Assembly (NCBI RefSeq): GCF_011290685.1
Contig: NZ_JAANYN010000004.1
Location: 124,001-188,000 of the forward strand
DNA length: 64,000 nt
From: Cyclobacterium plantarum
Lineage (GTDB): Bacteria > Bacteroidota > Bacteroidia > Cytophagales > Cyclobacteriaceae
Direction: 5' to 3'
This document shows positions 1-64,000 of the stretch, one piece after another. The notes beneath the pieces are model-generated. The model saw nothing but the letters and a program-made list of their open reading frames with translations, did no database searches and was not told where the DNA came from. Both the position numbers and the translations under genes were made by a program. Within the stretch, counting starts at the first letter, position 1; every line of letters starts with the position of its first letter.

Positions 1-1146
1 CTCACCTTCACCCGTGGGTATGTGACTGCCCCCCTTTGCAGCCCTTCTTTGGCTTCTATTATTACCGGACTGTATCCCCATCAACATGGAATTACCGGAA
101 ATGATCCGGAATTTACATTCGAAAAACCACGCTACCAAACCGATTGGCAAACGGCACGCTCGAGGCTTTACAAAGACTACCTGGATGAATTTCAAAAGCA
201 TCCCACCGTCCCTCAGCTGTTACAAAAACTGGGTTATGTTTCCTTTCAGTCTGGAAAATGGTGGGGTGGACACTGGAAGGAAGGAGGATTTACCGATGGT
301 ATGACACATGGCGATCCCAAAAGGGGAGGCAGACACGGTGATGAGGGTTTGAAGATAGGAAGAGAAGGGATGACACCCATATTCGATTTTATGGATCAGG
401 CCATTGCGGATAAAGACCCGTTTTTTATCTGGTATGCCCCTTTTCTGCCACATTCCCCTCATACGCCGCCGGATTCTCTTTTGCAAAAATACCTGCCCAA
501 AGCCCCTACCCAGGCAGTGGCCGCCTATTGGGCCATGTGTGAATGGCTGGACATTACCGTGGGACAACTTCTTGATAAGGTGGAAGAGGAAGGCTTGACC
601 GACAATACACTGGTAGTCTTCGTTACCGACAACGGCTGGATTCAGGATCCTGAGCGCCCCAACCGGTATGCTCCCGGGTCCAAGCAAGATCCACAGGATA
701 TGGGTATTCGTACACCCATTATTTACAAATGGCCCGGAAAAATCACCCCCCGTATGGATACCCAAAACTTGACAAGCAGCATCGATATGGCAGTGACCAC
801 CCTGGAGGCGGTTGGCCTGGACCCGCTTCCAAACATGCAGGGCATCAATGTGTTGGATAAAAAGGCCTTATCCAAAAGAAAACAGATTTACAGTATGGAC
901 TTCTCCCATGATATGGTGGCAGTGGAAAAGCCGGAGCAAACCCTGGAAAGCCGAATGGTGATCAGTGGTTCCTGGAAGCTGATAGATCCGGGTGCCGCAA
1001 ATGGCGACAATCAGGAAGTGCTTCTCTATGATATTTTGAAAGACCCCATGGAAACGAAGAATCTGGCCGATTCCCATCCAAAGGTGGTTAAAAAGCTGTT
1101 GGCAAGCCTTGATAAATGGTGGCCCGGTGGTTCAGGTCCCAATTAG
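1..1146 (+). CDS. sulfatase, 5' end outside the window
   Basis: Partial type I sulfatase (alkaline-phosphatase fold); the reading frame is open from base 1, so the N-terminus lies upstream. Visible landmarks are the active-site region APLCSPSLASIITG (Cys is residue 13 of the visible part), the LYPHQHGI segment that follows the catalytic loop, FFIWYAPFLPHSPHTPP, and the second metal-binding segment VVFVTDNGW. The C-terminus ends with the usual LYDILKDPMETKNLA pattern. The formylglycine motif of the family is C-x-P/A-x-R; here the last position is Leu (CSPSL). Sulfatases of this class desulfate carbohydrates in the periplasm or at the cell surface. A strong hairpin terminator follows 24 bases after the stop. 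The family call is secure; substrate and activity are not. Confidence 0.9.
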   Translation, partial: LTFTRGYVTAPLCSPSLASIITGLYPHQHGITGNDPEFTFEKPRYQTDWQTARSRLYKDYLDEFQKHPTVPQLLQKLGYVSFQSGKWWGGHWKEGGFTDGMTHGDPKRGGRHGDEGLKIGREGMTPIFDFMDQAIADKDPFFIWYAPFLPHSPHTPPDSLLQKYLPKAPTQAVAAYWAMCEWLDITVGQLLDKVEEEGLTDNTLVVFVTDNGWIQDPERPNRYAPGSKQDPQDMGIRTPIIYKWPGKITPRMDTQNLTSSIDMAVTTLEAVGLDPLPNMQGINVLDKKALSKRKQIYSMDFSHDMVAVEKPEQTLESRMVISGSWKLIDPGAANGDNQEVLLYDILKDPMETKNLADSHPKVVKKLLASLDKWWPGGSGPN

Positions 1147-1169
1147 AAAGGGTAAAAATTAGCCAAATA

Positions 1170-1207
1170 AATCAAAAAGGCAGGAGGTTTTTCCTGCCTT
1201 TTTGATT
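1170..1207 (+). terminator. Rho-independent terminator
   Basis: Perfect 16-bp inverted repeat (1170-1185 with 1192-1207) and a 6-base loop. The right arm contains a run of five T. It closes the upstream sulfatase transcript. Confidence 0.85.
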
Positions 1208-1258
1208 GTTGGATGGATTTTTGTTCCTGATTATACCTGTTCACCAAAAGATAAAATT

Positions 1259-1480
1259 ATGAAAAGGCTATTTGGCATTTTTACATACACCATGACCTTA
1301 CTATTTTTCTTGTTGGTTCAATTTCGGTATGTAATGGCCCAGGTAGGAGAAGCGTCAGGAGACGAATACCCCTTAAACCCTTCTCCTTTTAGGTTCATCG
1401 TTTATATTATTCTTTCATTTATCGTCATTGCCGTGGTTTTTAAATTACTTTACAAACCAAAGAATAAAAGCAATCACTGA
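1259..1480 (+). CDS. small two-helix membrane protein, unknown function
   Basis: 73 residues from an ATG at 1259; a TTG further upstream in the same frame lies next to the terminator hairpin and is unlikely to be used. The N-terminus (MKRLFGIF, then a hydrophobic stretch ending near VMAQ) looks like a cleavable signal peptide or first membrane helix. A second strongly hydrophobic segment near residues 43-64 is followed by a Lys/Asn-rich tail (KPKNKSNH). No family is recognised. It may be a short inner-membrane protein; the short length makes the gene call itself only moderately certain. Confidence 0.5.
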   Translation: MKRLFGIFTYTMTLLFFLLVQFRYVMAQVGEASGDEYPLNPSPFRFIVYIILSFIVIAVVFKLLYKPKNKSNH

Positions 1481-1549
1481 TAAGTCAGTAGCCTTTACTG
1501 GTCAGGATAAAAACTATAATGACTTGAACAACTTAAGTAAATTTAAAAT

Positions 1550-2218
1550 TCAAAAGAAATATAAAGGAAATCTGATCCCTCCGTTGAAACTGACGGAAGT
1601 TGGAATTTCTGAAATTACCGCCCGGTTGCCAGCCTGGTTGGCTGGGAGGTTCAATTTTGCTTCTGCGAACAGGTAGCCGAACAGCAGATCGACTTCACCT
1701 CCCAAACCTATATTGATATTATAACTGGAGTAGCTGGCTGCAAATCCATCCGCATGTCTGGGCTTATAATTTTCCTGATCATAATGCGAAAAGTGAGTGC
1801 GGGTTGGAGCCCTCAAATAGCCCATTTCAGCCAGGCCATACAGTCCCCCTATGGCCTCATAGTCACCCATTAGGTAATATTTTGCGCCAATGACAAACTG
1901 TTGAAGAGAAATTTGTTCAACGGCATCAATTCGAATTTCCCTCGGGCTTATTTCTTCGTTGGTACGGTATCCGTAAACATAGGTGTCGTGATTGGAGGGC
2001 AGATAATGATTGTAACCCAGGTAGGCCACCATATTTTCTTCCAGAGCATAGGAAAGTTTCATACCTCCTCCCATGTTGTTGATATCCGTTCCTCCTCCGA
2101 CCATGATGTATGAACCATGGGCACCAAAGCTGAACCCTTCAAGATTGATTTGGCTAAAGGCCGGGCTAGCCGAAATGATAAAAAGGTAAGTCAAGCTGTT
2201 TTTGATAAAATTTTTCAT
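1550..2218 (-). CDS. outer-membrane beta-barrel protein (porin-like)
   Basis: 222 residues with a clear signal peptide (MKNFIKNSLTYLFIISASPAFSQ). The mature part has alternating hydrophobic/polar strands rich in Gly and Tyr (VAYLGYNHYLP, YNINIGLGGEVDLLFGYLF) and ends in the aromatic FPLYFF typical of barrel C-termini recognised by the BAM machinery. This is the pattern of small Bacteroidota outer-membrane beta-barrels with about eight strands. It is transcribed away from the larger barrel gene at 2725, so the 0.5 kb between them should hold divergent promoters. Function beyond outer-membrane localisation cannot be read from the sequence. Confidence 0.7.
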   Translation of the reverse strand: MKNFIKNSLTYLFIISASPAFSQINLEGFSFGAHGSYIMVGGGTDINNMGGGMKLSYALEENMVAYLGYNHYLPSNHDTYVYGYRTNEEISPREIRIDAVEQISLQQFVIGAKYYLMGDYEAIGGLYGLAEMGYLRAPTRTHFSHYDQENYKPRHADGFAASYSSYNINIGLGGEVDLLFGYLFAEAKLNLPANQAGNRAVISEIPTSVSFNGGIRFPLYFF

Positions 2219-2724
2219 TTTTTACCGATTAAATAGTTAAGAATAAGAAAAAAGACAAAGCCAATAATTTTTCAGGTTGGCGGTTTAAGCTGATTCATAA
2301 AATATTGTTTTAAAAATTTAACCTTAAACAATTCAAACAATCCAATATCCACTTATTTGAAAACACTAAGTTAGTTATATTTATTTTAAAACCAAAAAAA
2401 TGTATTTCAAATAATTAAAAAAGTATTTAAAAATTTAATAAGCCAATAGGATACATTTTCAGGTACTTCTTGCTTTGAGCCAAGCCTTAGTGTCTGGTTT
2501 ATCCAGAAAGGACCAACCCTGTCCGGCAGTTGAAATCAGAGGTTTAAACCCCCGGGTTGTAGATAAATACTTACCCTTCCCTTCCTGAAAAACTACATCT
2601 TTCCCACCTATTAACGAAATACCCCATTAATAGAATAAAAATTTAATTGTATACAATTTTTCGTATTTTTAAGATAGTATTTATTGAAAAAAACAATTTT
2701 CTATATAATATTACCTAAACCAAC
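2219..2724. other. intergenic region between two divergent barrel genes
   Basis: 506 bases without a credible gene. The part at about 2280-2450 is very AT-rich with many A and T runs, and 2600-2724 is again AT-rich immediately before the start at 2725. Both flanking genes read outwards, so promoters for both must lie here, but no convincing -33/-7 pair was found. Confidence 0.5.
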
Positions 2725-5505
2725 ATGATTAGATTTGTATATTTATTTGTAATATTTTTATTTTCAGTTCAAGCTGTGTTAGCTCAGACTACCATTAGAG
2801 GGAAGGTGCAGGACAAGGATAGCAAGGAAACCCTACCCGGAGCTTACGTCTTTATAAAAAGTGCAGCAGGGGATACGCTAAGCAATACGTTTACCGATGA
2901 TAGGGGGCGCTTTGAATTTAGCAGGCCTTCCGCAAATACCATTCAGATCAGTATCAGTTTTGTGGGATATGAGGATCTTGAAAAAACCATTGAGAATGTA
3001 TCAGGAAGTAATCTGGGCACATTTGAATTGGTAGAGGAAGGAAGTCTGCTGGAAACCTACGAAATTGAAGGTCAGGCCATATCTGGTGAGATGAAGGGAG
3101 ATACGGTTTCAATGAATGCTTCATCTTTTAAAACCAGATCGCAGGCAAGTGCAGGGGAACTCATCCGGAAAATGCCTGGAGTGATCATGCAGGGCGGGAC
3201 AGTAGAAGTTCAAGGCGAGACTGTTGGGAGAGTGTTGGTCGATGGAGAACCCTTTTTTGGTGATGATCCAGCCATGGCTTTACAGAACTTACCTGTGGAA
3301 ATCATAGATCGGATTGAATTTTTGGACCAACTGAGTGACCAGGCCCAATTGACCGGTTTTGATGATGGAGAGACCATTAAAACCATCAATATCATCACAA
3401 AAAAAGAAAAAAGAGGTGGCAAATTTGGGCGAATGTTTGCCGGATATGGAACAGATGACAATTACCTTGTCGGAGGAAGCGTAAATTTTTTCAGTGAAGC
3501 CCAACGCATAACCGCCCTCGGCTTAAGCAACAACATCAACCAGCAGAATTTTTCTGCAGATGACCTTTCCGGTGCCTTTGGCGGAAGTGATAACCGACGA
3601 GGAGGTAGGGGAAGAGGAGGTAACCCGCTTACCACCAGAGAAAGACCTGGCATTACGCATACCAATGCCATCGGGCTGAATTTCACAGATAAGTTTGATG
3701 AGGGGAGAGCTAAAATTACCGGAAGTTATTTTTTTAATGAAAGCCAGAATTTCCTGAATCGAAATTCCTCCCGGGAATACATCCTTCCAAGCGACAGTTT
3801 GCAACTTTATGATGAAATCCGAAATAGTGAAAACAATAGCCAAAATCACCGCCTTGACCTTAGGTTAGATTATGACATATCTGAGAAGCATGCCATCATC
3901 TGGCGTCCACGGGTCCGATATGAAAAAGAAAGTACCTATAGTTTGCTTTCAGCGCAGAATTTATTTAACCCTGCAACTCCTATAAATGAGACCGAAAACA
4001 CCACTTCAGGCAACAATGAGTCGTTCCAATTTTCCAGTGATTTCACCTACCGGTACAAGTTTGATAAAGAAGGTCGTACACTTTCTGCGCAAATAGAAAC
4101 GCGAACTAATAACTCCAATCAGGATTCCAGATTGGTATCCACTAACCGGGACTTTCAAACCGGCAACCGGGATAGTTTAATTCAGAATTCGCTGGGCCAA
4201 TCCAATTCGCTGAACTATGAACTTGAACTTGAGTATACAGAGCCCATCGGCGAACATTCGCAATTAAGGCTAGAATATGAAGTAGGGAATGATATAGGAA
4301 ATACCTTACAGGAAGTATCACAGCGTGAAATGGAATCTACTCGTTTTGTATTGGACTCTACGCTGACAAATGAGTTTGAGAACACCTACATGCAGCATGA
4401 AGCTGGCTTGGGGTACAGCTATAACAAAGATAAGATTCGGATATATTCATCTTTGGATTATCAGGTATCCGTACTGGATAGCGATCGGCTCTTTCCAGGA
4501 TTTGAAAATACAAAGCGTACCTTCGGTAATATAGTGCCTCGGATGGTATTTGTCTACGATCCCAATGAAAATACCAATATCCGTATCTACTATCGTGGGG
4601 ACACCGATGCCCCATCGGTAAGGCAACTCCAGGATGTAATTGACAATAGTAACCCTATCCAAATTTCAACAGGTAACCCGAATCTGGATCAGGAATACGA
4701 GCACAGAATGTCTACACGAATCCGGAAAATCAATCCGGAAACCAATAAGTCCTTTTTCATGTATTTGGGAGGTAGCATGACCAGTGACTACCTGGGTAAT
4801 GCCACTTATATCGCCAGCCGGGACACCTTGATACAGGGTGATGTATTGCTGAGGCAGGGCGGACAATTGAACAGACCTGAAAACCTGGACAATTACTGGG
4901 ATTTAAGAAGCTATTTTTCTTTTGGCTTCCCTTTAAATTTTATGCAGAGTAACCTGAATTTGAGCGCCAGGGCGGGGATCAGTAACCGGCCGGGTTTAAT
5001 CAATGACCAAACCAATTACAACAGAAACATGTATGTAGGTCCGGGAATAGGTATCAGCAGTAATTTGGGAGAACATTTGGATTTCAATTTGTCCACAAGG
5101 GGAAATTACAATATCGTACGCAGTAGTTTACAAGAAAATCTGGATAACAATTATTACACCCAAAGCACCCGCCTGGACTTGTACTGGAATTTTGCAGGGG
5201 GCTTCTTTGTCAGTACCAATGTGAACAATCAATGGTACCAGGGCCTGGGTGAGGATTTTGACCAGTCCGTTTGGTTAATGAATGCTGATCTGGGATACAG
5301 ATTTCCGCCAACCGAGAAATTTGAGTTGAAAATGACCGTATTTGATTTATTGAATCAAAATACAAGCATAGACCGGAATGTGACCGATGTGTATATCGAA
5401 GATGAGCGAACCCAGGTGGTGCAACAGTTTTTTATGCTTACATTGACATATAATCTCAGGAGCTTTGGGGGAACAGGATCTAGGTCCGGGGGAATGGCAA
5501 ATTAA
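2725..5505 (+). CDS. TonB-receptor-like outer-membrane protein with carboxypeptidase-like N-terminal domain
   Basis: 926 residues. Signal peptide (about 1-20, ending VLAQ), then a carboxypeptidase regulatory-like domain at about 22-110 (TIRGKVQDKDSKETLPGAYV ... SFVGYEDLEK), a plug-like region at about 120-220 (IRKMPGV, GRVLVDGEPFFGDDP, INIITKK) and a long C-terminal barrel. This matches the Bacteroidota 'outer membrane beta-barrel' family related to TonB receptors (OMP_b-brl_3 type) rather than SusC, because the SusC plug signature and a partner SusD are absent. A Gly/Arg-rich loop (around residues 292-303) sits early in the barrel. Probable role is uptake or surface remodelling; the substrate is unknown. 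Confidence 0.8.
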   Translation: MIRFVYLFVIFLFSVQAVLAQTTIRGKVQDKDSKETLPGAYVFIKSAAGDTLSNTFTDDRGRFEFSRPSANTIQISISFVGYEDLEKTIENVSGSNLGTFELVEEGSLLETYEIEGQAISGEMKGDTVSMNASSFKTRSQASAGELIRKMPGVIMQGGTVEVQGETVGRVLVDGEPFFGDDPAMALQNLPVEIIDRIEFLDQLSDQAQLTGFDDGETIKTINIITKKEKRGGKFGRMFAGYGTDDNYLVGGSVNFFSEAQRITALGLSNNINQQNFSADDLSGAFGGSDNRRGGRGRGGNPLTTRERPGITHTNAIGLNFTDKFDEGRAKITGSYFFNESQNFLNRNSSREYILPSDSLQLYDEIRNSENNSQNHRLDLRLDYDISEKHAIIWRPRVRYEKESTYSLLSAQNLFNPATPINETENTTSGNNESFQFSSDFTYRYKFDKEGRTLSAQIETRTNNSNQDSRLVSTNRDFQTGNRDSLIQNSLGQSNSLNYELELEYTEPIGEHSQLRLEYEVGNDIGNTLQEVSQREMESTRFVLDSTLTNEFENTYMQHEAGLGYSYNKDKIRIYSSLDYQVSVLDSDRLFPGFENTKRTFGNIVPRMVFVYDPNENTNIRIYYRGDTDAPSVRQLQDVIDNSNPIQISTGNPNLDQEYEHRMSTRIRKINPETNKSFFMYLGGSMTSDYLGNATYIASRDTLIQGDVLLRQGGQLNRPENLDNYWDLRSYFSFGFPLNFMQSNLNLSARAGISNRPGLINDQTNYNRNMYVGPGIGISSNLGEHLDFNLSTRGNYNIVRSSLQENLDNNYYTQSTRLDLYWNFAGGFFVSTNVNNQWYQGLGEDFDQSVWLMNADLGYRFPPTEKFELKMTVFDLLNQNTSIDRNVTDVYIEDERTQVVQQFFMLTLTYNLRSFGGTGSRSGGMAN

Positions 5506-5650
5506 GTATGGGCTTAATTACATGTTCTTTCACCTCCTATCCATAAAAAATATCTGGCCAAATTTGCTTTCACAATGCTGGCTAAATCCAGACCTGCGGG
5601 TTTGGGCAGTAGCAAACAATAATTATTTTCAAATTTAAACCCTATAAACG

Positions 5651-6049
5651 ATGAACATTACACTTGCACAAGCTGAAAAAGTTATAGCGGCAGCCAAAAA
5701 GGAAGCGGCTGCTATTGAGACCAAAATGGATATCTGTGTAGTAGATACAGGTGCCAACCTCACTGCATTTGCACGTATGGACGGAGCCTGGTTAGGATCG
5801 GTTGATATCAGTATCAAAAAGGCAAAAACAGCGGTTTTCTTTACTATGGATACGGATCAGCTAAGCCCATTGGTTCAGCCCGGAGCTCCTTTATACAATA
5901 TAGAACACTCCAATCAAGGCTTGATTACCTTTCCTGGAGGCGTGGTTTTGAGAAATGCTGAGGGTACTATCGTAGGAGCTATTGGCGTTTCAGGAAGTTC
6001 TGTAGAAGATGACCATCAAGTGGCAAAGGCAGGAGCCGGAGCACTTTAA
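5651..6049 (+). CDS. GlcG/HbpS-family protein
   Basis: 132 residues, no signal peptide. The whole chain matches the DUF336/GlcG-HbpS fold: [59 protein letters not shown] and a Gly-rich end ([20 protein letters not shown]). Members include the glycolate-locus protein GlcG and the haem-binding sensor HbpS; the biochemical role is poorly defined and some members bind haem or cobalamin-type cofactors. It is a single gene followed by its own terminator, so context adds no information. The family is certain, the function is not. Confidence 0.85.
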
Positions 6050-6086
6050 CGTCAAGATACAACCGTAAACTTAAATAAATTATTAT

Positions 6087-6134
6087 TGCCTTCAGTAGGC
6101 TGCCATAAAAAGTTCCTGCTGAAGGCATTTTTTT
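6087..6134 (+). terminator. Rho-independent terminator
   Basis: 13-bp hairpin with one G-T pair (6087-6099 with 6115-6127), followed by seven T. It lies 38 bases after the GlcG-like stop codon. Confidence 0.85.
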
Positions 6135-6584
6135 GTTGCCGGGTATTGTGGAATTCCTGGCAAGAATGCTGGAATGAGATTCCGGTAGGCTGATAAAATG
6201 ACTCCAAATTAATTTCTCACTACAAACCGGAATCATCTTTTTACGATTTACTCAAAAAATCAGTTCTTTCTCTTTTGCAGGCCTTTTGCGTTGCGCTGAA
6301 ATAAATATACTTAAAACAATTCACAGTATTTGGGAATTCAAGGTTCATTTATAAATTTAGTTATTTTTTAAAATAATTATATTTTTTCTAAAGGTTATAA
6401 GATTAAAAAAAGAATTCCTATATTAATCCACAGAAAAATCACCCAAAAAAATGCGGTCTTCCAAGAGTAAAAATGACTTCATTTTGATTTGATTGATATG
6501 CCAAATTTATCCCCTAACAAGGTGTTATAGCCTGATCAATAAGTCATTATATCTATTTGTCAAATTAAATATAACAACAAACCC
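6135..6584. other. AT-rich leader of the first SusC/SusD pair
   Basis: 450 bases with no credible gene. The central part (about 6340-6430) is almost pure A/T, and the last 100 bases before the SusC start are AT-rich as expected for a Bacteroidota promoter region. No sigma-box pair or operator could be assigned with confidence. Confidence 0.4.
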
Positions 6585-9500
6585 ATGAAAAAAATTACTC
6601 CATTTAACTATGTTATGGTTGTCATCCTGGGGTTCTTCATGTTTACAACTTTGCTTACGCATGCCAATCCCGAGAGGTCGGTTCAACCAGAAGAATCACA
6701 ATTATTCATCACTATCACCGGAACGGTGGTGGATACAGATGGCTTGCCGGTCCCTGGCGCAACGGTGGTTATAGAAGGGTCTACTACCGGTACAGTGACG
6801 GACATTGAGGGCAGGTTTTCCATTGAGGCCGATGAGGGAGACGTTCTTCAGATCTCATTTATTGGCTACCAATCCCAGCGGATAACCATTGCCAATCAAT
6901 CCAATCTGGATATTGTACTACAGGAGGACCAATCCGATTTGGAAGAGGTGGTAGTCGTAGGTTACGGTACCCAGCGAAAAAGTGACCTCACAGGTGCGAT
7001 TTCCTCGGTGACCAGTAAAGACCTGCAGGAAACTCCCGCTGGTAATTTTCTGGAACAATCCCAGGGAAGGCTGGCAGGAGTGGATATCGTCCGTGCCAAC
7101 GGCTCCCCCGGGGCCCCGGTACAGATCCGAATCAGGGGCAATCGATCCATAAATGCCTCCAATGATCCCTTATATGTCATTGATGGTATTCCCACCAGTG
7201 CCAACATCAGTGATTTCAATCCCAATGATATTGAATCCATGGAAGTATTGAAAGATGCCAGTGCGGTGGCCATTTATGGTTCACGGGGAGCCAACGGTGT
7301 CGTTTTGATCACCACCAAAAGGGGCAAAACAGGAAAAGCGGTCATCAGCTATGATGGCTATTATGGGGTCAAGCAACCCATTCAGGATCTCAACCTAATG
7401 GATGGCAGGCAATTTGCTGCATATTCCCGTATTGCCAGAGGATATGACGGGGATGATTCCAGTTTTGATAGTAATTTTTTGGCCCCGCTGGAAATCCAAA
7501 ACCTGCAGGCAGGCAGATTTACTAACTGGCTGGATTTGGCGATCCAGTCTGGAAGTCAGCAGGACCACCAGGTGTCTGTAAGCGGTGGCACTGATAAGAT
7601 CAATTATTATGTTTCCGGATCTTTTTTCAATGAAGATGGCTACATTCCGGGAACCAATTTTGAGCGGACTGCAGTGAGGGTCAACCTGGAGTCACAATTG
7701 ACGGACAAACTTCGGTTAGGGCTGAGTGGTACGGTAAGTATCAGTGAAAGAAACCAGATGTCCAATGCGCCCTACAACAATTCCCTGGGCTATTCTCCCC
7801 TGGTGGGGCCAACAGACGAAGAAGGTAATTTTCTGGCCTTTCCCAATCCCCGGGAAGGATTGCTGGCCAACCCATTGCTCAATTACCAGCCTTATCAATA
7901 TGTGGATGAAACCCGCAGGCACCGGATATTCGCCAATATTTTCGCCGAATACCAGTTCAATGACCATTTGAAACTGCGGGTAAATTACGGACCTGACTTT
8001 AACCTTGCAAGAAGAGGAAGGTATACCGGCTTACTGGAGGGGAATATTAATCAGGGATCCGTAGAAAACGCCATGGACTTTGCCTATACGCAGGAAAACA
8101 TTCTCTCCTATGACCGAACGTTTGGGAAGCACGCTTTGAATTTGGTAGGGCTATTTTCCATCCAGGCCAGCCGGTTTGAAGAATCATCTCTTTCAGGACA
8201 GGATATTCCCATTGAGAAGTCCCTGTTTTACGATTTGGGCAGCTCATCTACTATCACCGGGATTGGTAGTTCCCTGGGAGACTGGGGATTGATGTCCTAT
8301 ATGGGCCGGGCCAATTACCGTTTTGATGATAAGTTTTTGTTTACCCTTACGGGTCGTGCAGACGGATCTTCCCGATTGGCGGAAGGAAATAAATGGGCAT
8401 TTTTTCCTGCATTCTCCGCTGGCTATATTCTCACGGAAGAGGAATTTTTGCAAGGAGGTAATGTTTCTTTTCTCAAGCTTCGTGCTGGCTATGGTGAGGT
8501 GGGCAATACAGCCATTGATCCATTTCAGACTTTGGGTGGATTGGAGCGAACTACTTATATTTTTGGATCAAATGCTGGATTTGGATATGGTAACAACCTG
8601 ATTCCCAATCCTGATTTGAGATGGGAAATATCAAAAACAGTGAATGTAGGTCTTGATTATGGATTTCTTGATGACCGGATCAATGGTTCATTAGAATATT
8701 ATGTAACCAACACCAGCGACTTACTGTTAAACCGCCTGTTGCCCATTACATCCGGCTACAATTCGGTATTGCAAAATATTGGAAGTACCCGAAACTCTGG
8801 TTGGGAATTGTCAACCAATGCCAATCTGCTCAACCGTCCAAGTGGCTTCAGGTGGGATATCAATATGAACGTATTTTCCAACAGGGAGCAAATTATTGAG
8901 TTGTTTGATGGTCAAAGTGATGATGTGGGCAACCAATGGTTTATCGGAGAGCCTGTCAATGTGTTCTACAGCTTTGAGCAAGGTGGTATCTGGCAATCTG
9001 ATGAAGCAGACCTGGCAGCAGATTTTGGTCAGGAGCCTGGCGACATCCGGATCAATGACGTAAATGGCAGAGATGCAGACGGGGAACTGACCAAAGAACC
9101 TGATGGCAACATCAATGCGGATGACCGAAAGGTATTGGGCTCTACTGTCCCCAGTTGGTCAGGAGGCCTGACAAACAGGATATCTTTTAAAGGCTTCGAT
9201 CTTTCCATACTGGTACATGCCAGAATGGGTCAAATGCTGAGGAGTGATTACCACAACCTGGGCGGCAACAACTGGCAGGGAAGGTACAATTCCATCAATC
9301 TGGATTATTGGACTCCCAACAATCCAACCAATGCCATTCCGATGCCCAATGCAGGGGATGCGCCCCTGTATTCGGATGCAGTGCGTTACTTTGACGGATC
9401 CTATATCAAGATCCGGAATATTGCACTGGGATATAATTTTAACCCGGATTGGATCAGTAAATTGGGTTTGAGCTCCGCCAGGATTTACTCAACGGTTAAC

Positions 9501-9620
9501 AATGCGTTTATTTTTTCACCTTATTCAACGGTGGATCCTGAAACGTCAAATGGCATCGTTGGAGGAGGAAGTCCGCTCACCACGGCTACGTACATTTTTG
9601 GTTTGAATCTGAAATTTTAA
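6585..9620 (+). CDS. susC: SusC/RagA-family TonB-dependent receptor
   Basis: 1011 residues. N-terminal signal sequence (about 1-27), carboxypeptidase-like domain at about 44-120 (GTVVDTDGLPVPGATVVIEG ... ISFIGYQSQRI), TonB-box-like EEVVVVGYGTQ at about 120-130, plug domain at about 130-250 with the SusC signature (PLYVIDGIPT, NPNDIESMEVLKDASAVAIY, GSRGANGVVLITTKRG), then a long barrel ending IFGLNLKF. SusC proteins form the outer-membrane pore through which SusD-bound oligosaccharides are pulled in with TonB energy. The SusD partner starts 12 bases downstream. There is no STN domain, so unlike the receptor at 16026 it is not expected to signal through a FecR protein. The substrate is unknown; the trailing sulfatase relic suggests a sulfated glycan. 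Confidence 0.95.
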   Translation: MKKITPFNYVMVVILGFFMFTTLLTHANPERSVQPEESQLFITITGTVVDTDGLPVPGATVVIEGSTTGTVTDIEGRFSIEADEGDVLQISFIGYQSQRITIANQSNLDIVLQEDQSDLEEVVVVGYGTQRKSDLTGAISSVTSKDLQETPAGNFLEQSQGRLAGVDIVRANGSPGAPVQIRIRGNRSINASNDPLYVIDGIPTSANISDFNPNDIESMEVLKDASAVAIYGSRGANGVVLITTKRGKTGKAVISYDGYYGVKQPIQDLNLMDGRQFAAYSRIARGYDGDDSSFDSNFLAPLEIQNLQAGRFTNWLDLAIQSGSQQDHQVSVSGGTDKINYYVSGSFFNEDGYIPGTNFERTAVRVNLESQLTDKLRLGLSGTVSISERNQMSNAPYNNSLGYSPLVGPTDEEGNFLAFPNPREGLLANPLLNYQPYQYVDETRRHRIFANIFAEYQFNDHLKLRVNYGPDFNLARRGRYTGLLEGNINQGSVENAMDFAYTQENILSYDRTFGKHALNLVGLFSIQASRFEESSLSGQDIPIEKSLFYDLGSSSTITGIGSSLGDWGLMSYMGRANYRFDDKFLFTLTGRADGSSRLAEGNKWAFFPAFSAGYILTEEEFLQGGNVSFLKLRAGYGEVGNTAIDPFQTLGGLERTTYIFGSNAGFGYGNNLIPNPDLRWEISKTVNVGLDYGFLDDRINGSLEYYVTNTSDLLLNRLLPITSGYNSVLQNIGSTRNSGWELSTNANLLNRPSGFRWDINMNVFSNREQIIELFDGQSDDVGNQWFIGEPVNVFYSFEQGGIWQSDEADLAADFGQEPGDIRINDVNGRDADGELTKEPDGNINADDRKVLGSTVPSWSGGLTNRISFKGFDLSILVHARMGQMLRSDYHNLGGNNWQGRYNSINLDYWTPNNPTNAIPMPNAGDAPLYSDAVRYFDGSYIKIRNIALGYNFNPDWISKLGLSSARIYSTVNNAFIFSPYSTVDPETSNGIVGGGSPLTTATYIFGLNLKF

Positions 9621-9632
9621 ATTGTCGATACC

Positions 9633-11270
9633 ATGAAAAATATATTTAGAATATTTGGGATAGCGTTTTTGCTTGGGCTTAGCGCCTGTGAGGAGATTTT
9701 GGTAGAGGACCCGGTTAGTTTGGCAACAGCTGAGGGCTATTATCTCACTCCCGGTGGAATTGAAGATGGACTAAAAGCCTCCTATACAACTTTAAGGAGT
9801 TTTTACGGTCAGCAGAATGGCTTTTTCCTGACGGTAACCGGTACGGATATTTTTACCAATGGATTTGGTGGGATCGCCAATAACCCGCATATCAATAATT
9901 ACTCTCCAAATTTCCTGGGCACCAGTGGCACGGTCACCAATATATGGAACAACCTTTATGTAGGAGTAAATCAATGCAACACGGTAGTAAACAGGGTTGA
10001 GGATGTCACCGGTATTTCTAATCAGAGGAAGGCAGAAATAGAAGCGGAAGCACGGTTTCTACGGGGATTGTACTATTTCCACCTGGTACAGCAGTGGGGA
10101 GATGTGCATTTTTCTCTTGAGGAAACTTCAGGGGTACAGACGGAGGCAAATCGTACTCCCGAAAATACCATTTATGAAACTGGTATTCTTCCGGACCTTG
10201 AATTTGCAGTGGCCAACTTACCCGAAAGTGCATCCGAACCTGGTAGGGCCTATAAGGCTGCGGCAGAGGGATTGCTGGCAAGGGTGCAATTGACCCGGGG
10301 TAATTGGGCAGAAGCAGAACAGCTGGCCGCCAATGTGATCAATAATTACGATTTTGAATTGGTGACCCCTTATATTGATTTGTGGGATATCAATAATGAA
10401 GACAATAGCGAGTTTATCTGGACTGTTCAATTTACTGATGACCCCTTGCTCAATGGACCAGGGAATTCAGGACACTTGTATTTTATTTTCGATTATACCT
10501 TTAATCCCGCCATGGTCAGGGATACAGAAAATGGACGGCCTTTTCAACGGTTTCTACCCACCAATTACTTGTTTAGCCTGTACGACCGGGAAATGGATGC
10601 ACGCTGGAATGGTTCTTTTAAGACCGTTTGGTACGCCAATATCTCCGGAGAGATCAATGGCCAACAGGTAAATCCCGGTGATACAGCCATCCATATCGTT
10701 ATGGAACCGGTACCCGATGAGGTCAAACAGGCAGCACCCTACTGGATCATTGACTATAAGGGCAATTGGATAGGAAATGTAAGTGCCTATCAGGAAATCG
10801 GAACCAATCAACGCAGAAATTATCCTTCTCTTTTGAAATTTCTCGATCCGCTGCGGCCCAGTATCAATGAAACTGCCGGAAGAAGAGATTTTCCCGTGAT
10901 GAGGCTGGCAGAAATGTACCTGATTGCCTGTGAAGCTGCCTGGAGGCAGAATGACAACGCGGCAGCAGCCGAATACATCAATGTTTTACGTACACGTGCG
11001 GCCTTGCCGGGCATGGAAGAGGAAATGCAAGTCAGTCCGGGAGAGATTGACCTGGATTTTATCCTGGAAGAAAGGGCCAGGGAATTGATTGGAGAAAAGC
11101 ACAGATGGTATGACCTGAAGCGAACCGGAACCCTGTTGGAAAGGGTAAGGCAACACAATCTGGATGCAGCTCCCAATATCCAGGAAATGCACCTGGTAAG
11201 GCCTATTCCCCAGACACAAATTGACCGGGTAAGCAATCCGGGAGAATTTCCGCAAAATCCCGGTTATTGA
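9633..11270 (+). CDS. susD: SusD/RagB-family surface glycan-binding lipoprotein
   Basis: 545 residues. Lipoprotein signal with lipobox LGLSAC (Cys near residue 19). The chain follows the SusD plan: N-terminal segment with YTTLRSFYG, TPR-like helices (RKAEIEAEARFLRGLYYFHL), AAAEGLLARVQLTRGNWAEA, and the conserved C-terminal part with RLAEMYLIACEAAW, INVLRTRAALPG, FILEERARELIGEKHRWYDL and the final PIPQTQID...NPGY. SusD forms the lid of the SusC pore and captures the glycan at the cell surface. A strong hairpin terminator follows directly, which separates the pair from the sulfatase relic. Confidence 0.95.
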   Translation: MKNIFRIFGIAFLLGLSACEEILVEDPVSLATAEGYYLTPGGIEDGLKASYTTLRSFYGQQNGFFLTVTGTDIFTNGFGGIANNPHINNYSPNFLGTSGTVTNIWNNLYVGVNQCNTVVNRVEDVTGISNQRKAEIEAEARFLRGLYYFHLVQQWGDVHFSLEETSGVQTEANRTPENTIYETGILPDLEFAVANLPESASEPGRAYKAAAEGLLARVQLTRGNWAEAEQLAANVINNYDFELVTPYIDLWDINNEDNSEFIWTVQFTDDPLLNGPGNSGHLYFIFDYTFNPAMVRDTENGRPFQRFLPTNYLFSLYDREMDARWNGSFKTVWYANISGEINGQQVNPGDTAIHIVMEPVPDEVKQAAPYWIIDYKGNWIGNVSAYQEIGTNQRRNYPSLLKFLDPLRPSINETAGRRDFPVMRLAEMYLIACEAAWRQNDNAAAAEYINVLRTRAALPGMEEEMQVSPGEIDLDFILEERARELIGEKHRWYDLKRTGTLLERVRQHNLDAAPNIQEMHLVRPIPQTQIDRVSNPGEFPQNPGY

Positions 11271-11280
11271 TAATCAATTA

Positions 11281-11323
11281 AAAATGGAGGACCCCGGCAC
11301 AGTATCCGGGGCCTCTTCATTTT
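11281..11323 (+). terminator. strong hairpin terminator after SusD
   Basis: Long stem: AAAATG (11281-11286), GAGG, a bulged A and CCCCGG pair with CCGGGG, CCTC and CATTTT (11306-11323) around an 8-base loop. Arms rich in A and T at the base suggest it can act in both directions. Confidence 0.75.
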
Positions 11324-11401
11324 AGATTGTATGAGATGTCAATATTGAAGCAAGGGCTAATTACAAAATACCTTTACAACCAATCATCTCCACAAATTTC
11401 A

Positions 11402-11845
11402 ATGAAAAGAAATCCAATAGGTTTATTTTTTGGTTTTCTGGTCCTGGCATGGAGCTGTCAACCAAAAAGTGAAACCAAAGAAGATAACAGACCTAATATT
11501 GTCATTATCATGGCTACCTGTCTGGAATTAGGCAATACAGCGTATCCGGAACGCTATCAGGGAAACCAACTCAAACCGATGAGAGGAAAGAGTCTTGTAC
11601 CTGTTTTTAAAGGTGAGCGAATGGAGCAAAACCGGGAATTGTATTGGGAGCACTTTGGCCACCAGGCCATGCGGAAAGGAAAGTGGAAAATCATTTCCAA
11701 AGCACCGGAATTTGACTGGGAATTATTTGATCTGGCTGAAGACCCAACTGAACTCAACGAAATTGGCAAACAAAACCCAAAAATACTTGAGGAAATGGTC
11801 AAGGATTACACTTTTTGGGCGGAAGAGGTAGGTGTCAGGTATTGA
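11402..11845 (+). pseudogene. sulfatase relic with internal deletion of the catalytic core
   Basis: 147 codons in one open frame. Residues 1-19 are a lipoprotein signal (lipobox LAWSC) and are followed by RPNIVIIMA, the standard sulfatase N-terminus just before the metal-binding DD. The next residues, TCLELGNTAYPERYQGN, belong to the C-terminal third (the segment normally preceded by DIMA), and the chain then runs on normally through PMRGKSLVPVF, RKGKWKII and WELFDLAEDPTELNEI. Everything between is missing: both metal-binding Asp residues, the formylglycine Cys motif and the HTP/GKWH segments. The frame is intact, so a short secreted protein could still be made, but it cannot be a sulfatase. 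The junction lies at about 11505-11516. Roughly 350-400 residues are lost compared with complete relatives (estimate from family length). Confidence 0.85.
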
Positions 11846-12658
11846 TATTCAAAGCTAAAAGGTAAATAATGAAGTAGGCTTTGAATGATCATCATCAATA
11901 AATGAAATCATCATATTAGAAAATAGCCCAAATGACCTACTTCCTTAAGGATATGTTTTTCAGAATCATCAGTGAAAGTTAAATCCACAGATTCCTTGTT
12001 AATTTGCAAGACGGATCTAATTCAAAATATTTGAATTAAAAGAATGACAATCAAAACGAAAATCTTATTGATGTATAAAAAGAGCGTAGGGCTGACAAAA
12101 AACCGGGGGCGCGGCAGGATGGCGGGGAGAAGGATTTTTTTGTCTTGAATTTCCTGCCCTCCGGGAGGCGGGTTTGTTTCTTTTTGTTTCAAGACAAAAA
12201 GAATGAGGAAAAAAGGGCCAATTTACAAGACTAAGTGATAATCTATTGACCAGCAAAAAACCAAATATTTAACAAAATAGTTCTTGATTAATTACCATGA
12301 ATAAGATCAGGTATTAATTAGACAAGTGAATTACTATTGTCCAGGTCAGAAAGGAATTTTGGCTTCATTTGAAATTAAATGGCTGTAATTTTTTTAATTG
12401 CTAGACAATAGAAATCAAATATTGCAAAAGTTTGGTTTGGCCAATTAAGCTATAAACCATACAGGTCAGGGAATTTTTGTTTAAATTTAACCATCGACAC
12501 CAGCAAATCAGGTATACGCCCGGACAAAGAATACTATGGGATGACCTTACGCTTCATCTAAGGAAACACTTAAATCCTATCGGATCTTGGTTGAAGCTGT
12601 CATATGATCCGATTTTCTGAGTAAGTCATAATAACACCCATAAAAAACCAAATTACCC
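11846..12658. other. long intergenic region with GC-rich inverted repeat
   Basis: 813 bases without a credible gene. It is AT-rich apart from a GC-rich patch at about 12100-12175, which belongs to the inverted repeat listed separately. A 63-codon minus-strand frame across the patch (12065-12256) has the composition of translated repeat DNA and no family resemblance. The last 150 bases precede the PhoD-like gene and presumably hold its promoter. Confidence 0.5.
12137..12200. repeat. interrupted inverted repeat with GC-rich core
   Basis: Outer arms are a perfect 13-bp pair (12137-12149, TTTTTGTCTTGAA, with 12188-12200). Inside them a second imperfect stem forms around CCTGCCCTCCGGGAGGCGGG. The whole can fold into one long hairpin or cruciform. 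I believe similar elements with AAGACAAAAAG ends are common between genes in this group, but that is from memory. Confidence 0.5.
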
Positions 12659-14131
12659 ATGAACCAAGCGAACAGGAGAAACTTTTTCAGGAAATCTGGA
12701 TTGAGTCTATTATCCCTGATAGCCATTCCGAAAATAATCGCCCGACCCATTCACCAGTTACTCGAACTGATTTCAAAGACCAATGCAGGTGTTTATTTCA
12801 CCAATGGGTTCAAAATTGCTGAAGTGGGTAAGGAATCCGCCATGTTGTGGACCCGGCTTTGCGGGCAGGAATTTCCGCAGCCGGTACGCCATCAGCGGCA
12901 GGAAAAAGTATTCCGTCATCCCATAGATTTTGATGAAGAACAGCCGGTTTCAGAAATGGATGGAGCGGTCTCGGGATGCCCAGGCCTGGTGAGGGCAAAG
13001 GTTTCCACCAAAAGTGGCCGGTCAGTTTACAATTCTTCCTGGCAGGCTGCAAAGGCGGCTGATGATTTTACAGTAAAAATTCCCGTAAAGGGCCTTCAGC
13101 CAAATACAGCCTATCAGGTAGAATGGGAGGCGAAGGCAGTAGACAATAATACGATCAGGAAAGAAATCGGTAGTTTCAAAACACCTCCTTCCGATACAGA
13201 ACCAGCTCCTGTATTTTTCACCACCTCCACTTGCCAGTATTTCTGGAGTTTTGATGATGAGCGAAGGGGATTTCAGACGTACGATAGCATGCGACGTCTG
13301 GAGCCAGATTTTTTTATACATACAGGAGATTATATCTATTATGATAAGCCCGGACCCCTGGCCAAAAATCTGGAGAAAGCCAGGCACAAATGGCATGCCA
13401 TGGATGGCTGGTTGTCCCTTAGGGATTTTTACAAGGAGGTTCCGGTATATATGGTCAAGGATGACCACGATTTGCTCAAAGATGACATGTACCGGGGAAA
13501 AGGGCCTTATGGTGATCTTACCTTTGATGATGGACTGAAACTTTGGTATGAAAATGTGCCCATTGAAGGAAAGCCTTACCGGACGCTTCGTTGGGGCAAA
13601 GACTTGCAGGTATGGCTGGTAGAAGGAAGGGAATACCGCTCTGAAAACACCCTGGAAGATGGTCCGGAGAAGACCATTTGGGGAGATGAGCAGAAAGAAT
13701 GGTTTCAGGAAAGTGTGGAAGCCTCAGATGCCACTTTTAAAATCCTTTTTACCGCCACTCCGGTAGTGGGACCCGACCGGGAAAATAAAACAGACAACCA
13801 TGCCAATGAAAGTTTTCGGCACGAGGGCGAGTGGTTGAGGAATTTTCTTTCAGGACAGCCCAACATGTATGTGGTCAATGGGGACAGGCATTGGCAATAC
13901 GTTTCGCAGGACAAGGAAACCGGCCTCATGGAATTTGGTTCGGGTCCGGTAAGTGACTGCCATTCCCAAGGCTGGAAGGAAGGAGATGTACGGCCGGAGC
14001 ACCGGTTTCTACGGCTGAAGGGGGGCTTTTTAAGCATTCGTGTTCATCGCAATGCCCAAACACCGGAAATTTTATTTGAGCACAGGGATGTATTGGGAAA
14101 GGTCGTGAATGAGGAGCGGTTTGAAGGGTAA
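12659..14131 (+). CDS. PhoD-like metallophosphatase, Tat-exported
   Basis: 490 residues. The N-terminus carries a twin-arginine signal (RRNFFRKSG, then a hydrophobic stretch), so it is exported folded with its metals. An Ig-like PhoD N-terminal domain at about 45-175 (GKESAMLWTRL ... TAYQVEWEA) precedes the metallophosphoesterase domain with TTSTCQYFWSF, HTGDYIYYDKPG, KDDHDLLKDDMY, FTATPVVGPDR and the C-terminal NGDRHWQYV and EFGSGPVSD. These are the metal-binding blocks of PhoD phosphodiesterase/alkaline phosphatases (Fe/Ca enzymes). It probably releases phosphate from phosphodiesters outside the cytoplasm. It stands alone between two loci, with 100 bases to the ECF sigma gene downstream. 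Confidence 0.85.
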   Translation: MNQANRRNFFRKSGLSLLSLIAIPKIIARPIHQLLELISKTNAGVYFTNGFKIAEVGKESAMLWTRLCGQEFPQPVRHQRQEKVFRHPIDFDEEQPVSEMDGAVSGCPGLVRAKVSTKSGRSVYNSSWQAAKAADDFTVKIPVKGLQPNTAYQVEWEAKAVDNNTIRKEIGSFKTPPSDTEPAPVFFTTSTCQYFWSFDDERRGFQTYDSMRRLEPDFFIHTGDYIYYDKPGPLAKNLEKARHKWHAMDGWLSLRDFYKEVPVYMVKDDHDLLKDDMYRGKGPYGDLTFDDGLKLWYENVPIEGKPYRTLRWGKDLQVWLVEGREYRSENTLEDGPEKTIWGDEQKEWFQESVEASDATFKILFTATPVVGPDRENKTDNHANESFRHEGEWLRNFLSGQPNMYVVNGDRHWQYVSQDKETGLMEFGSGPVSDCHSQGWKEGDVRPEHRFLRLKGGFLSIRVHRNAQTPEILFEHRDVLGKVVNEERFEG

Positions 14132-14231
14132 TTACGGAAAATTCTAAAATCCTGGATGAAGTTTTACCTGGTGCTGGAAAATATGATAAATTTTTGCTTA
14201 ATTTAATTCTGTTAGTAAGGACATGGATTAA

Positions 14232-14816
14232 ATGACAAATCATTCCAAACGTAAAGAATCTGAAATAGTGCTCCTGATCCGGCAGGGAGACCAATCCGCC
14301 TTTGAAGAACTTTATCGGCGGTACGTGGATAAAATGTTGGGTTTTGCTGATGCTTTTATTGGGAATCCGGATGAAGCGGAGGAAGTTGTACAAATCATTT
14401 TTGTTAATATTTGGGAAAAAAGGCAACAATTGGATCCGGCAAAGAGTATTGCTGCCTATCTTTTCAGATCGGTAAAGAATGAGATTTTGAATCGCCTCCG
14501 CAACATCAAAAGGCACTGTGACCTTTCAGCCATTCCTGCCGAATCTCAAATGGATCAGCAAGACACGCTCCAAAGGATATGCTTCCAGGAAAGCAAGCTA
14601 CAGGCGATGAACAGGATTGGCGAAATGCCGGAAGTTCAACAGCGGGTATTCATGCTCAGCAGGGTAGAGGGATTGTCCAATAAGGAAATTGCGAATAAAT
14701 TAAAACTTTCTATCAGGACCATAGAACACCATCTTTATTTGGGAAAAAAGTTTTTTAATAGTAAAAATTTAGATAGATCTATTTTTTTCTTCATATTAAC
14801 ATATATAATTTGGTAA
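14232..14816 (+). CDS. ECF-type RNA polymerase sigma factor
   Basis: 194 residues. Region 2 at about 20-90 (DQSAFEELYRRYVDKMLGFA, DEAEEVVQIIFVNIWEKR, SIAAYLFRSVKNEILNRLR) and region 4 at about 130-185 with the helix-turn-helix (VQQRVFMLSRVEGLSNKEIA, KLKLSIRTIEHHL). This is the Bacteroidetes-expansion ECF type that pairs with FecR anti-sigma factors and STN-containing SusC receptors. The next genes are exactly these, in order. It should switch on the SusC/SusD/sulfatase genes downstream when the receptor binds its glycan. The C-terminal tail (FFFILTYIIW) is unusually hydrophobic. Confidence 0.95.
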   Translation: MTNHSKRKESEIVLLIRQGDQSAFEELYRRYVDKMLGFADAFIGNPDEAEEVVQIIFVNIWEKRQQLDPAKSIAAYLFRSVKNEILNRLRNIKRHCDLSAIPAESQMDQQDTLQRICFQESKLQAMNRIGEMPEVQQRVFMLSRVEGLSNKEIANKLKLSIRTIEHHLYLGKKFFNSKNLDRSIFFFILTYIIW

Positions 14817-14921
14817 TATTGGGTTTCTTACCCTTTTTTTAGTTGGGGTTTTGGTTCTTTTCTGAAATTCCTTTAAGTATAAATTTCGAAACTGGTGTAT
14901 TCTTATTAAAGGACGAATACA

Positions 14922-15926
14922 TTGGATAAATCTATCATTAGAAGATATATAGCCGGGCGGGCAAATCCTTCCGAAATAAAGCAGGTACAAGCCTGGCTGG
15001 AACAACCAGGCTCTGACCATCAAATGGAAGAAATGCTCGAGGAGGTCTGGTACCAAAAGAAACATGCCCCAAGAGACGTGGAACGCAATGAGCGCCTCCT
15101 GGCTAAAATTAATTCCAGGATCCAAAAAAACAAGCAGCCTGCCTTTCAGCATGAATCTATTTTTAACCTGGCATTGATTCGATCAGCGGCTGCCTGGATT
15201 TTACTTATAGGGCTTGCATTTTTGGGCTTTCAGGTAATGAATGAGCATCAAGGCCATCCTGAAGAAATGAATAGTACGGTCCAATGGATAGAAAGAAGTG
15301 TTTTGCCAGGACAGAAATTGGCATTGGAGCTGCCTGACGCAAGTAAAATTTGTGTAAATGCCAACTCGAAAATTCGTTTTCCCGAAAAATTTGCCCGGGA
15401 TTCAAGGGAAGTGTTTCTGGAAGGGGAGGCCTTTTTTGAAGTAAGCCACGATTCAAACCGCCCTTTCAGGGTACATTCAGGTGAATTGACCACTGAAGTA
15501 TTGGGTACAAAATTCAATATTAGATCCCAGGGAAAAAATACTGATGTGGCTCTTTTGGAAGGTAAAGTCAGTGTTAAAATCAATAAAGAGAAAGAGGGGA
15601 TCCTGGTATTGGACCCAGGCCAACTGGCAGCATACAGACAGGGAAATCCGGAAAAACTCCAACTGGCCACGATTGAAAGCCAGGATCCTTTTTTATGGAA
15701 GGACGGATTGATACATTTTAAAAATGAAAATATGAAAAACATAATGGAGTCCCTTGAAAATTGGTATGGGGTATCCATTAAGACCCGGGGTCACCTGGAT
15801 TTAGACAGGACTGTATCAGGTACTTTTACCAACGATAATCTAGATAATTTGCTTACAGGTCTGGGTTTTACCCTGGACTTCACCCATGAATTAGAAAATA
15901 ATGTTGTCACCATTTATTCCCAATAG
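14922..15926 (+). CDS. FecR-family anti-sigma factor
   Basis: 334 residues from a TTG start at 14922 with AAGGA 6-11 bases upstream; the first residues MDKSIIRRYIAGRANPSE match the usual start of Bacteroidota FecR proteins. Cytoplasmic sigma-binding part about 1-85, one membrane helix at about 86-106 (AAAWILLIGLAFLGFQVM), periplasmic FecR domain at about 125-220 (ANSKIRFPEKF, LEGEAFFEVSHDSNRPFRVH, EVLGTKFNIRS, LLEGKVSV) and a C-terminal DUF4974-like domain (ENMKNIMESLENWYGVSI ... VSGTFTNDNLDNLLTGL). It relays the signal from the STN domain of the receptor at 16026 to the sigma factor at 14232. Confidence 0.93.
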   Translation: MDKSIIRRYIAGRANPSEIKQVQAWLEQPGSDHQMEEMLEEVWYQKKHAPRDVERNERLLAKINSRIQKNKQPAFQHESIFNLALIRSAAAWILLIGLAFLGFQVMNEHQGHPEEMNSTVQWIERSVLPGQKLALELPDASKICVNANSKIRFPEKFARDSREVFLEGEAFFEVSHDSNRPFRVHSGELTTEVLGTKFNIRSQGKNTDVALLEGKVSVKINKEKEGILVLDPGQLAAYRQGNPEKLQLATIESQDPFLWKDGLIHFKNENMKNIMESLENWYGVSIKTRGHLDLDRTVSGTFTNDNLDNLLTGLGFTLDFTHELENNVVTIYSQ

Positions 15927-16025
15927 CCTATGATAAAATAATGCAGGATAAACCTTTCCATCGCCAAATGTCCTGGTTTACCCTGCCTGCTCTTATGTGT
16001 ATAAACAATAAAAACGATTAAAATT

Positions 16026-19000
16026 ATGAAAAGAAACATACTTTACCTAATAAAGATGGTATCACGTCAACTCCTGTATGGATTGGTGCTTCAGTCTTTG
16101 TTTTTGACCACTTTGCTGGCCAATGATACCGAAGCTCAAATCAAACCCATCGATGAAACATTTATACGGATTAACAAGGCAGATTGGCCCCTTGGAGATA
16201 TCATTAAGGAACTCGAGGACCAAACTGATTTCCATGTTATTTTTGCTGATGATTTATTTGATGCTGCGTCCACATTAAAATTGCAAACTGGCAATCAATC
16301 CGTTTATAATGTACTTGCAGCGGTGGCTAAAGTTACCCGCCTTAAATTCAAGCAGGTAAACAAAACCATTTATGTTGGATCGATGAAAGATGAAGAAGAA
16401 ATAAGTGATCCGGCCCATGACTTGTATGACCCGGTGAAAGGAGTCGTAAAGGATGTAAATGGAGAACCCATTCCCGGAGCAACAGTGGTGATTGAGGGAA
16501 TGTCCACCGGAACCGTTACCGACATAGATGGTTCCTTTCAATTGGATGTTCCTGATGGTGCTGTGATCCTGATTTCTTTTATTGGTTACCAATCCCAGCG
16601 CATTACCCCTGGAAACCAAACCCAATTGGAAATTACCCTGGAAGAAGACCAAAAGTCATTGGATGAAGTGGTAGTGGTGGGATATGGTGTTCAGGAAAAG
16701 TTATCCGTTACCAATTCCCTTGCAGCTGTTTCCGGAGAGGTATTGGAAAGAAGACCGGTTGCGGACTTTCAACAATCCCTGCAGGGCTTTGCACCGGGCG
16801 TGACCGTGGTTGATCAGGGCGGAAGACCGGGCAATAACAATGTAAACATCCGGATCAGGGGAATTACCACGCTGGGAAACAATAATCCGCTGATAATAGT
16901 AGATGGAATCGAACAAAGGATCAACGATATCAATCCCAACGATATTGAATCAGTGACGGTCCTGAAGGATGCTTCCTCAGCTGCTATCTACGGTTCAAGG
17001 GCAGCAAATGGGGTTATTCTGGTAACTACCAAAAGGGGTAAGGCCGGTAAAATCAACGTATCTTACGATGGCTATTACGCCCTTCAAGACGTGACCAACC
17101 GTCCCGAACACATGGATGTAGGTAGTTACCTCAGGTTGGAAAATGTGGCACATGCCAATGCCGGAAGGCCGATTCCCTATACTGATGCCTACATTCAGGA
17201 ATACGTTGCCAATGCCCCAAGTCCTGAATATCCTTTGCCATACCCCTATTTCAGAAGAGATCATTTGGGCATGTTAGATGTGGCTCCACAGCAAAACCAT
17301 ACCCTTGCTGTAAGTGGGGGAAGTGAAGAATTTAATGGTCGGTTTAGTCTCAGGCACCAGGAAATTGAAGGTATCGCTCCTAACTTTAGTGACGAACTGA
17401 ATGAATTCCGGATGAACCTGGACTTTAAAGCATCGGAGAAAATCAGGTTTTCTGGTGATTTGAACTACCGGACTAAAAACTCTATACAGCCTGCAGGTCT
17501 ATCTGCCTCCGGTGATGGGGAATCAAGGGTCTTTCAATATATTCTTCATGCCAGTAAATTCTCCTGGCCGCGCTATGAAACAGGAGAGTATGGCCTGGGG
17601 CCGCAGGTAAACAACCCCCTTATTTTTGCAGAGCTAACCGGAGAAAGCAGGACAATCAACGACTATCTAACAGGAAGTATCAAATTTGATTATGAGATCT
17701 TACCAGGGCTTAACTTTTCCACCCAATATGCCCTGAGAAATGACAACCGTCAAATTAAAACATTTTCCGATCGGTACTACAATAGGGACCCCCTAAACGG
17801 ACGGGTTGCCCAAAGACAAATTAACCGGTTGACTGAATTCAGAAGTTATCTGAATGAATACACCCTTAACACTTTGCTGAATTATACCAAAACGATTGAA
17901 AGTCATACGTTTACGGGATTGCTGGGGTATTCTACCATTCAGAATCAATCCAATCAAATGAGTGGCTTCCGGCAGGAATTCTATAACAATGACGTTCAAT
18001 CGCTCAGTCAAGGTTCGAACGAAAACCGGGACGCCAATGGATTTGATGCCGAATGGGGCTTGAGATCTTACTTTGCCCGTTTTAACTATAACTTCAGCAA
18101 CAAATATTTTCTTGAACTCAATGGCAGGTATGACGGATCGTCGAGATTTAGTGCAGATAATCGCTACAGTTTCTTTCCCTCTTTCTCGGCAGGATGGAGG
18201 CTATCCGAAGAAAATTTCTGGCTGGACCTGAAGGAGACCGTAAACGAATTTAAGTTAAGGGGATCCAGGGGAGCAACAGGAAACCAGGCAGTAGGTCTAT
18301 ATACCTATTTTGAGACATTGAGTGCCATTAATTACTCCTTCAATGAGTCGCCGGTGCAAGGCTTTGCCCAGTCCAACCTGGCCAATCAAAACCTTACCTG
18401 GGAAACTACCTACCAAACCAATATTGGTTTTGATATGGGGCTTTTTGATGACAGGCTGTCTGTAACTTTCGATTATTACAATAAACTTACAGATGGGATA
18501 CTGTTGCAATTACCCATACCTGCCCTAATAGGCCTTGGTGCGCCGGTTCAAAATGCGGGCAAGGTTAAAAATGAAGGTTATGAAATCGGACTAAACCTGC
18601 GGGGAGGGCAAAAGCTTACTTATGACCTGGGCCTTAATTTCAGCGACAATACCAATGAAGTGCTGGACCTGGTTAACTCCGGTCCCTATATTTCTGGAGG
18701 TACCACGGCTCCTCGTTTTATCATCGAAGAAGGATTACCCATCAATTCCCATTGGGGATACCTTACTGATGGGGTGTTCCAAACCCAGGAAGAAGCAGAT
18801 AATTACCCAAATTTGCGTCCAAATACAGCTCCCGGAGATGTCAAATACCTGGATATGAACGATGATGGCATCATCAATGAGGAAGACCACCAATACCTCG
18901 GTTTGTCTTTCCCAAGGTTTGATTTTGGAATGAACGGAAATTTCACCTACGGAAACTTCGATTTATTTCTTCAATTTCAAGGGGCCTCAGGACATAAAAC

Positions 19001-19388
19001 CAGATTGGATGGTGCATTTCAGCAAATTGCTACTTATGAGACCTTTACCCACGCCATTTACACAGACAATTATTGGACACCTGAGAATCCCAATGCAGAG
19101 TTTCCGCGTCCCATCAAGGGAGATCCCAGAAACTTTCAAACTTCCGATACACAACTGATAGATGCCTCCTACCTGCGTCTGAAGAATATTGTACTTGGGT
19201 ATAGTTTGCCTGCTGTCATAATAGATAGACTTGCGGTTGAGAGAATCCGGTTATATGTAGGGGCAACCAATCTGTTGACTTTTTCTGAACTAAACCGCTG
19301 GGATCTGGACCCGGAAATTCCTTCCGGAAGAGGACAATATTACCCTCAGGTAAGCATGTATTCATTAGGTGCCAATGTTCGATTCTAA
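16026..19388 (+). CDS. susC: SusC-family TonB-dependent transducer with STN domain
   Basis: 1120 residues, longer than the receptor at 6585 because of an extra N-terminal domain. Signal sequence about 1-38; STN (secretin/TonB short N-terminal) domain about 45-122 (WPLGDIIKELEDQTDFHVIF ... VTRLKFKQVNKTIYV); carboxypeptidase-like domain about 137-210 (VKGVVKDVNGEPIPGATVVI); TonB box EVVVVGYG; plug with NPLIIVDGIEQR and NPNDIESVTVLKDASSAAIY; barrel ending MYSLGANVRF. The STN domain contacts the FecR protein encoded just upstream, so this receptor both imports and senses its glycan. The SusD partner starts 14 bases after the stop. Confidence 0.96.
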   Translation: MKRNILYLIKMVSRQLLYGLVLQSLFLTTLLANDTEAQIKPIDETFIRINKADWPLGDIIKELEDQTDFHVIFADDLFDAASTLKLQTGNQSVYNVLAAVAKVTRLKFKQVNKTIYVGSMKDEEEISDPAHDLYDPVKGVVKDVNGEPIPGATVVIEGMSTGTVTDIDGSFQLDVPDGAVILISFIGYQSQRITPGNQTQLEITLEEDQKSLDEVVVVGYGVQEKLSVTNSLAAVSGEVLERRPVADFQQSLQGFAPGVTVVDQGGRPGNNNVNIRIRGITTLGNNNPLIIVDGIEQRINDINPNDIESVTVLKDASSAAIYGSRAANGVILVTTKRGKAGKINVSYDGYYALQDVTNRPEHMDVGSYLRLENVAHANAGRPIPYTDAYIQEYVANAPSPEYPLPYPYFRRDHLGMLDVAPQQNHTLAVSGGSEEFNGRFSLRHQEIEGIAPNFSDELNEFRMNLDFKASEKIRFSGDLNYRTKNSIQPAGLSASGDGESRVFQYILHASKFSWPRYETGEYGLGPQVNNPLIFAELTGESRTINDYLTGSIKFDYEILPGLNFSTQYALRNDNRQIKTFSDRYYNRDPLNGRVAQRQINRLTEFRSYLNEYTLNTLLNYTKTIESHTFTGLLGYSTIQNQSNQMSGFRQEFYNNDVQSLSQGSNENRDANGFDAEWGLRSYFARFNYNFSNKYFLELNGRYDGSSRFSADNRYSFFPSFSAGWRLSEENFWLDLKETVNEFKLRGSRGATGNQAVGLYTYFETLSAINYSFNESPVQGFAQSNLANQNLTWETTYQTNIGFDMGLFDDRLSVTFDYYNKLTDGILLQLPIPALIGLGAPVQNAGKVKNEGYEIGLNLRGGQKLTYDLGLNFSDNTNEVLDLVNSGPYISGGTTAPRFIIEEGLPINSHWGYLTDGVFQTQEEADNYPNLRPNTAPGDVKYLDMNDDGIINEEDHQYLGLSFPRFDFGMNGNFTYGNFDLFLQFQGASGHKTRLDGAFQQIATYETFTHAIYTDNYWTPENPNAEFPRPIKGDPRNFQTSDTQLIDASYLRLKNIVLGYSLPAVIIDRLAVERIRLYVGATNLLTFSELNRWDLDPEIPSGRGQYYPQVSMYSLGANVRF

Positions 19389-19401
19389 AAATAAGACAAC
19401 G

Positions 19402-20988
19402 ATGAAAAAATTAAGTAATATAAAAATATGGATTTCCATTTTGACTATCCCTTGGATGGCTTGCCAACCTGATTTGCTGGAAACCATACCCAACGATAGA
19501 ATTTCAAAAGAAATATTCTGGCAAACATTAGGTGATGCCGAATTTGCAGCCAATGCGGTGTATCCTACGCTGGACGGAACCGGTATATTCTCCTATGATG
19601 GGTTGACCGATCATTTACTGACCAACCACCCATTCAATGCCAATGTAGAACTTCAGCGAGGATTCGGTACCATAGCCTCAGGAAGGTATTTTAATGAATG
19701 GCAGGATGCTTATCAAGCGATACGAAGAGCCAATGATTTTATGGATAACATAGATCAGGTAGCCGAAGATGATCAGGATGCCATCAATAGACTAAAGGGC
19801 GAGGTAATGACACTTCGTGCGTATCATTATATCAAATTGGCAATGCTTTTTGGGGATGTTCCTTTAATTACCACAGGGCTTGATATAGAGACAGGAAGAT
19901 CAGTCACCCGAGATCCGGTAAATGAAATCTGGGATTTTGTCTCTACTGAATTAAATCAGGCTGCCGACTGGCTTCCCTACCAGAATGGTAGCAGAATTGG
20001 AAAGGGAGCTGCTTTGGGTCTTCGGGCCAGGGCCATGCTCTATGCAGGCAGGTATGCCGAGGCTGCTTCTACGGCCAAAACCATTATGGATAGTCAGGAG
20101 TATGCCTTGTATCCGGATTATTTCGAAATGTTTCAATACGAAGGAGAAAACAACCAGGAAGTTATTTTGGCCAGAGAATTTGCTGCAGATGTCAATTCAC
20201 ATAACATTTATGCCACTGCAGCACCCTGGAGTCAGATACCAGGTAGTACAGGTAGCCTTTACGTTCCCACCCAGAGCATGATCGACCTATATCCCATGGC
20301 GAATGGCCTTCCGATCACTGATCCTCAAAGCGGATACGACCCACAGCAACCAATGGAAAACAGAGACCCCAGATTGTACCAATCAGTCTTCATTTCTGAA
20401 CGCACTCCTCTTCCTGATGGTGGCATTTATGGTTCTACCCCCGGGACGGATGGATCTGATGCGGTACAGATAACGGTTTATTCTACTGCCACCGGGTACA
20501 ATATCCGGAAATACGTAGACGAAGAAGATTATACCAACCCTTCTAATTCCGGGTTAAACATTATCCTGATGCGCTATGCAGAGATATTGCTGACCTACGC
20601 AGAAGCAAAGATCGAGCTTGGAGAAATCGACCAGACTGTCTATGATGCCATTAATGAAGTGAGGCAGCGTGAAAGTGTGAATCTACCCCCGGTTACCACC
20701 GAAATGGCGCCCACTGCCAATGAATTGAGAGCGTTTGTCCGGGCTGAAAGATCAGTGGAACTGGCCTTTGAAGGTTTTCGCTTGTTTGATATCCGCAGGT
20801 GGCAGCTGGCAGAACAAGTTATGCCGGGTGTGCCTATGGGACGCTTTTATGAAGAAGATGATGAATGGAAGCAAATCCGGCTTGACGGCTTTGACAGGTC
20901 CTTTGATCCAGCCAGGGATTACCTGTGGCCCATTCCCCAGCGGGAACGGGAGTTAAATACCAATTTGACACAGAATGCAGGCTATTGA
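19402..20988 (+). CDS. susD: SusD/RagB-family surface glycan-binding lipoprotein
   Basis: 528 residues from the ATG at 19402; an upstream start in the same frame would lie inside the SusC gene and would precede the signal peptide. Signal peptide with Cys in WMACQP (lipobox-like). SusD features: FWQTLGDAEFAANAVYPTL, YQAIRRANDFMDNI, GEVMTLRAYHYIKLAMLFGD, GAALGLRARAMLYAGRYAEA, LMRYAEILLTYAEAKIELG, INEVRQRE, AERSVELAFEGFRLFDIRRW and the C-terminal YLWPIPQRERELN..NPGY-type ending (here NLTQNAGY). It binds the oligosaccharide on the surface for the receptor at 16026. A terminator follows within 30 bases, so the sulfatases downstream need read-through or their own promoter. Confidence 0.95.
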   Translation: MKKLSNIKIWISILTIPWMACQPDLLETIPNDRISKEIFWQTLGDAEFAANAVYPTLDGTGIFSYDGLTDHLLTNHPFNANVELQRGFGTIASGRYFNEWQDAYQAIRRANDFMDNIDQVAEDDQDAINRLKGEVMTLRAYHYIKLAMLFGDVPLITTGLDIETGRSVTRDPVNEIWDFVSTELNQAADWLPYQNGSRIGKGAALGLRARAMLYAGRYAEAASTAKTIMDSQEYALYPDYFEMFQYEGENNQEVILAREFAADVNSHNIYATAAPWSQIPGSTGSLYVPTQSMIDLYPMANGLPITDPQSGYDPQQPMENRDPRLYQSVFISERTPLPDGGIYGSTPGTDGSDAVQITVYSTATGYNIRKYVDEEDYTNPSNSGLNIILMRYAEILLTYAEAKIELGEIDQTVYDAINEVRQRESVNLPPVTTEMAPTANELRAFVRAERSVELAFEGFRLFDIRRWQLAEQVMPGVPMGRFYEEDDEWKQIRLDGFDRSFDPARDYLWPIPQRERELNTNLTQNAGY

Positions 20989-20990
20989 TA

Positions 20991-21026
20991 AAAAAATCCC
21001 TCCGGTTTTTTTCGGGGGGATTTTTT
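20991..21026 (+). terminator. Rho-independent terminator after SusD
   Basis: 14-bp stem with one G-T pair (20991-21004 with 21013-21026), loop of 8 T, and a T-rich right arm and tail. Confidence 0.85.
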
Positions 21027-21064
21027 GTCTTTTTTGTACTTCATTATTCCTAAAAAACTAACCC

Positions 21065-22510
21065 ATGAACAAAAAGCATTTACTTCTCGGATTGTTGCTG
21101 ATTGGCTGGATTTCCAGCTTTGCCCAGTCCGGCGAAAAACCCAATATTTTGTTTATCATTTCCGATGACCTTACTACTACCGCTGTTTCTTCCTATGAAA
21201 ATAGTGCCGGTTATACGCCCAATATTGACCGATTGGCCAGTGAAGGTACCCGGTTTACACAGGCCTACTGTCAGTATCCTGTCTGTGGTCCTTCCAGGGC
21301 TTCCATGATGTCGGGCTACTACCCGCATGCCACCGGGACTTTTGGCTATGTCAGTGGGAGAGAAAATATCGGGCCTGATAAAAAAATGTGGCCCCAACTT
21401 TTTAAGGAAAAAGGATGGCACACCGCCCGTGTGAGTAAAATCTTCCATATGGGAGTGCCTGGTGATATCGAAAAGGGCTCGAACGGTACGGATGACGAAG
21501 CTTCCTGGAACGAAAGGTACAACAGTCAGGGACCGGAATGGACGGCCGAAGGAGCGGCGGAACTGGTTCAAAACAACCCCTATGGTTTATTGCCCAGAAA
21601 GGGTGGAAATGTGATGACCATTGTCAAAGCAGATGGAGATGACCTGGTGCATTCCGATGGGAAGACCGCTCAAAAAGCGTCCGAGCTGATCCGAAAATTC
21701 AAGGATGAGCCTTTCTTTCTGGCCGTAGGCCTGGTGAGGCCTCATGTGCCTTTCGTCGCTCCTAAAAATTACTTTGACCGCTATCCTTATGAGCAAGTAG
21801 TATTGCCACCTAAGGTGCTGGGAGATTGGGATGATATTCCGGAAAAAGGTATCAACTATGTCACCACGCTGAATGCTAAAATGACGGAAGAGCAACAGAA
21901 AAAGGCGATTGGAGCCTATTATGCCTCTGTTTCTTATATGGATGCGCAGGTCGGTAAAATATTGCAAACCCTGGAGGAAGAGGGACTGGATGACAATACC
22001 ATAGTGGTCTTCACATCAGACCATGGGTTTCACCTGGGCGAACACGATTTCTGGATGAAAGTCAGTTTGAAGGAAGAATCCTCCAGGGTGCCTTTGATCG
22101 TGAAAGTTCCGGGAATGCAAGCACAGGTTTCTGATTCTTTTGTCGAATTGATTGATTTGTATCCTACCATCGCCGAACTAACGGGAATCAAACCGGTAGA
22201 TGAGATCCAGGGTATCAGTTTTGCCCCAATATTGGAAGATCCAACCCATCAAACCAGAGACTTTGCTTTCTCGGTCAACGTTTGGAGGGGAACCCATACT
22301 TTTCTGATACGAAATGAGAAATGGGCCTTTATCCAATACGGAGAGAATGGTGAGGAAGGGATGGAATTGTTTGATATGGAAATAGATCCCAAACAATACA
22401 CCAACCTGGCTCATTTTCCGGCTTATCAGCACAGGGTAGAAGAGATGCAGGAAATCCTCCGGCAAAAGCTTCAGGAACTTCGGGAAAACGATCTTCCGGA
22501 AAAAGGTTAA
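21065..22510 (+). CDS. sulfatase, iduronate-2-sulfatase-like
   Basis: 481 residues. Cleavable signal peptide (MNKKHLLLGLLLIGWISSFAQ). Metal-binding ISDDL at about 33, formylglycine motif C74-G-P-S-R78 (complete C-x-P-x-R), FFLAVGLVRPHVPFVAPKNY, and SDHGFHLGEHDFWMK near residue 320, which is the hallmark of the iduronate-2-sulfatase-like subfamily. Members hydrolyse sulfate esters on sugar units after conversion of the Cys to formylglycine. It is the first of three sulfatase genes in a row (next start 147 bases away) downstream of the sigma/FecR/SusC/SusD cluster, and likely acts in the periplasm on oligosaccharides imported by that receptor. Confidence 0.93.
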   Translation: MNKKHLLLGLLLIGWISSFAQSGEKPNILFIISDDLTTTAVSSYENSAGYTPNIDRLASEGTRFTQAYCQYPVCGPSRASMMSGYYPHATGTFGYVSGRENIGPDKKMWPQLFKEKGWHTARVSKIFHMGVPGDIEKGSNGTDDEASWNERYNSQGPEWTAEGAAELVQNNPYGLLPRKGGNVMTIVKADGDDLVHSDGKTAQKASELIRKFKDEPFFLAVGLVRPHVPFVAPKNYFDRYPYEQVVLPPKVLGDWDDIPEKGINYVTTLNAKMTEEQQKKAIGAYYASVSYMDAQVGKILQTLEEEGLDDNTIVVFTSDHGFHLGEHDFWMKVSLKEESSRVPLIVKVPGMQAQVSDSFVELIDLYPTIAELTGIKPVDEIQGISFAPILEDPTHQTRDFAFSVNVWRGTHTFLIRNEKWAFIQYGENGEEGMELFDMEIDPKQYTNLAHFPAYQHRVEEMQEILRQKLQELRENDLPEKG

Positions 22511-22657
22511 TAAAAACATGAAATGGAATTTGTTAAATGATAGATTACCTGTAATTTATGTGGAGTTGACTCAATGGTTTTTTTGTCACATCTTGGTCCC
22601 TTAAATATGCCGGGACCAGCCGAAAAAGAACCGCTATCTGACCTGAATAAAAATGAG

Positions 22658-24115
22658 ATGTTAGGATTTTATAAACCAAAAAAAAGAATATTCCGCATGC
22701 TATTCGGGTTGATGTCACCTTTGGTATTGCTGCCTGGCTGCATAGTAGCTGCGTCGTCGGAAAGCATTGGCGCCACCGCGGACCCGCCACCAAATATACT
22801 GATTATCACGGTAGACAACGTTGGGTACGGAGATCTCAAACCCTTTAACAATTCCTCTCCCATACTTACGCCAAACCTCGATAAGCTGGCCGATCAGGGT
22901 GCCAGGTTGAAGAATTTCTACACGGCTTCTCCCACCTGTACCGCCTCACGTGCAGCCTTGTTAACCGGAAGGATTCCTCAGCGCAACAAACTCCATGAAC
23001 AACTGGTAGGTCTGGAAGGCAATTATGGGATAGGCCTCCCACAGTCGGAAATCATTTTACCTCAGGTGGTGAAAAAAAGCCCTCATGGATATGCTACTGC
23101 GGCATTTGGAAAATGGAATATTGGCTTTGCACCTGGATCCAGGCCTACTGAAAGGGGCTTTGATGAGTTTCTTGGGATTGCTTCAGGAAATGCCGATCAT
23201 TTCACGCATGTATATGCAGGCAGAAAGGATTTGTACCACAATACCACAGCCGTCAACCGGCATGGGGAATACAGTACGGATTTATTTGCTGATGCAGCCA
23301 TTGACTATATCCGGGAAAAATCTTCCCAGGAAACTCCCTGGATGGTTTATCTTCCCTTTGATGCGCCTCACCATCCGGGAGACAGGAACATTGATCCCGG
23401 AGAGCCAAATATTTGGAAGGCTCCAGACTATGCCTTTGATGCCTATGGTCTGAGTCCGGATGAAAAAGACCCCAAAAAGAGATTCAATGCTGTAGTTACT
23501 GCCATTGATAGGGCCATCGGCAGGTTAATGGAGAGTTTGGATGAATTGGGCATTGCCGACAATACTTTTGTTTTCTTCTATTCAGACAACGGCGCTTTTT
23601 ATCCCTATCTGGATATTCAGTCCAACGCCCCCTTCAATGGGGCCGGCGTTACGCTATGGGAGGGAGGCATTCATGTGCCAGCCATAGCCAGGTGGCCCGG
23701 TAAAATCAAGGCCAATTCCACCATAAGCACCCGGCTTTGGTCCCCGGATCTTTTTGTAGCTGTGGCAAATCTGGCAGGTGCGGAATTGCCACAGGATAGG
23801 TTTATTGATGGTAAAAACCCCCTTCCGGTGCTAACAGGAGAAACTATTCATTCTCCCCATGCCTCCCTGTTTTTTAAATACCAGTCTCATGCGGCTCTTA
23901 TTTGGGGAGAGTATAAAATTTTAAGGGAGAAGCCTGAAGATCCATGGATGTTGTTTAATCTCCGTGAAGATCCGGCAGAAAAGGTTAATTTGGCCGAATC
24001 ACAACCCGCTTTGGTGCGGAAAATGGCAGAGCCTCATCGGTTGATCGAAGCGGAGATCAACAGCTATTTGGAAAGAGAAGAAAAGAAACTTAATTTTCAA
24101 TCCCAGATTAAATAA
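22658..24115 (+). CDS. sulfatase lipoprotein
   Basis: 485 residues from the ATG at 22658, chosen because it gives a normal signal (KPKKR then hydrophobic, lipobox LLPGC); an in-frame ATG at 22697 is the alternative, and a longer frame from 22574 would put 28 polar residues in front. Metal-binding ITVDN near residue 48 (the usual DD is VDN here: DNVGYGD), motif C94-T-A-S-R98, GKWNIGF, FYSDNGAFYP and the substrate-loop region GVTLWEGGIHVPAIARWPGK. C-x-A-x-R is an accepted formylglycine motif. Arylsulfatase-type enzyme; the exact substrate is unknown. The next sulfatase starts 7 bases after its stop, so the two are co-transcribed. Confidence 0.92.
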   Translation: MLGFYKPKKRIFRMLFGLMSPLVLLPGCIVAASSESIGATADPPPNILIITVDNVGYGDLKPFNNSSPILTPNLDKLADQGARLKNFYTASPTCTASRAALLTGRIPQRNKLHEQLVGLEGNYGIGLPQSEIILPQVVKKSPHGYATAAFGKWNIGFAPGSRPTERGFDEFLGIASGNADHFTHVYAGRKDLYHNTTAVNRHGEYSTDLFADAAIDYIREKSSQETPWMVYLPFDAPHHPGDRNIDPGEPNIWKAPDYAFDAYGLSPDEKDPKKRFNAVVTAIDRAIGRLMESLDELGIADNTFVFFYSDNGAFYPYLDIQSNAPFNGAGVTLWEGGIHVPAIARWPGKIKANSTISTRLWSPDLFVAVANLAGAELPQDRFIDGKNPLPVLTGETIHSPHASLFFKYQSHAALIWGEYKILREKPEDPWMLFNLREDPAEKVNLAESQPALVRKMAEPHRLIEAEINSYLEREEKKLNFQSQIK

Positions 24116-24122
24116 CCATTTG

Positions 24123-25652
24123 ATGAAAAAAATCACCCAAAACCCGCTCTATTTATATTTTATTTTGCTCTTGTCAGTGCTGATTTCCTGCCAGCAAAGG
24201 AGCCAGGAACAAACCAATCCTGCCTTGCCCAATGTGGTCCTACTTTTGGGGGATGATCATGGCTGGGATGAGACGGGTTATAATGGTCACCCTTACCTGC
24301 AGACACCCGTGCTGGATGAGATGGCTGCTGCCGGCCTGAGAATGAATCGCTTTTATTCTGCTTCCCCGGTTTGCTCCCCCACACGTGGAAGTATCATTAC
24401 TGGCAGACACCCCAACCGGTATGGTACATTCACTCCGGGATATTCCATCCGGCCGGAAGAAATCAGCATTGCCAGTCTGATGAAGGATGCCGGTTATACC
24501 ACAGCGCACTATGGAAAATGGCACCTGGGGCCGGTAAAAACCGGTTCACCTACCAATCCGGCAGCTCTTGGTTTTGAAGAATACATCTCCCATGACAATT
24601 TTTTTGAAATGGATCCTCCGCTTTCGGTCAATGGCGCAGAGCCGGTAATATTTGAGGGAGAAAGTTCTGAGATTCTGGTCCGTGAAGCCCAAAAATTCAT
24701 GGATAAGGCCATGGAGAAAAACGAACCTTTCTTTGTGGTGATCTGGTATGGATCTCCTCACGAACCCTACAGTGGAACGCCTGAGGACCTGGCTTTGTAT
24801 GAGGATCTGCCGGAAAATTTTGGAGACCGCATGGTCAACCTCACCTCTAATGAAACCGGGTCCAGGGTAGAGCGCCTGCAACGGAACGTTTTACAAGAGC
24901 GGTTTGCGGAAATCACAGCCATGGACAGATCCATCGGACAGTTAAGAGATTACCTGGAAGAAAAGGGGCAAAGAAGCAATACCCTGCTTTGGTATTTTGG
25001 AGACAATGGCACTCCTCAGGAAGCCAATGCTACCGTGCCTTTCCGTGGGCAAAAAGGAGATGTGTATGAGGGAGGTATACGGGTTCCTGCGGTTTTAGAA
25101 TGGCCGGCCAAAATCAAACAACCCATAGTAAGTGATGCCAATGCCGTTTCCTCTGATGTAATGCCCACATTGTTGGATATTATTGGAGCAGATTTGCCTG
25201 AGCTGCCCATTGATGGTATCAGTTTGTTGCCCATGATGGAAAACAGGATGCCTCAAAGGCCAGCACCCATTGCATTCTGGAATGGTCGGCCAAGAAATGC
25301 TGGTGAAGGACTGGAAGATTATATCGATCCGGAGCTTCAAAAGGGAACGACTCCATTGGTTAAATTGATGGGGGGTATCGCAACTAGAAATTTTAAAAAC
25401 TTCCACCAAACGGATATTCGGGAAGAAGATTTTTCTGGCCCAAGAGCTTTGTTGGACAACCAATACAAGTTGGTGATTCACGGGGGAACGGGAGAGGATG
25501 CCAAAAGGGAATTGTTTGATATCCGCTCCGATCCTGCTGAAGAAAAGAATTTGATTGACACCCAGGCAGAAATTGCCGGAAATATGGAGGACCAACTGAG
25601 AAGCTGGCAACAATCAGTATTGGAAAGCCTGACCGAATCTGATTACCAGTGA
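24123..25652 (+). CDS. sulfatase lipoprotein
   Basis: 509 residues from the ATG at 24123 (a TTG directly in front is also in frame). Lipoprotein signal with lipobox VLISC. LLLGDDHGWDETGY supplies the first metal site, C84-S-P-T-R88 the formylglycine motif, HYGKWHLGP the catalytic Lys/His segment, YGSPHEPY the next His, and WYFGDNGTPQE the second metal site; FRGQKGDVYEGGIRVPAVLEWP and LFDIRSDPAEEKNL complete the family pattern. All expected catalytic residues are present. Last of the three-sulfatase run; it ends 4 bases from the convergent GH10 gene. Confidence 0.93.
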   Translation: MKKITQNPLYLYFILLLSVLISCQQRSQEQTNPALPNVVLLLGDDHGWDETGYNGHPYLQTPVLDEMAAAGLRMNRFYSASPVCSPTRGSIITGRHPNRYGTFTPGYSIRPEEISIASLMKDAGYTTAHYGKWHLGPVKTGSPTNPAALGFEEYISHDNFFEMDPPLSVNGAEPVIFEGESSEILVREAQKFMDKAMEKNEPFFVVIWYGSPHEPYSGTPEDLALYEDLPENFGDRMVNLTSNETGSRVERLQRNVLQERFAEITAMDRSIGQLRDYLEEKGQRSNTLLWYFGDNGTPQEANATVPFRGQKGDVYEGGIRVPAVLEWPAKIKQPIVSDANAVSSDVMPTLLDIIGADLPELPIDGISLLPMMENRMPQRPAPIAFWNGRPRNAGEGLEDYIDPELQKGTTPLVKLMGGIATRNFKNFHQTDIREEDFSGPRALLDNQYKLVIHGGTGEDAKRELFDIRSDPAEEKNLIDTQAEIAGNMEDQLRSWQQSVLESLTESDYQ

Positions 25653-25656
25653 TACA

Positions 25657-26889
25657 TCAACGCTTGGGAAATTCCGCTTTTGTTTCTCCCGGGTCTTTGG
25701 TGTGGGAAATTATTTTGGATTTCCCATCGACAGTTATCCGATAGGTCCCATAAAAAGCAGGAACAGCATAATGTCCGGTATTATCAGTGAAGCCACTGTT
25801 TTCAGTCCACCAGGTATTGAAAATCAACTCCTGATAGGCTTCAGCAGCCGGTTTGGCTTTCCAATCCCGGGTATAAAGGGAAGAGGAGGGAATCCAATTG
25901 ACACCTTCCCAGAATCCCCACATCAGGATTCCTTCTACTGCCGGGTGCGCAAAACAAATGCGGTAATAATCCACCAATTCCCTGGCATTTTGGGCCTCCT
26001 CTTCAGAAGTCATGGCGAGTTGGCTGTCTTTATAAAATTTGGAACGCTGACCAGGCATGTTAAACTCCGTGATCCGAATAGGCAGGCCAAATTGGGCCAG
26101 TGAGTCCAGGCTGGCTTTCAGGGCCAATCTGTCGAAGGTGCTACCATGCAGGTGGCCTTGTACCCCAATACCAGCAATGGGCACGCCTTGCGCCAGCAGC
26201 TTCCTGATTTGAGCCATATAATCTCCCAGTCGGTTTCCCGTGAGGATATCATAATCGTTGAGGTACATTTTGGCATCAGGATCTCCTTCCAATACCCATT
26301 CCACCATTTTTGCTGTAATATCCGGCCCCAGCCGGTCTTCGTAATAATTGCCATGAATCATCTCATTGTTCAGGTCGTATTCCACAAAGCGACCTTTGTA
26401 ACGGCTGGCGATGGAAATGGCCCTGTCTCTGATCGTGGCTTCCAGCTCGGCATCGCTCAGCTCCTTCACCCAGGGCTGTACAAACTTGTCTATTCCCCAG
26501 AACAAATTATGTCCCCGCAGGGGAATATCGTTTTCTTCCGTCCATTGCAGGATTCCTTCCACTGTTTGGTGGTTTACCTTTCCTTTTTCTGCTTCCATAT
26601 TGGCCCATTTGAGGGCGTTTTCAGTGACGGCGCTATTGAAGTTTTCCAGGAAACGGGCTTTATATTGGCGAAGGTCTTCCGGATCCATGCTTCCCGATCC
26701 CAGCCCATTGGCGATGGCCGCCCCAAACCAGAATTCATGGGAAAGCTGCTTTACCGAAACTTCTGCCCCCGGACTGGATTCGATGATGAGTTGACCTTTT
26801 CGGTACTGCTCAATATCCTGCTCAATGGATTGGGCAGTAAGGTTTAGGCTGGACACAAGGAAAAAGAAACATACAGCTATTCGGATCAT
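25657..26889 (-). CDS. GH10 endo-beta-1,4-xylanase
   Basis: 410 residues with a signal peptide (MIRIAVCFFFLVSSLNLTAQ). The (beta/alpha)8 GH10 domain spans about 50-350: FWFGAAIA, NSAVTENALKWANME, LRGHNLFWG, acid/base E176 in YDLNNEMIHG, MYLNDYDI, GIGVQGHLH, nucleophile E275 in IRITEFNMP, and ILMWGFWEG. A short C-terminal beta domain of about 60 residues follows. GH10 enzymes cut the xylan backbone. It is the only gene on the minus strand here and runs tail to tail with the sulfatases; pairing a xylanase with sulfatases and SusC/SusD suggests xylan or sulfated glucuronoxylan-like material as a substrate, which is inference. Confidence 0.93.
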   Translation of the reverse strand: MIRIAVCFFFLVSSLNLTAQSIEQDIEQYRKGQLIIESSPGAEVSVKQLSHEFWFGAAIANGLGSGSMDPEDLRQYKARFLENFNSAVTENALKWANMEAEKGKVNHQTVEGILQWTEENDIPLRGHNLFWGIDKFVQPWVKELSDAELEATIRDRAISIASRYKGRFVEYDLNNEMIHGNYYEDRLGPDITAKMVEWVLEGDPDAKMYLNDYDILTGNRLGDYMAQIRKLLAQGVPIAGIGVQGHLHGSTFDRLALKASLDSLAQFGLPIRITEFNMPGQRSKFYKDSQLAMTSEEEAQNARELVDYYRICFAHPAVEGILMWGFWEGVNWIPSSSLYTRDWKAKPAAEAYQELIFNTWWTENSGFTDNTGHYAVPAFYGTYRITVDGKSKIISHTKDPGETKAEFPKR

Positions 26890-26987
26890 GGTGGATTGGG
26901 TTTATAGGTTTGATTTCTGGACGGAATTTACGGATTTTTTAAAACAGGTAAAAGTTCATAACCTGTCCGGTCTTATCAGGAAGGCAT

Positions 26988-27022
26988 TAACTTTGCCAAA
27001 GTTTACAACTTTGGCAAAGTTA
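26988..27022. repeat. REP-like palindrome, type A
   Basis: Perfect 16-bp inverted repeat TAACTTTGCCAAAGTT with a 3-base loop (TAC). Each arm is itself nearly palindromic (AACTTT..AAAGTT). Same family as 27225-27258 and 27972-28007, which differ in the middle of the arm by paired changes. Confidence 0.85.
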
Positions 27023-27041
27023 GTAGAAAGACTTGTGCTTT

Positions 27042-27191
27042 GAGGACTCCGCTTTTCCGATAAAGGTTGAATTTCTTAAAAATGAGATTGCTCAAATTGA
27101 AGAAACAAAATAAAAGGATGCTGAAGTGGTAATTGCCAAAAAAATGGTTTTTCAATTGGATTTGGTCAAAAATTCATTCTTAAATTCTTAA
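27042..27191 (+). pseudogene. possible decayed coding remnant
   Basis: The frame reads EDSAFPIKVEFLKNEIAQIE, then a TAA at 27111, then KDAEVVIAKKMVFQLDLVKN before a second stop at 27189. The amphipathic Lys/Glu-rich character on both sides of the internal stop looks like the C-terminal end of a broken protein, perhaps of a mobile-element nuclease. No start or upstream part remains. This is a weak call based on composition only. Confidence 0.3.
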
Positions 27192-27224
27192 ATTTTAACA
27201 AAAAAAAGTAGTTTCAATAGTTCA

Positions 27225-27258
27225 AGCTTTCCCAAAGTTTCAAAACTTTGGGAAAGCT
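27225..27258. repeat. REP-like palindrome, type A
   Basis: Perfect 16-bp inverted repeat AGCTTTCCCAAAGTTT with a 2-base loop. It sits 16 bases in front of the ATG of the transposase remnant at 27274. Confidence 0.85.
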
Positions 27259-27273
27259 AATTTGCAAACAACA

Positions 27274-27454
27274 ATGGAACCGGGCCAATCCTACCATATC
27301 TTTAACCACGCAAACGGAGCGGAAAACCTTTTCAGAGACAAGGAGAATTACCGGTTTTTTTTACAACAGTATAATAAATACCTCGAAAAAGTAGTAGATA
27401 CTTATGCCTATTGTTTAATGCCGAATCATTTTCATTTTCTAGTTGGTGTCCGTG
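27274..27454 (+). pseudogene. truncated REP-associated tyrosine (HUH, IS200-like) transposase
   Basis: From the ATG at 27274 the product begins MEPGQSYHIFNHANGAENLF and reaches MPNHFHFLVGV, the N-terminal half of RAYT proteins including the HUH metal site (H-F-H in PNHFHF). The similarity stops at GVRE, exactly where a perfect palindrome (27455-27489) begins; the frame then runs on through non-homologous codons to 27555. The C-terminal half with the catalytic Tyr helix is missing, so it cannot transpose. Intact relatives are about three times longer. The gene is flanked by palindromes of the kind RAYTs are thought to mobilise. Confidence 0.85.
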
Positions 27455-27489
27455 AAGACCTGTCAGGTTTCCAAAACCTGACAGGTCTT
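27455..27489. repeat. REP-like palindrome, type B
   Basis: Perfect 16-bp inverted repeat AAGACCTGTCAGGTTT with a 3-base loop (CCA). Different sequence from the type A palindromes nearby. It marks the break point of the truncated transposase. A degenerate copy of its right arm lies at 26959-26974. Confidence 0.85.
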
Positions 27490-27515
27490 GACCTTACGAA
27501 TACCTTAAATCTTCT

Positions 27516-27935
27516 CTACATCCCATCAATTTGTTCTTTCACAAATTCAATATAGGCTTTTTTCTTAAAATCAAACCAATCCTGACGGTATTCCGAATCG
27601 TCGATCAGCATCTTAAAGTGCTGAAAAGGTTTTCGCTTTGACAATTCCTGTAATATTTCTTCCCTGAAAACAGCATCATCCAATGAGAAGGCAAATTTTT
27701 CCATTACCTGATAGGCCTCCCGGGATTCCATTTTTTCAAACCGGTCATAATTGGTCCAGTCTGCTTCGATTTTTTCCATAAGGTCCTCCCAGGGTTCGGG
27801 ATCGAAAAAGGGATCATCCGGGTCAGGATGGGATTCGATGGTTCCTGTCGACCGGTGATAGAAGCACAGCATCCCACAGTCCAGTAAATCGGCTATTTCT
27901 TCGATCTGCTTTTCGTTAGGTTTCTTGTTTTCCAT
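27516..27935 (-). CDS. UPF0158-family protein
   Basis: 139 residues, acidic, no signal peptide. MENKKPNEKQIEEIADLLDC, GMLCFYHRSTGTIESHPDPD, FEKMESREAYQVMEKFAFSL and FKMLIDDSEYRQDWFDFKKK follow the UPF0158 pattern (small cytoplasmic proteins of unknown function). It is inserted between the transposase remnant and a type A palindrome, so it may have been carried by, or targeted by, the repeat island. Family call is good; no function can be stated. Confidence 0.75.
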   Translation of the reverse strand: MENKKPNEKQIEEIADLLDCGMLCFYHRSTGTIESHPDPDDPFFDPEPWEDLMEKIEADWTNYDRFEKMESREAYQVMEKFAFSLDDAVFREEILQELSKRKPFQHFKMLIDDSEYRQDWFDFKKKAYIEFVKEQIDGM

Positions 27936-27971
27936 ACCCTAAAAATAATAAAACTATTGAAACGGTGCATT

Positions 27972-28007
27972 TAACTTTTCCAAAGTTCTAAAACTTTGGA
28001 AAAGTTA
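27972..28007. repeat. REP-like palindrome, type A
   Basis: Perfect 16-bp inverted repeat TAACTTTTCCAAAGTT with a 4-base loop. Third copy of the type A family. A partial copy (CTTTGGGAAAAGT) follows at about 28023-28035. Confidence 0.85.
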
Positions 28008-28094
28008 TTCAACAACCGCTTGCTTTGGGAAAAGTAAACAAGTATTTTGGATGTGCTATTTTCACATCTTTTCAAAAACTATAAGACCCGGATA

Positions 28095-29636
28095 ATGCTT
28101 CCCAAATTACATCTGATCCTGTTGATTTTACTGATTTCTCCTGGTATTTCCGGTAAAGCCCAAAATCAGACAAAACCAAATATTGTTTACATTCTGGCAG
28201 ATGATATGGGTATTGGTGATGCATCCTGCTACAATCCCGAATCCCGTATCCATACAATAAACCTGGACAAATTGGCTGAAAACGGCCTGAGGTTTACGGA
28301 TGCCCACACCAGTGCGGCAGTATGTACCCCAACGCGCTACGGTATCCTGACGGGGCGTTACAATTGGAGGTCTACATTAAAAAATGGGGTTTTGGGCGGG
28401 TATTCTGCTCCCCTAATCTCAACGGATCGCCTGACAGTCGGTAAATACCTGCAAAACTCCGGATACCATACGGCATTTGTTGGTAAATGGCATCTGGGAT
28501 GGGACTGGTCTTTCAAACGGGAATATGAAAACATCGATAATCTGAACCGGATCCTGGAAGTGGACTACAGCCAGCCGATTAAAAACGGCCCCAATCAGGT
28601 TGGTTTTTCCTATGCTTATGGGTTTAGCAGCTCCCTGGACATTCCACCTTATGTGTACATTGAAAATGACCGGGTAACAGCCCTTCCGGACAGGAGGACT
28701 GTCAATGTGGATGAAAAAGGCTTTTGGAGAGACGGCCCAACGGGTGCGGATTTCGAACATGTGCAAGTCTTGCCACACCTGACCGACAAAGCGGTGGATT
28801 ATATCCGTCGGCAATCTGCTACTTCAGATCCCTTTTTTCTCTATTTTGCGCTTCCGGCACCGCATACGCCCATTTTACCGACGACGGAGTTTATGGGCAA
28901 AAGCAATACCAATATGTACGGGGACTTTATGCTGCAGGTAGATGATGTGGTGGGCCGCATTGCAGAAGCTTTGGAAGAGCAAGGGATATTGGACAATACC
29001 CTGTTTATTTTTACCTCAGATAATGGCTGCTCACCAAGAGCGGATTACCCGGAATTGGAGCGTGTAGGCCATGATCCCAGTGGGGGATTTCGTGGGCACA
29101 AGGCCGATATTTACGAAGGTGGACACCGGGTGCCCTTTATCGTTCACTGGCCTGATAGGGTCTCCCCGGGCCAAACTTCCGGACAGCTGATCTGTACCAC
29201 TGATTTGATGGCCACGGTGGCTGAAATGCTGAATAGACGGCTGCCAGATAATGCCGGTGAGGATAGTTTTAGCTTTTTCCCCTTGCTGGCGCAGCCCAAT
29301 GCAAAAGCAGCAAGACCTTCCATCGTCCACCACTCCATTGAAGGTCGCTTTGCACTCCGCAGGGACCAATGGAAACTGATCTTTTGGCCCGGCTCCGGCG
29401 GGTGGACCGAGCCTCTTAGCAGAGATGGATTGGAGGGCTTGCCGGACTGGCAGTTGTTTGATCTTTCCGCAGATCCATCCGAGCAAAATAACCTGGTGGA
29501 AGCATATCCGGGACGCGTAAAGGAGATGAAAGAAGAAATGATCCGACTGATCAAAAATGGCCGGAGCACTCCCGGTCCCGTTCAAAAAAATGATGGTCCG
29601 GAGGTTTGGGCCCAGGTGGGGTGGGCTTATGAATGA
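28095..29636 (+). CDS. sulfatase, arylsulfatase A-like
   Basis: 513 residues from the ATG at 28095, which gives a standard signal peptide (MLPKLHLILLILLISPGISG..AQ). First metal site LADDMGIGDASCYN, formylglycine motif C77-T-P-T-R81, FVGKWHLGWDW, FFLYFALPAPHTPILP, and FTSDNGCSPRADY; then FRGHKADIYEGGHRVPFIVHWP and LFDLSADPSEQNNLVEAYPG. All catalytic positions are intact and the CTPTRYGILTGRY context is typical of the arylsulfatase A-like group from marine Bacteroidota and Planctomycetes. Monocistronic as far as can be seen, with 310 bases to the next gene. Confidence 0.93.
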   Translation: MLPKLHLILLILLISPGISGKAQNQTKPNIVYILADDMGIGDASCYNPESRIHTINLDKLAENGLRFTDAHTSAAVCTPTRYGILTGRYNWRSTLKNGVLGGYSAPLISTDRLTVGKYLQNSGYHTAFVGKWHLGWDWSFKREYENIDNLNRILEVDYSQPIKNGPNQVGFSYAYGFSSSLDIPPYVYIENDRVTALPDRRTVNVDEKGFWRDGPTGADFEHVQVLPHLTDKAVDYIRRQSATSDPFFLYFALPAPHTPILPTTEFMGKSNTNMYGDFMLQVDDVVGRIAEALEEQGILDNTLFIFTSDNGCSPRADYPELERVGHDPSGGFRGHKADIYEGGHRVPFIVHWPDRVSPGQTSGQLICTTDLMATVAEMLNRRLPDNAGEDSFSFFPLLAQPNAKAARPSIVHHSIEGRFALRRDQWKLIFWPGSGGWTEPLSRDGLEGLPDWQLFDLSADPSEQNNLVEAYPGRVKEMKEEMIRLIKNGRSTPGPVQKNDGPEVWAQVGWAYE

Positions 29637-29946
29637 GCCATAGGCTGGCAGAAAAAAGTAGATAGAAAAAGTTCTGTTTACACAGGTATCTGGATTATCA
29701 TTTGAAGCCTCTTTTCAAAAATGGATTTATAGAAATTTTAATTAAATCCATTTTTTGCCAATTATACATGATGTTATACCAATAATAATATACCCGGAAA
29801 AATATTGATTTAGGTTTGCGAAATTAAATACCATATGGATGCTGTTGACATATCGTTCTCCTGATGAACCCGATACTATTTATTTTCAGGATAGAAAATG
29901 AAAATTCCCGATCCAAAGCTCATATAGCTATTTAAAAAGATACATT
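29637..29946. other. intergenic region, nothing assigned
   Basis: 310 bases, AT-rich, no gene, hairpin or repeat recognised. It presumably carries the promoter of the CocE-like gene at 29947. Confidence 0.4.
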
Positions 29947-31785
29947 ATGCGATTCCAAAAAATTCTCCCCCTTTCTGAAATATGGTGTTACCGTAAACAG
30001 GCTTTCTTTCTTGTTTTGGGATTCATTTATTCGTTTGCTTTGAATGGAAGTACGCCAATGCTAGCCCATGATCCGGATCCAGTTCAAAATGAGATTCGGA
30101 TTGTCCGGCAAGTCCCTGTCCCCATGCGAGATGGTACTGTACTGTATGCTGATATATATCGTCCTGCAAACCCAGGTAAATACCCGGTGATCGTCACCCG
30201 TACACCTTATGGATTACAGCGGGATAACGTTCATCATGAGCGGATGATAAAATTTGCCCAGCGTGGGTACATCGGTATTGTTCAGGATGTGAGGGGACGG
30301 TACGAAAGCGAAGGTAAATGGGATCCTTTTCGGGACGAAGCGAATGACGGACACGATACCATTGAATGGATTGCTGAACAAGATTTTTCCAATGGCAAAA
30401 TAGCCATGCAGGGCGGTTCTTACCTGGGGCATAACCAATGGGCTGCGGCCAGTCAGGGTCCCCCCAGCCTGGATGCTATTTTCCCTTCGGTCGCCTCTAC
30501 CAACCTATATGCCAACTGGATCACCATGGGGGGCGCTTTTCGCCTTAGCTTTAACTATGGTTGGGGTGTGGTGCGCATGCCAAACCGCATCATGTTGCCT
30601 CAATACTGGCACACAGCAAGTTATACTCCGGAGGAATTAAGGTATGAAAACATTTTGATGCACCTCCCGCTTAAAAATGGAGACCTGGAGAGTGCGGGAT
30701 ATAAAGTGCAACATTACCGTGACTGGCTTGAGCATGAAAGTTACGATGAGTACTGGCAATCTATTAGTGATGAAGAACGCTTTGATAAGGTGATGGTCCC
30801 TGCTTACAATACCGGCGGTTGGTTTGATATTTTCCTGATGGGCACCCTGAATGGATATACGGGCATGAAAAACCATGGAGGAACGGCAGCTGCCCGTGAG
30901 GGTACAAAATTGTTGGTGGGACCCTGGGGGCATGGACCCGGTACCAAATTCGGTGATTTGGAGTTCGGGGAGCATGCTTTCATAGATTTGTTTGAAGAGG
31001 AACTTAGGTATTATGATTTTCACCTGAAGGGAATAGCTAATGGACTGGATGAAGAAAAGCCAGTTAAGATTTTTTATATGGGGGAAAATACCTGGAGGGA
31101 GGAGGAGGACTGGCCAATCCCCGGAACGCAATACAAAGCACTTTATCTGACAGGCAATGGTCCGGCAAACACCTTACGCGGGGAAGGGAAGCTCACTTTT
31201 GAAAAGCCTGAAACAAGTGCTTCGGATACCTACCTGTACGATCCCAACCATCCGGTAATAACTTATGGAGGGAACAATTGTTGTGGAACTCCTACCACCA
31301 CAGGGCCCAAAGATCAGCGGGTAATTGAACGCAGAAACGATGTCCTGGTATACACTTCGGATTATCTAACAGAACCAGTTGCTGTTGCAGGTCCGGTTAA
31401 AATGAAGCTGCATGCGGCAACCGATGGGCCCGATACAGATTGGATGATCAAGCTGGTCGATGTGTACCCGGATGGAAGTGCCTATCCGGTATCTGAAGGA
31501 ATTCTCAGGGCCCGCTTCAAAGATGGTCTGGACAAAATAAACCTCCTGAAACCCAATCAGGTCTACGAATTCGACATTGAAATGATGGGTACGGCAAATG
31601 TCTTTCAACCGGGACACCGCATCCGCATCGATATCACTTCCAGTAATTTTCCCCAATTTGACCGGAACCCGAATACCGGGAAGCCTTTGGGCAGCGATGC
31701 GGAGGTACGCATTGCCAGCCAAACCATCCACCATGGTGGAACCCGACCAAGTCACGTTATTTTACCCATTGTTCGGGGATTTTAA
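29947..31785 (+). CDS. CocE/NonD-family serine hydrolase (S15-like), exported
   Basis: 612 residues. N-terminal hydrophobic signal (about 15-38), then an alpha/beta-hydrolase domain: VPMRDGTVLYADIYRP, IVTRTPYG, VVQDVRGRY-type segment (IGIVQDVRGRYESEG), nucleophile Ser158 in MQGGSYLGHNQW, catalytic Asp in NTGGWFDIFL and His in LVGPWGHGPG. From about residue 370 a C-terminal jelly-roll domain follows (DVLVYTSDYLTEPVAVAGPV, HRIRIDITSSNFPQFDRNPN). This is the architecture of cocaine esterase, glutaryl-7-ACA acylase and X-Pro dipeptidyl peptidases. The natural substrate is likely an ester or acylated peptide/sugar; within a polysaccharide region a carbohydrate esterase role is possible but unproven. 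Confidence 0.9.
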   Translation: MRFQKILPLSEIWCYRKQAFFLVLGFIYSFALNGSTPMLAHDPDPVQNEIRIVRQVPVPMRDGTVLYADIYRPANPGKYPVIVTRTPYGLQRDNVHHERMIKFAQRGYIGIVQDVRGRYESEGKWDPFRDEANDGHDTIEWIAEQDFSNGKIAMQGGSYLGHNQWAAASQGPPSLDAIFPSVASTNLYANWITMGGAFRLSFNYGWGVVRMPNRIMLPQYWHTASYTPEELRYENILMHLPLKNGDLESAGYKVQHYRDWLEHESYDEYWQSISDEERFDKVMVPAYNTGGWFDIFLMGTLNGYTGMKNHGGTAAAREGTKLLVGPWGHGPGTKFGDLEFGEHAFIDLFEEELRYYDFHLKGIANGLDEEKPVKIFYMGENTWREEEDWPIPGTQYKALYLTGNGPANTLRGEGKLTFEKPETSASDTYLYDPNHPVITYGGNNCCGTPTTTGPKDQRVIERRNDVLVYTSDYLTEPVAVAGPVKMKLHAATDGPDTDWMIKLVDVYPDGSAYPVSEGILRARFKDGLDKINLLKPNQVYEFDIEMMGTANVFQPGHRIRIDITSSNFPQFDRNPNTGKPLGSDAEVRIASQTIHHGGTRPSHVILPIVRGF

Positions 31786-31956
31786 TCCGGGAATCCTGAT
31801 TATGCAATTAAATTAATTGAAGGCTATTTCTTTAATTGGGGGAGGTTTGCCGGCAGCATGGACTGCTTAGCTAGCACAAATGCGACAAGTGCAATGGCAA
31901 AACGAAACCAAATACATATTCCTGGTTAAACCAGTACAGAAAAGAAGGGTTTTCTT

Positions 31957-31964
31957 TACCTTTG
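31957..31964 (+). promoter_or_regulatory. candidate -7 box (TACCTTTG)
   Basis: Exact match to the Bacteroidota TAnnTTTG box, 29 bases before the TTG start at 31993. No good -33 TTTG lies at the usual distance, so this is tentative. Confidence 0.3.
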
Positions 31965-31992
31965 TACCTTAATCACGAAGATACCAATTCCC

Positions 31993-34185
31993 TTGAACGA
32001 TTTATTGCTGATCACGCCTCCGTTTACCCAGCTTAACACACCTTACCCGGGTACGGCTTACCTAAAGGGATTTTTGAATACCAGAAACATTTCCTCTTTT
32101 CAAATGGATCTGGGGATTGAAGTCATTCTTGCCATCTTTTCGAAGAATGGCCTGAAAGGAATTTTTTCCCAGGCAAAGAAAGAAAAAACAATTGATTCAG
32201 AAAATGCGGAGAGAATTTTTGCCTTAAGGGAGCATTATCTCCACACCATCGATGGGGTGATTCGCTTTCTTCAGGGCAAGGCACCAACCTTTGCCAGGCA
32301 ACTTTGTACGGAAAATTTTCTACCCAGAGCATCCCGTTTTGAACAACTGGATGATTTGGATGAAGCTTTTGGTCATATGGGCATGCAGGATCGGGCCAAA
32401 CATCTGGCCACTTTGTATCTGGAAGATCTTTCTGATTTTATCATCGAATGTATTGATCCCTATTTTGGCTTTAGCCGGTACGCAGAGCGCCTGGGAAAAA
32501 GTGCCAACAGTTTTGATGAGCTTTACCTGAATTTACAACAGAAGCCAACTTATATAGATCAGATTTCATTGGCCATACTGGATCAGAGAATCCGCCAATT
32601 CCAGCCAAAAATGATTTGCTTTTCTGTCCCTTTTCCAGGTAATCTCTACAGTGCCCTTCGTTGTGGGGCACATATAAAAGCTCATTTCAAGGAAATTAAA
32701 ATAGCCATGGGTGGTGGGTTTCCCAACACGGAACTGCGGTCCCTGACAGATACCAGGGTTTTTGAATTTGTAGATTTTATATCTCTGGATGATGGAGAAA
32801 AGCCCATCGAATTGTTGGTAGAACATGTCCTACATCCAATCGGATCAACAAGAAATACCGGTAGGCTGAAAAGAACCTTTGTGCTGGATCAGGGGAAGGT
32901 ATTTTACAATAACCTGTCTGATGAAAAAGATTACCGGCAGTCTGAGCTCGGTACCCCGGATTATTCGGACCTCTTTCTGGATCAATACATTTCGGTCATC
33001 GAAATTGCCAATCCCATGCACAGCTTATGGACTGATGGCAGGTGGAACAAGCTCACCATGGCACATGGCTGCTATTGGGGGAAATGCACCTTTTGCGATA
33101 TTTCCCTGGATTACATCAAAATCTATGAACCCATCGCAGCCAATATCCTGGTGGACCGTATGGAGCAACTCATGCAGCAAACCGGAGACAATGGTTTTCA
33201 TTTTGTGGATGAGGCAGCCCCACCCGCACTGATGCGGGCGGTTGCTCTTGAAATCATGAAGCGAAAATTGACTGTTACCTGGTGGACCAATATTCGTTTT
33301 GAGAAAAGTTTCAGCAGAGATCTTTGTTTGCTACTGAAAGCATCCGGTTGTATTGCTGTTTCGGGCGGCCTGGAAGTGGCTTCCGACAGGCTTTTAAAGT
33401 TAATTGACAAAGGAGTTACGGTAGCTCAGGTGGCGCAGGTGACACGTAATTTTACAGAAGCCGGAATCATGGTTCACGCCTACCTGATGTATGGGTATCC
33501 CACCCAGACGGTGCAGGAAACCATTGACAGCCTGGAAATGGTAAGGCAGCTTTTTGAGTCCGGAGTACTGCAATCCGGATTTTGGCATCAATTTGCCATG
33601 ACAGCCCATAGTCCGGTGGGTTTACATCCCGAAGCATTCCAGGTAATACCGGATAAAAAGGCGATAAGCTTTGCCAATAACGATATTGCATTTGAAGACG
33701 AATCGGGTATTGATCATCAAATTTTCAGTCAGGGATTAAAAACTTCGCTCTACAATTACATGCATGGGGTAGGTTTTGATTTCCCACTGCAGGATTGGTT
33801 TGATTTTGAGATTCCCTCTCCCGGTATTGAAGCGCATTACATCGCCGATTGCCTGGAGGCAGAAGATAACTTCCCCCAGAAACAAACTGCCAAAATGGTA
33901 TGGTTGGGTAATCCCCCTGAAATCAAAAAAACAAACAGGAAAAGGGAACGACAAACCTTTCTGGAATTGACCTTCCACAGTCCTTCCGCTATCATCGATT
34001 TTACCCTGGAGGAAAGTCAGGGTAGGTGGCTGGTAGCTATACTTGAAAAACTGGCCCGGGAAAGTAAATTGTTGAGCTTTGCTCAGTTTAAGGAGAGTTT
34101 TGAAGAGAGGGGAGGCCTCTTCGAGCGATTCTGGACGGCAGAATTTCATGCCGATATGAGGGAATGCGGCCTGCTGATGGTTTAG
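31993..34185 (+). CDS. B12-binding-domain-type radical SAM protein
   Basis: 730 residues from a TTG start. N-terminal Rossmann-like B12-binding-type region at about 1-280 (MNDLLLITPPFTQLNTPYPG, MICFSVPFPGNLYSALRCG, IKIAMGGGFPNTELR), but the cobalamin motif DxHxxG is not evident. The radical SAM domain begins near residue 350 with HGCYWGKCTFCD: Cys360, Cys365 and Cys368, that is C-x4-C-x2-C, one residue longer than the usual C-x3-C-x2-C. Further SAM-domain elements are ISGGLEV-like AVSGGLEVASDRLLKLID and VHAYLMYGYPTQT. A C-terminal region of about 170 residues follows. Cytoplasmic; substrate unknown. It is not an anaerobic sulfatase-maturating enzyme (no SPASM cysteines, wrong architecture). 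Confidence 0.85.
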   Translation: MNDLLLITPPFTQLNTPYPGTAYLKGFLNTRNISSFQMDLGIEVILAIFSKNGLKGIFSQAKKEKTIDSENAERIFALREHYLHTIDGVIRFLQGKAPTFARQLCTENFLPRASRFEQLDDLDEAFGHMGMQDRAKHLATLYLEDLSDFIIECIDPYFGFSRYAERLGKSANSFDELYLNLQQKPTYIDQISLAILDQRIRQFQPKMICFSVPFPGNLYSALRCGAHIKAHFKEIKIAMGGGFPNTELRSLTDTRVFEFVDFISLDDGEKPIELLVEHVLHPIGSTRNTGRLKRTFVLDQGKVFYNNLSDEKDYRQSELGTPDYSDLFLDQYISVIEIANPMHSLWTDGRWNKLTMAHGCYWGKCTFCDISLDYIKIYEPIAANILVDRMEQLMQQTGDNGFHFVDEAAPPALMRAVALEIMKRKLTVTWWTNIRFEKSFSRDLCLLLKASGCIAVSGGLEVASDRLLKLIDKGVTVAQVAQVTRNFTEAGIMVHAYLMYGYPTQTVQETIDSLEMVRQLFESGVLQSGFWHQFAMTAHSPVGLHPEAFQVIPDKKAISFANNDIAFEDESGIDHQIFSQGLKTSLYNYMHGVGFDFPLQDWFDFEIPSPGIEAHYIADCLEAEDNFPQKQTAKMVWLGNPPEIKKTNRKRERQTFLELTFHSPSAIIDFTLEESQGRWLVAILEKLARESKLLSFAQFKESFEERGGLFERFWTAEFHADMRECGLLMV

Positions 34186-34297
34186 TGAGTTTTAATTTGG
34201 GTAGCCCGGGATTAGATTTTTTACCGGCGGTGTTTTACAGGAAGTAAAATTTGGTATATTCAACATTTAATTTAAACCCAAAACCAAACCAAAATTA

Positions 34298-36013
34298 ATG
34301 GATAGGAGATCTTTTATCCGTAAAAATGGCCAATTCACACTTTTGGCACCATTGATACCGTTCTCATTGGACGGCTTTTCCGGGTTTTCCAGGGAAGCGC
34401 AAAAACCAGAATGGCTGAAAGAAATGATCGCCAACAATGACAAGGCAGTAAAAAGGATATCCGAGAGATATGTAAACCAGCCTTCTTCCCCTTATTACGG
34501 AGCTGTACTTGATGCTCAGGACATGCCCTCTCCCCATGCGGCCACAAGCTTCCTTAAAACAGGTATTTGTTCCCTGATAAGTACTGAATCTCAATTTCAT
34601 AATGATAGGGATCTGGTGGAGAAGTTGGGTCGTACGGCGGGTTTTTTACTGAATTTGCAGCATGCCGATGGAACAATAGATTTGCTTTCCACCAATTTCC
34701 ATTCCACTCCCGATACCGGGTTTATTGTGAAATGGCTGTCTCCGGTTTGGCGGCTATTGGATAAAAGTACCGTTTCTGAAAAAAAAGAAATCCTGAAACC
34801 CCTGTATCAGTTTTTGATACAGGCAGGTGAGGCGTTAAAAGTAGGAGGGATTCACACCCCCAACCACCGCTGGGTGGTATGTGCCGCCCTGGCAGAATTG
34901 TACAAAATCAAAAAGGACCCGGGATACCTGCAAAGGGCCGAAAGATGGCTCATGGAGGGAATTGACATGGATTCCGACGGACAATATGAGGAGAAAAGCA
35001 GTTACATCTATTCCTCGCTCAGCAATAGGGTATTGATCAGTATTGCCAGGGGCTTTGATAAACCGGAACTTCTGGACCATGTGCGGAAAAATCTGGAAAT
35101 GAATTTTTATTACCTGCACCCAAATGGGGAAATTGTAACGGAGGCCTCAGGCAGGCAGGACAACTCCATTATTGGTACCCTGGAAAATTATTATTATCCC
35201 TACAGGTACCTGGCATTGAAAGACGATAATGGTCAGTTTGCTGCTGCATGCAGATTAATTGAGGATACGGCATTTGAGAAAACCACTGGTTTCCTGTATT
35301 ATTTTCTGGAAGACCCGGAACTCTGGAAGGATTTACCGGCTACAGATCCATTGCCGGTTGATTATGCCAGGACCTTTGAAAATTCCAAGCTTACCAGGAT
35401 CAGGAGAGGGGCCTATGATGCCTCTATTCTGGCGGGAAGCACTGTTTTTTTTACCTTTCACAAAAAGCAGGTGGCCTTGCAGGGAATCAGGTTTGCCAGT
35501 GCTTTTTTTGGAAAGGGTCAATTTTCTGCTGATTCATTTAGGGAAGAAAATGGCAAATATGTATTGACGAGTTATTTGGAAGGACCCTATTACCAACCTT
35601 TTCCAAAAGATAAAATACCCGGAGATGGAGTCTGGTCCAAAATGCCCCGCTCTGAAAGACCGCAATCAGAAGTTCAGCAATTGAGCAGTAAAGTCATCAT
35701 CAGTGAAGTCGATGGGGGATTTTTGCTTGATATAGCTATTCAGGGAACCGACCATGTACCCGTGGCCGTGGAATTGATTTTCAGACCTGGAGGTACCTTT
35801 GTGGGTACAGTCCCACATGAGCAGTTGGAAGATGTGGTCTATTTAAAGGAAGGTAAAGGAAAATATTCTTCAGGTGAATCGACTATTCACTTTGGTCCTG
35901 GAATTCACGAACACCGTTGGGTGCAGATAAGGGGGGCTCTGCCGAAAATGGATGCCCCTACCGCCTTCCTCACCGGGTTTACTCCATTTCATCATCAAAT
36001 TCGAATTTCTTAG
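34298..36013 (+). CDS. exported alpha-toroid protein, polysaccharide lyase/heparinase II-III-like (tentative)
   Basis: 571 residues. A twin-arginine-like N-terminus (MDRRSFIRKNGQ, then hydrophobic) suggests Tat export. Residues about 45-350 are helix-rich, with LGRTAGFLLNLQHADGTIDL, TPNHRWVVCAALAELYKIKK and DMDSDGQYEEKSSYIYSSLS. Residues about 370-570 are beta-rich. An alpha-toroid followed by a beta-sandwich is the layout of heparinase II/III-type and related lyases, and the His/Tyr-rich motifs would fit, but I cannot name a family. It is one base upstream of a sulfatase and opens a seven-gene run. A lyase acting on a sulfated uronic-acid glycan is the working guess. Confidence 0.55.
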   Translation: MDRRSFIRKNGQFTLLAPLIPFSLDGFSGFSREAQKPEWLKEMIANNDKAVKRISERYVNQPSSPYYGAVLDAQDMPSPHAATSFLKTGICSLISTESQFHNDRDLVEKLGRTAGFLLNLQHADGTIDLLSTNFHSTPDTGFIVKWLSPVWRLLDKSTVSEKKEILKPLYQFLIQAGEALKVGGIHTPNHRWVVCAALAELYKIKKDPGYLQRAERWLMEGIDMDSDGQYEEKSSYIYSSLSNRVLISIARGFDKPELLDHVRKNLEMNFYYLHPNGEIVTEASGRQDNSIIGTLENYYYPYRYLALKDDNGQFAAACRLIEDTAFEKTTGFLYYFLEDPELWKDLPATDPLPVDYARTFENSKLTRIRRGAYDASILAGSTVFFTFHKKQVALQGIRFASAFFGKGQFSADSFREENGKYVLTSYLEGPYYQPFPKDKIPGDGVWSKMPRSERPQSEVQQLSSKVIISEVDGGFLLDIAIQGTDHVPVAVELIFRPGGTFVGTVPHEQLEDVVYLKEGKGKYSSGESTIHFGPGIHEHRWVQIRGALPKMDAPTAFLTGFTPFHHQIRIS

Positions 36014-36014
36014 T

Positions 36015-37907
36015 ATGCTGTTATTAAATAAAACCTTCCAGTTTGTTGCTATTTTTTGTACCCTCTTTGCGGATCTTTCCAGAGGTTTAGCGGCTGGTGA
36101 AGTTAATGAAATCGTTTCAATAAAAAGGGAGGGACCCAATATCGTGTTTTTGATTTCTGAGGACAATTCGAAGCATTTTATGAAGGTTTTTGCATCCGGA
36201 GGAGTGAACAGTCCTCATATTCAGAAGATGGCAGCCAATGGCCTGGCCTATCAGCATGCCTTTTCAAATTCCCCTGTTTGTTCCGTGGCCAGAAGCACCT
36301 TGATTACAGGTACGCTGACTACCCGAACAGGCATGCACCTGCACCGTAAAATTAAAGTGGCACCCATGCCGGAAGGACTGGAAATGTTTCCAGCCTATCT
36401 GCGCAAGGCAGGCTATTATACCACCAACAATGCCAAGAAAGATTACAATGCTGAAGAAGGTGCCGGGGTATGGGATGCCTCTTCCAATACAGCCTCCTGG
36501 AAAAACCGGCCTGAACCCGGCCAGCCATTTTTCCATCAGGAGACTTTTACGGAATCCCATGAAAGCCGCCTGCATTTTCCGGAAGAACTAATGAGGACTT
36601 ACCAGCCAAAGGATCATCCCGATCAGGTGAAGTTGATGCCGCAATTTCCGGATACCCCATTATTTCGGTTTACCACGGCTTATCACAGAGATAAAATCAG
36701 GGAAATAGATGATTGGGTGGGCCGGAAAATCAATGAACTGGAGCAGGAAGGTTTGCTGGAAGATACCTTTGTTTTTTATTTTGGTGACCATGGAGGTGTA
36801 TTGCCGGGTAGTAAGGGGTATTTGTTTGAAACAGGCTTGAATGTGCCATTGGTGGTCAGGATTCCGGAAAACTGGAAGCACTTGGTGCCCTATAATAAAG
36901 GAGATCGGCCTGAAGCCTTTGTGAGTTTTATTGATTTTGCTCCTACCGTGCTCCATCTGGCGGGATTGGACATTCCTGAACCCATGGATGGCAAACCCTT
37001 TCTGGGAAATGGATTAAGGCGAAATCGATTGGAATCTAGCGATGAGGCATATGGTCATGCCGATCGCTTTGATGAGAAATACGAAATGGTCCGATCGGTT
37101 CGCCAAGGGAAATGGAAATATATCCGCAGTTTCCAGCCTTTTTACCCGGATGGGTTGCAAAATAACTACCGCTATAAAATGCTGGCATTTGCTGAATGGA
37201 AGCAATTGTTTGAGAACGGAGAATTAGGTGCTATTCAAAGTGCTTTTTTTGAACCAAAGCCGGCGGAGCGATTGTATAATCTGGAAAATGACCCTTTTGA
37301 AACCAACAATCTGGCTGCTGATCCGCAAAGGAAAAAGGTACTTGTAGCATTGAGGGAAAAGTTAAATAACTGGTTGTTGGATAACAATGATTTGGGATTT
37401 TTACCTGAAAATGTCTTTGTAAATGAGGCCCTTCACAATCCGGTGGCTTACGGCAAAGGTTTCCATCAGGATTTGAAAAGGATAATTGAGATCAATGATT
37501 GGGCTTTGCAAGCCTGGAATAAGGTAAGGGGGAATTTGCTTAAAACCCTTCGAGAGGGTTCCGCATTGGAAAAGTACTGGGCTTACCAGGTAGCTGCAAC
37601 TCATGGAAGAAATGCCAAACAAGACTATGCTGCGTTTCCGGATTGGAAAGAAGAAGAAAATGCCATGGTCCAATTGAGGGCCATTGAATTGATGGGGATT
37701 CTGGAAGTAGAGAATCCCATTCCTTCGCTTATGGCCTGGATGCAAAAAGAGGAGGATCCGGTAGCCATTTTGATTGGAATGAATTCACTGGTATATTTCA
37801 ATGATCACAGCAAATATAAAGGTTTGGCCGTACCAGATAAATTAAAATTAAAAAACACCAATGCAGAGGTAAAGCGCAGGTTGGATTATCTGAATGGAAC
37901 CTGGTGA
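36015..37907 (+). CDS. sulfatase with helical C-terminal extension
   Basis: 630 residues from the ATG at 36015, which follows the upstream stop by one base and gives a signal peptide (MLLLNKTFQFVAIFCTLFAD...). Metal site FLISEDNSKHF, active-site C89-S-V-A-R93 (the Pro position of C-x-P-x-R is Val), and FYFGDHGGVLPGSKGYLFET with GLNVPLVVRIPE. The sulfatase domain ends near residue 455 (LYNLENDPFETNNLAADPQ). About 160 further residues form a helical region (FHQDLKRIIEINDWALQAWN ... AMVQLRAIELMGILEVENPI) resembling HEAT-like repeats. This is longer than the roughly 500 residues usual for the family. The SVAR variant is, to my recollection, shared by a whole subfamily, so activity is plausible. 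Confidence 0.9.
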   Translation: MLLLNKTFQFVAIFCTLFADLSRGLAAGEVNEIVSIKREGPNIVFLISEDNSKHFMKVFASGGVNSPHIQKMAANGLAYQHAFSNSPVCSVARSTLITGTLTTRTGMHLHRKIKVAPMPEGLEMFPAYLRKAGYYTTNNAKKDYNAEEGAGVWDASSNTASWKNRPEPGQPFFHQETFTESHESRLHFPEELMRTYQPKDHPDQVKLMPQFPDTPLFRFTTAYHRDKIREIDDWVGRKINELEQEGLLEDTFVFYFGDHGGVLPGSKGYLFETGLNVPLVVRIPENWKHLVPYNKGDRPEAFVSFIDFAPTVLHLAGLDIPEPMDGKPFLGNGLRRNRLESSDEAYGHADRFDEKYEMVRSVRQGKWKYIRSFQPFYPDGLQNNYRYKMLAFAEWKQLFENGELGAIQSAFFEPKPAERLYNLENDPFETNNLAADPQRKKVLVALREKLNNWLLDNNDLGFLPENVFVNEALHNPVAYGKGFHQDLKRIIEINDWALQAWNKVRGNLLKTLREGSALEKYWAYQVAATHGRNAKQDYAAFPDWKEEENAMVQLRAIELMGILEVENPIPSLMAWMQKEEDPVAILIGMNSLVYFNDHSKYKGLAVPDKLKLKNTNAEVKRRLDYLNGTW

Positions 37908-38001
37908 TACCTCTATTTCATGGCGTATTGATCAAAAATTAAACTGATCTGTAGGCCGTTTTGTCTAACTTGATTAAATTGAAAGTAAAATATAATTACT
38001 A

Positions 38002-39147
38002 ATGAAGAAGCACCAAAGAATAAGCCTTTTTTCTGTTGCGGTTATCGCAGCTACTTTTCTGTTTTCCTGTTCCAATTCCTCCGATAGTGAAAAAACGGGG
38101 GATGAGGAGCTTGCAGCAGAAATGGCCTCCTGCCACGATAATGTTCCTGACAGGTTTTCAACCGACAAAAGTGCAGCAACAAATGATATCCCCGAAAGGG
38201 AAGCACCGGTTACCCACGATGGAATGATCTGGATCGAGGGTGGGGAATTTACCAGAGGAGCTACAGACGAGAGGGGTAGAAAGGATGAGTTGCCTGCCCA
38301 TAAGGTAAAGGTGGATGGTTTTTGGATGGACGAAACGGAAGTTACGAATGCGCAATTTGCTGCATTTGTAGATGCAACGGGATACGTGACTATAGCAGAG
38401 AAAAAGCCTGACTGGGAAGAAATTAAAAAGCAATTGCCTCCCGGTACGCCCAAACCACCTGATGAGGTTTTAGTGGCTGCATCTTTAACTTTTAATTCTC
38501 CGGACAGGCCTGTTTCAATAAACAATGCTGCGCAATGGTGGGAGTGGACTCCCGGAGCCAGCTGGAAGCAGCCACAGGGGCCGGGCAGTAGCATTGAAGG
38601 AAAGGAGGATTATCCCGTGGTGCATATTGCCTGGGATGATGCCGTTGCCTACGCAAAATGGGCTGGAAAACGTTTGCCAACTGAAGCAGAATGGGAATTT
38701 GCTGCGCGTGGTGGCCTGAATGAAAAATCCTTTCCCTGGGGAGATGACCCGGTTGAAAAAAGTGGTTTTATGGCCAATATCTGGCAGGGAGAGTTTCCCG
38801 TTACCGATAAAGGAGAGGATGGTTTCCAGGGCCTGGCACCTGTGAAGTCTTTCGAGCCCAACCCATATGGACTGTATGATATGGCAGGCAATGTTTGGGA
38901 GTGGACCAACGATTGGTACCGGGAAGATTATTATTCGAGATTGCAGGAAGAAGTAGCTGTAAATCCCCAGGGACCAAAAGATAGTTATGATCCCCAGGAA
39001 CCTACTGTTCCCAAGAAAATCGTAAAAGGGGGCTCTTTTCTTTGCAATGTATCCTATTGTGAAGGGTACAGGGTAAGTGCAAAAATGAAGTCTTCTCCGG
39101 ATACAGGCCTGGAGCACACTGGTTTCCGTTGTGTTTCCTCCAACTAA
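38002..39147 (+). CDS. formylglycine-generating enzyme (SUMF1-type) with lipoprotein signal
   Basis: 381 residues. Lipoprotein signal ([20 protein letters not shown], Cys in LFSC). The FGE-sulfatase domain runs from about 73 to the end: [103 protein letters not shown] and GFRCVS at the end. The two copper-binding catalytic cysteines of genuine FGE are present as Cys348 and Cys353, with the same 5-residue spacing as human Cys336/Cys341. This is the aerobic, copper-dependent enzyme that converts sulfatase Cys to formylglycine. It lies between sulfatase genes (94 bases after one stop, 16 before the next start), so it should mature them in the periplasm. Confidence 0.93.
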
Positions 39148-39163
39148 TCGAAATCCAACCAGG

Positions 39164-40750
39164 ATGTTAATAAAAAAAAACCTGAACAAGTTTCTATTAT
39201 TTCTTTTTATACTGCCCCTGGCCTGCCAGACCCGGGAGGAAGAACCCAAAAGGCCCAATATCCTTTTCGCCATTGCAGATGATTTGTCCTATCCGCATAT
39301 GGGTGCATACGGTACAGATTGGATCAATACTCCTGGTTTTGACAGGGTTGCCAATGACGGTTTGTTGTTTACCAGGGCCTATACGCCCAATGCCAAATGC
39401 TCTCCTTCCAGATCGATTATCCTAACAGGAAGGAATTCCTGGCAATTGGAAGAAGCAGCCAACCATGTGCCTTTTTTCCCTTCCAAATTTTTATCTCATG
39501 TAGAGGTATTGGGAGAGAATGGTTATTTCACGGGATTTACCGGCAAAGGGTGGGCACCCGGGAATGCAGGAGAAAGAAATGGTGAGCCCAGAAGGCTTAC
39601 CGGACCCAGGTTTAGTGATCTGGTATTGGATCCACCTACTGATCAAATAAGCCGGGTAGATTATGCGGGCAATTTTAAAACGTTTCTCGATGAGAAACCG
39701 GAGGAGGAACCCTTTTACTTTTGGTATGGATCCACTGAGCCTCACAGGGCTTATGAATTTGGTTCAGGCGTGGCCCTGGGAGGTAAGTCATTGGACATGA
39801 TTGATCAGGTTCCCGCATTCTGGCCAGATAATGATTCGGTGAGAAATGATTTATTGGATTATGCCTTTGAAACGGAATATTTTGACAGGCACCTGATGGA
39901 CATGTTGGAAGAATTGGAAAGAAGAGGTGAATTGGACAATACCCTGGTCATTGTAACGGCAGATAATGGCATGCCCTTTCCACGGGTAAAGGGACAGGCC
40001 TATGAGCTTTCCAACCACTTGCCCCTGGCCATTATGTGGGGCAGGGGCATTCAGAATCCCGGCAGGATAATCGATGATTTTGTCAATTTTACGGATTTTT
40101 CACCAACTTTCCTGGAATTGGCCGAAATTCACCCGGACAGTTCGGGCATGGCAATCATGAGTGGCAAAAGCCTGGTTTCTATTTTTAATACCGATGCATC
40201 AGGTAAAACGGACCCTTCCAGAAGCAGGGTATTGATAGGAAAAGAGCGCCATGATATCGGAAGACCTGATGATCAGGGTTATCCCATCAGGGGAATTGTG
40301 ACGGAGGAATACACCTATATTCAAAACTTTGAAACCAACCGCTGGCCGGCAGGAAATCCGGAAACAGGCTATCTCAATACGGACGGTAGTCCCACAAAGA
40401 CGGTAATCCTTAATCAAAGAAGGGTGGAAGGAGAGGAGCATTTTTGGAACCTGTCTTTTGGAAAAAGAGCAGCTGAAGAATTGTACGACAGGCAGAAGGA
40501 TCCTTTATGCCTGAATAACCTGGCCCTGCACCCTGAATACCAAAACATAAAAGACAACCTGGCCGAGCAGATGGTGAATCAATTAAAGGAGCAGGATGAC
40601 CCACGCATGTTTGGCAATGGCGACATATTTGATGATTATGAATATGCCCAGGAAAGCCAAAGGGATTTTTACACCAGATTTATGGAGGGCGAATCCTTTA
40701 ATACCGGCTGGGTCAACGATTCGGACTACGAAAAAGATTTTGAGGAATGA
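39164..40750 (+). CDS. sulfatase lipoprotein
   Basis: 528 residues from the ATG at 39164, which gives a signal with lipobox LPLACQ; an earlier in-frame start would overlap the FGE gene. Metal site [16 protein letters not shown], formylglycine motif C79-S-P-S-R83, [10 protein letters not shown] (the usual GKWH is GKGW here), [13 protein letters not shown], and [15 protein letters not shown]. The PFPR-x-K pattern after the second metal site and the modified GKW element mark the subfamily that includes heparan- and fucose/ulvan-type exo-sulfatases (S1_8-like, from memory). The stop overlaps the next sulfatase start (ATGA), so the two are translationally coupled. Confidence 0.92.
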
Positions 40751-42195
40751 AGCAGCTATATCTATTGGTATTTATTTCCCTGCTTGGCCATGCCTTTTCT
40801 GTTGCATGGGCACAAGACCCAAGACCCAATATCATCATGATCATAGCGGATGATATTGGCTATGAAGACCTGGGGGCAACAGGAAATTCTCAGGTCAAAT
40901 CTCCCAATATTGACAGGATGGCAGAAGAGGGATTGATGTTTTCCAATTTTTACCTGACCACCAGCTCCTGCAGTCCCAGCCGCTGCAGCATCATCTCCGG
41001 AAGGTACCCGCACAATGCCGGTGCAGCTGAATTGCATACGCCTCTACCGGAATCTATCCTTACTTTTCCTGAATTATTGCAAGAGGCCGGATACTTTACG
41101 GGCCAATCTGGAAAATGGCACATGGGCCCTGCCCCGAGGAGAGGTTTTGATATCATTTATGATAAGGGTCCGCAAATAGGGGATGGTGGAGAAGCACAAT
41201 GGGTTCCATTGCTGCAGGAAAGACCTAAAGGTAAGCCTTTCTTTCTTTGGTTGGCTTCACTGGATGCCCACCGGCCCTGGGGAACGAATGACTTTTCCGG
41301 CACTCATGACAAAAGCAGTGTTGATGTACCCAGACATTTGGTAAATGCCGAAGCTACCAGAGCAGATCTGGCCCAATATTACGATGAAATTACCCGTTTT
41401 GACGATTTTATCGGAAAGGTGGAAAAAGAACTGGAGGAACAAGGGGTTTTGGAACATACCGTTATTGTAATACTATCAGACAATGGCAGGCCTTTTCCCC
41501 GAAGCAAGACCAGGCTAATAGATTCCGGGATCAAATCGCCTTTGATCATCAAATGGCCCAAAGGTATACCTAAAGTAGGACAGGTTTCGGAAAGCTTGGT
41601 CAGTAGCATCGATCTGGCACCCACCTTTCTGGATTTGGCGGGAGTAGCGATAGGAGATAATTTTCAGGGAAAAAGTTTCTTACCCCTTTTGCAAAATCCC
41701 GGCTTACCTTTCAGGAACTATGTATTTGCCGAACATAACTGGCATGACCATGAAGCCCATGAAAGGATGGTCAGAAGCAAAGATTTCCTGTTTATACGAA
41801 ACAACCGGCCTCAATCCAGTAATCCCGGTCCTGCAGATTCCAATGCCAGCGATGCTTTTGCAGACTTGAAGCGGCAAAGGGATGAAGGTATGCTCAATCC
41901 GGTTCAGGCAGATGTTTTTGCTTCTCCCAGACCGCATGAAGAACTTTACTTCCTCAGGGAAGATCCGGGACTATGGCTAAACAGGGCAGCCACAGCAGAG
42001 GCTGAATTTGCATTGGATCATTTAAGAAGGGTGCTGGATCAATGGGTTGAGGAAACAGATGATTCCCTGCCACAAAATCTTACCGCAGACTGGTATAACA
42101 AAGAAACAGGTAAAGCACTTGATATTGAAAGGAGTAGGGGAACCATGCCAGGCGGTGATAAGGCCCTGAATACAACAGAGAAGGGGCCTTTCTGA
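40747..42195 (+). CDS. sulfatase, translationally coupled to the previous one
   Basis: 482 residues with a signal peptide ending SVAWAQ. Metal site [15 protein letters not shown], motif C75-S-P-S-R79 followed by [44 protein letters not shown], and [16 protein letters not shown]. Same PFPR-x-K element as its neighbour, so the pair may act on related positions of one glycan. All catalytic residues are present. It starts inside the upstream stop codon and ends 34 bases before the cytochrome/propeller gene. Confidence 0.93.
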
Positions 42196-42229
42196 TTCCG
42201 AAAAGTATATTAGTGTTGATTTTCAAATA

Positions 42230-44572
42230 ATGATGTTTAGAAGCTGTCATCTTTTTACCGTAGCCTTACTGGGCCTGGCCCTGTCCGCTTGTCAGCCCCA
42301 AGGCAGGGAAACTCCCGAGCGGCCCAGGGATCCCTGGGCCTTTCGGTCAGTTTTGGATAGAAAACCCCGAATGCTTAGCCTTGCACTGGATTCAGCTTGT
42401 TACGCCGCCTATGATTTGTCCACAGGGCAGCTTTATAAGGTTTGGAAAGGGGGGATTTTGATGGAAGGAACAGTATTTACAAACAAAAAAAACATACAGC
42501 CCAGCAGTTGGGGAACCGCTTATTATGAAGAAAACGAATTGCCGGGGAAATGGGTCATTTCGAAAAATGGACAGGAAATTCCATTTGACCTGCAATACAA
42601 AAGCTATTTGCTTCTGGACAATAAAATCACCCTCAATCTTGAATTTTTGCTCAAAGATGGAAGCCGGATTTCCCTGCAGGAAAGCCCCGAATTTAAGCGG
42701 GATGCTAGCGGTAAACCCGGTTTTGAAAGATCTTTCCGTTTGAATGGTCAGTCCCCTGCTGTCTCCATTGAGTTGGTCAGTGAAAACGGACTGAAGCGGC
42801 ATGTTATCCAGGATGGAAGCAATATTACAGATTATTTTGAAGCGTTACCGGTCCAGAAACCGCCGGCAGTTGGAGATAGTTATGATCATTTAGGCATTTT
42901 ATGGATGGAGAATAGCGACTGTTATACCTGCCATGAGGAATACAATGCCATGGTAGGGCCTTCATTTGAGCAAATTGCTTCCCAATATTCCAAAGGCAAG
43001 GAGGCCTACGCTTTGCTTACCAAAAAAATACAAGAGGGTGGAGTAGGTGTCTGGGGGGATACCCCTATGAACCCACATCCCGACCTGGCCGAAAAGGAGA
43101 TAAAAACCATTTTGGATTATATTTTCACTTTCAAACCAAAGGAACCCGTTGAGGAACAGCAGCTTCAGGTAGGACAAGTCGGTTCTTCAAAAGCAGAGGA
43201 AGAGAGGCTTAACCCGGGGCATGGTGCGCCTTTGGAGGGGGTACATCCAAGCTATGATTTAACTACACTACATGGTGAAAACTTTCAACCCAGAGTTGGG
43301 GGCTTGGCTTTTTTACCGGATGGCGGCTTATTGGTAAGCACCTGGGATTCGATAGGAGGACTTTACCTGATTGATGGGGTTTTGGAGGATGATCCAGCTG
43401 CGGTATCCGTCAAACGGATAGCCGAGGGTCTGGCGGAGCCACTTGGTTTGGAAGTAGTTGATGGAGAGATATTTGTCCTGCAAAAGCATGAATTGACCCA
43501 ATTGATTGATCATAACGGCGATGCCATCATTGATGAATACCGGGTGATTTGTGATTCCTGGGGGGTGACAGATGACTTCCATGAATTTGCATTCGGGTTG
43601 GTGCATAAGGATAATCACTTTTACATCACCTTGTCCATGGCCATGCGCCTGATGGCCAACGAAAGGCAGTTACCCGACAGGGGCAGGACATTGAAAATTA
43701 GCAGGGATGGCAGCTACGAACAGGTGGATTATGGCTTGAGAACGCCAAATGGGATAGGTCTTGGAATGGATGCGGAACTTTTTGTAACGGACAATCAGGG
43801 TCAGTGGCTGCCTGCCAACAAGCTGTTGCATGTTCAAAAAGGAGCCTATAACGGCATGGCCTGGGGACTTTCGGCAGCAGCCGAAAAAGATCCGCCTACC
43901 ATGGCGCCTCCTGCGATTTGGCTGCCCGATAAGGAAATCGGAAATTCCCCTTCGGAGCCTATTTTGATGAAAGATGGACCTTATAAAGGCCAGATGCTGC
44001 ATGGGGATGTGACACACGGAGGAATCAAGCGGGATTTTCTGGAGAAAATAAACGGACAATACCAGGGAGCCGTATTCAGGTTTTCCCAGGGATTCACTGC
44101 AGGGGTGAACCGATTGGTATGGGGACCAGACGGTGCATTGTATGTAGGAGAAGTAGGTATGGTAGGAGGCTGGAGTTGGAAAGAAAACCAGTTCGGGCTG
44201 GAAAAAATCAAATTTAATGGTAAAAGTACTTTTGAAATGTTGGCAATAAGGGCCAAGCCCGATGGTTTTGAGATTGAATTCACAAGTCCCGTAGCCCTGA
44301 ACAACTTCAATAGAGAGATGATACATTTGGAGCAGTGGAGGTATGAACCTACAGCATCCTATGGAGGGCCAAAGCTTGATCAGGTAGAATTGATCCCCGA
44401 TAAAATGGAATGGTCTTCCGATAGAAAGAAACTTTATCTGAGTATTCCAGGTCTAAAGCCGCAACATGTCATTTATTTCAAGCTTGCTGAAGCATTGAAA
44501 AGCAGTGAAGGTGAGTCATTATGGTCCTCAGAATCCTGGTATACGCTTAACCAAATCCCCAAAAACCCATGA
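42230..44572 (+). CDS. cytochrome c - beta-propeller dehydrogenase-like lipoprotein
   Basis: 780 residues. Lipoprotein signal (lipobox ALSAC). Residues about 30-215 form an uncharacterised beta-rich domain. A small c-type cytochrome follows at about 220-310: haem motif C231-Y-T-C-H235 and a Met axial-ligand region VGVWGDTPMNPHP. Residues about 340-690 form a six-bladed-type propeller like L-sorbosone/PQQ-dependent glucose dehydrogenases (GGLAFLPDGGLLVSTWDSIG, AEGLAEPLGLEV, YGLRTPNGIGLGMDAELFVT, RLVWGPDGALYVGEVG), ending with a C-terminal beta domain. Likely function is oxidation of a sugar in the periplasm with electrons passed through its own haem to the respiratory chain. Whether PQQ is bound cannot be decided. 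Its stop overlaps the start of the next gene (ATGA). Confidence 0.85.
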   Translation: MMFRSCHLFTVALLGLALSACQPQGRETPERPRDPWAFRSVLDRKPRMLSLALDSACYAAYDLSTGQLYKVWKGGILMEGTVFTNKKNIQPSSWGTAYYEENELPGKWVISKNGQEIPFDLQYKSYLLLDNKITLNLEFLLKDGSRISLQESPEFKRDASGKPGFERSFRLNGQSPAVSIELVSENGLKRHVIQDGSNITDYFEALPVQKPPAVGDSYDHLGILWMENSDCYTCHEEYNAMVGPSFEQIASQYSKGKEAYALLTKKIQEGGVGVWGDTPMNPHPDLAEKEIKTILDYIFTFKPKEPVEEQQLQVGQVGSSKAEEERLNPGHGAPLEGVHPSYDLTTLHGENFQPRVGGLAFLPDGGLLVSTWDSIGGLYLIDGVLEDDPAAVSVKRIAEGLAEPLGLEVVDGEIFVLQKHELTQLIDHNGDAIIDEYRVICDSWGVTDDFHEFAFGLVHKDNHFYITLSMAMRLMANERQLPDRGRTLKISRDGSYEQVDYGLRTPNGIGLGMDAELFVTDNQGQWLPANKLLHVQKGAYNGMAWGLSAAAEKDPPTMAPPAIWLPDKEIGNSPSEPILMKDGPYKGQMLHGDVTHGGIKRDFLEKINGQYQGAVFRFSQGFTAGVNRLVWGPDGALYVGEVGMVGGWSWKENQFGLEKIKFNGKSTFEMLAIRAKPDGFEIEFTSPVALNNFNREMIHLEQWRYEPTASYGGPKLDQVELIPDKMEWSSDRKKLYLSIPGLKPQHVIYFKLAEALKSSEGESLWSSESWYTLNQIPKNP

Positions 44573-45984
44573 AATTGAACAACAATCAAGAATGGAGCAG
44601 ACGTACATTTTTAAGCCGGTCCGGTTTAGCCCTGGCCGCCGGAAGTCTGGGCATTTCTCCCTTCATAAGTCTGGGAAAACCTGATAAAAATTTTAAAATG
44701 AAGAAAGCGATTAAAGTTACCCATACTGATTCTAACTTTGAAAGAGAACCTTTATACCCTTATCGATTTAAAGGTAGTGCCATCACAGAGGCATGGCAGA
44801 CCGTGGCACTGATGCGGTCTGAGAGCGGGATGGAGAAGATTGGTATAGGTACTCAGGGGACTTTGTGGTCTGACAAGGCTGTATTTCAGTCCCATTCCAC
44901 TACGGGAGGGAATGCCCTGATGTACGCCATGACTGAAAGAGCCTTGCAGATTATTAAAGGAAATAGTTTTGTGGACCCTGTGACCTTATTGGATGATATA
45001 TTTCCCGAAGTATATGCATATGGGAAAAAAATAACAAATAATCCCGATCTGAAAAAAACCTTTGCATTAAATGCATTGGTACCTGTGGACAATGCTGCCT
45101 GGCTACTTTTTGGCGCCGAAAATGGATTAAAAACCTTTGATGAGATGATTCCTGATGCCTATAAGCCAGGATTATCCCACAAACATGACAAGGTGGCCAG
45201 TATTCCTTCTTTTAGTGTGGGTGCATCTATCAAAGACATACAGGCAGCAGCGGATCGGGGCCACTTTATCATGAAACTGAAGACAGGAGCGGCAGGAACC
45301 CAGAAGGAAATGCTTGCCAAGGATATTGAATTTTTGTCGGCCGTACATAAAACCCTGGGCCATCTTAAAACACCCTATACCAAAAACGGAAAAATACCCT
45401 ATTATTTTGATGTGAATGAGCGCTACGAAAAGAAGGAAACCCTGGAAAGGTTCTTGGACCATGCTAAAAAAATTGATGCATTTGAACAAATAGCGGTTAT
45501 CGAAGAGCCTTTTGGAGAGGATAATCCTACTTATGTAGGGGATCTTGGTGTACGCATTGCTGCCGATGAAAGTGCTCATACGGTGGAGGATGCCCTGCAA
45601 AGGATTGAACAGGGGTATTCGGCCATTGCGGTTAAGGCCATTGCCAAAACAATGAGCATGACGATGAAAATTGTGCAGGCAGCCTATGAGAAGCAGGTTC
45701 CTTGTTTCTGTGCCGACCTTACTGTTAATCCCATTTTGGTAGATTGGAACAAAAACGTGGCTGCCCGTCTGGCTCCTTTTCCTGACATGAACCTGGGTCT
45801 TCAGGAAACAAACGGACATCAATACTATAAAAACTGGGATCAAATGCTTGGCTATCATCCGATGTCAAATGCATCCTGGGTACAAACCAAAGATGGTGTG
45901 TACCCTACAGGTCCCGAATTTTACCAAAAAAGTGGTGGAATTCTGGCGAGTAGTCCCCATTATCAAAAAATGTTTGAGATTTGA
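44569..45984 (+). CDS. Tat-exported enolase-superfamily enzyme (mandelate racemase/MLE-like)
   Basis: 471 residues. Twin-arginine signal (SRRTFLSRSGLALAAG). N-terminal capping domain about 45-200, then a barrel with superfamily residues in order: K236 and K238 in FIMKLKTG, D281 in YYFDVNERY, E312 in VIEEPFGED, D333/E334 in RIAADESAH, and K-containing AIAVKAIAKT. The Asp-Glu-Asp/Glu metal set and the K-x-K base are those of the MLE/dipeptide-epimerase and sugar-acid dehydratase groups. Almost all known members are cytoplasmic, so export is unusual. Directly coupled to the dehydrogenase-like gene upstream, it may dehydrate or epimerise the sugar acid made there. Last gene of the run, followed by a terminator. 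Confidence 0.88.
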   Translation: MKLNNNQEWSRRTFLSRSGLALAAGSLGISPFISLGKPDKNFKMKKAIKVTHTDSNFEREPLYPYRFKGSAITEAWQTVALMRSESGMEKIGIGTQGTLWSDKAVFQSHSTTGGNALMYAMTERALQIIKGNSFVDPVTLLDDIFPEVYAYGKKITNNPDLKKTFALNALVPVDNAAWLLFGAENGLKTFDEMIPDAYKPGLSHKHDKVASIPSFSVGASIKDIQAAADRGHFIMKLKTGAAGTQKEMLAKDIEFLSAVHKTLGHLKTPYTKNGKIPYYFDVNERYEKKETLERFLDHAKKIDAFEQIAVIEEPFGEDNPTYVGDLGVRIAADESAHTVEDALQRIEQGYSAIAVKAIAKTMSMTMKIVQAAYEKQVPCFCADLTVNPILVDWNKNVAARLAPFPDMNLGLQETNGHQYYKNWDQMLGYHPMSNASWVQTKDGVYPTGPEFYQKSGGILASSPHYQKMFEI

Positions 45985-46291
45985 TTTTAGTTCTTTACCC
46001 ACTTTTAAGGTTATGAAAGTATTTAGCAAAGCCATTAACTTCCGGTTAATGGCTTTTTTTATTAACATATAAATATTTTTTATAACATAAAATGGATTTG
46101 GAGAAATTTCCGGAAAATATTAGCGCAATTAATTTTTAAATCCTTTTACTTGTTTTACATTTGAAAAAATGTATTTTAAATATATAAATATGCATGTCAA
46201 ATAATTACTTTCTTTCAATTGCCCTTTCAGCATGTTAAATTGTATTTATTGCTCTTTTTAAGTTAAAGATATTAAAGCTAAATGGTTTAAA
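45985..46291. other. intergenic region with terminator and AT-rich leader
   Basis: 307 bases. The first part holds the terminator at 46028-46060; the remainder (about 46070-46280) is extremely AT-rich and presumably carries the promoter of the receiver gene. No other element is recognised. Confidence 0.5.
46028..46060 (+). terminator. Rho-independent terminator of the 34.3-46.0 kb operon
   Basis: Perfect 12-bp stem (46028-46039 with 46045-46056), 5-base loop, right arm running into seven T (46054-46060). Only 44 bases after the enolase-superfamily stop. Confidence 0.9.
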
Positions 46292-46672
46292 GTGAAAATA
46301 TTATTGGTAGATGATGATCCCATTGTTATCTTGTTGCAGAAGAAACTGATGGAAAAGGCCGGGATAAGCCATGAGGTGACCTCTTTCAACAATGGAGAGG
46401 ATCTTGTAGGTTTTCTTGCGGAGAATGCATTACCTGATGAAGATTATCTTATGTTTCTAGACATCAATATGCCTGGTTTATCAGGATGGGATGTTTTGGA
46501 CACTTTAGATGCCATGAACCTTTCTCAAAGAATAGAGGTGATCATCATTACTTCTTCCATTGAGGCTGCAGACAAGCGCAAAGCTAATAAATATAAACGA
46601 GTGGTTGATTTTTGGGTAAAACCATTCAGTATTCAGGATTTTAGTCAATTTAAAGAAAAATTCAAATTATAG
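46292..46672 (+). CDS. single-domain response regulator (CheY-like)
   Basis: 126 residues from a GTG start; MKILLVDDDPIVILLQKKLM begins exactly at the first beta strand, which supports this start. Receiver residues: D-D-D cluster at 7-9, phospho-accepting Asp in MFLDINMPGLSGWD (near residue 59), Ser/Thr switch in IIITSSI and Lys in FWVKPFS. There is no output domain. The TSSI-[DE] and R-V-x-x-x-x-x-KP features resemble Bacteroidota stand-alone receivers. No histidine kinase is encoded nearby, so the partner lies elsewhere. Confidence 0.92.
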   Translation: MKILLVDDDPIVILLQKKLMEKAGISHEVTSFNNGEDLVGFLAENALPDEDYLMFLDINMPGLSGWDVLDTLDAMNLSQRIEVIIITSSIEAADKRKANKYKRVVDFWVKPFSIQDFSQFKEKFKL

Positions 46673-46728
46673 GTTTGGCCGGCAATTTATGGTTCAACTG
46701 AACTGATATTATTATCCAACAATTTATT

Positions 46729-46736
46729 TATTTTTG
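46729..46736 (+). promoter_or_regulatory. candidate -7 box (TATTTTTG)
   Basis: Matches TAnnTTTG and lies 22 bases before the ATG at 46759. The -33 element is not clear, so the call is weak. Confidence 0.3.
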
Positions 46737-46758
46737 TGCTTCACTGAAAAAATATCTC

Positions 46759-48186
46759 ATGAAGCGACATACCCAATTTATCCTTTCCAACTTATTTTTT
46801 ATTTTGTTTTCTTTTGGGCAACCATCGGTTGCTCAGGAGAAATTCCCCACTGTTGATGGGTACAAAGGTATTTGGTTTACTCTGGGTCAATTTTCCACAT
46901 ATGGAGACAAATACTCAGGCGGCCTGGGTACTTACACTGCAAAGCATATTCCCCTGGCCATCCATGCGCCGGAGGTCAACCGGACTTTTTTTGTATACGG
47001 GGGCACCAGGTCTGAAAGTGAGAAACACCTTTTGTGTATGATAGGCATGTTTGATCATGAAACAGGAATGGTGAGCAAACCTGTGATCGTTCATGATAAA
47101 ATGGGGGTGGATGATCCCCATGACAACCCCAGCCTGTCACTAGATAGTGAGGGTCATATATGGGTTTTTGTAAGCGGTAGAGGGAGAAAAAGGATGGGTT
47201 TTAAATACAAAAGCAAGGAACCCTACAAAATTGATGCTTTTGATCTGATTTCCGAGGAAGAAATGACCTATCCTCAACCCAAATATATTCCAGAAATGGG
47301 GTTTCTCAATTTATTCACCAAATATACGGGCATAAGGGAGCTGTATTTTGAAACAAGTGCCTATGGAATGAATTGGTCTACTGATCAAAAGTTGGTAGCC
47401 ATTAAAAGAAATGGGGACGACAATAGCGGGCATTATCAGATTAGTGGTCAAAGCGGTAATAAAATTGGTTTTTTCTGCAATTGGCATCCCAATGGAAATG
47501 TAGACCTCAGAACCAATCTATATTACTTTCAAACCACTGATTTTGGAGAAACATGGACTGATGTGCAAGGAAACAAAGTATCAATTCCGGTAGTGAATTT
47601 GACTTCCTCCGGGCTGGTAAAGGAGTATTTCAGCCAAAAAAGGAATGTGTATTTAAAGGATGTGAATTTTGATTCTGAAGGTAATCCTATTGCTTTGTAT
47701 GTGGAAGGAATAGGGCATCAACCCGGTCCTGAAAATGGAAGCAGGAAGTGGCATGTGGTTCATTGGAACGGCAATTCATGGGAAGACCATGTCATTACCG
47801 AATCGGATCAAAACTATGATATGGGAAGTCTTTGGGTGGCAGGAGATGACTGGATGGTAATTGGTCCAACGACTGACAGCCCGCAGGATTGGGGAGCCGG
47901 TGGAGAGGTAGAAATGTGGAAAAGCAATGATGGAGGAGCCAATTGGGATAAGGCAAAAACTTTAACCAGAGGGAGCCAAAGAAACCATAACTACATCAGA
48001 AAAGTAGTTGATGGTCAGGATCCTTTTTATTATTTCTGGGCGGATGGAAATCCAAATGAATTCAGTAAAAGCCAACTTTATTTTGGCAACAGTGCAGGCC
48101 AGGTCTGGGTACTTCCTTACGAAATGGAAAAAGAGCAGGTAAAACCCAGGAGATGGCGCTCAGGTTGGTTCAGCAGTTGGTTTTAA
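46759..48186 (+). CDS. BNR_4-type beta-propeller protein (possible ulvan-type lyase or rhamnosidase)
   Basis: 475 residues with a signal peptide (ending PSVAQ). The mature chain is a propeller: YKGIWFTLGQFSTYGDKYSG, PHDNPSLSLDSEGHIWVFVS, FQTTDFGETWTDVQG (an Asp-box-like motif), LYVEGIGHQPGPENGSRKWH and MWKSNDGGANWDKAKTL. This is the BNR_4 pattern, found in polysaccharide lyases of the PL24/PL25 type and in GH145-like enzymes rather than in classical sialidases. His residues in the first blades (HIPLAIH, PHDNPS) could be catalytic. Substrate undetermined. It sits between a lone receiver gene and the membrane regulator, with no clear operon partner. Confidence 0.7.
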   Translation: MKRHTQFILSNLFFILFSFGQPSVAQEKFPTVDGYKGIWFTLGQFSTYGDKYSGGLGTYTAKHIPLAIHAPEVNRTFFVYGGTRSESEKHLLCMIGMFDHETGMVSKPVIVHDKMGVDDPHDNPSLSLDSEGHIWVFVSGRGRKRMGFKYKSKEPYKIDAFDLISEEEMTYPQPKYIPEMGFLNLFTKYTGIRELYFETSAYGMNWSTDQKLVAIKRNGDDNSGHYQISGQSGNKIGFFCNWHPNGNVDLRTNLYYFQTTDFGETWTDVQGNKVSIPVVNLTSSGLVKEYFSQKRNVYLKDVNFDSEGNPIALYVEGIGHQPGPENGSRKWHVVHWNGNSWEDHVITESDQNYDMGSLWVAGDDWMVIGPTTDSPQDWGAGGEVEMWKSNDGGANWDKAKTLTRGSQRNHNYIRKVVDGQDPFYYFWADGNPNEFSKSQLYFGNSAGQVWVLPYEMEKEQVKPRRWRSGWFSSWF

Positions 48187-48284
48187 GCAAGGAAAAAACA
48201 ATTTTGAACTTTACCTTTCAGGATTAGTTGAAACTGGGAACTGATTTTTGACCTTATGGGGTTAATTTAGAAAGGTAATGTGAC

Positions 48285-50189
48285 ATGTATATCCTGTTTC
48301 GTTTGAGTAGAGTACCTTTCCTGATCAAATTGTTTCATGTGATGGCTTTTTTGCTGCTGTCTGAGTCTGGATTTGGGCAGCGCATTTCAGGAGAAGCAAC
48401 ATTAGCCATAGATGACAACTGGAATGAGAGAATATATGCCATAGACCAGCTTGAATTTTTTGAAGATACATCCGATACCCTGGTATTTGGAGACATCATC
48501 AAAAAGGAGTTCCAGCAATATTTTAAAATCGATGCAAATTTCAGTAAAAATGATTTCAATACCAGTCATACTTATTGGGTAAAACTTTCTATAGCCAATA
48601 ACCCAGATAGCGACAAAAAGTGGTTGCTGGAATTTTACGATCAAAGTATAGATAAGATAGAAGCTTATTTTCCGGATGAAAACGGAATGTATCAACGGCG
48701 ATTAATGGGGGACGACCTCCCCTTTAACAACCGACTTTTCTACCATAAAAATTTTCAGCACGAAATCCCTAACCAGTTGGATAGAATTGAGAATTTTTAC
48801 TTTAAGATCAATTCCACACAGAAGGCCGATATCCGCATTGCGGTTCGCTCACTTCACCGGTTTATTCATTATGCCCTTAGTGAATATTTTCTCTATGGTT
48901 TGTTTTATGGCATGATTCTCATTATTGCCTTTTACAATTTCCTTATTTTTCTGGCCGTAAGGGAAATGAAATATATCTATTATATTTTATACTTGCTGAG
49001 CGTGGGATTTTATGCCATGAGTTTGGATGGCATAGGTTTCCAATATTTTTGGCCGCAATTGCCAGAATTGAACTTTTTTGTGAATGGCGTATTTAGTTTT
49101 TTTATTGTTTTTTGGGCTGTCTTGTTTACTATCCGCTTTTTAAACACCCGTAGAAGGGCTAAAACCTTTCATTATTTGCTTTGGTTTTCTTTGTTTTTCA
49201 AATCCATGATTTTCATGGCAGGACTGTTGATTGATAAATCCTATTTTGAAATTTCCTTTTTTGATCTGATTCCTTTCTTACTGATATTTTCTACAGGTAT
49301 TTATTTGTTATCCAGGAATTTTCAGGCAGCGCGATTTTTTGTGATGGCCTATGGTGTTTTGTTTACTGGAGTATTGATAAAAGTCCTGGCAAGCTATGCC
49401 ATAATACCACACCATATCATCGTTTACTATAGCCTTCATTTTGCTTTTCTGGTTGAGATGGTCTTGTTGTCTTTTGCTCTGGGAGACAGGATCCGAATCA
49501 TGAAAGAAATACGGGATAAAGCATTAAAGCGTTCCTTGAATCAATACAAGGAAAATATAGCTTTGAAGGAGAGAGTAAACCTGGAGTTGGAAACAAAGGT
49601 AAAAGACAGAACTACCGAATTGGAGGAAAAAAACCGTTTACTCGAACATTATAACCAGCAATTGCAGGATAAGGATAAGGAGATCAAAAGAATAAATGCC
49701 TTACTCGACAAAGATAATTGGAAGTTAAAAAGTTCAATCAGGGATTCTTACAAGGCACGAATTTCTCAACAATCCCTTTCCCGGGAAGAATTTGCCAATA
49801 TTTTTCCGGATCAATCGGCCTGTTACCGGTATTTGGAGGATCTCAAATGGGGAAAAGGTTTTTCATGCAGGCAATGCGGCAAAACCAAATTTGGAAAAGG
49901 CCCAAAATGGTTTTCACGGAGATGCACCCATTGCGGACACATTGATTCCGCAACAGCTGGTACGATTTTTCATGGAATTAAATTCCCTCTTGAAAAAGCC
50001 TTTTATATTCTTTATGCTTCCCTGGAGGTGAAGGACAAGATGACCCTTGATGAATTGTCAGAAGTTTTGGATTTAGGCCGGAATACAATTTGGGCTTTTC
50101 GGAAAAAGGTAAATCAAAGAATGCAAGCAGCTGAAGAGGGTAGTTTGAAATGGGAGGAACTGATTCTTTTGCAACCCTTGTCTACCTGA
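48285..50189 (+). CDS. 7TMR-DISM membrane sensor fused to a transposase-type zinc ribbon and HTH
   Basis: 634 residues. Signal peptide about 1-32; extracytoplasmic sensor domain about 45-190 (7TMR-DISM type: TYWVKLSIANNPDSDKKWLL, YFKINSTQKADIRIAVRS); seven hydrophobic helices about 200-400 (YFLYGLFYGMILIIAFYNFL is the signature first helix); coiled coil about 405-480. The C-terminus is not a kinase or cyclase but a zinc ribbon with C528-x2-C531 and C547-x2-C550, then TAGTIFHGIKFPLEKAFYIL and LDELSEVLDLGRNTIWAFRK, the N-terminal zinc ribbon and helix-turn-helix of IS1595-type transposases. No catalytic transposase domain follows. The likely role is a membrane-bound transcription regulator sensing a periplasmic sugar. 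It lies 299 bases upstream of SusC and is the best candidate regulator of that locus. Confidence 0.88.
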   Translation: MYILFRLSRVPFLIKLFHVMAFLLLSESGFGQRISGEATLAIDDNWNERIYAIDQLEFFEDTSDTLVFGDIIKKEFQQYFKIDANFSKNDFNTSHTYWVKLSIANNPDSDKKWLLEFYDQSIDKIEAYFPDENGMYQRRLMGDDLPFNNRLFYHKNFQHEIPNQLDRIENFYFKINSTQKADIRIAVRSLHRFIHYALSEYFLYGLFYGMILIIAFYNFLIFLAVREMKYIYYILYLLSVGFYAMSLDGIGFQYFWPQLPELNFFVNGVFSFFIVFWAVLFTIRFLNTRRRAKTFHYLLWFSLFFKSMIFMAGLLIDKSYFEISFFDLIPFLLIFSTGIYLLSRNFQAARFFVMAYGVLFTGVLIKVLASYAIIPHHIIVYYSLHFAFLVEMVLLSFALGDRIRIMKEIRDKALKRSLNQYKENIALKERVNLELETKVKDRTTELEEKNRLLEHYNQQLQDKDKEIKRINALLDKDNWKLKSSIRDSYKARISQQSLSREEFANIFPDQSACYRYLEDLKWGKGFSCRQCGKTKFGKGPKWFSRRCTHCGHIDSATAGTIFHGIKFPLEKAFYILYASLEVKDKMTLDELSEVLDLGRNTIWAFRKKVNQRMQAAEEGSLKWEELILLQPLST

Positions 50190-50488
50190 TTTTTTAATTA
50201 TAATATCTTTAATTAAATTTTTTGGCCTCCAATAGCGAAGTATATAAAAGTTTGATAAATTCCTTGGATGTTTATTTTTAAAAATCCTGTTTAAAGCAAA
50301 ATAACAATGATTCTTATGTTATTAAACTGGAAAAAGCCAGGAGAATTTTTCGATTTTTAGAGCCCAGATTTCCAACATTTCTTATTGGAATTCAGATGTT
50401 TTTAAGTCTTTAGATTACCTTTTCGGAGGAAATACCAATAGTCAGATTTCCTATTAAATTATTAAATACTACCTAACTTAACTGATGT
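50190..50488. other. leader of the third SusC/SusD locus
   Basis: 299 bases, AT-rich, no gene or hairpin assigned. If the upstream membrane regulator binds DNA, this is the expected target region; no inverted repeat that could be an operator stood out. Confidence 0.4.
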
Positions 50489-53400
50489 ATGAAAATTCCT
50501 TTTACTTACAGCAAGGGATATTTTAAACCCAAAATTCCAGCAAAATTGGGATGGAGCCTGGGCTTTTTTCTGTGGATGATAAGCCTGGCTGGCTCAAGTG
50601 CCATCGCTCAACAAATTTCTGTATCTGGAAATATTACTGATCCGACAGGAGAATCGGTTCCGGGAGTGAATATTCTCGAAAAAAATACCAGCAACGGAAC
50701 CGTATCCGACATGGACGGTAATTATGAATTAACGGTCAGCTCCTCCGAGGCGATACTGGTGTTTTCTTTTATAGGTTTTGAAACCCAGGAAGTGAATGTC
50801 AATGGCAGGAGCCAGATTAATGTGGTGTTTTCTGAAGACTCGCAAAATCTCGAGGAGGTGGTAGTAGTTGGGTACGGTACCCAAAGGGAAAAGGACCTTA
50901 CTTCTGCCATTACCACTGTAAAATCTGATGATATCATCAAAACGCCCAATTCTCAAGCCATGCAGGCGCTTCAAGGCCGTGTGGCTGGTGTACAAATCGT
51001 CAGTAACGGGGCACCCGGTGCTTCTCCTACCGTCCGTGTGAGAGGTGTTGGTTCTTTCGAAGGTGGAGCGGCTCCCCTTTATGTGGTAGATGGCATGTTT
51101 TTCGATAATATTGATTTTCTGAATCCAAACGATATTGAAACCATATCCGTCTTAAAAGATGCATCTGCATCCGCCATTTACGGGGTAAGGGCTGCAAACG
51201 GTGTAGTGGTCATAGAAACCAAGTCCGGTAGTTACAATCAGGAGCCGGAAATTGTTTATGATGGTTATTATGGGGTACAAAACCCACAAAATATTTTAAA
51301 AATGGCCAATACCCAACAGTTTGTCGGGTACATCAATGAGACAGGATCGGCTCCGGATATTGCTTTTGTTCAAAATGCCATTCAGCGGTATGGCAGAAGC
51401 CGCATTGATCCCAGTTTGCCGGATGTGAACACAGATTGGTATGCTGAAATGATGCAGCCAGCTACCATCCAGAACCACACCCTATCTATCAATGGAGGGA
51501 GTGAAAGGACCCGATACTCCGTGGGAGGTAGTTACTTTGATCAACAGGGTCTGATGAAAGATACCCGTAACAGCTATAAGCGGATGAATTTCAGGGTAAA
51601 ATTGGATGCCGATCTCAAGGATTGGATTAGTGTAGGCGGTAACCTGAATGTCAGTACAGGAGAGCAGTACAATGGGGATAATGGGGCCTGGTTCCGGTCT
51701 TATTTTGCAGTACCCATCATTCCGGTGTATGATGAGCAAAATGAAAATGCCCAGCCCTATCAACTCTCCAATGCCCAGCAAATCGGATACAGGGGCAATC
51801 AAAATCCATTTTACAGCCTTTTATATTCCGACAACAAAAACAAGATTGCGAAAATACTGGGTAACTTTTATGCCGAATTGGAAATTATTCCCAATAACCT
51901 GACCTTCAAAACGTCTTATAATTACAACCTGGAATCGGTAACCAGCAGGAACGTTGGCTTTGCCTATAACGATGGGGTAACTGAGCGGCAATCGTCCATC
52001 AACAGGAGAACCTTCAACCGTTATGATCAGATTTGGGATAATTTCCTTACCTACCAAAACAATTTTGACAGACATAACCTGACGGTCGTTTTGGGACAAT
52101 CTTACAGGAGCGAAACCAATGAAGCTTTGTTTGCCAGGGGGGAAAATATCAATCCTAATCCGGACAGGGACCAGGAACAGTTCTGGTACCTGAATAATGC
52201 GACTGATTTTGACCTCAATGGTATTGGCGATGGAGGATCACGTTTGTTCTTTCAGTCTTATTTTTCCCGTGTGGCCTATAATTACGATGACCGTTACCTT
52301 TTGTATGGTACCTTTCGGCGAGATGGTAACAATAAATTCCAAAACAAATGGGGTAATTTTGCCACTATTGGTGCAGGATGGGTGCTTACTGAAGAAGCCT
52401 TCTTTAATGTAGATGCGATTAATTTCTTAAAACTTCGCGGATCATGGGGTGAATTGGGTAATGATGGTATCAGCCCTTCCGTAGGTGCCCCGGTGCTGGT
52501 GGAAAACAATGCTGCCATTGATGGGGTATTGGTGATTGGACGGCGTCTGGATCCAACCTTTGATTTGATAGAGCAGTGGGAAACAACGGTAGAAAGAAAT
52601 TTCGGTCTGAATGCCCGCATGTTCAGGGAAAGGCTTTCTATAGAAGCGGACTATTTTATCAGAGATACACGAAACCTTGCGGTGAGCATCATCCCTCCGG
52701 TAATCCGTGCCAGTGAAAGGAGAAGTGTGGGTGAAATCCGGAATCAGGGGCTGGAAGTGGCGGCCAATTGGGAGGATAACCTGACTACCAATTTTTCCTA
52801 TTATTTTGGCGGAAATTTTGGAACACTTAAAAACACCGTTCTAGGTCTGGGTGGGGCAGAAGGCCTGGATGCAGGTTCAGCAGAGTTCAGACAAAGGTCC
52901 ATTATTGGTCAGCCCTATCAGGCTTTCTTCGGATATGAGACGGATGGGGTTTTCCAATCTCAGGAGCAAATAAATGCTTACGGTTACACCCAGGAATTCA
53001 TCAACGACAATGACCTGCAGCCTGGCGATTTGATTTTCAGGGATCAAAACGGAGACGGTATGGTCAATGACCAGGATCGGGTGGTACTGGGCTCTTTTTT
53101 GCCCAGTCTGACTTATGGCTTTAATGCAGGGTTCCGTTATAGAAACCTGGATTTTTCAGCCCTCTTTCAAGGGCAATCCGGCTATAAAATCCTAAACCGG
53201 AAACGGGGAGAAATCATTTTCACCAATGATACCAACTTGGATGCCGAACTTGCCAATAACCTTTGGAGAGGAGAGGGTACATCCAATCGTTACCCCTCCG
53301 CTGCAGGCTTGCGTAAGGGTTGGAACCAAAATCTGAGCGATTATTTTGTGGAAGACGGTTCCTATTTCAGAATTCAAAATGTAAGGCTTTCTTATACCCT

Positions 53401-53578
53401 TGCAGACAAAGAGGTTTTCGGCACTACAATGCCTGAGACCAGATTCACCCTTACTGCAGAGCGACCCTTAACGATGTTTAATTACAACGGTTTTAATCCC
53501 GAAGTGGCAAATGGTATTGACCGGCAGGTATACCCTATCCCGGCCATCTATACCGTTGGTCTGAACATTAAACTTTAA
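50489..53578 (+). CDS. susC: SusC/RagA-family TonB-dependent receptor
   Basis: 1029 residues. Long signal region (cleavage near SSAIAQ, about residue 41), carboxypeptidase-like domain about 45-120 (SGNITDPTGESVPGVNILEK), TonB box EEVVVVGYGTQ, plug with PLYVVDGMFFDN, NPNDIETISVLKDASASAIY and GVRAANGVVVIET, and a barrel ending IYTVGLNIKL. No STN domain, so control is not through a FecR protein, in agreement with the separate membrane regulator upstream. The SusD gene begins immediately after the stop codon. By context (two GH144-type enzymes) it should import beta-1,2-gluco-oligosaccharides. Confidence 0.95.
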   Translation: MKIPFTYSKGYFKPKIPAKLGWSLGFFLWMISLAGSSAIAQQISVSGNITDPTGESVPGVNILEKNTSNGTVSDMDGNYELTVSSSEAILVFSFIGFETQEVNVNGRSQINVVFSEDSQNLEEVVVVGYGTQREKDLTSAITTVKSDDIIKTPNSQAMQALQGRVAGVQIVSNGAPGASPTVRVRGVGSFEGGAAPLYVVDGMFFDNIDFLNPNDIETISVLKDASASAIYGVRAANGVVVIETKSGSYNQEPEIVYDGYYGVQNPQNILKMANTQQFVGYINETGSAPDIAFVQNAIQRYGRSRIDPSLPDVNTDWYAEMMQPATIQNHTLSINGGSERTRYSVGGSYFDQQGLMKDTRNSYKRMNFRVKLDADLKDWISVGGNLNVSTGEQYNGDNGAWFRSYFAVPIIPVYDEQNENAQPYQLSNAQQIGYRGNQNPFYSLLYSDNKNKIAKILGNFYAELEIIPNNLTFKTSYNYNLESVTSRNVGFAYNDGVTERQSSINRRTFNRYDQIWDNFLTYQNNFDRHNLTVVLGQSYRSETNEALFARGENINPNPDRDQEQFWYLNNATDFDLNGIGDGGSRLFFQSYFSRVAYNYDDRYLLYGTFRRDGNNKFQNKWGNFATIGAGWVLTEEAFFNVDAINFLKLRGSWGELGNDGISPSVGAPVLVENNAAIDGVLVIGRRLDPTFDLIEQWETTVERNFGLNARMFRERLSIEADYFIRDTRNLAVSIIPPVIRASERRSVGEIRNQGLEVAANWEDNLTTNFSYYFGGNFGTLKNTVLGLGGAEGLDAGSAEFRQRSIIGQPYQAFFGYETDGVFQSQEQINAYGYTQEFINDNDLQPGDLIFRDQNGDGMVNDQDRVVLGSFLPSLTYGFNAGFRYRNLDFSALFQGQSGYKILNRKRGEIIFTNDTNLDAELANNLWRGEGTSNRYPSAAGLRKGWNQNLSDYFVEDGSYFRIQNVRLSYTLADKEVFGTTMPETRFTLTAERPLTMFNYNGFNPEVANGIDRQVYPIPAIYTVGLNIKL

Positions 53579-55129
53579 ATGAAGATGAAGATGAATATCT
53601 ATAAATATATTTCCGTGCTGTTTCTGGTCTTTTCAGCAATCCTCATGGGACCGGCTTGTACTGATGTGTTGGATGAGCCATTAGAAAATGAATTTATTGC
53701 TGAAGATACTGATTATAATCAATCTGAAAACATGGTATTGCTTTTGTACGGCGCTTATGGCGAATTGTACAGTTTGCAATGGGAAACTTTTCCCTTAATA
53801 AGTGTTCGGGGCGATGACGTTAATGCGGCTGGGGACCAGTTTCCTCTTACAGAAACGGACGAGTTTCGGTATGACAGGAATTTTTGGATGTACAATTCCA
53901 CCTGGCTCAATTTGTATTCTGATCTCCTGTACTGGCATGGTGCCATGGAAGAAATCGAAAAGTACCGGGAGGCCGGTGCCAATGAAGCCAATGCGAGGCA
54001 ATACATTGCAGAAATCAGGGTCATGAGAGCTTTTGAATTAATGTATCTGGCCAAACTTTGGGGATCAGTGCTTATACCCAATGCGTCCGAGCCCAGCCAT
54101 TTGTTTAATGTGGAGTTGTCCGATTATCAAACCGTAATGCAACACATTTCCATGGAAATGGATGCGGCTATCCCGGATTTGCCAAGTGTTCGTCCCAACC
54201 AAAGGTCTGATGTAAGGGGAGGAGTGACCCGCTACACGGCATTGGCTGTCAAGGCAAGGGCCAATATGGAGCTGCACAACCACACTGCAGTGGTGGCTGC
54301 CACAGAGGAAATCATCGGGAGTGATTTATTTACCCTGGAACCGGATTTTTATCAGCTTTTTAAAATTTCCGGAAAGCTGAATGATGAAAATTTGCTGGAG
54401 TTGCAATATTCTGATTTTGGTCAGGCCAGCGGAACACGTACCCGCTACCTCTGGGATTTTTTCGGCCCCGCCAGCTGGACACCTGCCGTTTCTGGAGCAG
54501 GGGGAGGTTGGGGGTTTTTCGAACCCTCCAATAAATACGTAAAGTTTATGCTGGACAGAAATGAACAGGAGCGTCTTACCACTTCTGTATTATTTACCCC
54601 AGACGGAATAGCTGAAATTCAATCCGATGCTGCCTATGAGAATTTACCGGATTGGGTTTCCAATGTAAGTCCCGACGGAGATGTGTTTAACAATCATCCC
54701 CGGTATCAATTCCTGAGCGGTAAGCATTACCTTCCTTCCACCCAGTTGACCCCCGGAAGGTTTACTTATGGGGAAAACAAGAATTTCACCTGCATCCGGT
54801 ATGCTGAAATACTGCTATTGCATGCAGAAGCTCTGGTCAATGGAGCCAGTAGTCAGGTCTTGTCAGCAGAAGAAGCTGTAAATCTGGTAAGGGCCAGGGC
54901 TGGGTTGAATAACCTTACCTCCGTGGATCTGGATGCCGTATTGGAAGAAAAATATGCTGAATTTGCCATGGAATGGGGAATAAGGTATTTTGACCTGATC
55001 AGGTATGACCGCACTTCAGAACTGAATTATGGCGGCAGGACCTTTAGCGAAGGAGATCGGTATCTGCCATACCCGCTGGAGCAACAAGACATCTTACCGC
55101 AAATACGGGAGGCAGCAAATGAAGAATGA
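53579..55129 (+). CDS. susD: SusD/RagB-family surface glycan-binding lipoprotein
   Basis: 516 residues; the start codon directly follows the SusC stop. Signal with Cys in MGPACTDVLDEP. SusD landmarks: NMVLLLYGAYGELYSLQWET, YIAEIRVMRAFELMYLAKLW, TRYTALAVKARANMELHNHT, FTCIRYAEILLLHAEALVNG, VNLVRARAGLNNLT, VLEEKYAEFAMEWGIRYFDL and the final YLPYPLEQQDILP. It forms the lid of the SusC channel. The coding end overlaps the LamG lipoprotein start by 11 bases. Confidence 0.94.
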   Translation: MKMKMNIYKYISVLFLVFSAILMGPACTDVLDEPLENEFIAEDTDYNQSENMVLLLYGAYGELYSLQWETFPLISVRGDDVNAAGDQFPLTETDEFRYDRNFWMYNSTWLNLYSDLLYWHGAMEEIEKYREAGANEANARQYIAEIRVMRAFELMYLAKLWGSVLIPNASEPSHLFNVELSDYQTVMQHISMEMDAAIPDLPSVRPNQRSDVRGGVTRYTALAVKARANMELHNHTAVVAATEEIIGSDLFTLEPDFYQLFKISGKLNDENLLELQYSDFGQASGTRTRYLWDFFGPASWTPAVSGAGGGWGFFEPSNKYVKFMLDRNEQERLTTSVLFTPDGIAEIQSDAAYENLPDWVSNVSPDGDVFNNHPRYQFLSGKHYLPSTQLTPGRFTYGENKNFTCIRYAEILLLHAEALVNGASSQVLSAEEAVNLVRARAGLNNLTSVDLDAVLEEKYAEFAMEWGIRYFDLIRYDRTSELNYGGRTFSEGDRYLPYPLEQQDILPQIREAANEE

Positions 55130-56240
55130 TTTGAAACATAAAATATATTCCAAGATGTTAAATAAATGGATCAGCCTGCTGGCAATTGTGGTGTTTTGCC
55201 TTAGTGCCTGTACAGATGGCTATATTGACGATATTGAATTTGTTGAACCGGGAGCAGACAGTGAATCTCCCGAAATTACTTTAAACTACCCAACGGATGG
55301 TACCCAGATTCGGGTTACAGAAGATGTTACTTCCATTGAGATCGATCTTGAAGTTGTAGACGATATTGAAATCGAATGGGTGGCGGTTGAACTTGATGGA
55401 CAGGAGATTGCAAGGTTTGAGGACTTTAAGGATTACAGGCGGTTTCTGGGTTCCTTTGAATACGATAACCTGACAAATGGAGAACACCAGTTGGATGTCA
55501 TTGCCAGGGATCTTTCCGGGAAGGAAACCAGTACTTCGGTGGTATTTGAAAAAATCGAGCCTTACCAGCCCATTTATGAAGGCGAAGTTTTCTATTTGCC
55601 TTTTGATGGTGATTATACTGAATTGGTGCAGATCCAGAATGCCAATGTATCCGGGTCACCGGGATTTACAGATGGCATATCCGGTAGGGCATATTCCGGT
55701 AGTCCGGACGCATACCTGACTTATGAGGGGGGAAATCTTCACTCTGAAGAGTTCAGTGCCGTTTTTTGGTATAAATTGGATGGAACGCCTGATCGGGCTG
55801 GTCTTTTGGTTATGGGCCCTCCAGACGAAGCCAACCCAACCGCCATGAATAACCGGACTTCCGGATTCAGGCTTTTCAGGGAAAATGCCGGTGGTATGCA
55901 GCGGTTTAAATTGAATGTAGGCAATGGGTCGGGTGAAAACTGGTTCGATGGAGGAGCGGCGGCAGATATTGACCCGTCTTCAGATACCTGGAATCACATC
56001 GCCTTTACCATTTCTTCTGACCAATGTACGGTTTACATCAATGGGGAAGTGGTCAGCCAGGGGAGCTTTCCGGGAATAGACTGGTCTGGTTGCGATATCC
56101 TTTCGGTAGCCTCAGGCGCACCCCGCTTTGCCGGTTGGGGCCATTTGTCTACCTCAAGCCAATTGGATGAATTAAGGATTTTTAACCGGGCTATCAGTCA
56201 GTCTGAAATACAATCCATAATGATGGAAGAGAAAAATTGA
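55119..56240 (+). CDS. LamG-domain lipoprotein, probable surface glycan-binding protein
   Basis: 373 residues from the ATG at 55119 inside the SusD end; an ATG at 55155 directly before the hydrophobic segment is an alternative. Lipobox FCLSAC. An Ig-like domain at about 45-140 (SPEITLNYPTDGTQIRVTED ... LTNGEHQLDVIARDLSGKET) is followed by a laminin-G/concanavalin-like domain at about 150-370 (FYLPFDGDYTELV, FSAVFWYKLDGTPDRAGLLV, SDTWNHIAFTISSDQCTVYI, LDELRIFNRAISQSEI). In the position after SusD, such lipoproteins usually act as extra surface glycan-binding proteins (SusE/F or SGBP role). No catalytic residues are evident. Followed by a strong terminator. Confidence 0.82.
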   Translation: MKNDLKHKIYSKMLNKWISLLAIVVFCLSACTDGYIDDIEFVEPGADSESPEITLNYPTDGTQIRVTEDVTSIEIDLEVVDDIEIEWVAVELDGQEIARFEDFKDYRRFLGSFEYDNLTNGEHQLDVIARDLSGKETSTSVVFEKIEPYQPIYEGEVFYLPFDGDYTELVQIQNANVSGSPGFTDGISGRAYSGSPDAYLTYEGGNLHSEEFSAVFWYKLDGTPDRAGLLVMGPPDEANPTAMNNRTSGFRLFRENAGGMQRFKLNVGNGSGENWFDGGAAADIDPSSDTWNHIAFTISSDQCTVYINGEVVSQGSFPGIDWSGCDILSVASGAPRFAGWGHLSTSSQLDELRIFNRAISQSEIQSIMMEEKN

Positions 56241-56258
56241 AATAATTGACTCAAATGT

Positions 56259-56293
56259 TACAGCAGAAGGAATTCCTTCTGCTGTATTTTTTT
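56259..56293 (+). terminator. Rho-independent terminator
   Basis: Perfect 14-bp palindrome (56259-56286), TACAGCAGAAGGAA and its complement with no unpaired loop bases in the plain reading, followed by seven T. It ends the SusC-SusD-LamG transcript. Confidence 0.88.
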
Positions 56294-56419
56294 CAAGAGT
56301 TGAGCGTGAAGGGAACTTCACATAAAGGGATGAGTATTAAGAATGCGGGATTTTCCCGGGATTTGGAAGCCTTCGGTACAGGGTAAATTGTGTCTTTTAA
56401 AAAGCAAATTGTAAACACA

Positions 56420-56500
56420 TGAAATCGAGCATGACGAGAACGTCACATTGTGGGATGATTAGTAATCATGCGAAGATTCCACCCCGATAAATCGGGGCAG
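56420..56500. repeat. interspersed repeat, copy 1
   Basis: Segment TGAAATCGAGCATGACG..., then GGATGATTAGTAATCATGCGAA, ending with a CCCCGAT-AA-ATCGGGG hairpin (56482-56497). It aligns along most of its length with 62704-62770. It contains nested inverted repeats (GATGATTAGTAATCATG). It lies in the non-coding gap before the first GH144-type gene. Confidence 0.7.
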
Positions 56501-56531
56501 GTTATGACCATTTAAAGACAATTATAAACAG

Positions 56532-58499
56532 ATGAGGTCTCGGATTCTCTTATTTTTATCTTCATTAATCTTTTGGTCTTGCCAACCGGAAGAGACGGCC
56601 TTTCCGGTTTTGGAATTGACCAACATAACCATTGGTGAAATGGAAATTCAAGGCATAGAACCCTTGACCGGTATCCCCGTTGATCAGGCCATTCATTTAC
56701 ATTTTACTATTCCCCTGGCCTTAAAATCCGTTCCCGAAAACCTGGAATTAACGGATATGGATTCAGGAAAAGAAGTCCCTTTCAATACCAATTTTCTGGA
56801 CGGATCGCAGACCATCAGGCTGCTTCCGGTAGGCTTGCTGAAAGCGGGAACCACCTACAAGCTGGAAATTCATCCAGGATTAACCGGTGTGAATGGACAA
56901 GTATATGCAGGCAAGGAGCTTGTATTTACCACTCTTTTTGGAGCTGTTTCGGTACAGTCATTTGTCCTGCAGGGCGCAGATCATCTTGGTGGCAGGAATT
57001 GGGTTGGGGCAGCGCTTGATTTTCAACTTGACCTGCATTTTTCCGGTAAAGTAGTTTTGAAGGAAGAATACATTCAACTTGAAGAAAAAGAAGAGGGACA
57101 GCTTCCTGTACAGGTAATTCATGTCAAAGATTCTCTTCATTACCAAATCCGGTCCCCGGAACCCTTGAAGGACTTGAGACAATTTACCTTTTCCCTTTCT
57201 GAAGATCAGCACCCGGACACTGGGATTGATGTGGAAGGATTCGAACTCACTTTTTATACTGAGCCGGCAGCTGAACCAAAATTTCCCGTGTTGGATGAAA
57301 ATGCGCTGTTGGATAAAGTTCAATCTCAGACCTTCAGGTATTTTTGGGATTTTGCGCATCCGGTAAGCGGCATGGCAAGGGAAAGAAGTAGCTCAGGAGA
57401 CCTTGTTACCACTGGTGGTTCCGGATTCGGCATCATGGCCCTCATGGTAGGGATGGAAAGGGGCTTTATCAGTAGGGAACAAGGAGTGAGCAGGTTGTCA
57501 AAAATACTTGATTTTCTTCAGGGAGCAGATCGTTTTCATGGTGTCTGGCCCCATTGGATGAATGGCAATACAGGAAAAACCATTCCTTTCAGCACACTGG
57601 ACAACGGAGGGGATCTGGTAGAAACGGCTTTATTGATGCAAGGGTTATTAACCATTAGCAGTTACCTTGATGGCAGCAGGATTGAAGAAAAGTTGCTGCA
57701 GGATCAAATTACCCAACTTTGGGAGGAGGTTGAATGGGATTGGTACACCAGGGGAGGTCAGAACCGGTTATTCTGGCATTGGTCACCTGATCAGGAATGG
57801 GCCATGGATCTGCCCGTTTCTGGTTACAACGAAGCTTTGATCGTATATATTTTAGCAGCGGCTTCTCCCACCCACCCCATTGAGGCTGAAGTTTATCATG
57901 AAGGTTGGGCCAGAAATGGAACCATCCAAAATGGGCAGTCTTACAATGGTTTCATCCTTCCCCTTGGACAGGAAAGGGGAGGTCCCCTGTTTTTTGCCCA
58001 CTATTCTTTTTTGGGGTTGGATCCCAGGAATTTGGTTGACAGGTATGCAGGTTATTGGGAGCAGAACCGCATGCATAGCCTGATCAATAGGGCGCATTGT
58101 ATCCAAAATCCTCAATCCTATGTGGGTTACGGTGCCGAATCCTGGGGATTGACTGCAAGTGATAATCCAGAAGGATATGCAGCGCATTCACCTACCCGGG
58201 ACCTGGGTGTGATCACTCCAACGGCAGCCTTATCCTCTATGCCCTATACACCCCGGGAATCCATGGAAGCCCTGAAATATTTCTATTACCGGTTAGGGGA
58301 CAGACTTTGGGGAGAAATGGGCTTTTTGGATGCATTTGACCTAACCAAACAATGGTTTGCTACGGATTACCTGGCCATCGATCAGGGGCCTATTGTATTA
58401 ATGATTGAAAATTACCGGACAGGTTTACTTTGGAATCATTTTATGCAAAATAAAGATATCCAATCCGGCCTGGAAAAATTAGATTTTACTTATGAATAG
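56532..58499 (+). CDS. GH144-type endo-beta-1,2-glucanase-like lipoprotein with Ig-like N-terminus
   Basis: 655 residues. Signal with Cys in FWSCQPEE. Residues about 25-140 form a Big_5-like Ig domain (GIPVDQAIHLHFTIPLALKS, LLPVGLLKAGTTYKLEIHPG), and about 140-245 a second beta domain. The catalytic 'glycoamylase' domain covers about 255-650: FRYFWDFAHPVSGMARERSS, GSGFGIMALMVGMERGFIS, ADRFHGVWPHWMNGNTGKT, GGDLVETALLMQGLL, FWHWSPDQEWAMDLPVSGYN, GGPLFFAHYSFLGLDPRNLV, HSLINRAHCIQNP, YGAESWGLTAS and AIDQGPIVLMIENYRTGLLW. This matches the family founded on the Chitinophaga endo-beta-1,2-glucanase. Its stop overlaps the start of a paralogue. Confidence 0.88.
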   Translation: MRSRILLFLSSLIFWSCQPEETAFPVLELTNITIGEMEIQGIEPLTGIPVDQAIHLHFTIPLALKSVPENLELTDMDSGKEVPFNTNFLDGSQTIRLLPVGLLKAGTTYKLEIHPGLTGVNGQVYAGKELVFTTLFGAVSVQSFVLQGADHLGGRNWVGAALDFQLDLHFSGKVVLKEEYIQLEEKEEGQLPVQVIHVKDSLHYQIRSPEPLKDLRQFTFSLSEDQHPDTGIDVEGFELTFYTEPAAEPKFPVLDENALLDKVQSQTFRYFWDFAHPVSGMARERSSSGDLVTTGGSGFGIMALMVGMERGFISREQGVSRLSKILDFLQGADRFHGVWPHWMNGNTGKTIPFSTLDNGGDLVETALLMQGLLTISSYLDGSRIEEKLLQDQITQLWEEVEWDWYTRGGQNRLFWHWSPDQEWAMDLPVSGYNEALIVYILAAASPTHPIEAEVYHEGWARNGTIQNGQSYNGFILPLGQERGGPLFFAHYSFLGLDPRNLVDRYAGYWEQNRMHSLINRAHCIQNPQSYVGYGAESWGLTASDNPEGYAAHSPTRDLGVITPTAALSSMPYTPRESMEALKYFYYRLGDRLWGEMGFLDAFDLTKQWFATDYLAIDQGPIVLMIENYRTGLLWNHFMQNKDIQSGLEKLDFTYE

Positions 58500-60093
58500 C
58501 ACTAAACCCAAAATCATGAAATTATTTCCCTATTGCACGATTGTTATGCTGTTGCTTGCCGGGTATTCCTGTAAGCAAAAATCGGTTTCCCCCAACGGGA
58601 TTGAATCCAATGCCTATGACCGGCATGTGGAATTGAGTTGGAATCCCGTTGAGCTGGCGGATAAATATGAGATTTATGTTCGAAAAGAAGATGGTGATTA
58701 CTCCAAAAGAGCCGAGGTAACAGATACGCTTTACCTGGATTTTGTGAATGATCTGGGAAAAAACCTGGGTTTGCAGTATAAAATCGAAGCTGTGCTGGGA
58801 GAAGAATCCCGGATGATCGGGGAAGTGGCCGTAGAAACACGGACCATGACTGAAGAGGAATTGCTGGACATGGTTCAATACTATACATTTCGGTATTTTT
58901 GGGAGGGCGCTGAACCAAATTCGGGAATGGCCAGGGAAAGAATTCATGTGGATGGGGTATACCCTCAAGACGACCAAAATATAGTGACCGCAGGAGGGAC
59001 TGGTTTTGGACTCTTCGCCTTGCTTGCCGGTTTGGAAAGGGAATGGATCAGCCCCGATGAAGGCCTGGCCCGTTTTGAAAAGATAGTGGACTTTTTGGCG
59101 AATGCAGATCGGTTTCATGGTATTTGGTCCCATTGGATCAATGGAGAAACCGGCAAAGTCAAACCCTTTGGTCAGGATGATGATGGGGCGGATCTGGTCG
59201 AGTCGGCCTTTTTGATGCAAGGCTTACTTGCAGTAAGGGAATATTACAAGCAAGGAAATGAAAGGGAAAAAGCCCTGGCTGACAAAATAGACGTTTTGTG
59301 GAAAGAAATGCAATGGGACTGGCATACACAGGGTGGACAGGAGGTGCTTTATTGGCATTGGTCTCCGAATTTTGGATGGCAAAAAGACTTTGCTATCAGG
59401 GGGTATGATGAGTGCCTGATCACTTATGTTTTAGCAGCATCTTCGCCAACGCATGCTGTATCAGAGCAGGTATACCACCAGGGCTGGGCTCGGGGGGGAG
59501 CCATTCAAAACGAAAGCGAGGCATTTGGTTATTCCCTCCCTCTTTTACACAATGGGTCCCCTGATTACGGAGGGCCCTTGTTTTGGGCACACTATTCTTA
59601 CCTGGGATTGAATCCAAAAGGACTAAAAGACAGGTATGCGGATTATTGGGAGCATAACCGCAACCATAGCCTGATCAACCGGCAGTGGTGTATGGAGAAT
59701 GAAGCAGGGTTTAAAGGCTATGGTTCAGATTTATGGGGGCTTACTGCCAGTTATTCTACCATAGGGTATTCAGCCCACAGGCCGGGTAACGATATCGGAG
59801 TCATTTCGCCCACAGCGGCACTTTCATCCATTCCCTATACACCAAAAGAAAGCATGGAAGTCCTCAAAAACCTCTATTACAATTACGGGGAGAAAACTTT
59901 TGGCCGGTATGGGTTTTACGATGCCCTGAGCCCGGAAGAAGATTGGTACCCCAAACGGTACCTTGCCATTGATCAGGGACCCATCGTTGCCATGATAGAA
60001 AACTACCGGTCCGGTTTGGGCTGGAAATTATTTATGCAGGCTCCGGAAATTCAGGAAGGATTAAAAAAATTAGGCTTTTCCATTTCCGAATGA
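58492..60093 (+). CDS. GH144-type endo-beta-1,2-glucanase-like lipoprotein, second copy
   Basis: 533 residues; starts 8 bases inside the upstream gene, or 24 bases later at an ATG (58516) directly before the signal MKLFPYCTIVMLLLAGYSC. Residues about 35-120 resemble an FN3 domain (ESNAYDRHVELSWNPVELAD). The catalytic domain from about 122 shares every block with the upstream enzyme: FRYFWEGAEPNSGMARERIH, ADRFHGIWSHWINGETG, YWHWSPNFGWQKDFAIRGYD, GGPLFWAHYSYLGLNPKGLK, HSLINRQWCMEN, YGSDLWGLTAS and AIDQGPIVAMIENYRSGLGW. The two probably split the work between surface and periplasm or between chain lengths. Tandem duplication followed by exchange of the N-terminal domain is the likely origin. Confidence 0.88.
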   Translation: MNSTKPKIMKLFPYCTIVMLLLAGYSCKQKSVSPNGIESNAYDRHVELSWNPVELADKYEIYVRKEDGDYSKRAEVTDTLYLDFVNDLGKNLGLQYKIEAVLGEESRMIGEVAVETRTMTEEELLDMVQYYTFRYFWEGAEPNSGMARERIHVDGVYPQDDQNIVTAGGTGFGLFALLAGLEREWISPDEGLARFEKIVDFLANADRFHGIWSHWINGETGKVKPFGQDDDGADLVESAFLMQGLLAVREYYKQGNEREKALADKIDVLWKEMQWDWHTQGGQEVLYWHWSPNFGWQKDFAIRGYDECLITYVLAASSPTHAVSEQVYHQGWARGGAIQNESEAFGYSLPLLHNGSPDYGGPLFWAHYSYLGLNPKGLKDRYADYWEHNRNHSLINRQWCMENEAGFKGYGSDLWGLTASYSTIGYSAHRPGNDIGVISPTAALSSIPYTPKESMEVLKNLYYNYGEKTFGRYGFYDALSPEEDWYPKRYLAIDQGPIVAMIENYRSGLGWKLFMQAPEIQEGLKKLGFSISE

Positions 60094-60191
60094 ATCTTGA
60101 TAATGCCTCGTAATGTAAAAAATTTGGAATGGATGAAGGATAGGGAAGAAATTGTATAGTATATTCCATCAAATTTGACATTGTCCTGTTG

Positions 60192-61652
60192 ATGCCTACT
60201 AGCAAACCCACTTATCTGACATCCCTGCTGGCCTGCCTGGTTTTTTTATTTATGGCTTTCAGTTTTCCCCTGGGATTCAAAATATGGATTAAGGAAGCAG
60301 CAAATTTTACTTTATATTATTTCGGAACCTACTATCTCTACCTGGGCCTGCTTATGGTTTTGGTATTGTTGGGTATTGCGGTATCCCCATTGGGAAAAAC
60401 AAAATTGGGAGAGGGGCCGGTGGCTTATGGCTGGTTTTCCTGGGTAGCCATGCTCTACAGTACCGGAATGGGTGCCGGTTTGATGTTGCGTGCGATTCAG
60501 GAACCTGTATTTTATTATACCCAAGCCCCCAGGGCATCTGAACTTTCACCCGAAATATTTGCTCTCGAATACACCTTTTTCCATTGGGGACTTACACCCT
60601 GGGCTTTTTATGGCATGTTTGGGCTGATCATAGGATACCTGGTGTATGGGAGGGGGAGATTGATGCTTAGTTCCTCTGTTCTGCATGGCAAATACCACAA
60701 ACCCTGGTTGATTGTTCCCATAGATGTGATCACCATTATCAGTACCTTGTTTGGTGTGGTAGGTGCTGTGGGATTGGGTAGCAGGCAATTGCTGGCCGGA
60801 TTCAGGCAGCTTTTCGGAATGCTGGAAGTCAATTACACCAACAATGCTTATGTGGTAGTCTTTCTAGGCTCCTTAGCTACGCTTTCTGCTTTTACAGGTT
60901 TAAGCAATGGTATCCGCAATTTATCCAGGTTTAATATTGCACTGGCTTTGTTTTTACTATTTTTCACCTGGTTGGCAGGAGATATTTTAAGTATTTTTGG
61001 TAATTTTTCTGCAGCATCTTTAAGCTATATCAAAGATTTTTTACCCATGAGCATCAATTTTGGCTCCATGAAAGTAGGCCAGGACTTTTTGATGGACTGG
61101 ACATTTTTTTATTGGGCGTTTTGGCTATCCTGGGCTCCCTTTACAGGTGTTTTTATTGCCAGGATTTCTAAAGGCCGCACTTTTCGTGAATTTATTTTTG
61201 GTGTGCTGCTCGTACCCAGCCTGGGTACCTTCTTTTGGTTTACGGTTTTCGGATCTCAGGCTTTTGAGTTGATAGGCCATCCGGAGCTTTATGAAGGCCA
61301 GTTTGATTCTTTATATGGTTCCATTTTTGTTTTCTTTGACAGCCTTCCACTGGCAGGGCTGATCAAAATGATGGGTCTGATCCTGGTGTTTACTTTTCTT
61401 ATCACCTCCATAGATTCAGCCATTTTTGTCCTGGGGATGTTTGCTGACAATGGGAATATGGAACCCAGGAGGAGAAATCTGCTGGCCTGGGGGTTGATTT
61501 TGGTCCTGTTTACCGTGGCCACGATTTTTGTGGGGAAAGAACAACTTTTGGAATCCATAAGTCAATTGCTGGTATTGATGGCCTTGCCATTTAGTTGGGT
61601 TTACCTGCTGATGATCAGTAGTTTTCTTTTTATCTTGTACCAAAAGAAATAA
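60192..61652 (+). CDS. BCCT-family transporter
   Basis: 486 residues from the ATG at 60192 (a TTG just before is in frame). About 12 hydrophobic segments. BCCT signatures: YSTGMGAGLMLRAIQEPVFY (the glycine-rich TM3 region; known betaine carriers have GMGIG), FFHWGLTPWAFYG, and the highly conserved WTFFYWAFWLSWAPFTGVFI with ARISKGRTFREF, then ITSIDSAIFVLGMF. BCCT proteins move betaine, choline, carnitine or related quaternary ammonium compounds across the inner membrane. The protein lacks the long cytoplasmic tails of osmoregulated members. Placement between glucanase and TIM-barrel hydrolase genes is unusual. Confidence 0.92.
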   Translation: MPTSKPTYLTSLLACLVFLFMAFSFPLGFKIWIKEAANFTLYYFGTYYLYLGLLMVLVLLGIAVSPLGKTKLGEGPVAYGWFSWVAMLYSTGMGAGLMLRAIQEPVFYYTQAPRASELSPEIFALEYTFFHWGLTPWAFYGMFGLIIGYLVYGRGRLMLSSSVLHGKYHKPWLIVPIDVITIISTLFGVVGAVGLGSRQLLAGFRQLFGMLEVNYTNNAYVVVFLGSLATLSAFTGLSNGIRNLSRFNIALALFLLFFTWLAGDILSIFGNFSAASLSYIKDFLPMSINFGSMKVGQDFLMDWTFFYWAFWLSWAPFTGVFIARISKGRTFREFIFGVLLVPSLGTFFWFTVFGSQAFELIGHPELYEGQFDSLYGSIFVFFDSLPLAGLIKMMGLILVFTFLITSIDSAIFVLGMFADNGNMEPRRRNLLAWGLILVLFTVATIFVGKEQLLESISQLLVLMALPFSWVYLLMISSFLFILYQKK

Positions 61653-61654
61653 AC

Positions 61655-62737
61655 ATGTTATTCCAGGGAAACAAATGTATGGGACTGTTGGTGGCTTTGA
61701 GCTTATTTTTGGCTTGTATCACCTGCAACACTGCCAAAAAAACTGAGAATTTTGCCAATTTTGAAGAAAGCAAACATCGTGGAGTATGTTGGGTGGGCAG
61801 CAGGAATCCATTGCAGGGAGGAGAGATGGAGAATTTAACAGCTACCGGAGTCAGCCACATTTCCCAAACCCCTTTTGGCTGGCAGCGCCATACATCGGAG
61901 CCGTCGATCAGGTGGGAAACCCATTCAGAAAAGATCTGGTGGGGGGAAAGCAGCAAAGGCCTGGTGGCTACCATTGATACGGCCCAAAGCCAGGGCCTGA
62001 TCAGTATTTTAAAACCCCACATTTGGGTGCGTGGATCCTGGCCCGGAGAAATCGCCATGACAACGGAAACCGATTGGCAAATCTGGTTTGACAATTACAA
62101 ATCATTCATTTTGTATTATGCCAACCTTGCTGAGCAGAGAAAGCTTCCCTTATTTTGTGTAGGAACAGAATTGGAAAAAACCAGTCACCGGGAAAACGAT
62201 TGGCGGGAAATCATAGCTGCGGTAAAGGAGGTATACGGTGGAAAGTTAACCTATGCGGCAAATTTCACAGAGTATGAATACGTAAAATTTTGGGATGCGC
62301 TGGACTACATTGGTGTTCAGGCCTATTTTCCCCTGGCTACTGGTGAAAATCCAACTTTGGATCAACTTTTACAGGGATGGAAAAGAATAATACCTGATCT
62401 GGAAAAGGTGAATCTGCTTTACCAAAAACCCATTTTATTCACCGAGTTGGGTTATTGTAATACTAATGATGCGGCTGATGCTCCATGGGTGTGGCCAAAT
62501 GAAAGGAAAAACGCCATTTTATCCGAAGAAATGCAAGCGCGCTGTTATACTGCTTTTTTTGAATCTGTATGGCACCAACCCTGGTTTCAGGGGGTTTATT
62601 TCTGGAAATGGTATCCGGAATCCAGAAACCGCAGCCCTGATTTTACCCCCCAACATAAAATGGCACAAAAGGTGATGCAAACGTATTTTACCTTTCAAAC
62701 ACCTGAAATCGGGCATGACGTAGCCGTCAAACAATAG
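61655..62737 (+). CDS. GH113-like TIM-barrel glycoside hydrolase lipoprotein
   Basis: 360 residues starting 3 bases after the BCCT stop; an ATG at 61679 is an alternative. Lipoprotein-like signal (ALSLFLACITC). The barrel shows RGVCWVGSRNPLQGGEMENL, GVSHISQTPFGW, GLISILKPHIWVRGSWPGEI, acid/base E172 in FCVGTELEKTS, YIGVQAYFPLA, nucleophile E264 in LFTELGYCN, and VYFWKWYPE. This is the GH113/'GTA TIM-barrel' pattern; characterised members are beta-mannanases, but the family is diverse and a role on beta-glucan fragments is possible. The last 11 codons (PE IGHDVAVKQ region) come from an interspersed repeat, so the original C-terminus has probably been altered. Confidence 0.8.
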   Translation: MLFQGNKCMGLLVALSLFLACITCNTAKKTENFANFEESKHRGVCWVGSRNPLQGGEMENLTATGVSHISQTPFGWQRHTSEPSIRWETHSEKIWWGESSKGLVATIDTAQSQGLISILKPHIWVRGSWPGEIAMTTETDWQIWFDNYKSFILYYANLAEQRKLPLFCVGTELEKTSHRENDWREIIAAVKEVYGGKLTYAANFTEYEYVKFWDALDYIGVQAYFPLATGENPTLDQLLQGWKRIIPDLEKVNLLYQKPILFTELGYCNTNDAADAPWVWPNERKNAILSEEMQARCYTAFFESVWHQPWFQGVYFWKWYPESRNRSPDFTPQHKMAQKVMQTYFTFQTPEIGHDVAVKQ

Positions 62738-62770
62738 GATGATAGTAAATCATGCGAAATTCTCCCGATT
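62704..62770. repeat. interspersed repeat, copy 2
   Basis: TGAAATCGGGCATGACGTAG..., GGATGATAGTAAATCATGCGAA and TCTCCCGATT align with copy 1 at 56420-56500 with few differences. The first 34 bases lie inside the TIM-barrel hydrolase gene and include its stop codon; the rest fills the gap to the convergent TspO-like gene. Confidence 0.7.
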
Positions 62771-62775
62771 AAGAA

Positions 62776-63573
62776 TTATTTCCATTCTCCATTGAGCAAT
62801 TTTATCAGGGGAGAAGTATTTCTATTCCGGTAGCCATGTATTCCCGCAATTACAAATAAAAGGCCTGCCAGTAAAACAGATAAAATACCCACATTTGGCA
62901 AGGCTTCCCATTGTTTCACTCCTACGGCAGCAAAACCCCAAACACCCACCAAAGCTGCTTCTCTCATGTTTCTCCGAAAAGTCAACCAGATATATATCGA
63001 ACTGGCCACGATTAAAATCAAAGCAGCCCAGACCTCGTCGGCCAGAATGCCCGGCAATAAACCACTGCTTTTTATTCCCACCGAAATATTCAATACCGTG
63101 GCCAATACAATCCATCCGGTATAAATACAGACCGGCCACCAAACCCAAAAAATAATTTGCAGCGGGGCATCATATAGCTCTAGCCGAAGGCGAATGACCA
63201 GGCGGACCAATGCATACAGCAAAAGGGAAATGAGTAGTGTAGAAAGGAATATATACTCGGAAGTCCATGCCCAAACCCACAAGGCATTGCAAACATTGGC
63301 CAGCCCCAGCCAAAGGCCGGTGGGCAAAATGGAAACAGCATGACGTCCTTTAAAATGGGTGTACCACTGGTAAAGTACAAAGGCAATCAAGCCAAGGTAT
63401 ATCAATGCCCAAATGGAAAAAGCATAGGAAGCCGGCGTGAGGATAGTAGGGTACAGGCCACTGATTTCTCCTACGCTGTTACCGAAAAATTCCCCGGTTC
63501 CACCCAGGTAATTGATCAACAATGTGAAGATCAGTGTTACACTGTTGATTATTAATAAACTAAATGGTTTCAT
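62776..63573 (-). CDS. TspO/MBR-related tryptophan-rich membrane protein
   Basis: 265 residues with about seven or eight hydrophobic segments. TPASYAFSIWALIYLGLIAF near residue 45 and GLANVCNALWVWAWT match the conserved P-x-x-x-F-x-x-x-W block and following helix of the TspO/CrtK family; this longer version is usually annotated as tryptophan-rich sensory protein. TspO proteins bind porphyrins or cholesterol-like ligands in other bacteria. The role here is unknown. It lies 31 bases downstream of the interrupted MFS gene on the same strand and converges on the glucanase locus. Confidence 0.8.
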   Translation of the reverse strand: MKPFSLLIINSVTLIFTLLINYLGGTGEFFGNSVGEISGLYPTILTPASYAFSIWALIYLGLIAFVLYQWYTHFKGRHAVSILPTGLWLGLANVCNALWVWAWTSEYIFLSTLLISLLLYALVRLVIRLRLELYDAPLQIIFWVWWPVCIYTGWIVLATVLNISVGIKSSGLLPGILADEVWAALILIVASSIYIWLTFRRNMREAALVGVWGFAAVGVKQWEALPNVGILSVLLAGLLFVIAGIHGYRNRNTSPLIKLLNGEWK

Positions 63574-63604
63574 TGTTAGGTTGTTTACGGTAATTTTTTC
63601 ACTC

Positions 63605-64000
63605 TCAGCTCAACAGTTCTGATTTTTTTATGGCCCTGTAGGTTCTTTTTCTTAATACGGGAAGGCTCCTGGCATAATATCCTCCCATCAACAATACCCC
63701 CATACTTCCAATCAGTAAGGTAAAGGGGGCTCCAATCCAATCGGTAAGCATGCCTATTAGGAAGCTTCCCAAAGAAAGCGCACCCATAAATAACATGATA
63801 TAAAAACTCAACACCCTTCCCCGTTTTTCCTCTGGTGCAATGGTTTGCAATAAAGTATTGGACCCGGTGAAAATGATTACCCTACCCAAGCCTGTGGTCA
63901 CCAGGGCCAACAATGATATCTACAATATAGTGCTGAATGAAAAAACAGCCAAACCCAAACCAAAGATAACTGTCCCCAATAGAATAAGCTTGTCCAATCC
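63605..64000 (-). pseudogene. MFS transporter, C-terminal part, interrupted by an in-frame stop
   Basis: The minus-strand frame is open from the window end as LDKLILLGTVIFGLGLAVFS through FSTIL, meets a TAG at 63920-63922, and continues in the same frame as ISLLALVTTGLGRVIIFTGS, then TIAPEEKRGRVLSFY, LGSFLIGMLTDWIGAPFTLL and a basic tail (RKRTYRAIKKSELLS). Residues before and after the stop form one continuous MFS C-terminal domain (EEKRGRV is the usual loop between helices 10 and 11 region). A single base change therefore explains the break: a nonsense mutation or a sequencing error. The rest of the gene is outside the window. Confidence 0.75.

Follow-up and report, generated by a model that had tools for sequence, protein, structure and literature searches.

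A gene of Cyclobacterium plantarum joins a 7TMR-DISM membrane receptor to a putative DNA-binding module of IS1595-transposase type in one open reading frame. Judging from sequence, its product is quite likely a membrane-spanning one-component regulator of a beta-glycan utilisation locus, which would sense a periplasmic product and activate the SusC/SusD/glycosidase operon downstream. The fusion, its recurrence, its linkage to SusC/SusD, a repeated upstream element and the co-occurrence of element and regulator were computed, and from these we infer DNA contact, a dimer, a ligand and activation. If this is true, a further regulator class would be added to SusR, hybrid two-component systems and ECF-sigma/FecR systems for polysaccharide loci, a bacterial IS transposase domain would have been domesticated as a transcription-factor domain, and the motif with its spacing would provide a DNA handle for regulon prediction in a large group of environmental glycan degraders.

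Domain architecture and recurrence of the fusion

The features of the window (the whole stretch of 64,000 nucleotides that was analysed) are listed in Table 1. The two parts of a 7TMR-DISM receptor, the 7TM region and a DISMED extracellular domain, were found in the window protein and in all 74 members scanned. A hydropathy scan of the window protein, with overlapping windows merged, returned one N-terminal segment and seven more. In the full-length AlphaFold model (eight sequences, mean pLDDT 66), one helix covers residues 383-475 and extends the last membrane helix into the region predicted to be cytoplasmic. Zn_ribbon_IS1595 scored 27.1 bits in Pfam against a gathering score of 25.4 (E = 4e-6), and the four cysteines are invariant across the 74 aligned members. 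Residues 566-618 are the only part that matches the NCBIfam IS1595 transposase model, at the start of the model (E = 2e-4, 21.1 bits, far below the cut-off of 75 bits). The DDE_Tnp_IS1595 catalytic domain had no Pfam match in the window protein or in any of the 74 tallied members, i.e. of the zinc ribbon and DDE domain of an IS1595 transposase the window protein has the former only; among the comparison transposases, the full-length L134 has both, and L126 has the zinc ribbon and a DDE match under the cut-off. Kinase, receiver, AraC and sigma domains gave no Pfam match in the fused protein at E <= 0.1, and the sequence matches point to the zinc ribbon/helix-turn-helix region as the candidate intracellular output module. 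This C-terminal domain was poorly modelled (pLDDT 53), and the predicted signal peptide and helix-turn-helix have hydropathy, weak models and the NCBIfam match as their basis. A PDB sequence search gave no match for the window protein at E <= 0.1, and for the C-terminal profile weak matches (best E 0.067) with no chain clearly related.

Table 1. Features of the regulator gene and of its proposed target operon in the window.
Feature	Position	Strand	Basis or remark
Fused regulator gene, 634 aa, ATG start	48285..50189	+	ORF and Pfam matches; same fusion in relatives
7TMR-DISMED2 sensor domain, residues 55-187, predicted periplasmic	48447..48845	+	Pfam E 6e-28; 74/74 scanned members
7TMR-DISM_7TM, residues 200-402, seven transmembrane helices	48882..49490	+	Pfam E 4e-42, hydropathy; 74/74 members
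Long helix / coiled-coil linker, residues 403-480, limits approximate	49491..49724	+	Single AlphaFold helix 383-475
IS1595-type zinc ribbon, residues 508-552, Cys 528/531/547/550	49806..49940	+	Pfam Zn_ribbon_IS1595; 67/74 members at E <= 0.01
Helix-turn-helix region resembling IS1595 transposase start, residues 566-618	49980..50138	+	NCBIfam transpos_IS1595, below cut-off; helices modelled with low confidence
Candidate operator, downstream copy	50316..50337	+	Score 12.4
Promoter-like -7 element TACCTTTTC	50416..50424	+	Position; alignable across the Cyclobacterium relatives except L036
SusC-like TonB-dependent transporter, proposed target	50489..53578	+	ORF, Pfam
SusD-like protein, proposed target operon	53579..55129	+	ORF, Pfam
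Big_7 / LamG-like protein	55029..56240	+	ORF, Pfam; called start overlaps SusD, may be too early
PF10091 glycosidase, proposed target operon	56532..58499	+	Pfam-based label
Second PF10091 glycosidase, proposed target operon	58492..60093	+	Pfam-based label

A preliminary description of this DNA, made from the letters alone, had named a DISM sensor, seven helices and a four-Cys zinc ribbon without a catalytic domain, with all of which Pfam and hydropathy agree; its coiled coil corresponds to the single AlphaFold helix, in a model of moderate quality. Its IS1595-type helix-turn-helix holds in part: the NCBIfam match covers residues 566-618, but it stays below the cut-off and the helices have low confidence.

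The C-terminal 154 aa matched 113 of 196 genomes of Cyclobacterium's family (E <= 1e-5), and the strongest of the matches listed fall in open frames of about 600-700 aa. From those listed, 80 places selected for long frames were fetched together with seven named loci and the window; conditional on this selection, all 88 C-terminal matches sit in ORFs that also match the N-terminal 410 aa, and three additional ORFs match the N-terminal part alone. Removal of two duplicates (L041 and L042) left 86 loci, comprising 66 of group A (N-terminal identity of 32% or more, including the window protein) and 20 of group B. All 86 have the two CxxC pairs. The Pfam tally, which covers 74 of the 86 proteins (12 were left out by a size limit), found 7TM and DISMED2 in every one and the zinc ribbon in 67 at E <= 0.01. 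In a phylum sample, with nine candidates scored per genome in most genomes, 41 of 395 genomes matched the C-terminal profile (E <= 1e-10), and frames above 600 aa occurred in f1, f2, f4 and f5, four families of which f4 and f5 contribute a single genome each. In f2, the second family of the order, 42 of 100 genomes matched, and 37 matches lie in frames of 656-884 aa. A scan of IMG/VR confirmed no relative.

The preliminary description had proposed a search for DISM and the IS1595 zinc ribbon in one protein, and named a lack of recurrence or an erroneous join as what would undo it. The combination recurs in Cyclobacterium and many other genera, in frames of about 600-700 aa, the fusion is present in two families of the order and in single genomes of two more, and it forms one open frame in separate assemblies. 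The chance that two genes were joined through assembly or sequencing error is practically nil, given that the fusion was found in separate assemblies, in proteins 44-94% identical to the window's, and in other families; recurrence across genomes rules out a chance fusion or assembly error.

Linked glycan loci and a candidate tandem operator

In 55 of the 66 group-A loci the gene directly downstream of the regulator is a SusC of the same orientation, with SusD after it; in 61, SusC lies within six genes on either side, and a PF10091-cluster gene is present in 59 (neighbour gene clusters were named through representatives). We take PF10091 to be the GH144 family, and the window glycosidases to be GH144-type on that basis. 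Linkage is looser in group B, with SusC/SusD within six genes in 11 of 20 loci and a GH10, GH43 or GH3 cluster gene in 17. Twenty-five further loci (20 taken from the 37 f2 matches with long frames, and five others, of which three belong to f2, one to f4 and one to f5) all have SusC within three larger genes downstream, often after GH3, as read by eye from the gene order; at L159, GH5- and GH16-type proteins with CBM6 are encoded upstream. At least 56 SusC genes were counted in the 6.2 Mb of the window's genome, and the two further DISM_7TM proteins of this genome had no SusC-like neighbour within the 12 kb fetched. The expectation in the preliminary description that such genes adjoin SusC/D pairs is borne out by the 55 group-A loci with SusC in the next position, and its proposal that the regulator controls the adjacent SusC/SusD/GH144 locus, a predicted role, is strengthened by this conserved linkage and by the tandem element between regulator and SusC.

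Several other genes of the window were also noted. A small stand-alone response regulator with a GTG start (46292-46672) and a BNR_4 protein (46759-48186) precede the regulator, and among the loci examined these two clusters occur only in the window and L034-L037. A BCCT-type transporter (60189-61652) and a GH113-like glycosidase (61655-62737) come after the PF10091 genes.

Four similar sequences were dropped from the 55 group-A regulator-to-SusC intergenic regions, leaving 51 non-redundant ones. The motif aTGtTtTTtAagcGt.AaAaa. scores 6 or more on the SusC-sense strand in 49 of these, whereas the opposite strand reaches this score in 3 of 51 and order-2 simulated sequences do so in 3%. When random halves served for training, the motif was found in 77-96% of the held-out halves (reverse strand 0-12%, simulated 1-9%); these are not fully independent, because the motif seed had been picked by eye with the full set in view. 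Searches of the full set from random starts recovered the same motif. The order-2 background replaced the single-base background of the first search, which gave weaker, homopolymer-like motifs at widths of 20-24. Two direct copies of aTGtTtTTtAagcGt.AaA with a summed score of at least 12 (hereafter a pair) lie 64-66 bp apart in 44 of the 51 regions, the spacing having been outside the motif training. Among the other spacings from 25 to 130 bp, any single one accounts for at most four loci and any three-wide window for at most six.

A scan for pairs at a stricter threshold on both strands of 91 loci (1.84 Mb) revealed 45 loci (39 from the non-redundant set) in which a pair follows the regulator within 600 bp. 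Only two pairs were located elsewhere, both just upstream of SusC, and in both the pair goes with SusC (L086, with a divergent SusC, and L088, with two ORFs in between). At L079 the pair precedes a GH30 gene rather than SusC, and no pair was found in the fetched stretch of the group-A loci L052 and L095 or of the unlinked trio L066, L071 and L072. Seven of the 51 regions are below the pair threshold (the window, L034, L035, L043, L044, L061 and L119). In the window, the upstream copy expected 64-66 bp before 50316 is unrecognisable (the position 64 bp upstream scores -6.8); L034 is like the window, L035 has a weak pair (10.4) and L036 a good one (16.5). For the window and like loci, either a single site is enough or the upstream one has drifted. 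The downstream repeat begins 100 bp before TACCTTTTC, without overlap; TACCTTTTC is a predicted promoter element, resembling TAnnTTTG, which we take to be the Bacteroidota -7 consensus.

LacI-like AANCGNTT words were also seen in 31 of the 51 group-A intergenics (e.g., L074, L077 and L089), by eye often beside the repeats, and a second regulator may act at these regions. The divergent group-A member L119 has two TTAAAGCGTATCAA-type sites, by eye more than 66 bp apart.

Where the regulator is unlinked from SusC, the pair is kept at 64-66 bp upstream of SusC, beside PF10091 genes, in three of four genomes. In these three (G036, G142 and G186) there is no SusC up to six genes away from the regulator, and the pairs elsewhere score 19.5, 18.1 and 17.3, respectively; in G036 (L146) the automatic gene call places the SusC start at a TTG inside the motif, at the point where the downstream copy begins, and this called start is probably too early. 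In the fourth genome, G102, with the regulator on another contig, sites of 7.4 and 10.0 lie 63 bp apart, giving four of four with a spacing relaxed after the fact. Among genomes lacking the regulator (those without a match to the C-terminal domain), all six SusC upstream regions beside PF10091 genes are without a pair (best pair at most 1.3); four of these SusC proteins are 55-72% identical to the window's and two 33-35%. Four further PF10091 regions, two from G025/G015 and two from G130/G082 (the latter two genomes having no C-terminal profile match in the phylum sample), contain no pair that reaches 12. In three regulator-lacking loci with syntenic SusC/SusD/PF10091 genes (L141, L142 and L144), a FecR gene stands before SusC, a sigma-70-like gene precedes FecR in L141 and L142, and for the SusC of L144 an STN match stays below the cut-off. 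By this gene content, loci of the type seem to have changed regulator.

Because the group-A matrix fails on the other groups at score 7 (0 of 25 F2-type regions, with one on the reverse strand, and 2 of 12 group-B regions on either strand), motifs were sought anew in each group, and the likeness between groups therefore rests on the comparison of random-start motifs. These are TTTtaTtTAAGCGcAAtaAa for 12 group-B divergent intergenics and cGTGTGa.GTAAGtGtAtA for 22 of 25 F2-type intergenics, the set excluding L121 and L124 (other families) and L155 (an f2 locus without a match to the F2 words). The matrix correlations were 0.72 between A and B (permutation p = 0.001), 0.61 between B and F2 (p = 0.002) and about 0.5 between A and F2 (p = 0.03-0.04), and the three motifs are alike in the same orientation relative to the target. 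At 16 of the 25 F2-type loci a TAAGYG element lies 74-78 bp beyond a TGTTTTTTA word, in some with a further copy at +24 bp; no fixed spacing of sites was found in group B.

In the mechanism that we propose, DISMED2 would sense a polysaccharide product (a glycan fragment) in the periplasm, for group A possibly a beta-1,2-glucan oligosaccharide, and the signal would pass inward via the seven helices and the coiled coil. The zinc-ribbon/helix-turn-helix domain, presumably captured long ago from an IS1595-family transposase, would bind DNA, with a membrane-held dimer placing one domain on each direct repeat, about six helical turns apart on one face of the DNA upstream of SusC. The dimer would recruit RNA polymerase at a promoter such as TACCTTTTC (50416-50424 in the window) and thereby switch on the SusC/SusD/glycosidase operon.

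Known regulators and alternative explanations

According to an excerpt of PMC3878776, SusR and SusR-like regulators are membrane proteins with a periplasmic sensor and a cytoplasmic C-terminal DNA-binding domain, encoded beside SusC/SusD; the operators predicted for them consist of directly repeated sites with a spacing of 67 or 77 bp, i.e. six or seven helical turns, and SusR activates. As far as that excerpt allows comparison, the fused protein has the same predicted layout (membrane, periplasmic sensor, C-terminal DNA-binding domain, next to SusC/SusD), and its element copies are similarly spaced, at 64-66 bp in group A and 74-78 bp in 16 F2 loci. Direct repeats 64-66 bp apart, about six turns, were found upstream of SusC in 44 of the 51 group-A intergenics, with no recognisable pair in the window. 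Such spacing may be a requirement of membrane-held dimers, and tandem sites of this SusR-like kind would make the mechanical question on membrane-anchored regulators testable via spacing.

The protein features taken as SusR-like, DUF6377 and TPR, come from one protein, that of L191, which was located via GH97 loci and whose SusR identity rests on gene order with GH13, GH97, SusC and SusD. It has 531 aa, with DUF6377, sub-threshold TPR matches and a sub-threshold helix-turn-helix, and neither DISM nor a zinc ribbon. DUF6377 with a TPR-like periplasmic part is absent from the window protein in Pfam; the L191 protein has no similarity to the window protein or to the profiles built from the fused proteins, and the C-terminal profile had no match in 20 fetched GH97 loci. 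Since L191 has no detectable similarity to the fused protein, membership in the SusR family was rejected, and the fused protein would be a functional analogue of SusR outside that family.

Hybrid two-component systems and ECF-sigma/FecR systems also control SusC/SusD polysaccharide loci, and the fused protein differs from both in having no histidine kinase, receiver, AraC or sigma domain at E <= 0.1. A precedent for DISM with a DNA-binding domain is the ChiS-family domain that occurs with 7TMR-DISM (PMC8092284, in excerpt). The ChiS-family domain is described in that excerpt as a cryptic helix-turn-helix of proteobacterial genomes with no zinc ribbon mentioned, and by this description the fused domain is set apart from it. 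The statement in the preliminary description that 7TMR-DISM proteins end in kinase, cyclase or GGDEF domains must be widened, as the excerpt of PMC8092284 on the ChiS-family domain provides a DNA-binding precedent. Its view that the regulator class is undescribed stands as regards the fusion, which did not appear in the titles and abstract openings searched, but membrane-bound sus regulators with tandem operators are known from SusR (PMC3878776, in excerpt). Our literature search, made over titles and abstract openings with most subscription papers outside it, returned no description of a DISM-IS1595 fusion, and a sensor and a transposase-type DNA binder in one protein would be an undescribed kind of sensor-regulator.

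The absence of the pair where the DISM regulator is absent, and the similar motifs at fused-protein paralogues of other glycan loci, speak against a reading in which the tandem element is owned by some other, unlinked regulator (SusR-type, hybrid two-component or LacI-type), with the fused protein merely nearby or doing something else. SusR and HTCS operators are likewise direct repeats with long spacers (PMC3878776, in excerpt), and the LacI-like AANCGNTT words in 31 of 51 intergenics would also suit another owner. The candidate owners searched for, in 18 genomes, were the SusR-type proteins alone. DUF6377 exceeded the cut-off in four of the 18 (3 of 12 with the regulator and 1 of 6 without), and reached E <= 1e-5 in 5 of 12 and 2 of 6, respectively. 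By these frequencies SusR-type proteins do not track the element, so the distribution leaves them unsupported as its owners. Overall, we regard a different owner as distinctly unlikely.

It is also rather unlikely, in our view, that the fused protein is a membrane-bound repressor that leaves the operator on glycan sensing. The sign of regulation is not fixed by anything in the sequence, which leaves room for repression. By convention, an operator upstream of a promoter without overlap fits activation, and the downstream repeat lies 100 bp before the predicted promoter. SusR, the closest working analogue, activates according to the excerpt of PMC3878776. We prefer the fused protein as an activator that would own the tandem element.

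Origin of the putative DNA-binding domain

A quick tree of this one domain (66 rows and 159 columns) comprised 27 of the 66 group-A loci, with 39 group-A rows left out, 20 group-B loci, five of other families and 14 transposases, and was rooted by our choice on two distant transposases. The 52 fused domains group together in a single clade (SH-aLRT 100), separate from the IS1595 transposases. With that outgroup the clade lies inside transposase diversity, with a support of 80 for its nearest transposase relatives, and L119 and L120 are placed outside both main groups, A and B. One capture from an IS1595-type transposase would be the simplest reading of this tree, which fits the derivation proposed in the preliminary description. 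IS1595-family transposases (PF12760 and PF12762) share the zinc ribbon and the following helix-turn-helix region with the fused protein, whereas the latter has no DDE catalytic domain and carries the module behind a membrane receptor. We lean towards a single ancient capture of the IS1595 domain by a 7TMR-DISM receptor, from which the regulator class would have radiated over Cyclobacterium's order and beyond to several kinds of beta-glycan loci (PF10091/GH144-type, GH10/GH43/GH3 xylan-type and GH16/GH5/GH3-type), reaching a SusR-like operator geometry independently.

The same ancestry raises the reading that the C-terminal domain keeps a transposase-related role, such as transposon-end binding or DNA anchoring at the membrane, with no gene regulation. 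This is very improbable: the homology to the N-terminal region of IS1595 transposases agrees with it, as do F2 matrix p-values of 0.005 or less on three IS-side stretches (L129, L126 and L137; 32 tests per matrix, low scores), but the tally of 74 members contains no DDE match, the A and B matrices gave no p below 0.01 on IS sides, and placement at sugar loci is conserved. The element as a transposon end was considered with the matrices on both sides of eight IS1595-type elements, and no match is claimed at these low scores and 32 tests per matrix. The lowest p-values were 0.01 for A, 0.025 for B and, for F2, <0.005 (L129), 0.005 (L137) and 0.005 (L126), the stretches of L126 and L129 being unproven transposon ends.

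L126 and L129 have a common upstream stretch, whose reverse strand resembles the F2 motif. Both belong to genome G353 (L126-L129), which has nine IS1595-type transposase matches, including the closest transposase relatives of the fused domain in the tree; around the four elements L126-L129, terminal inverted repeats were not clearly seen. The window's own genome also contains an IS1595-type transposase remnant with several stop codons (G000:C3:19387-19752; L003 and L177), which has 35-36% identity to the DNA-binding domain of the regulator.
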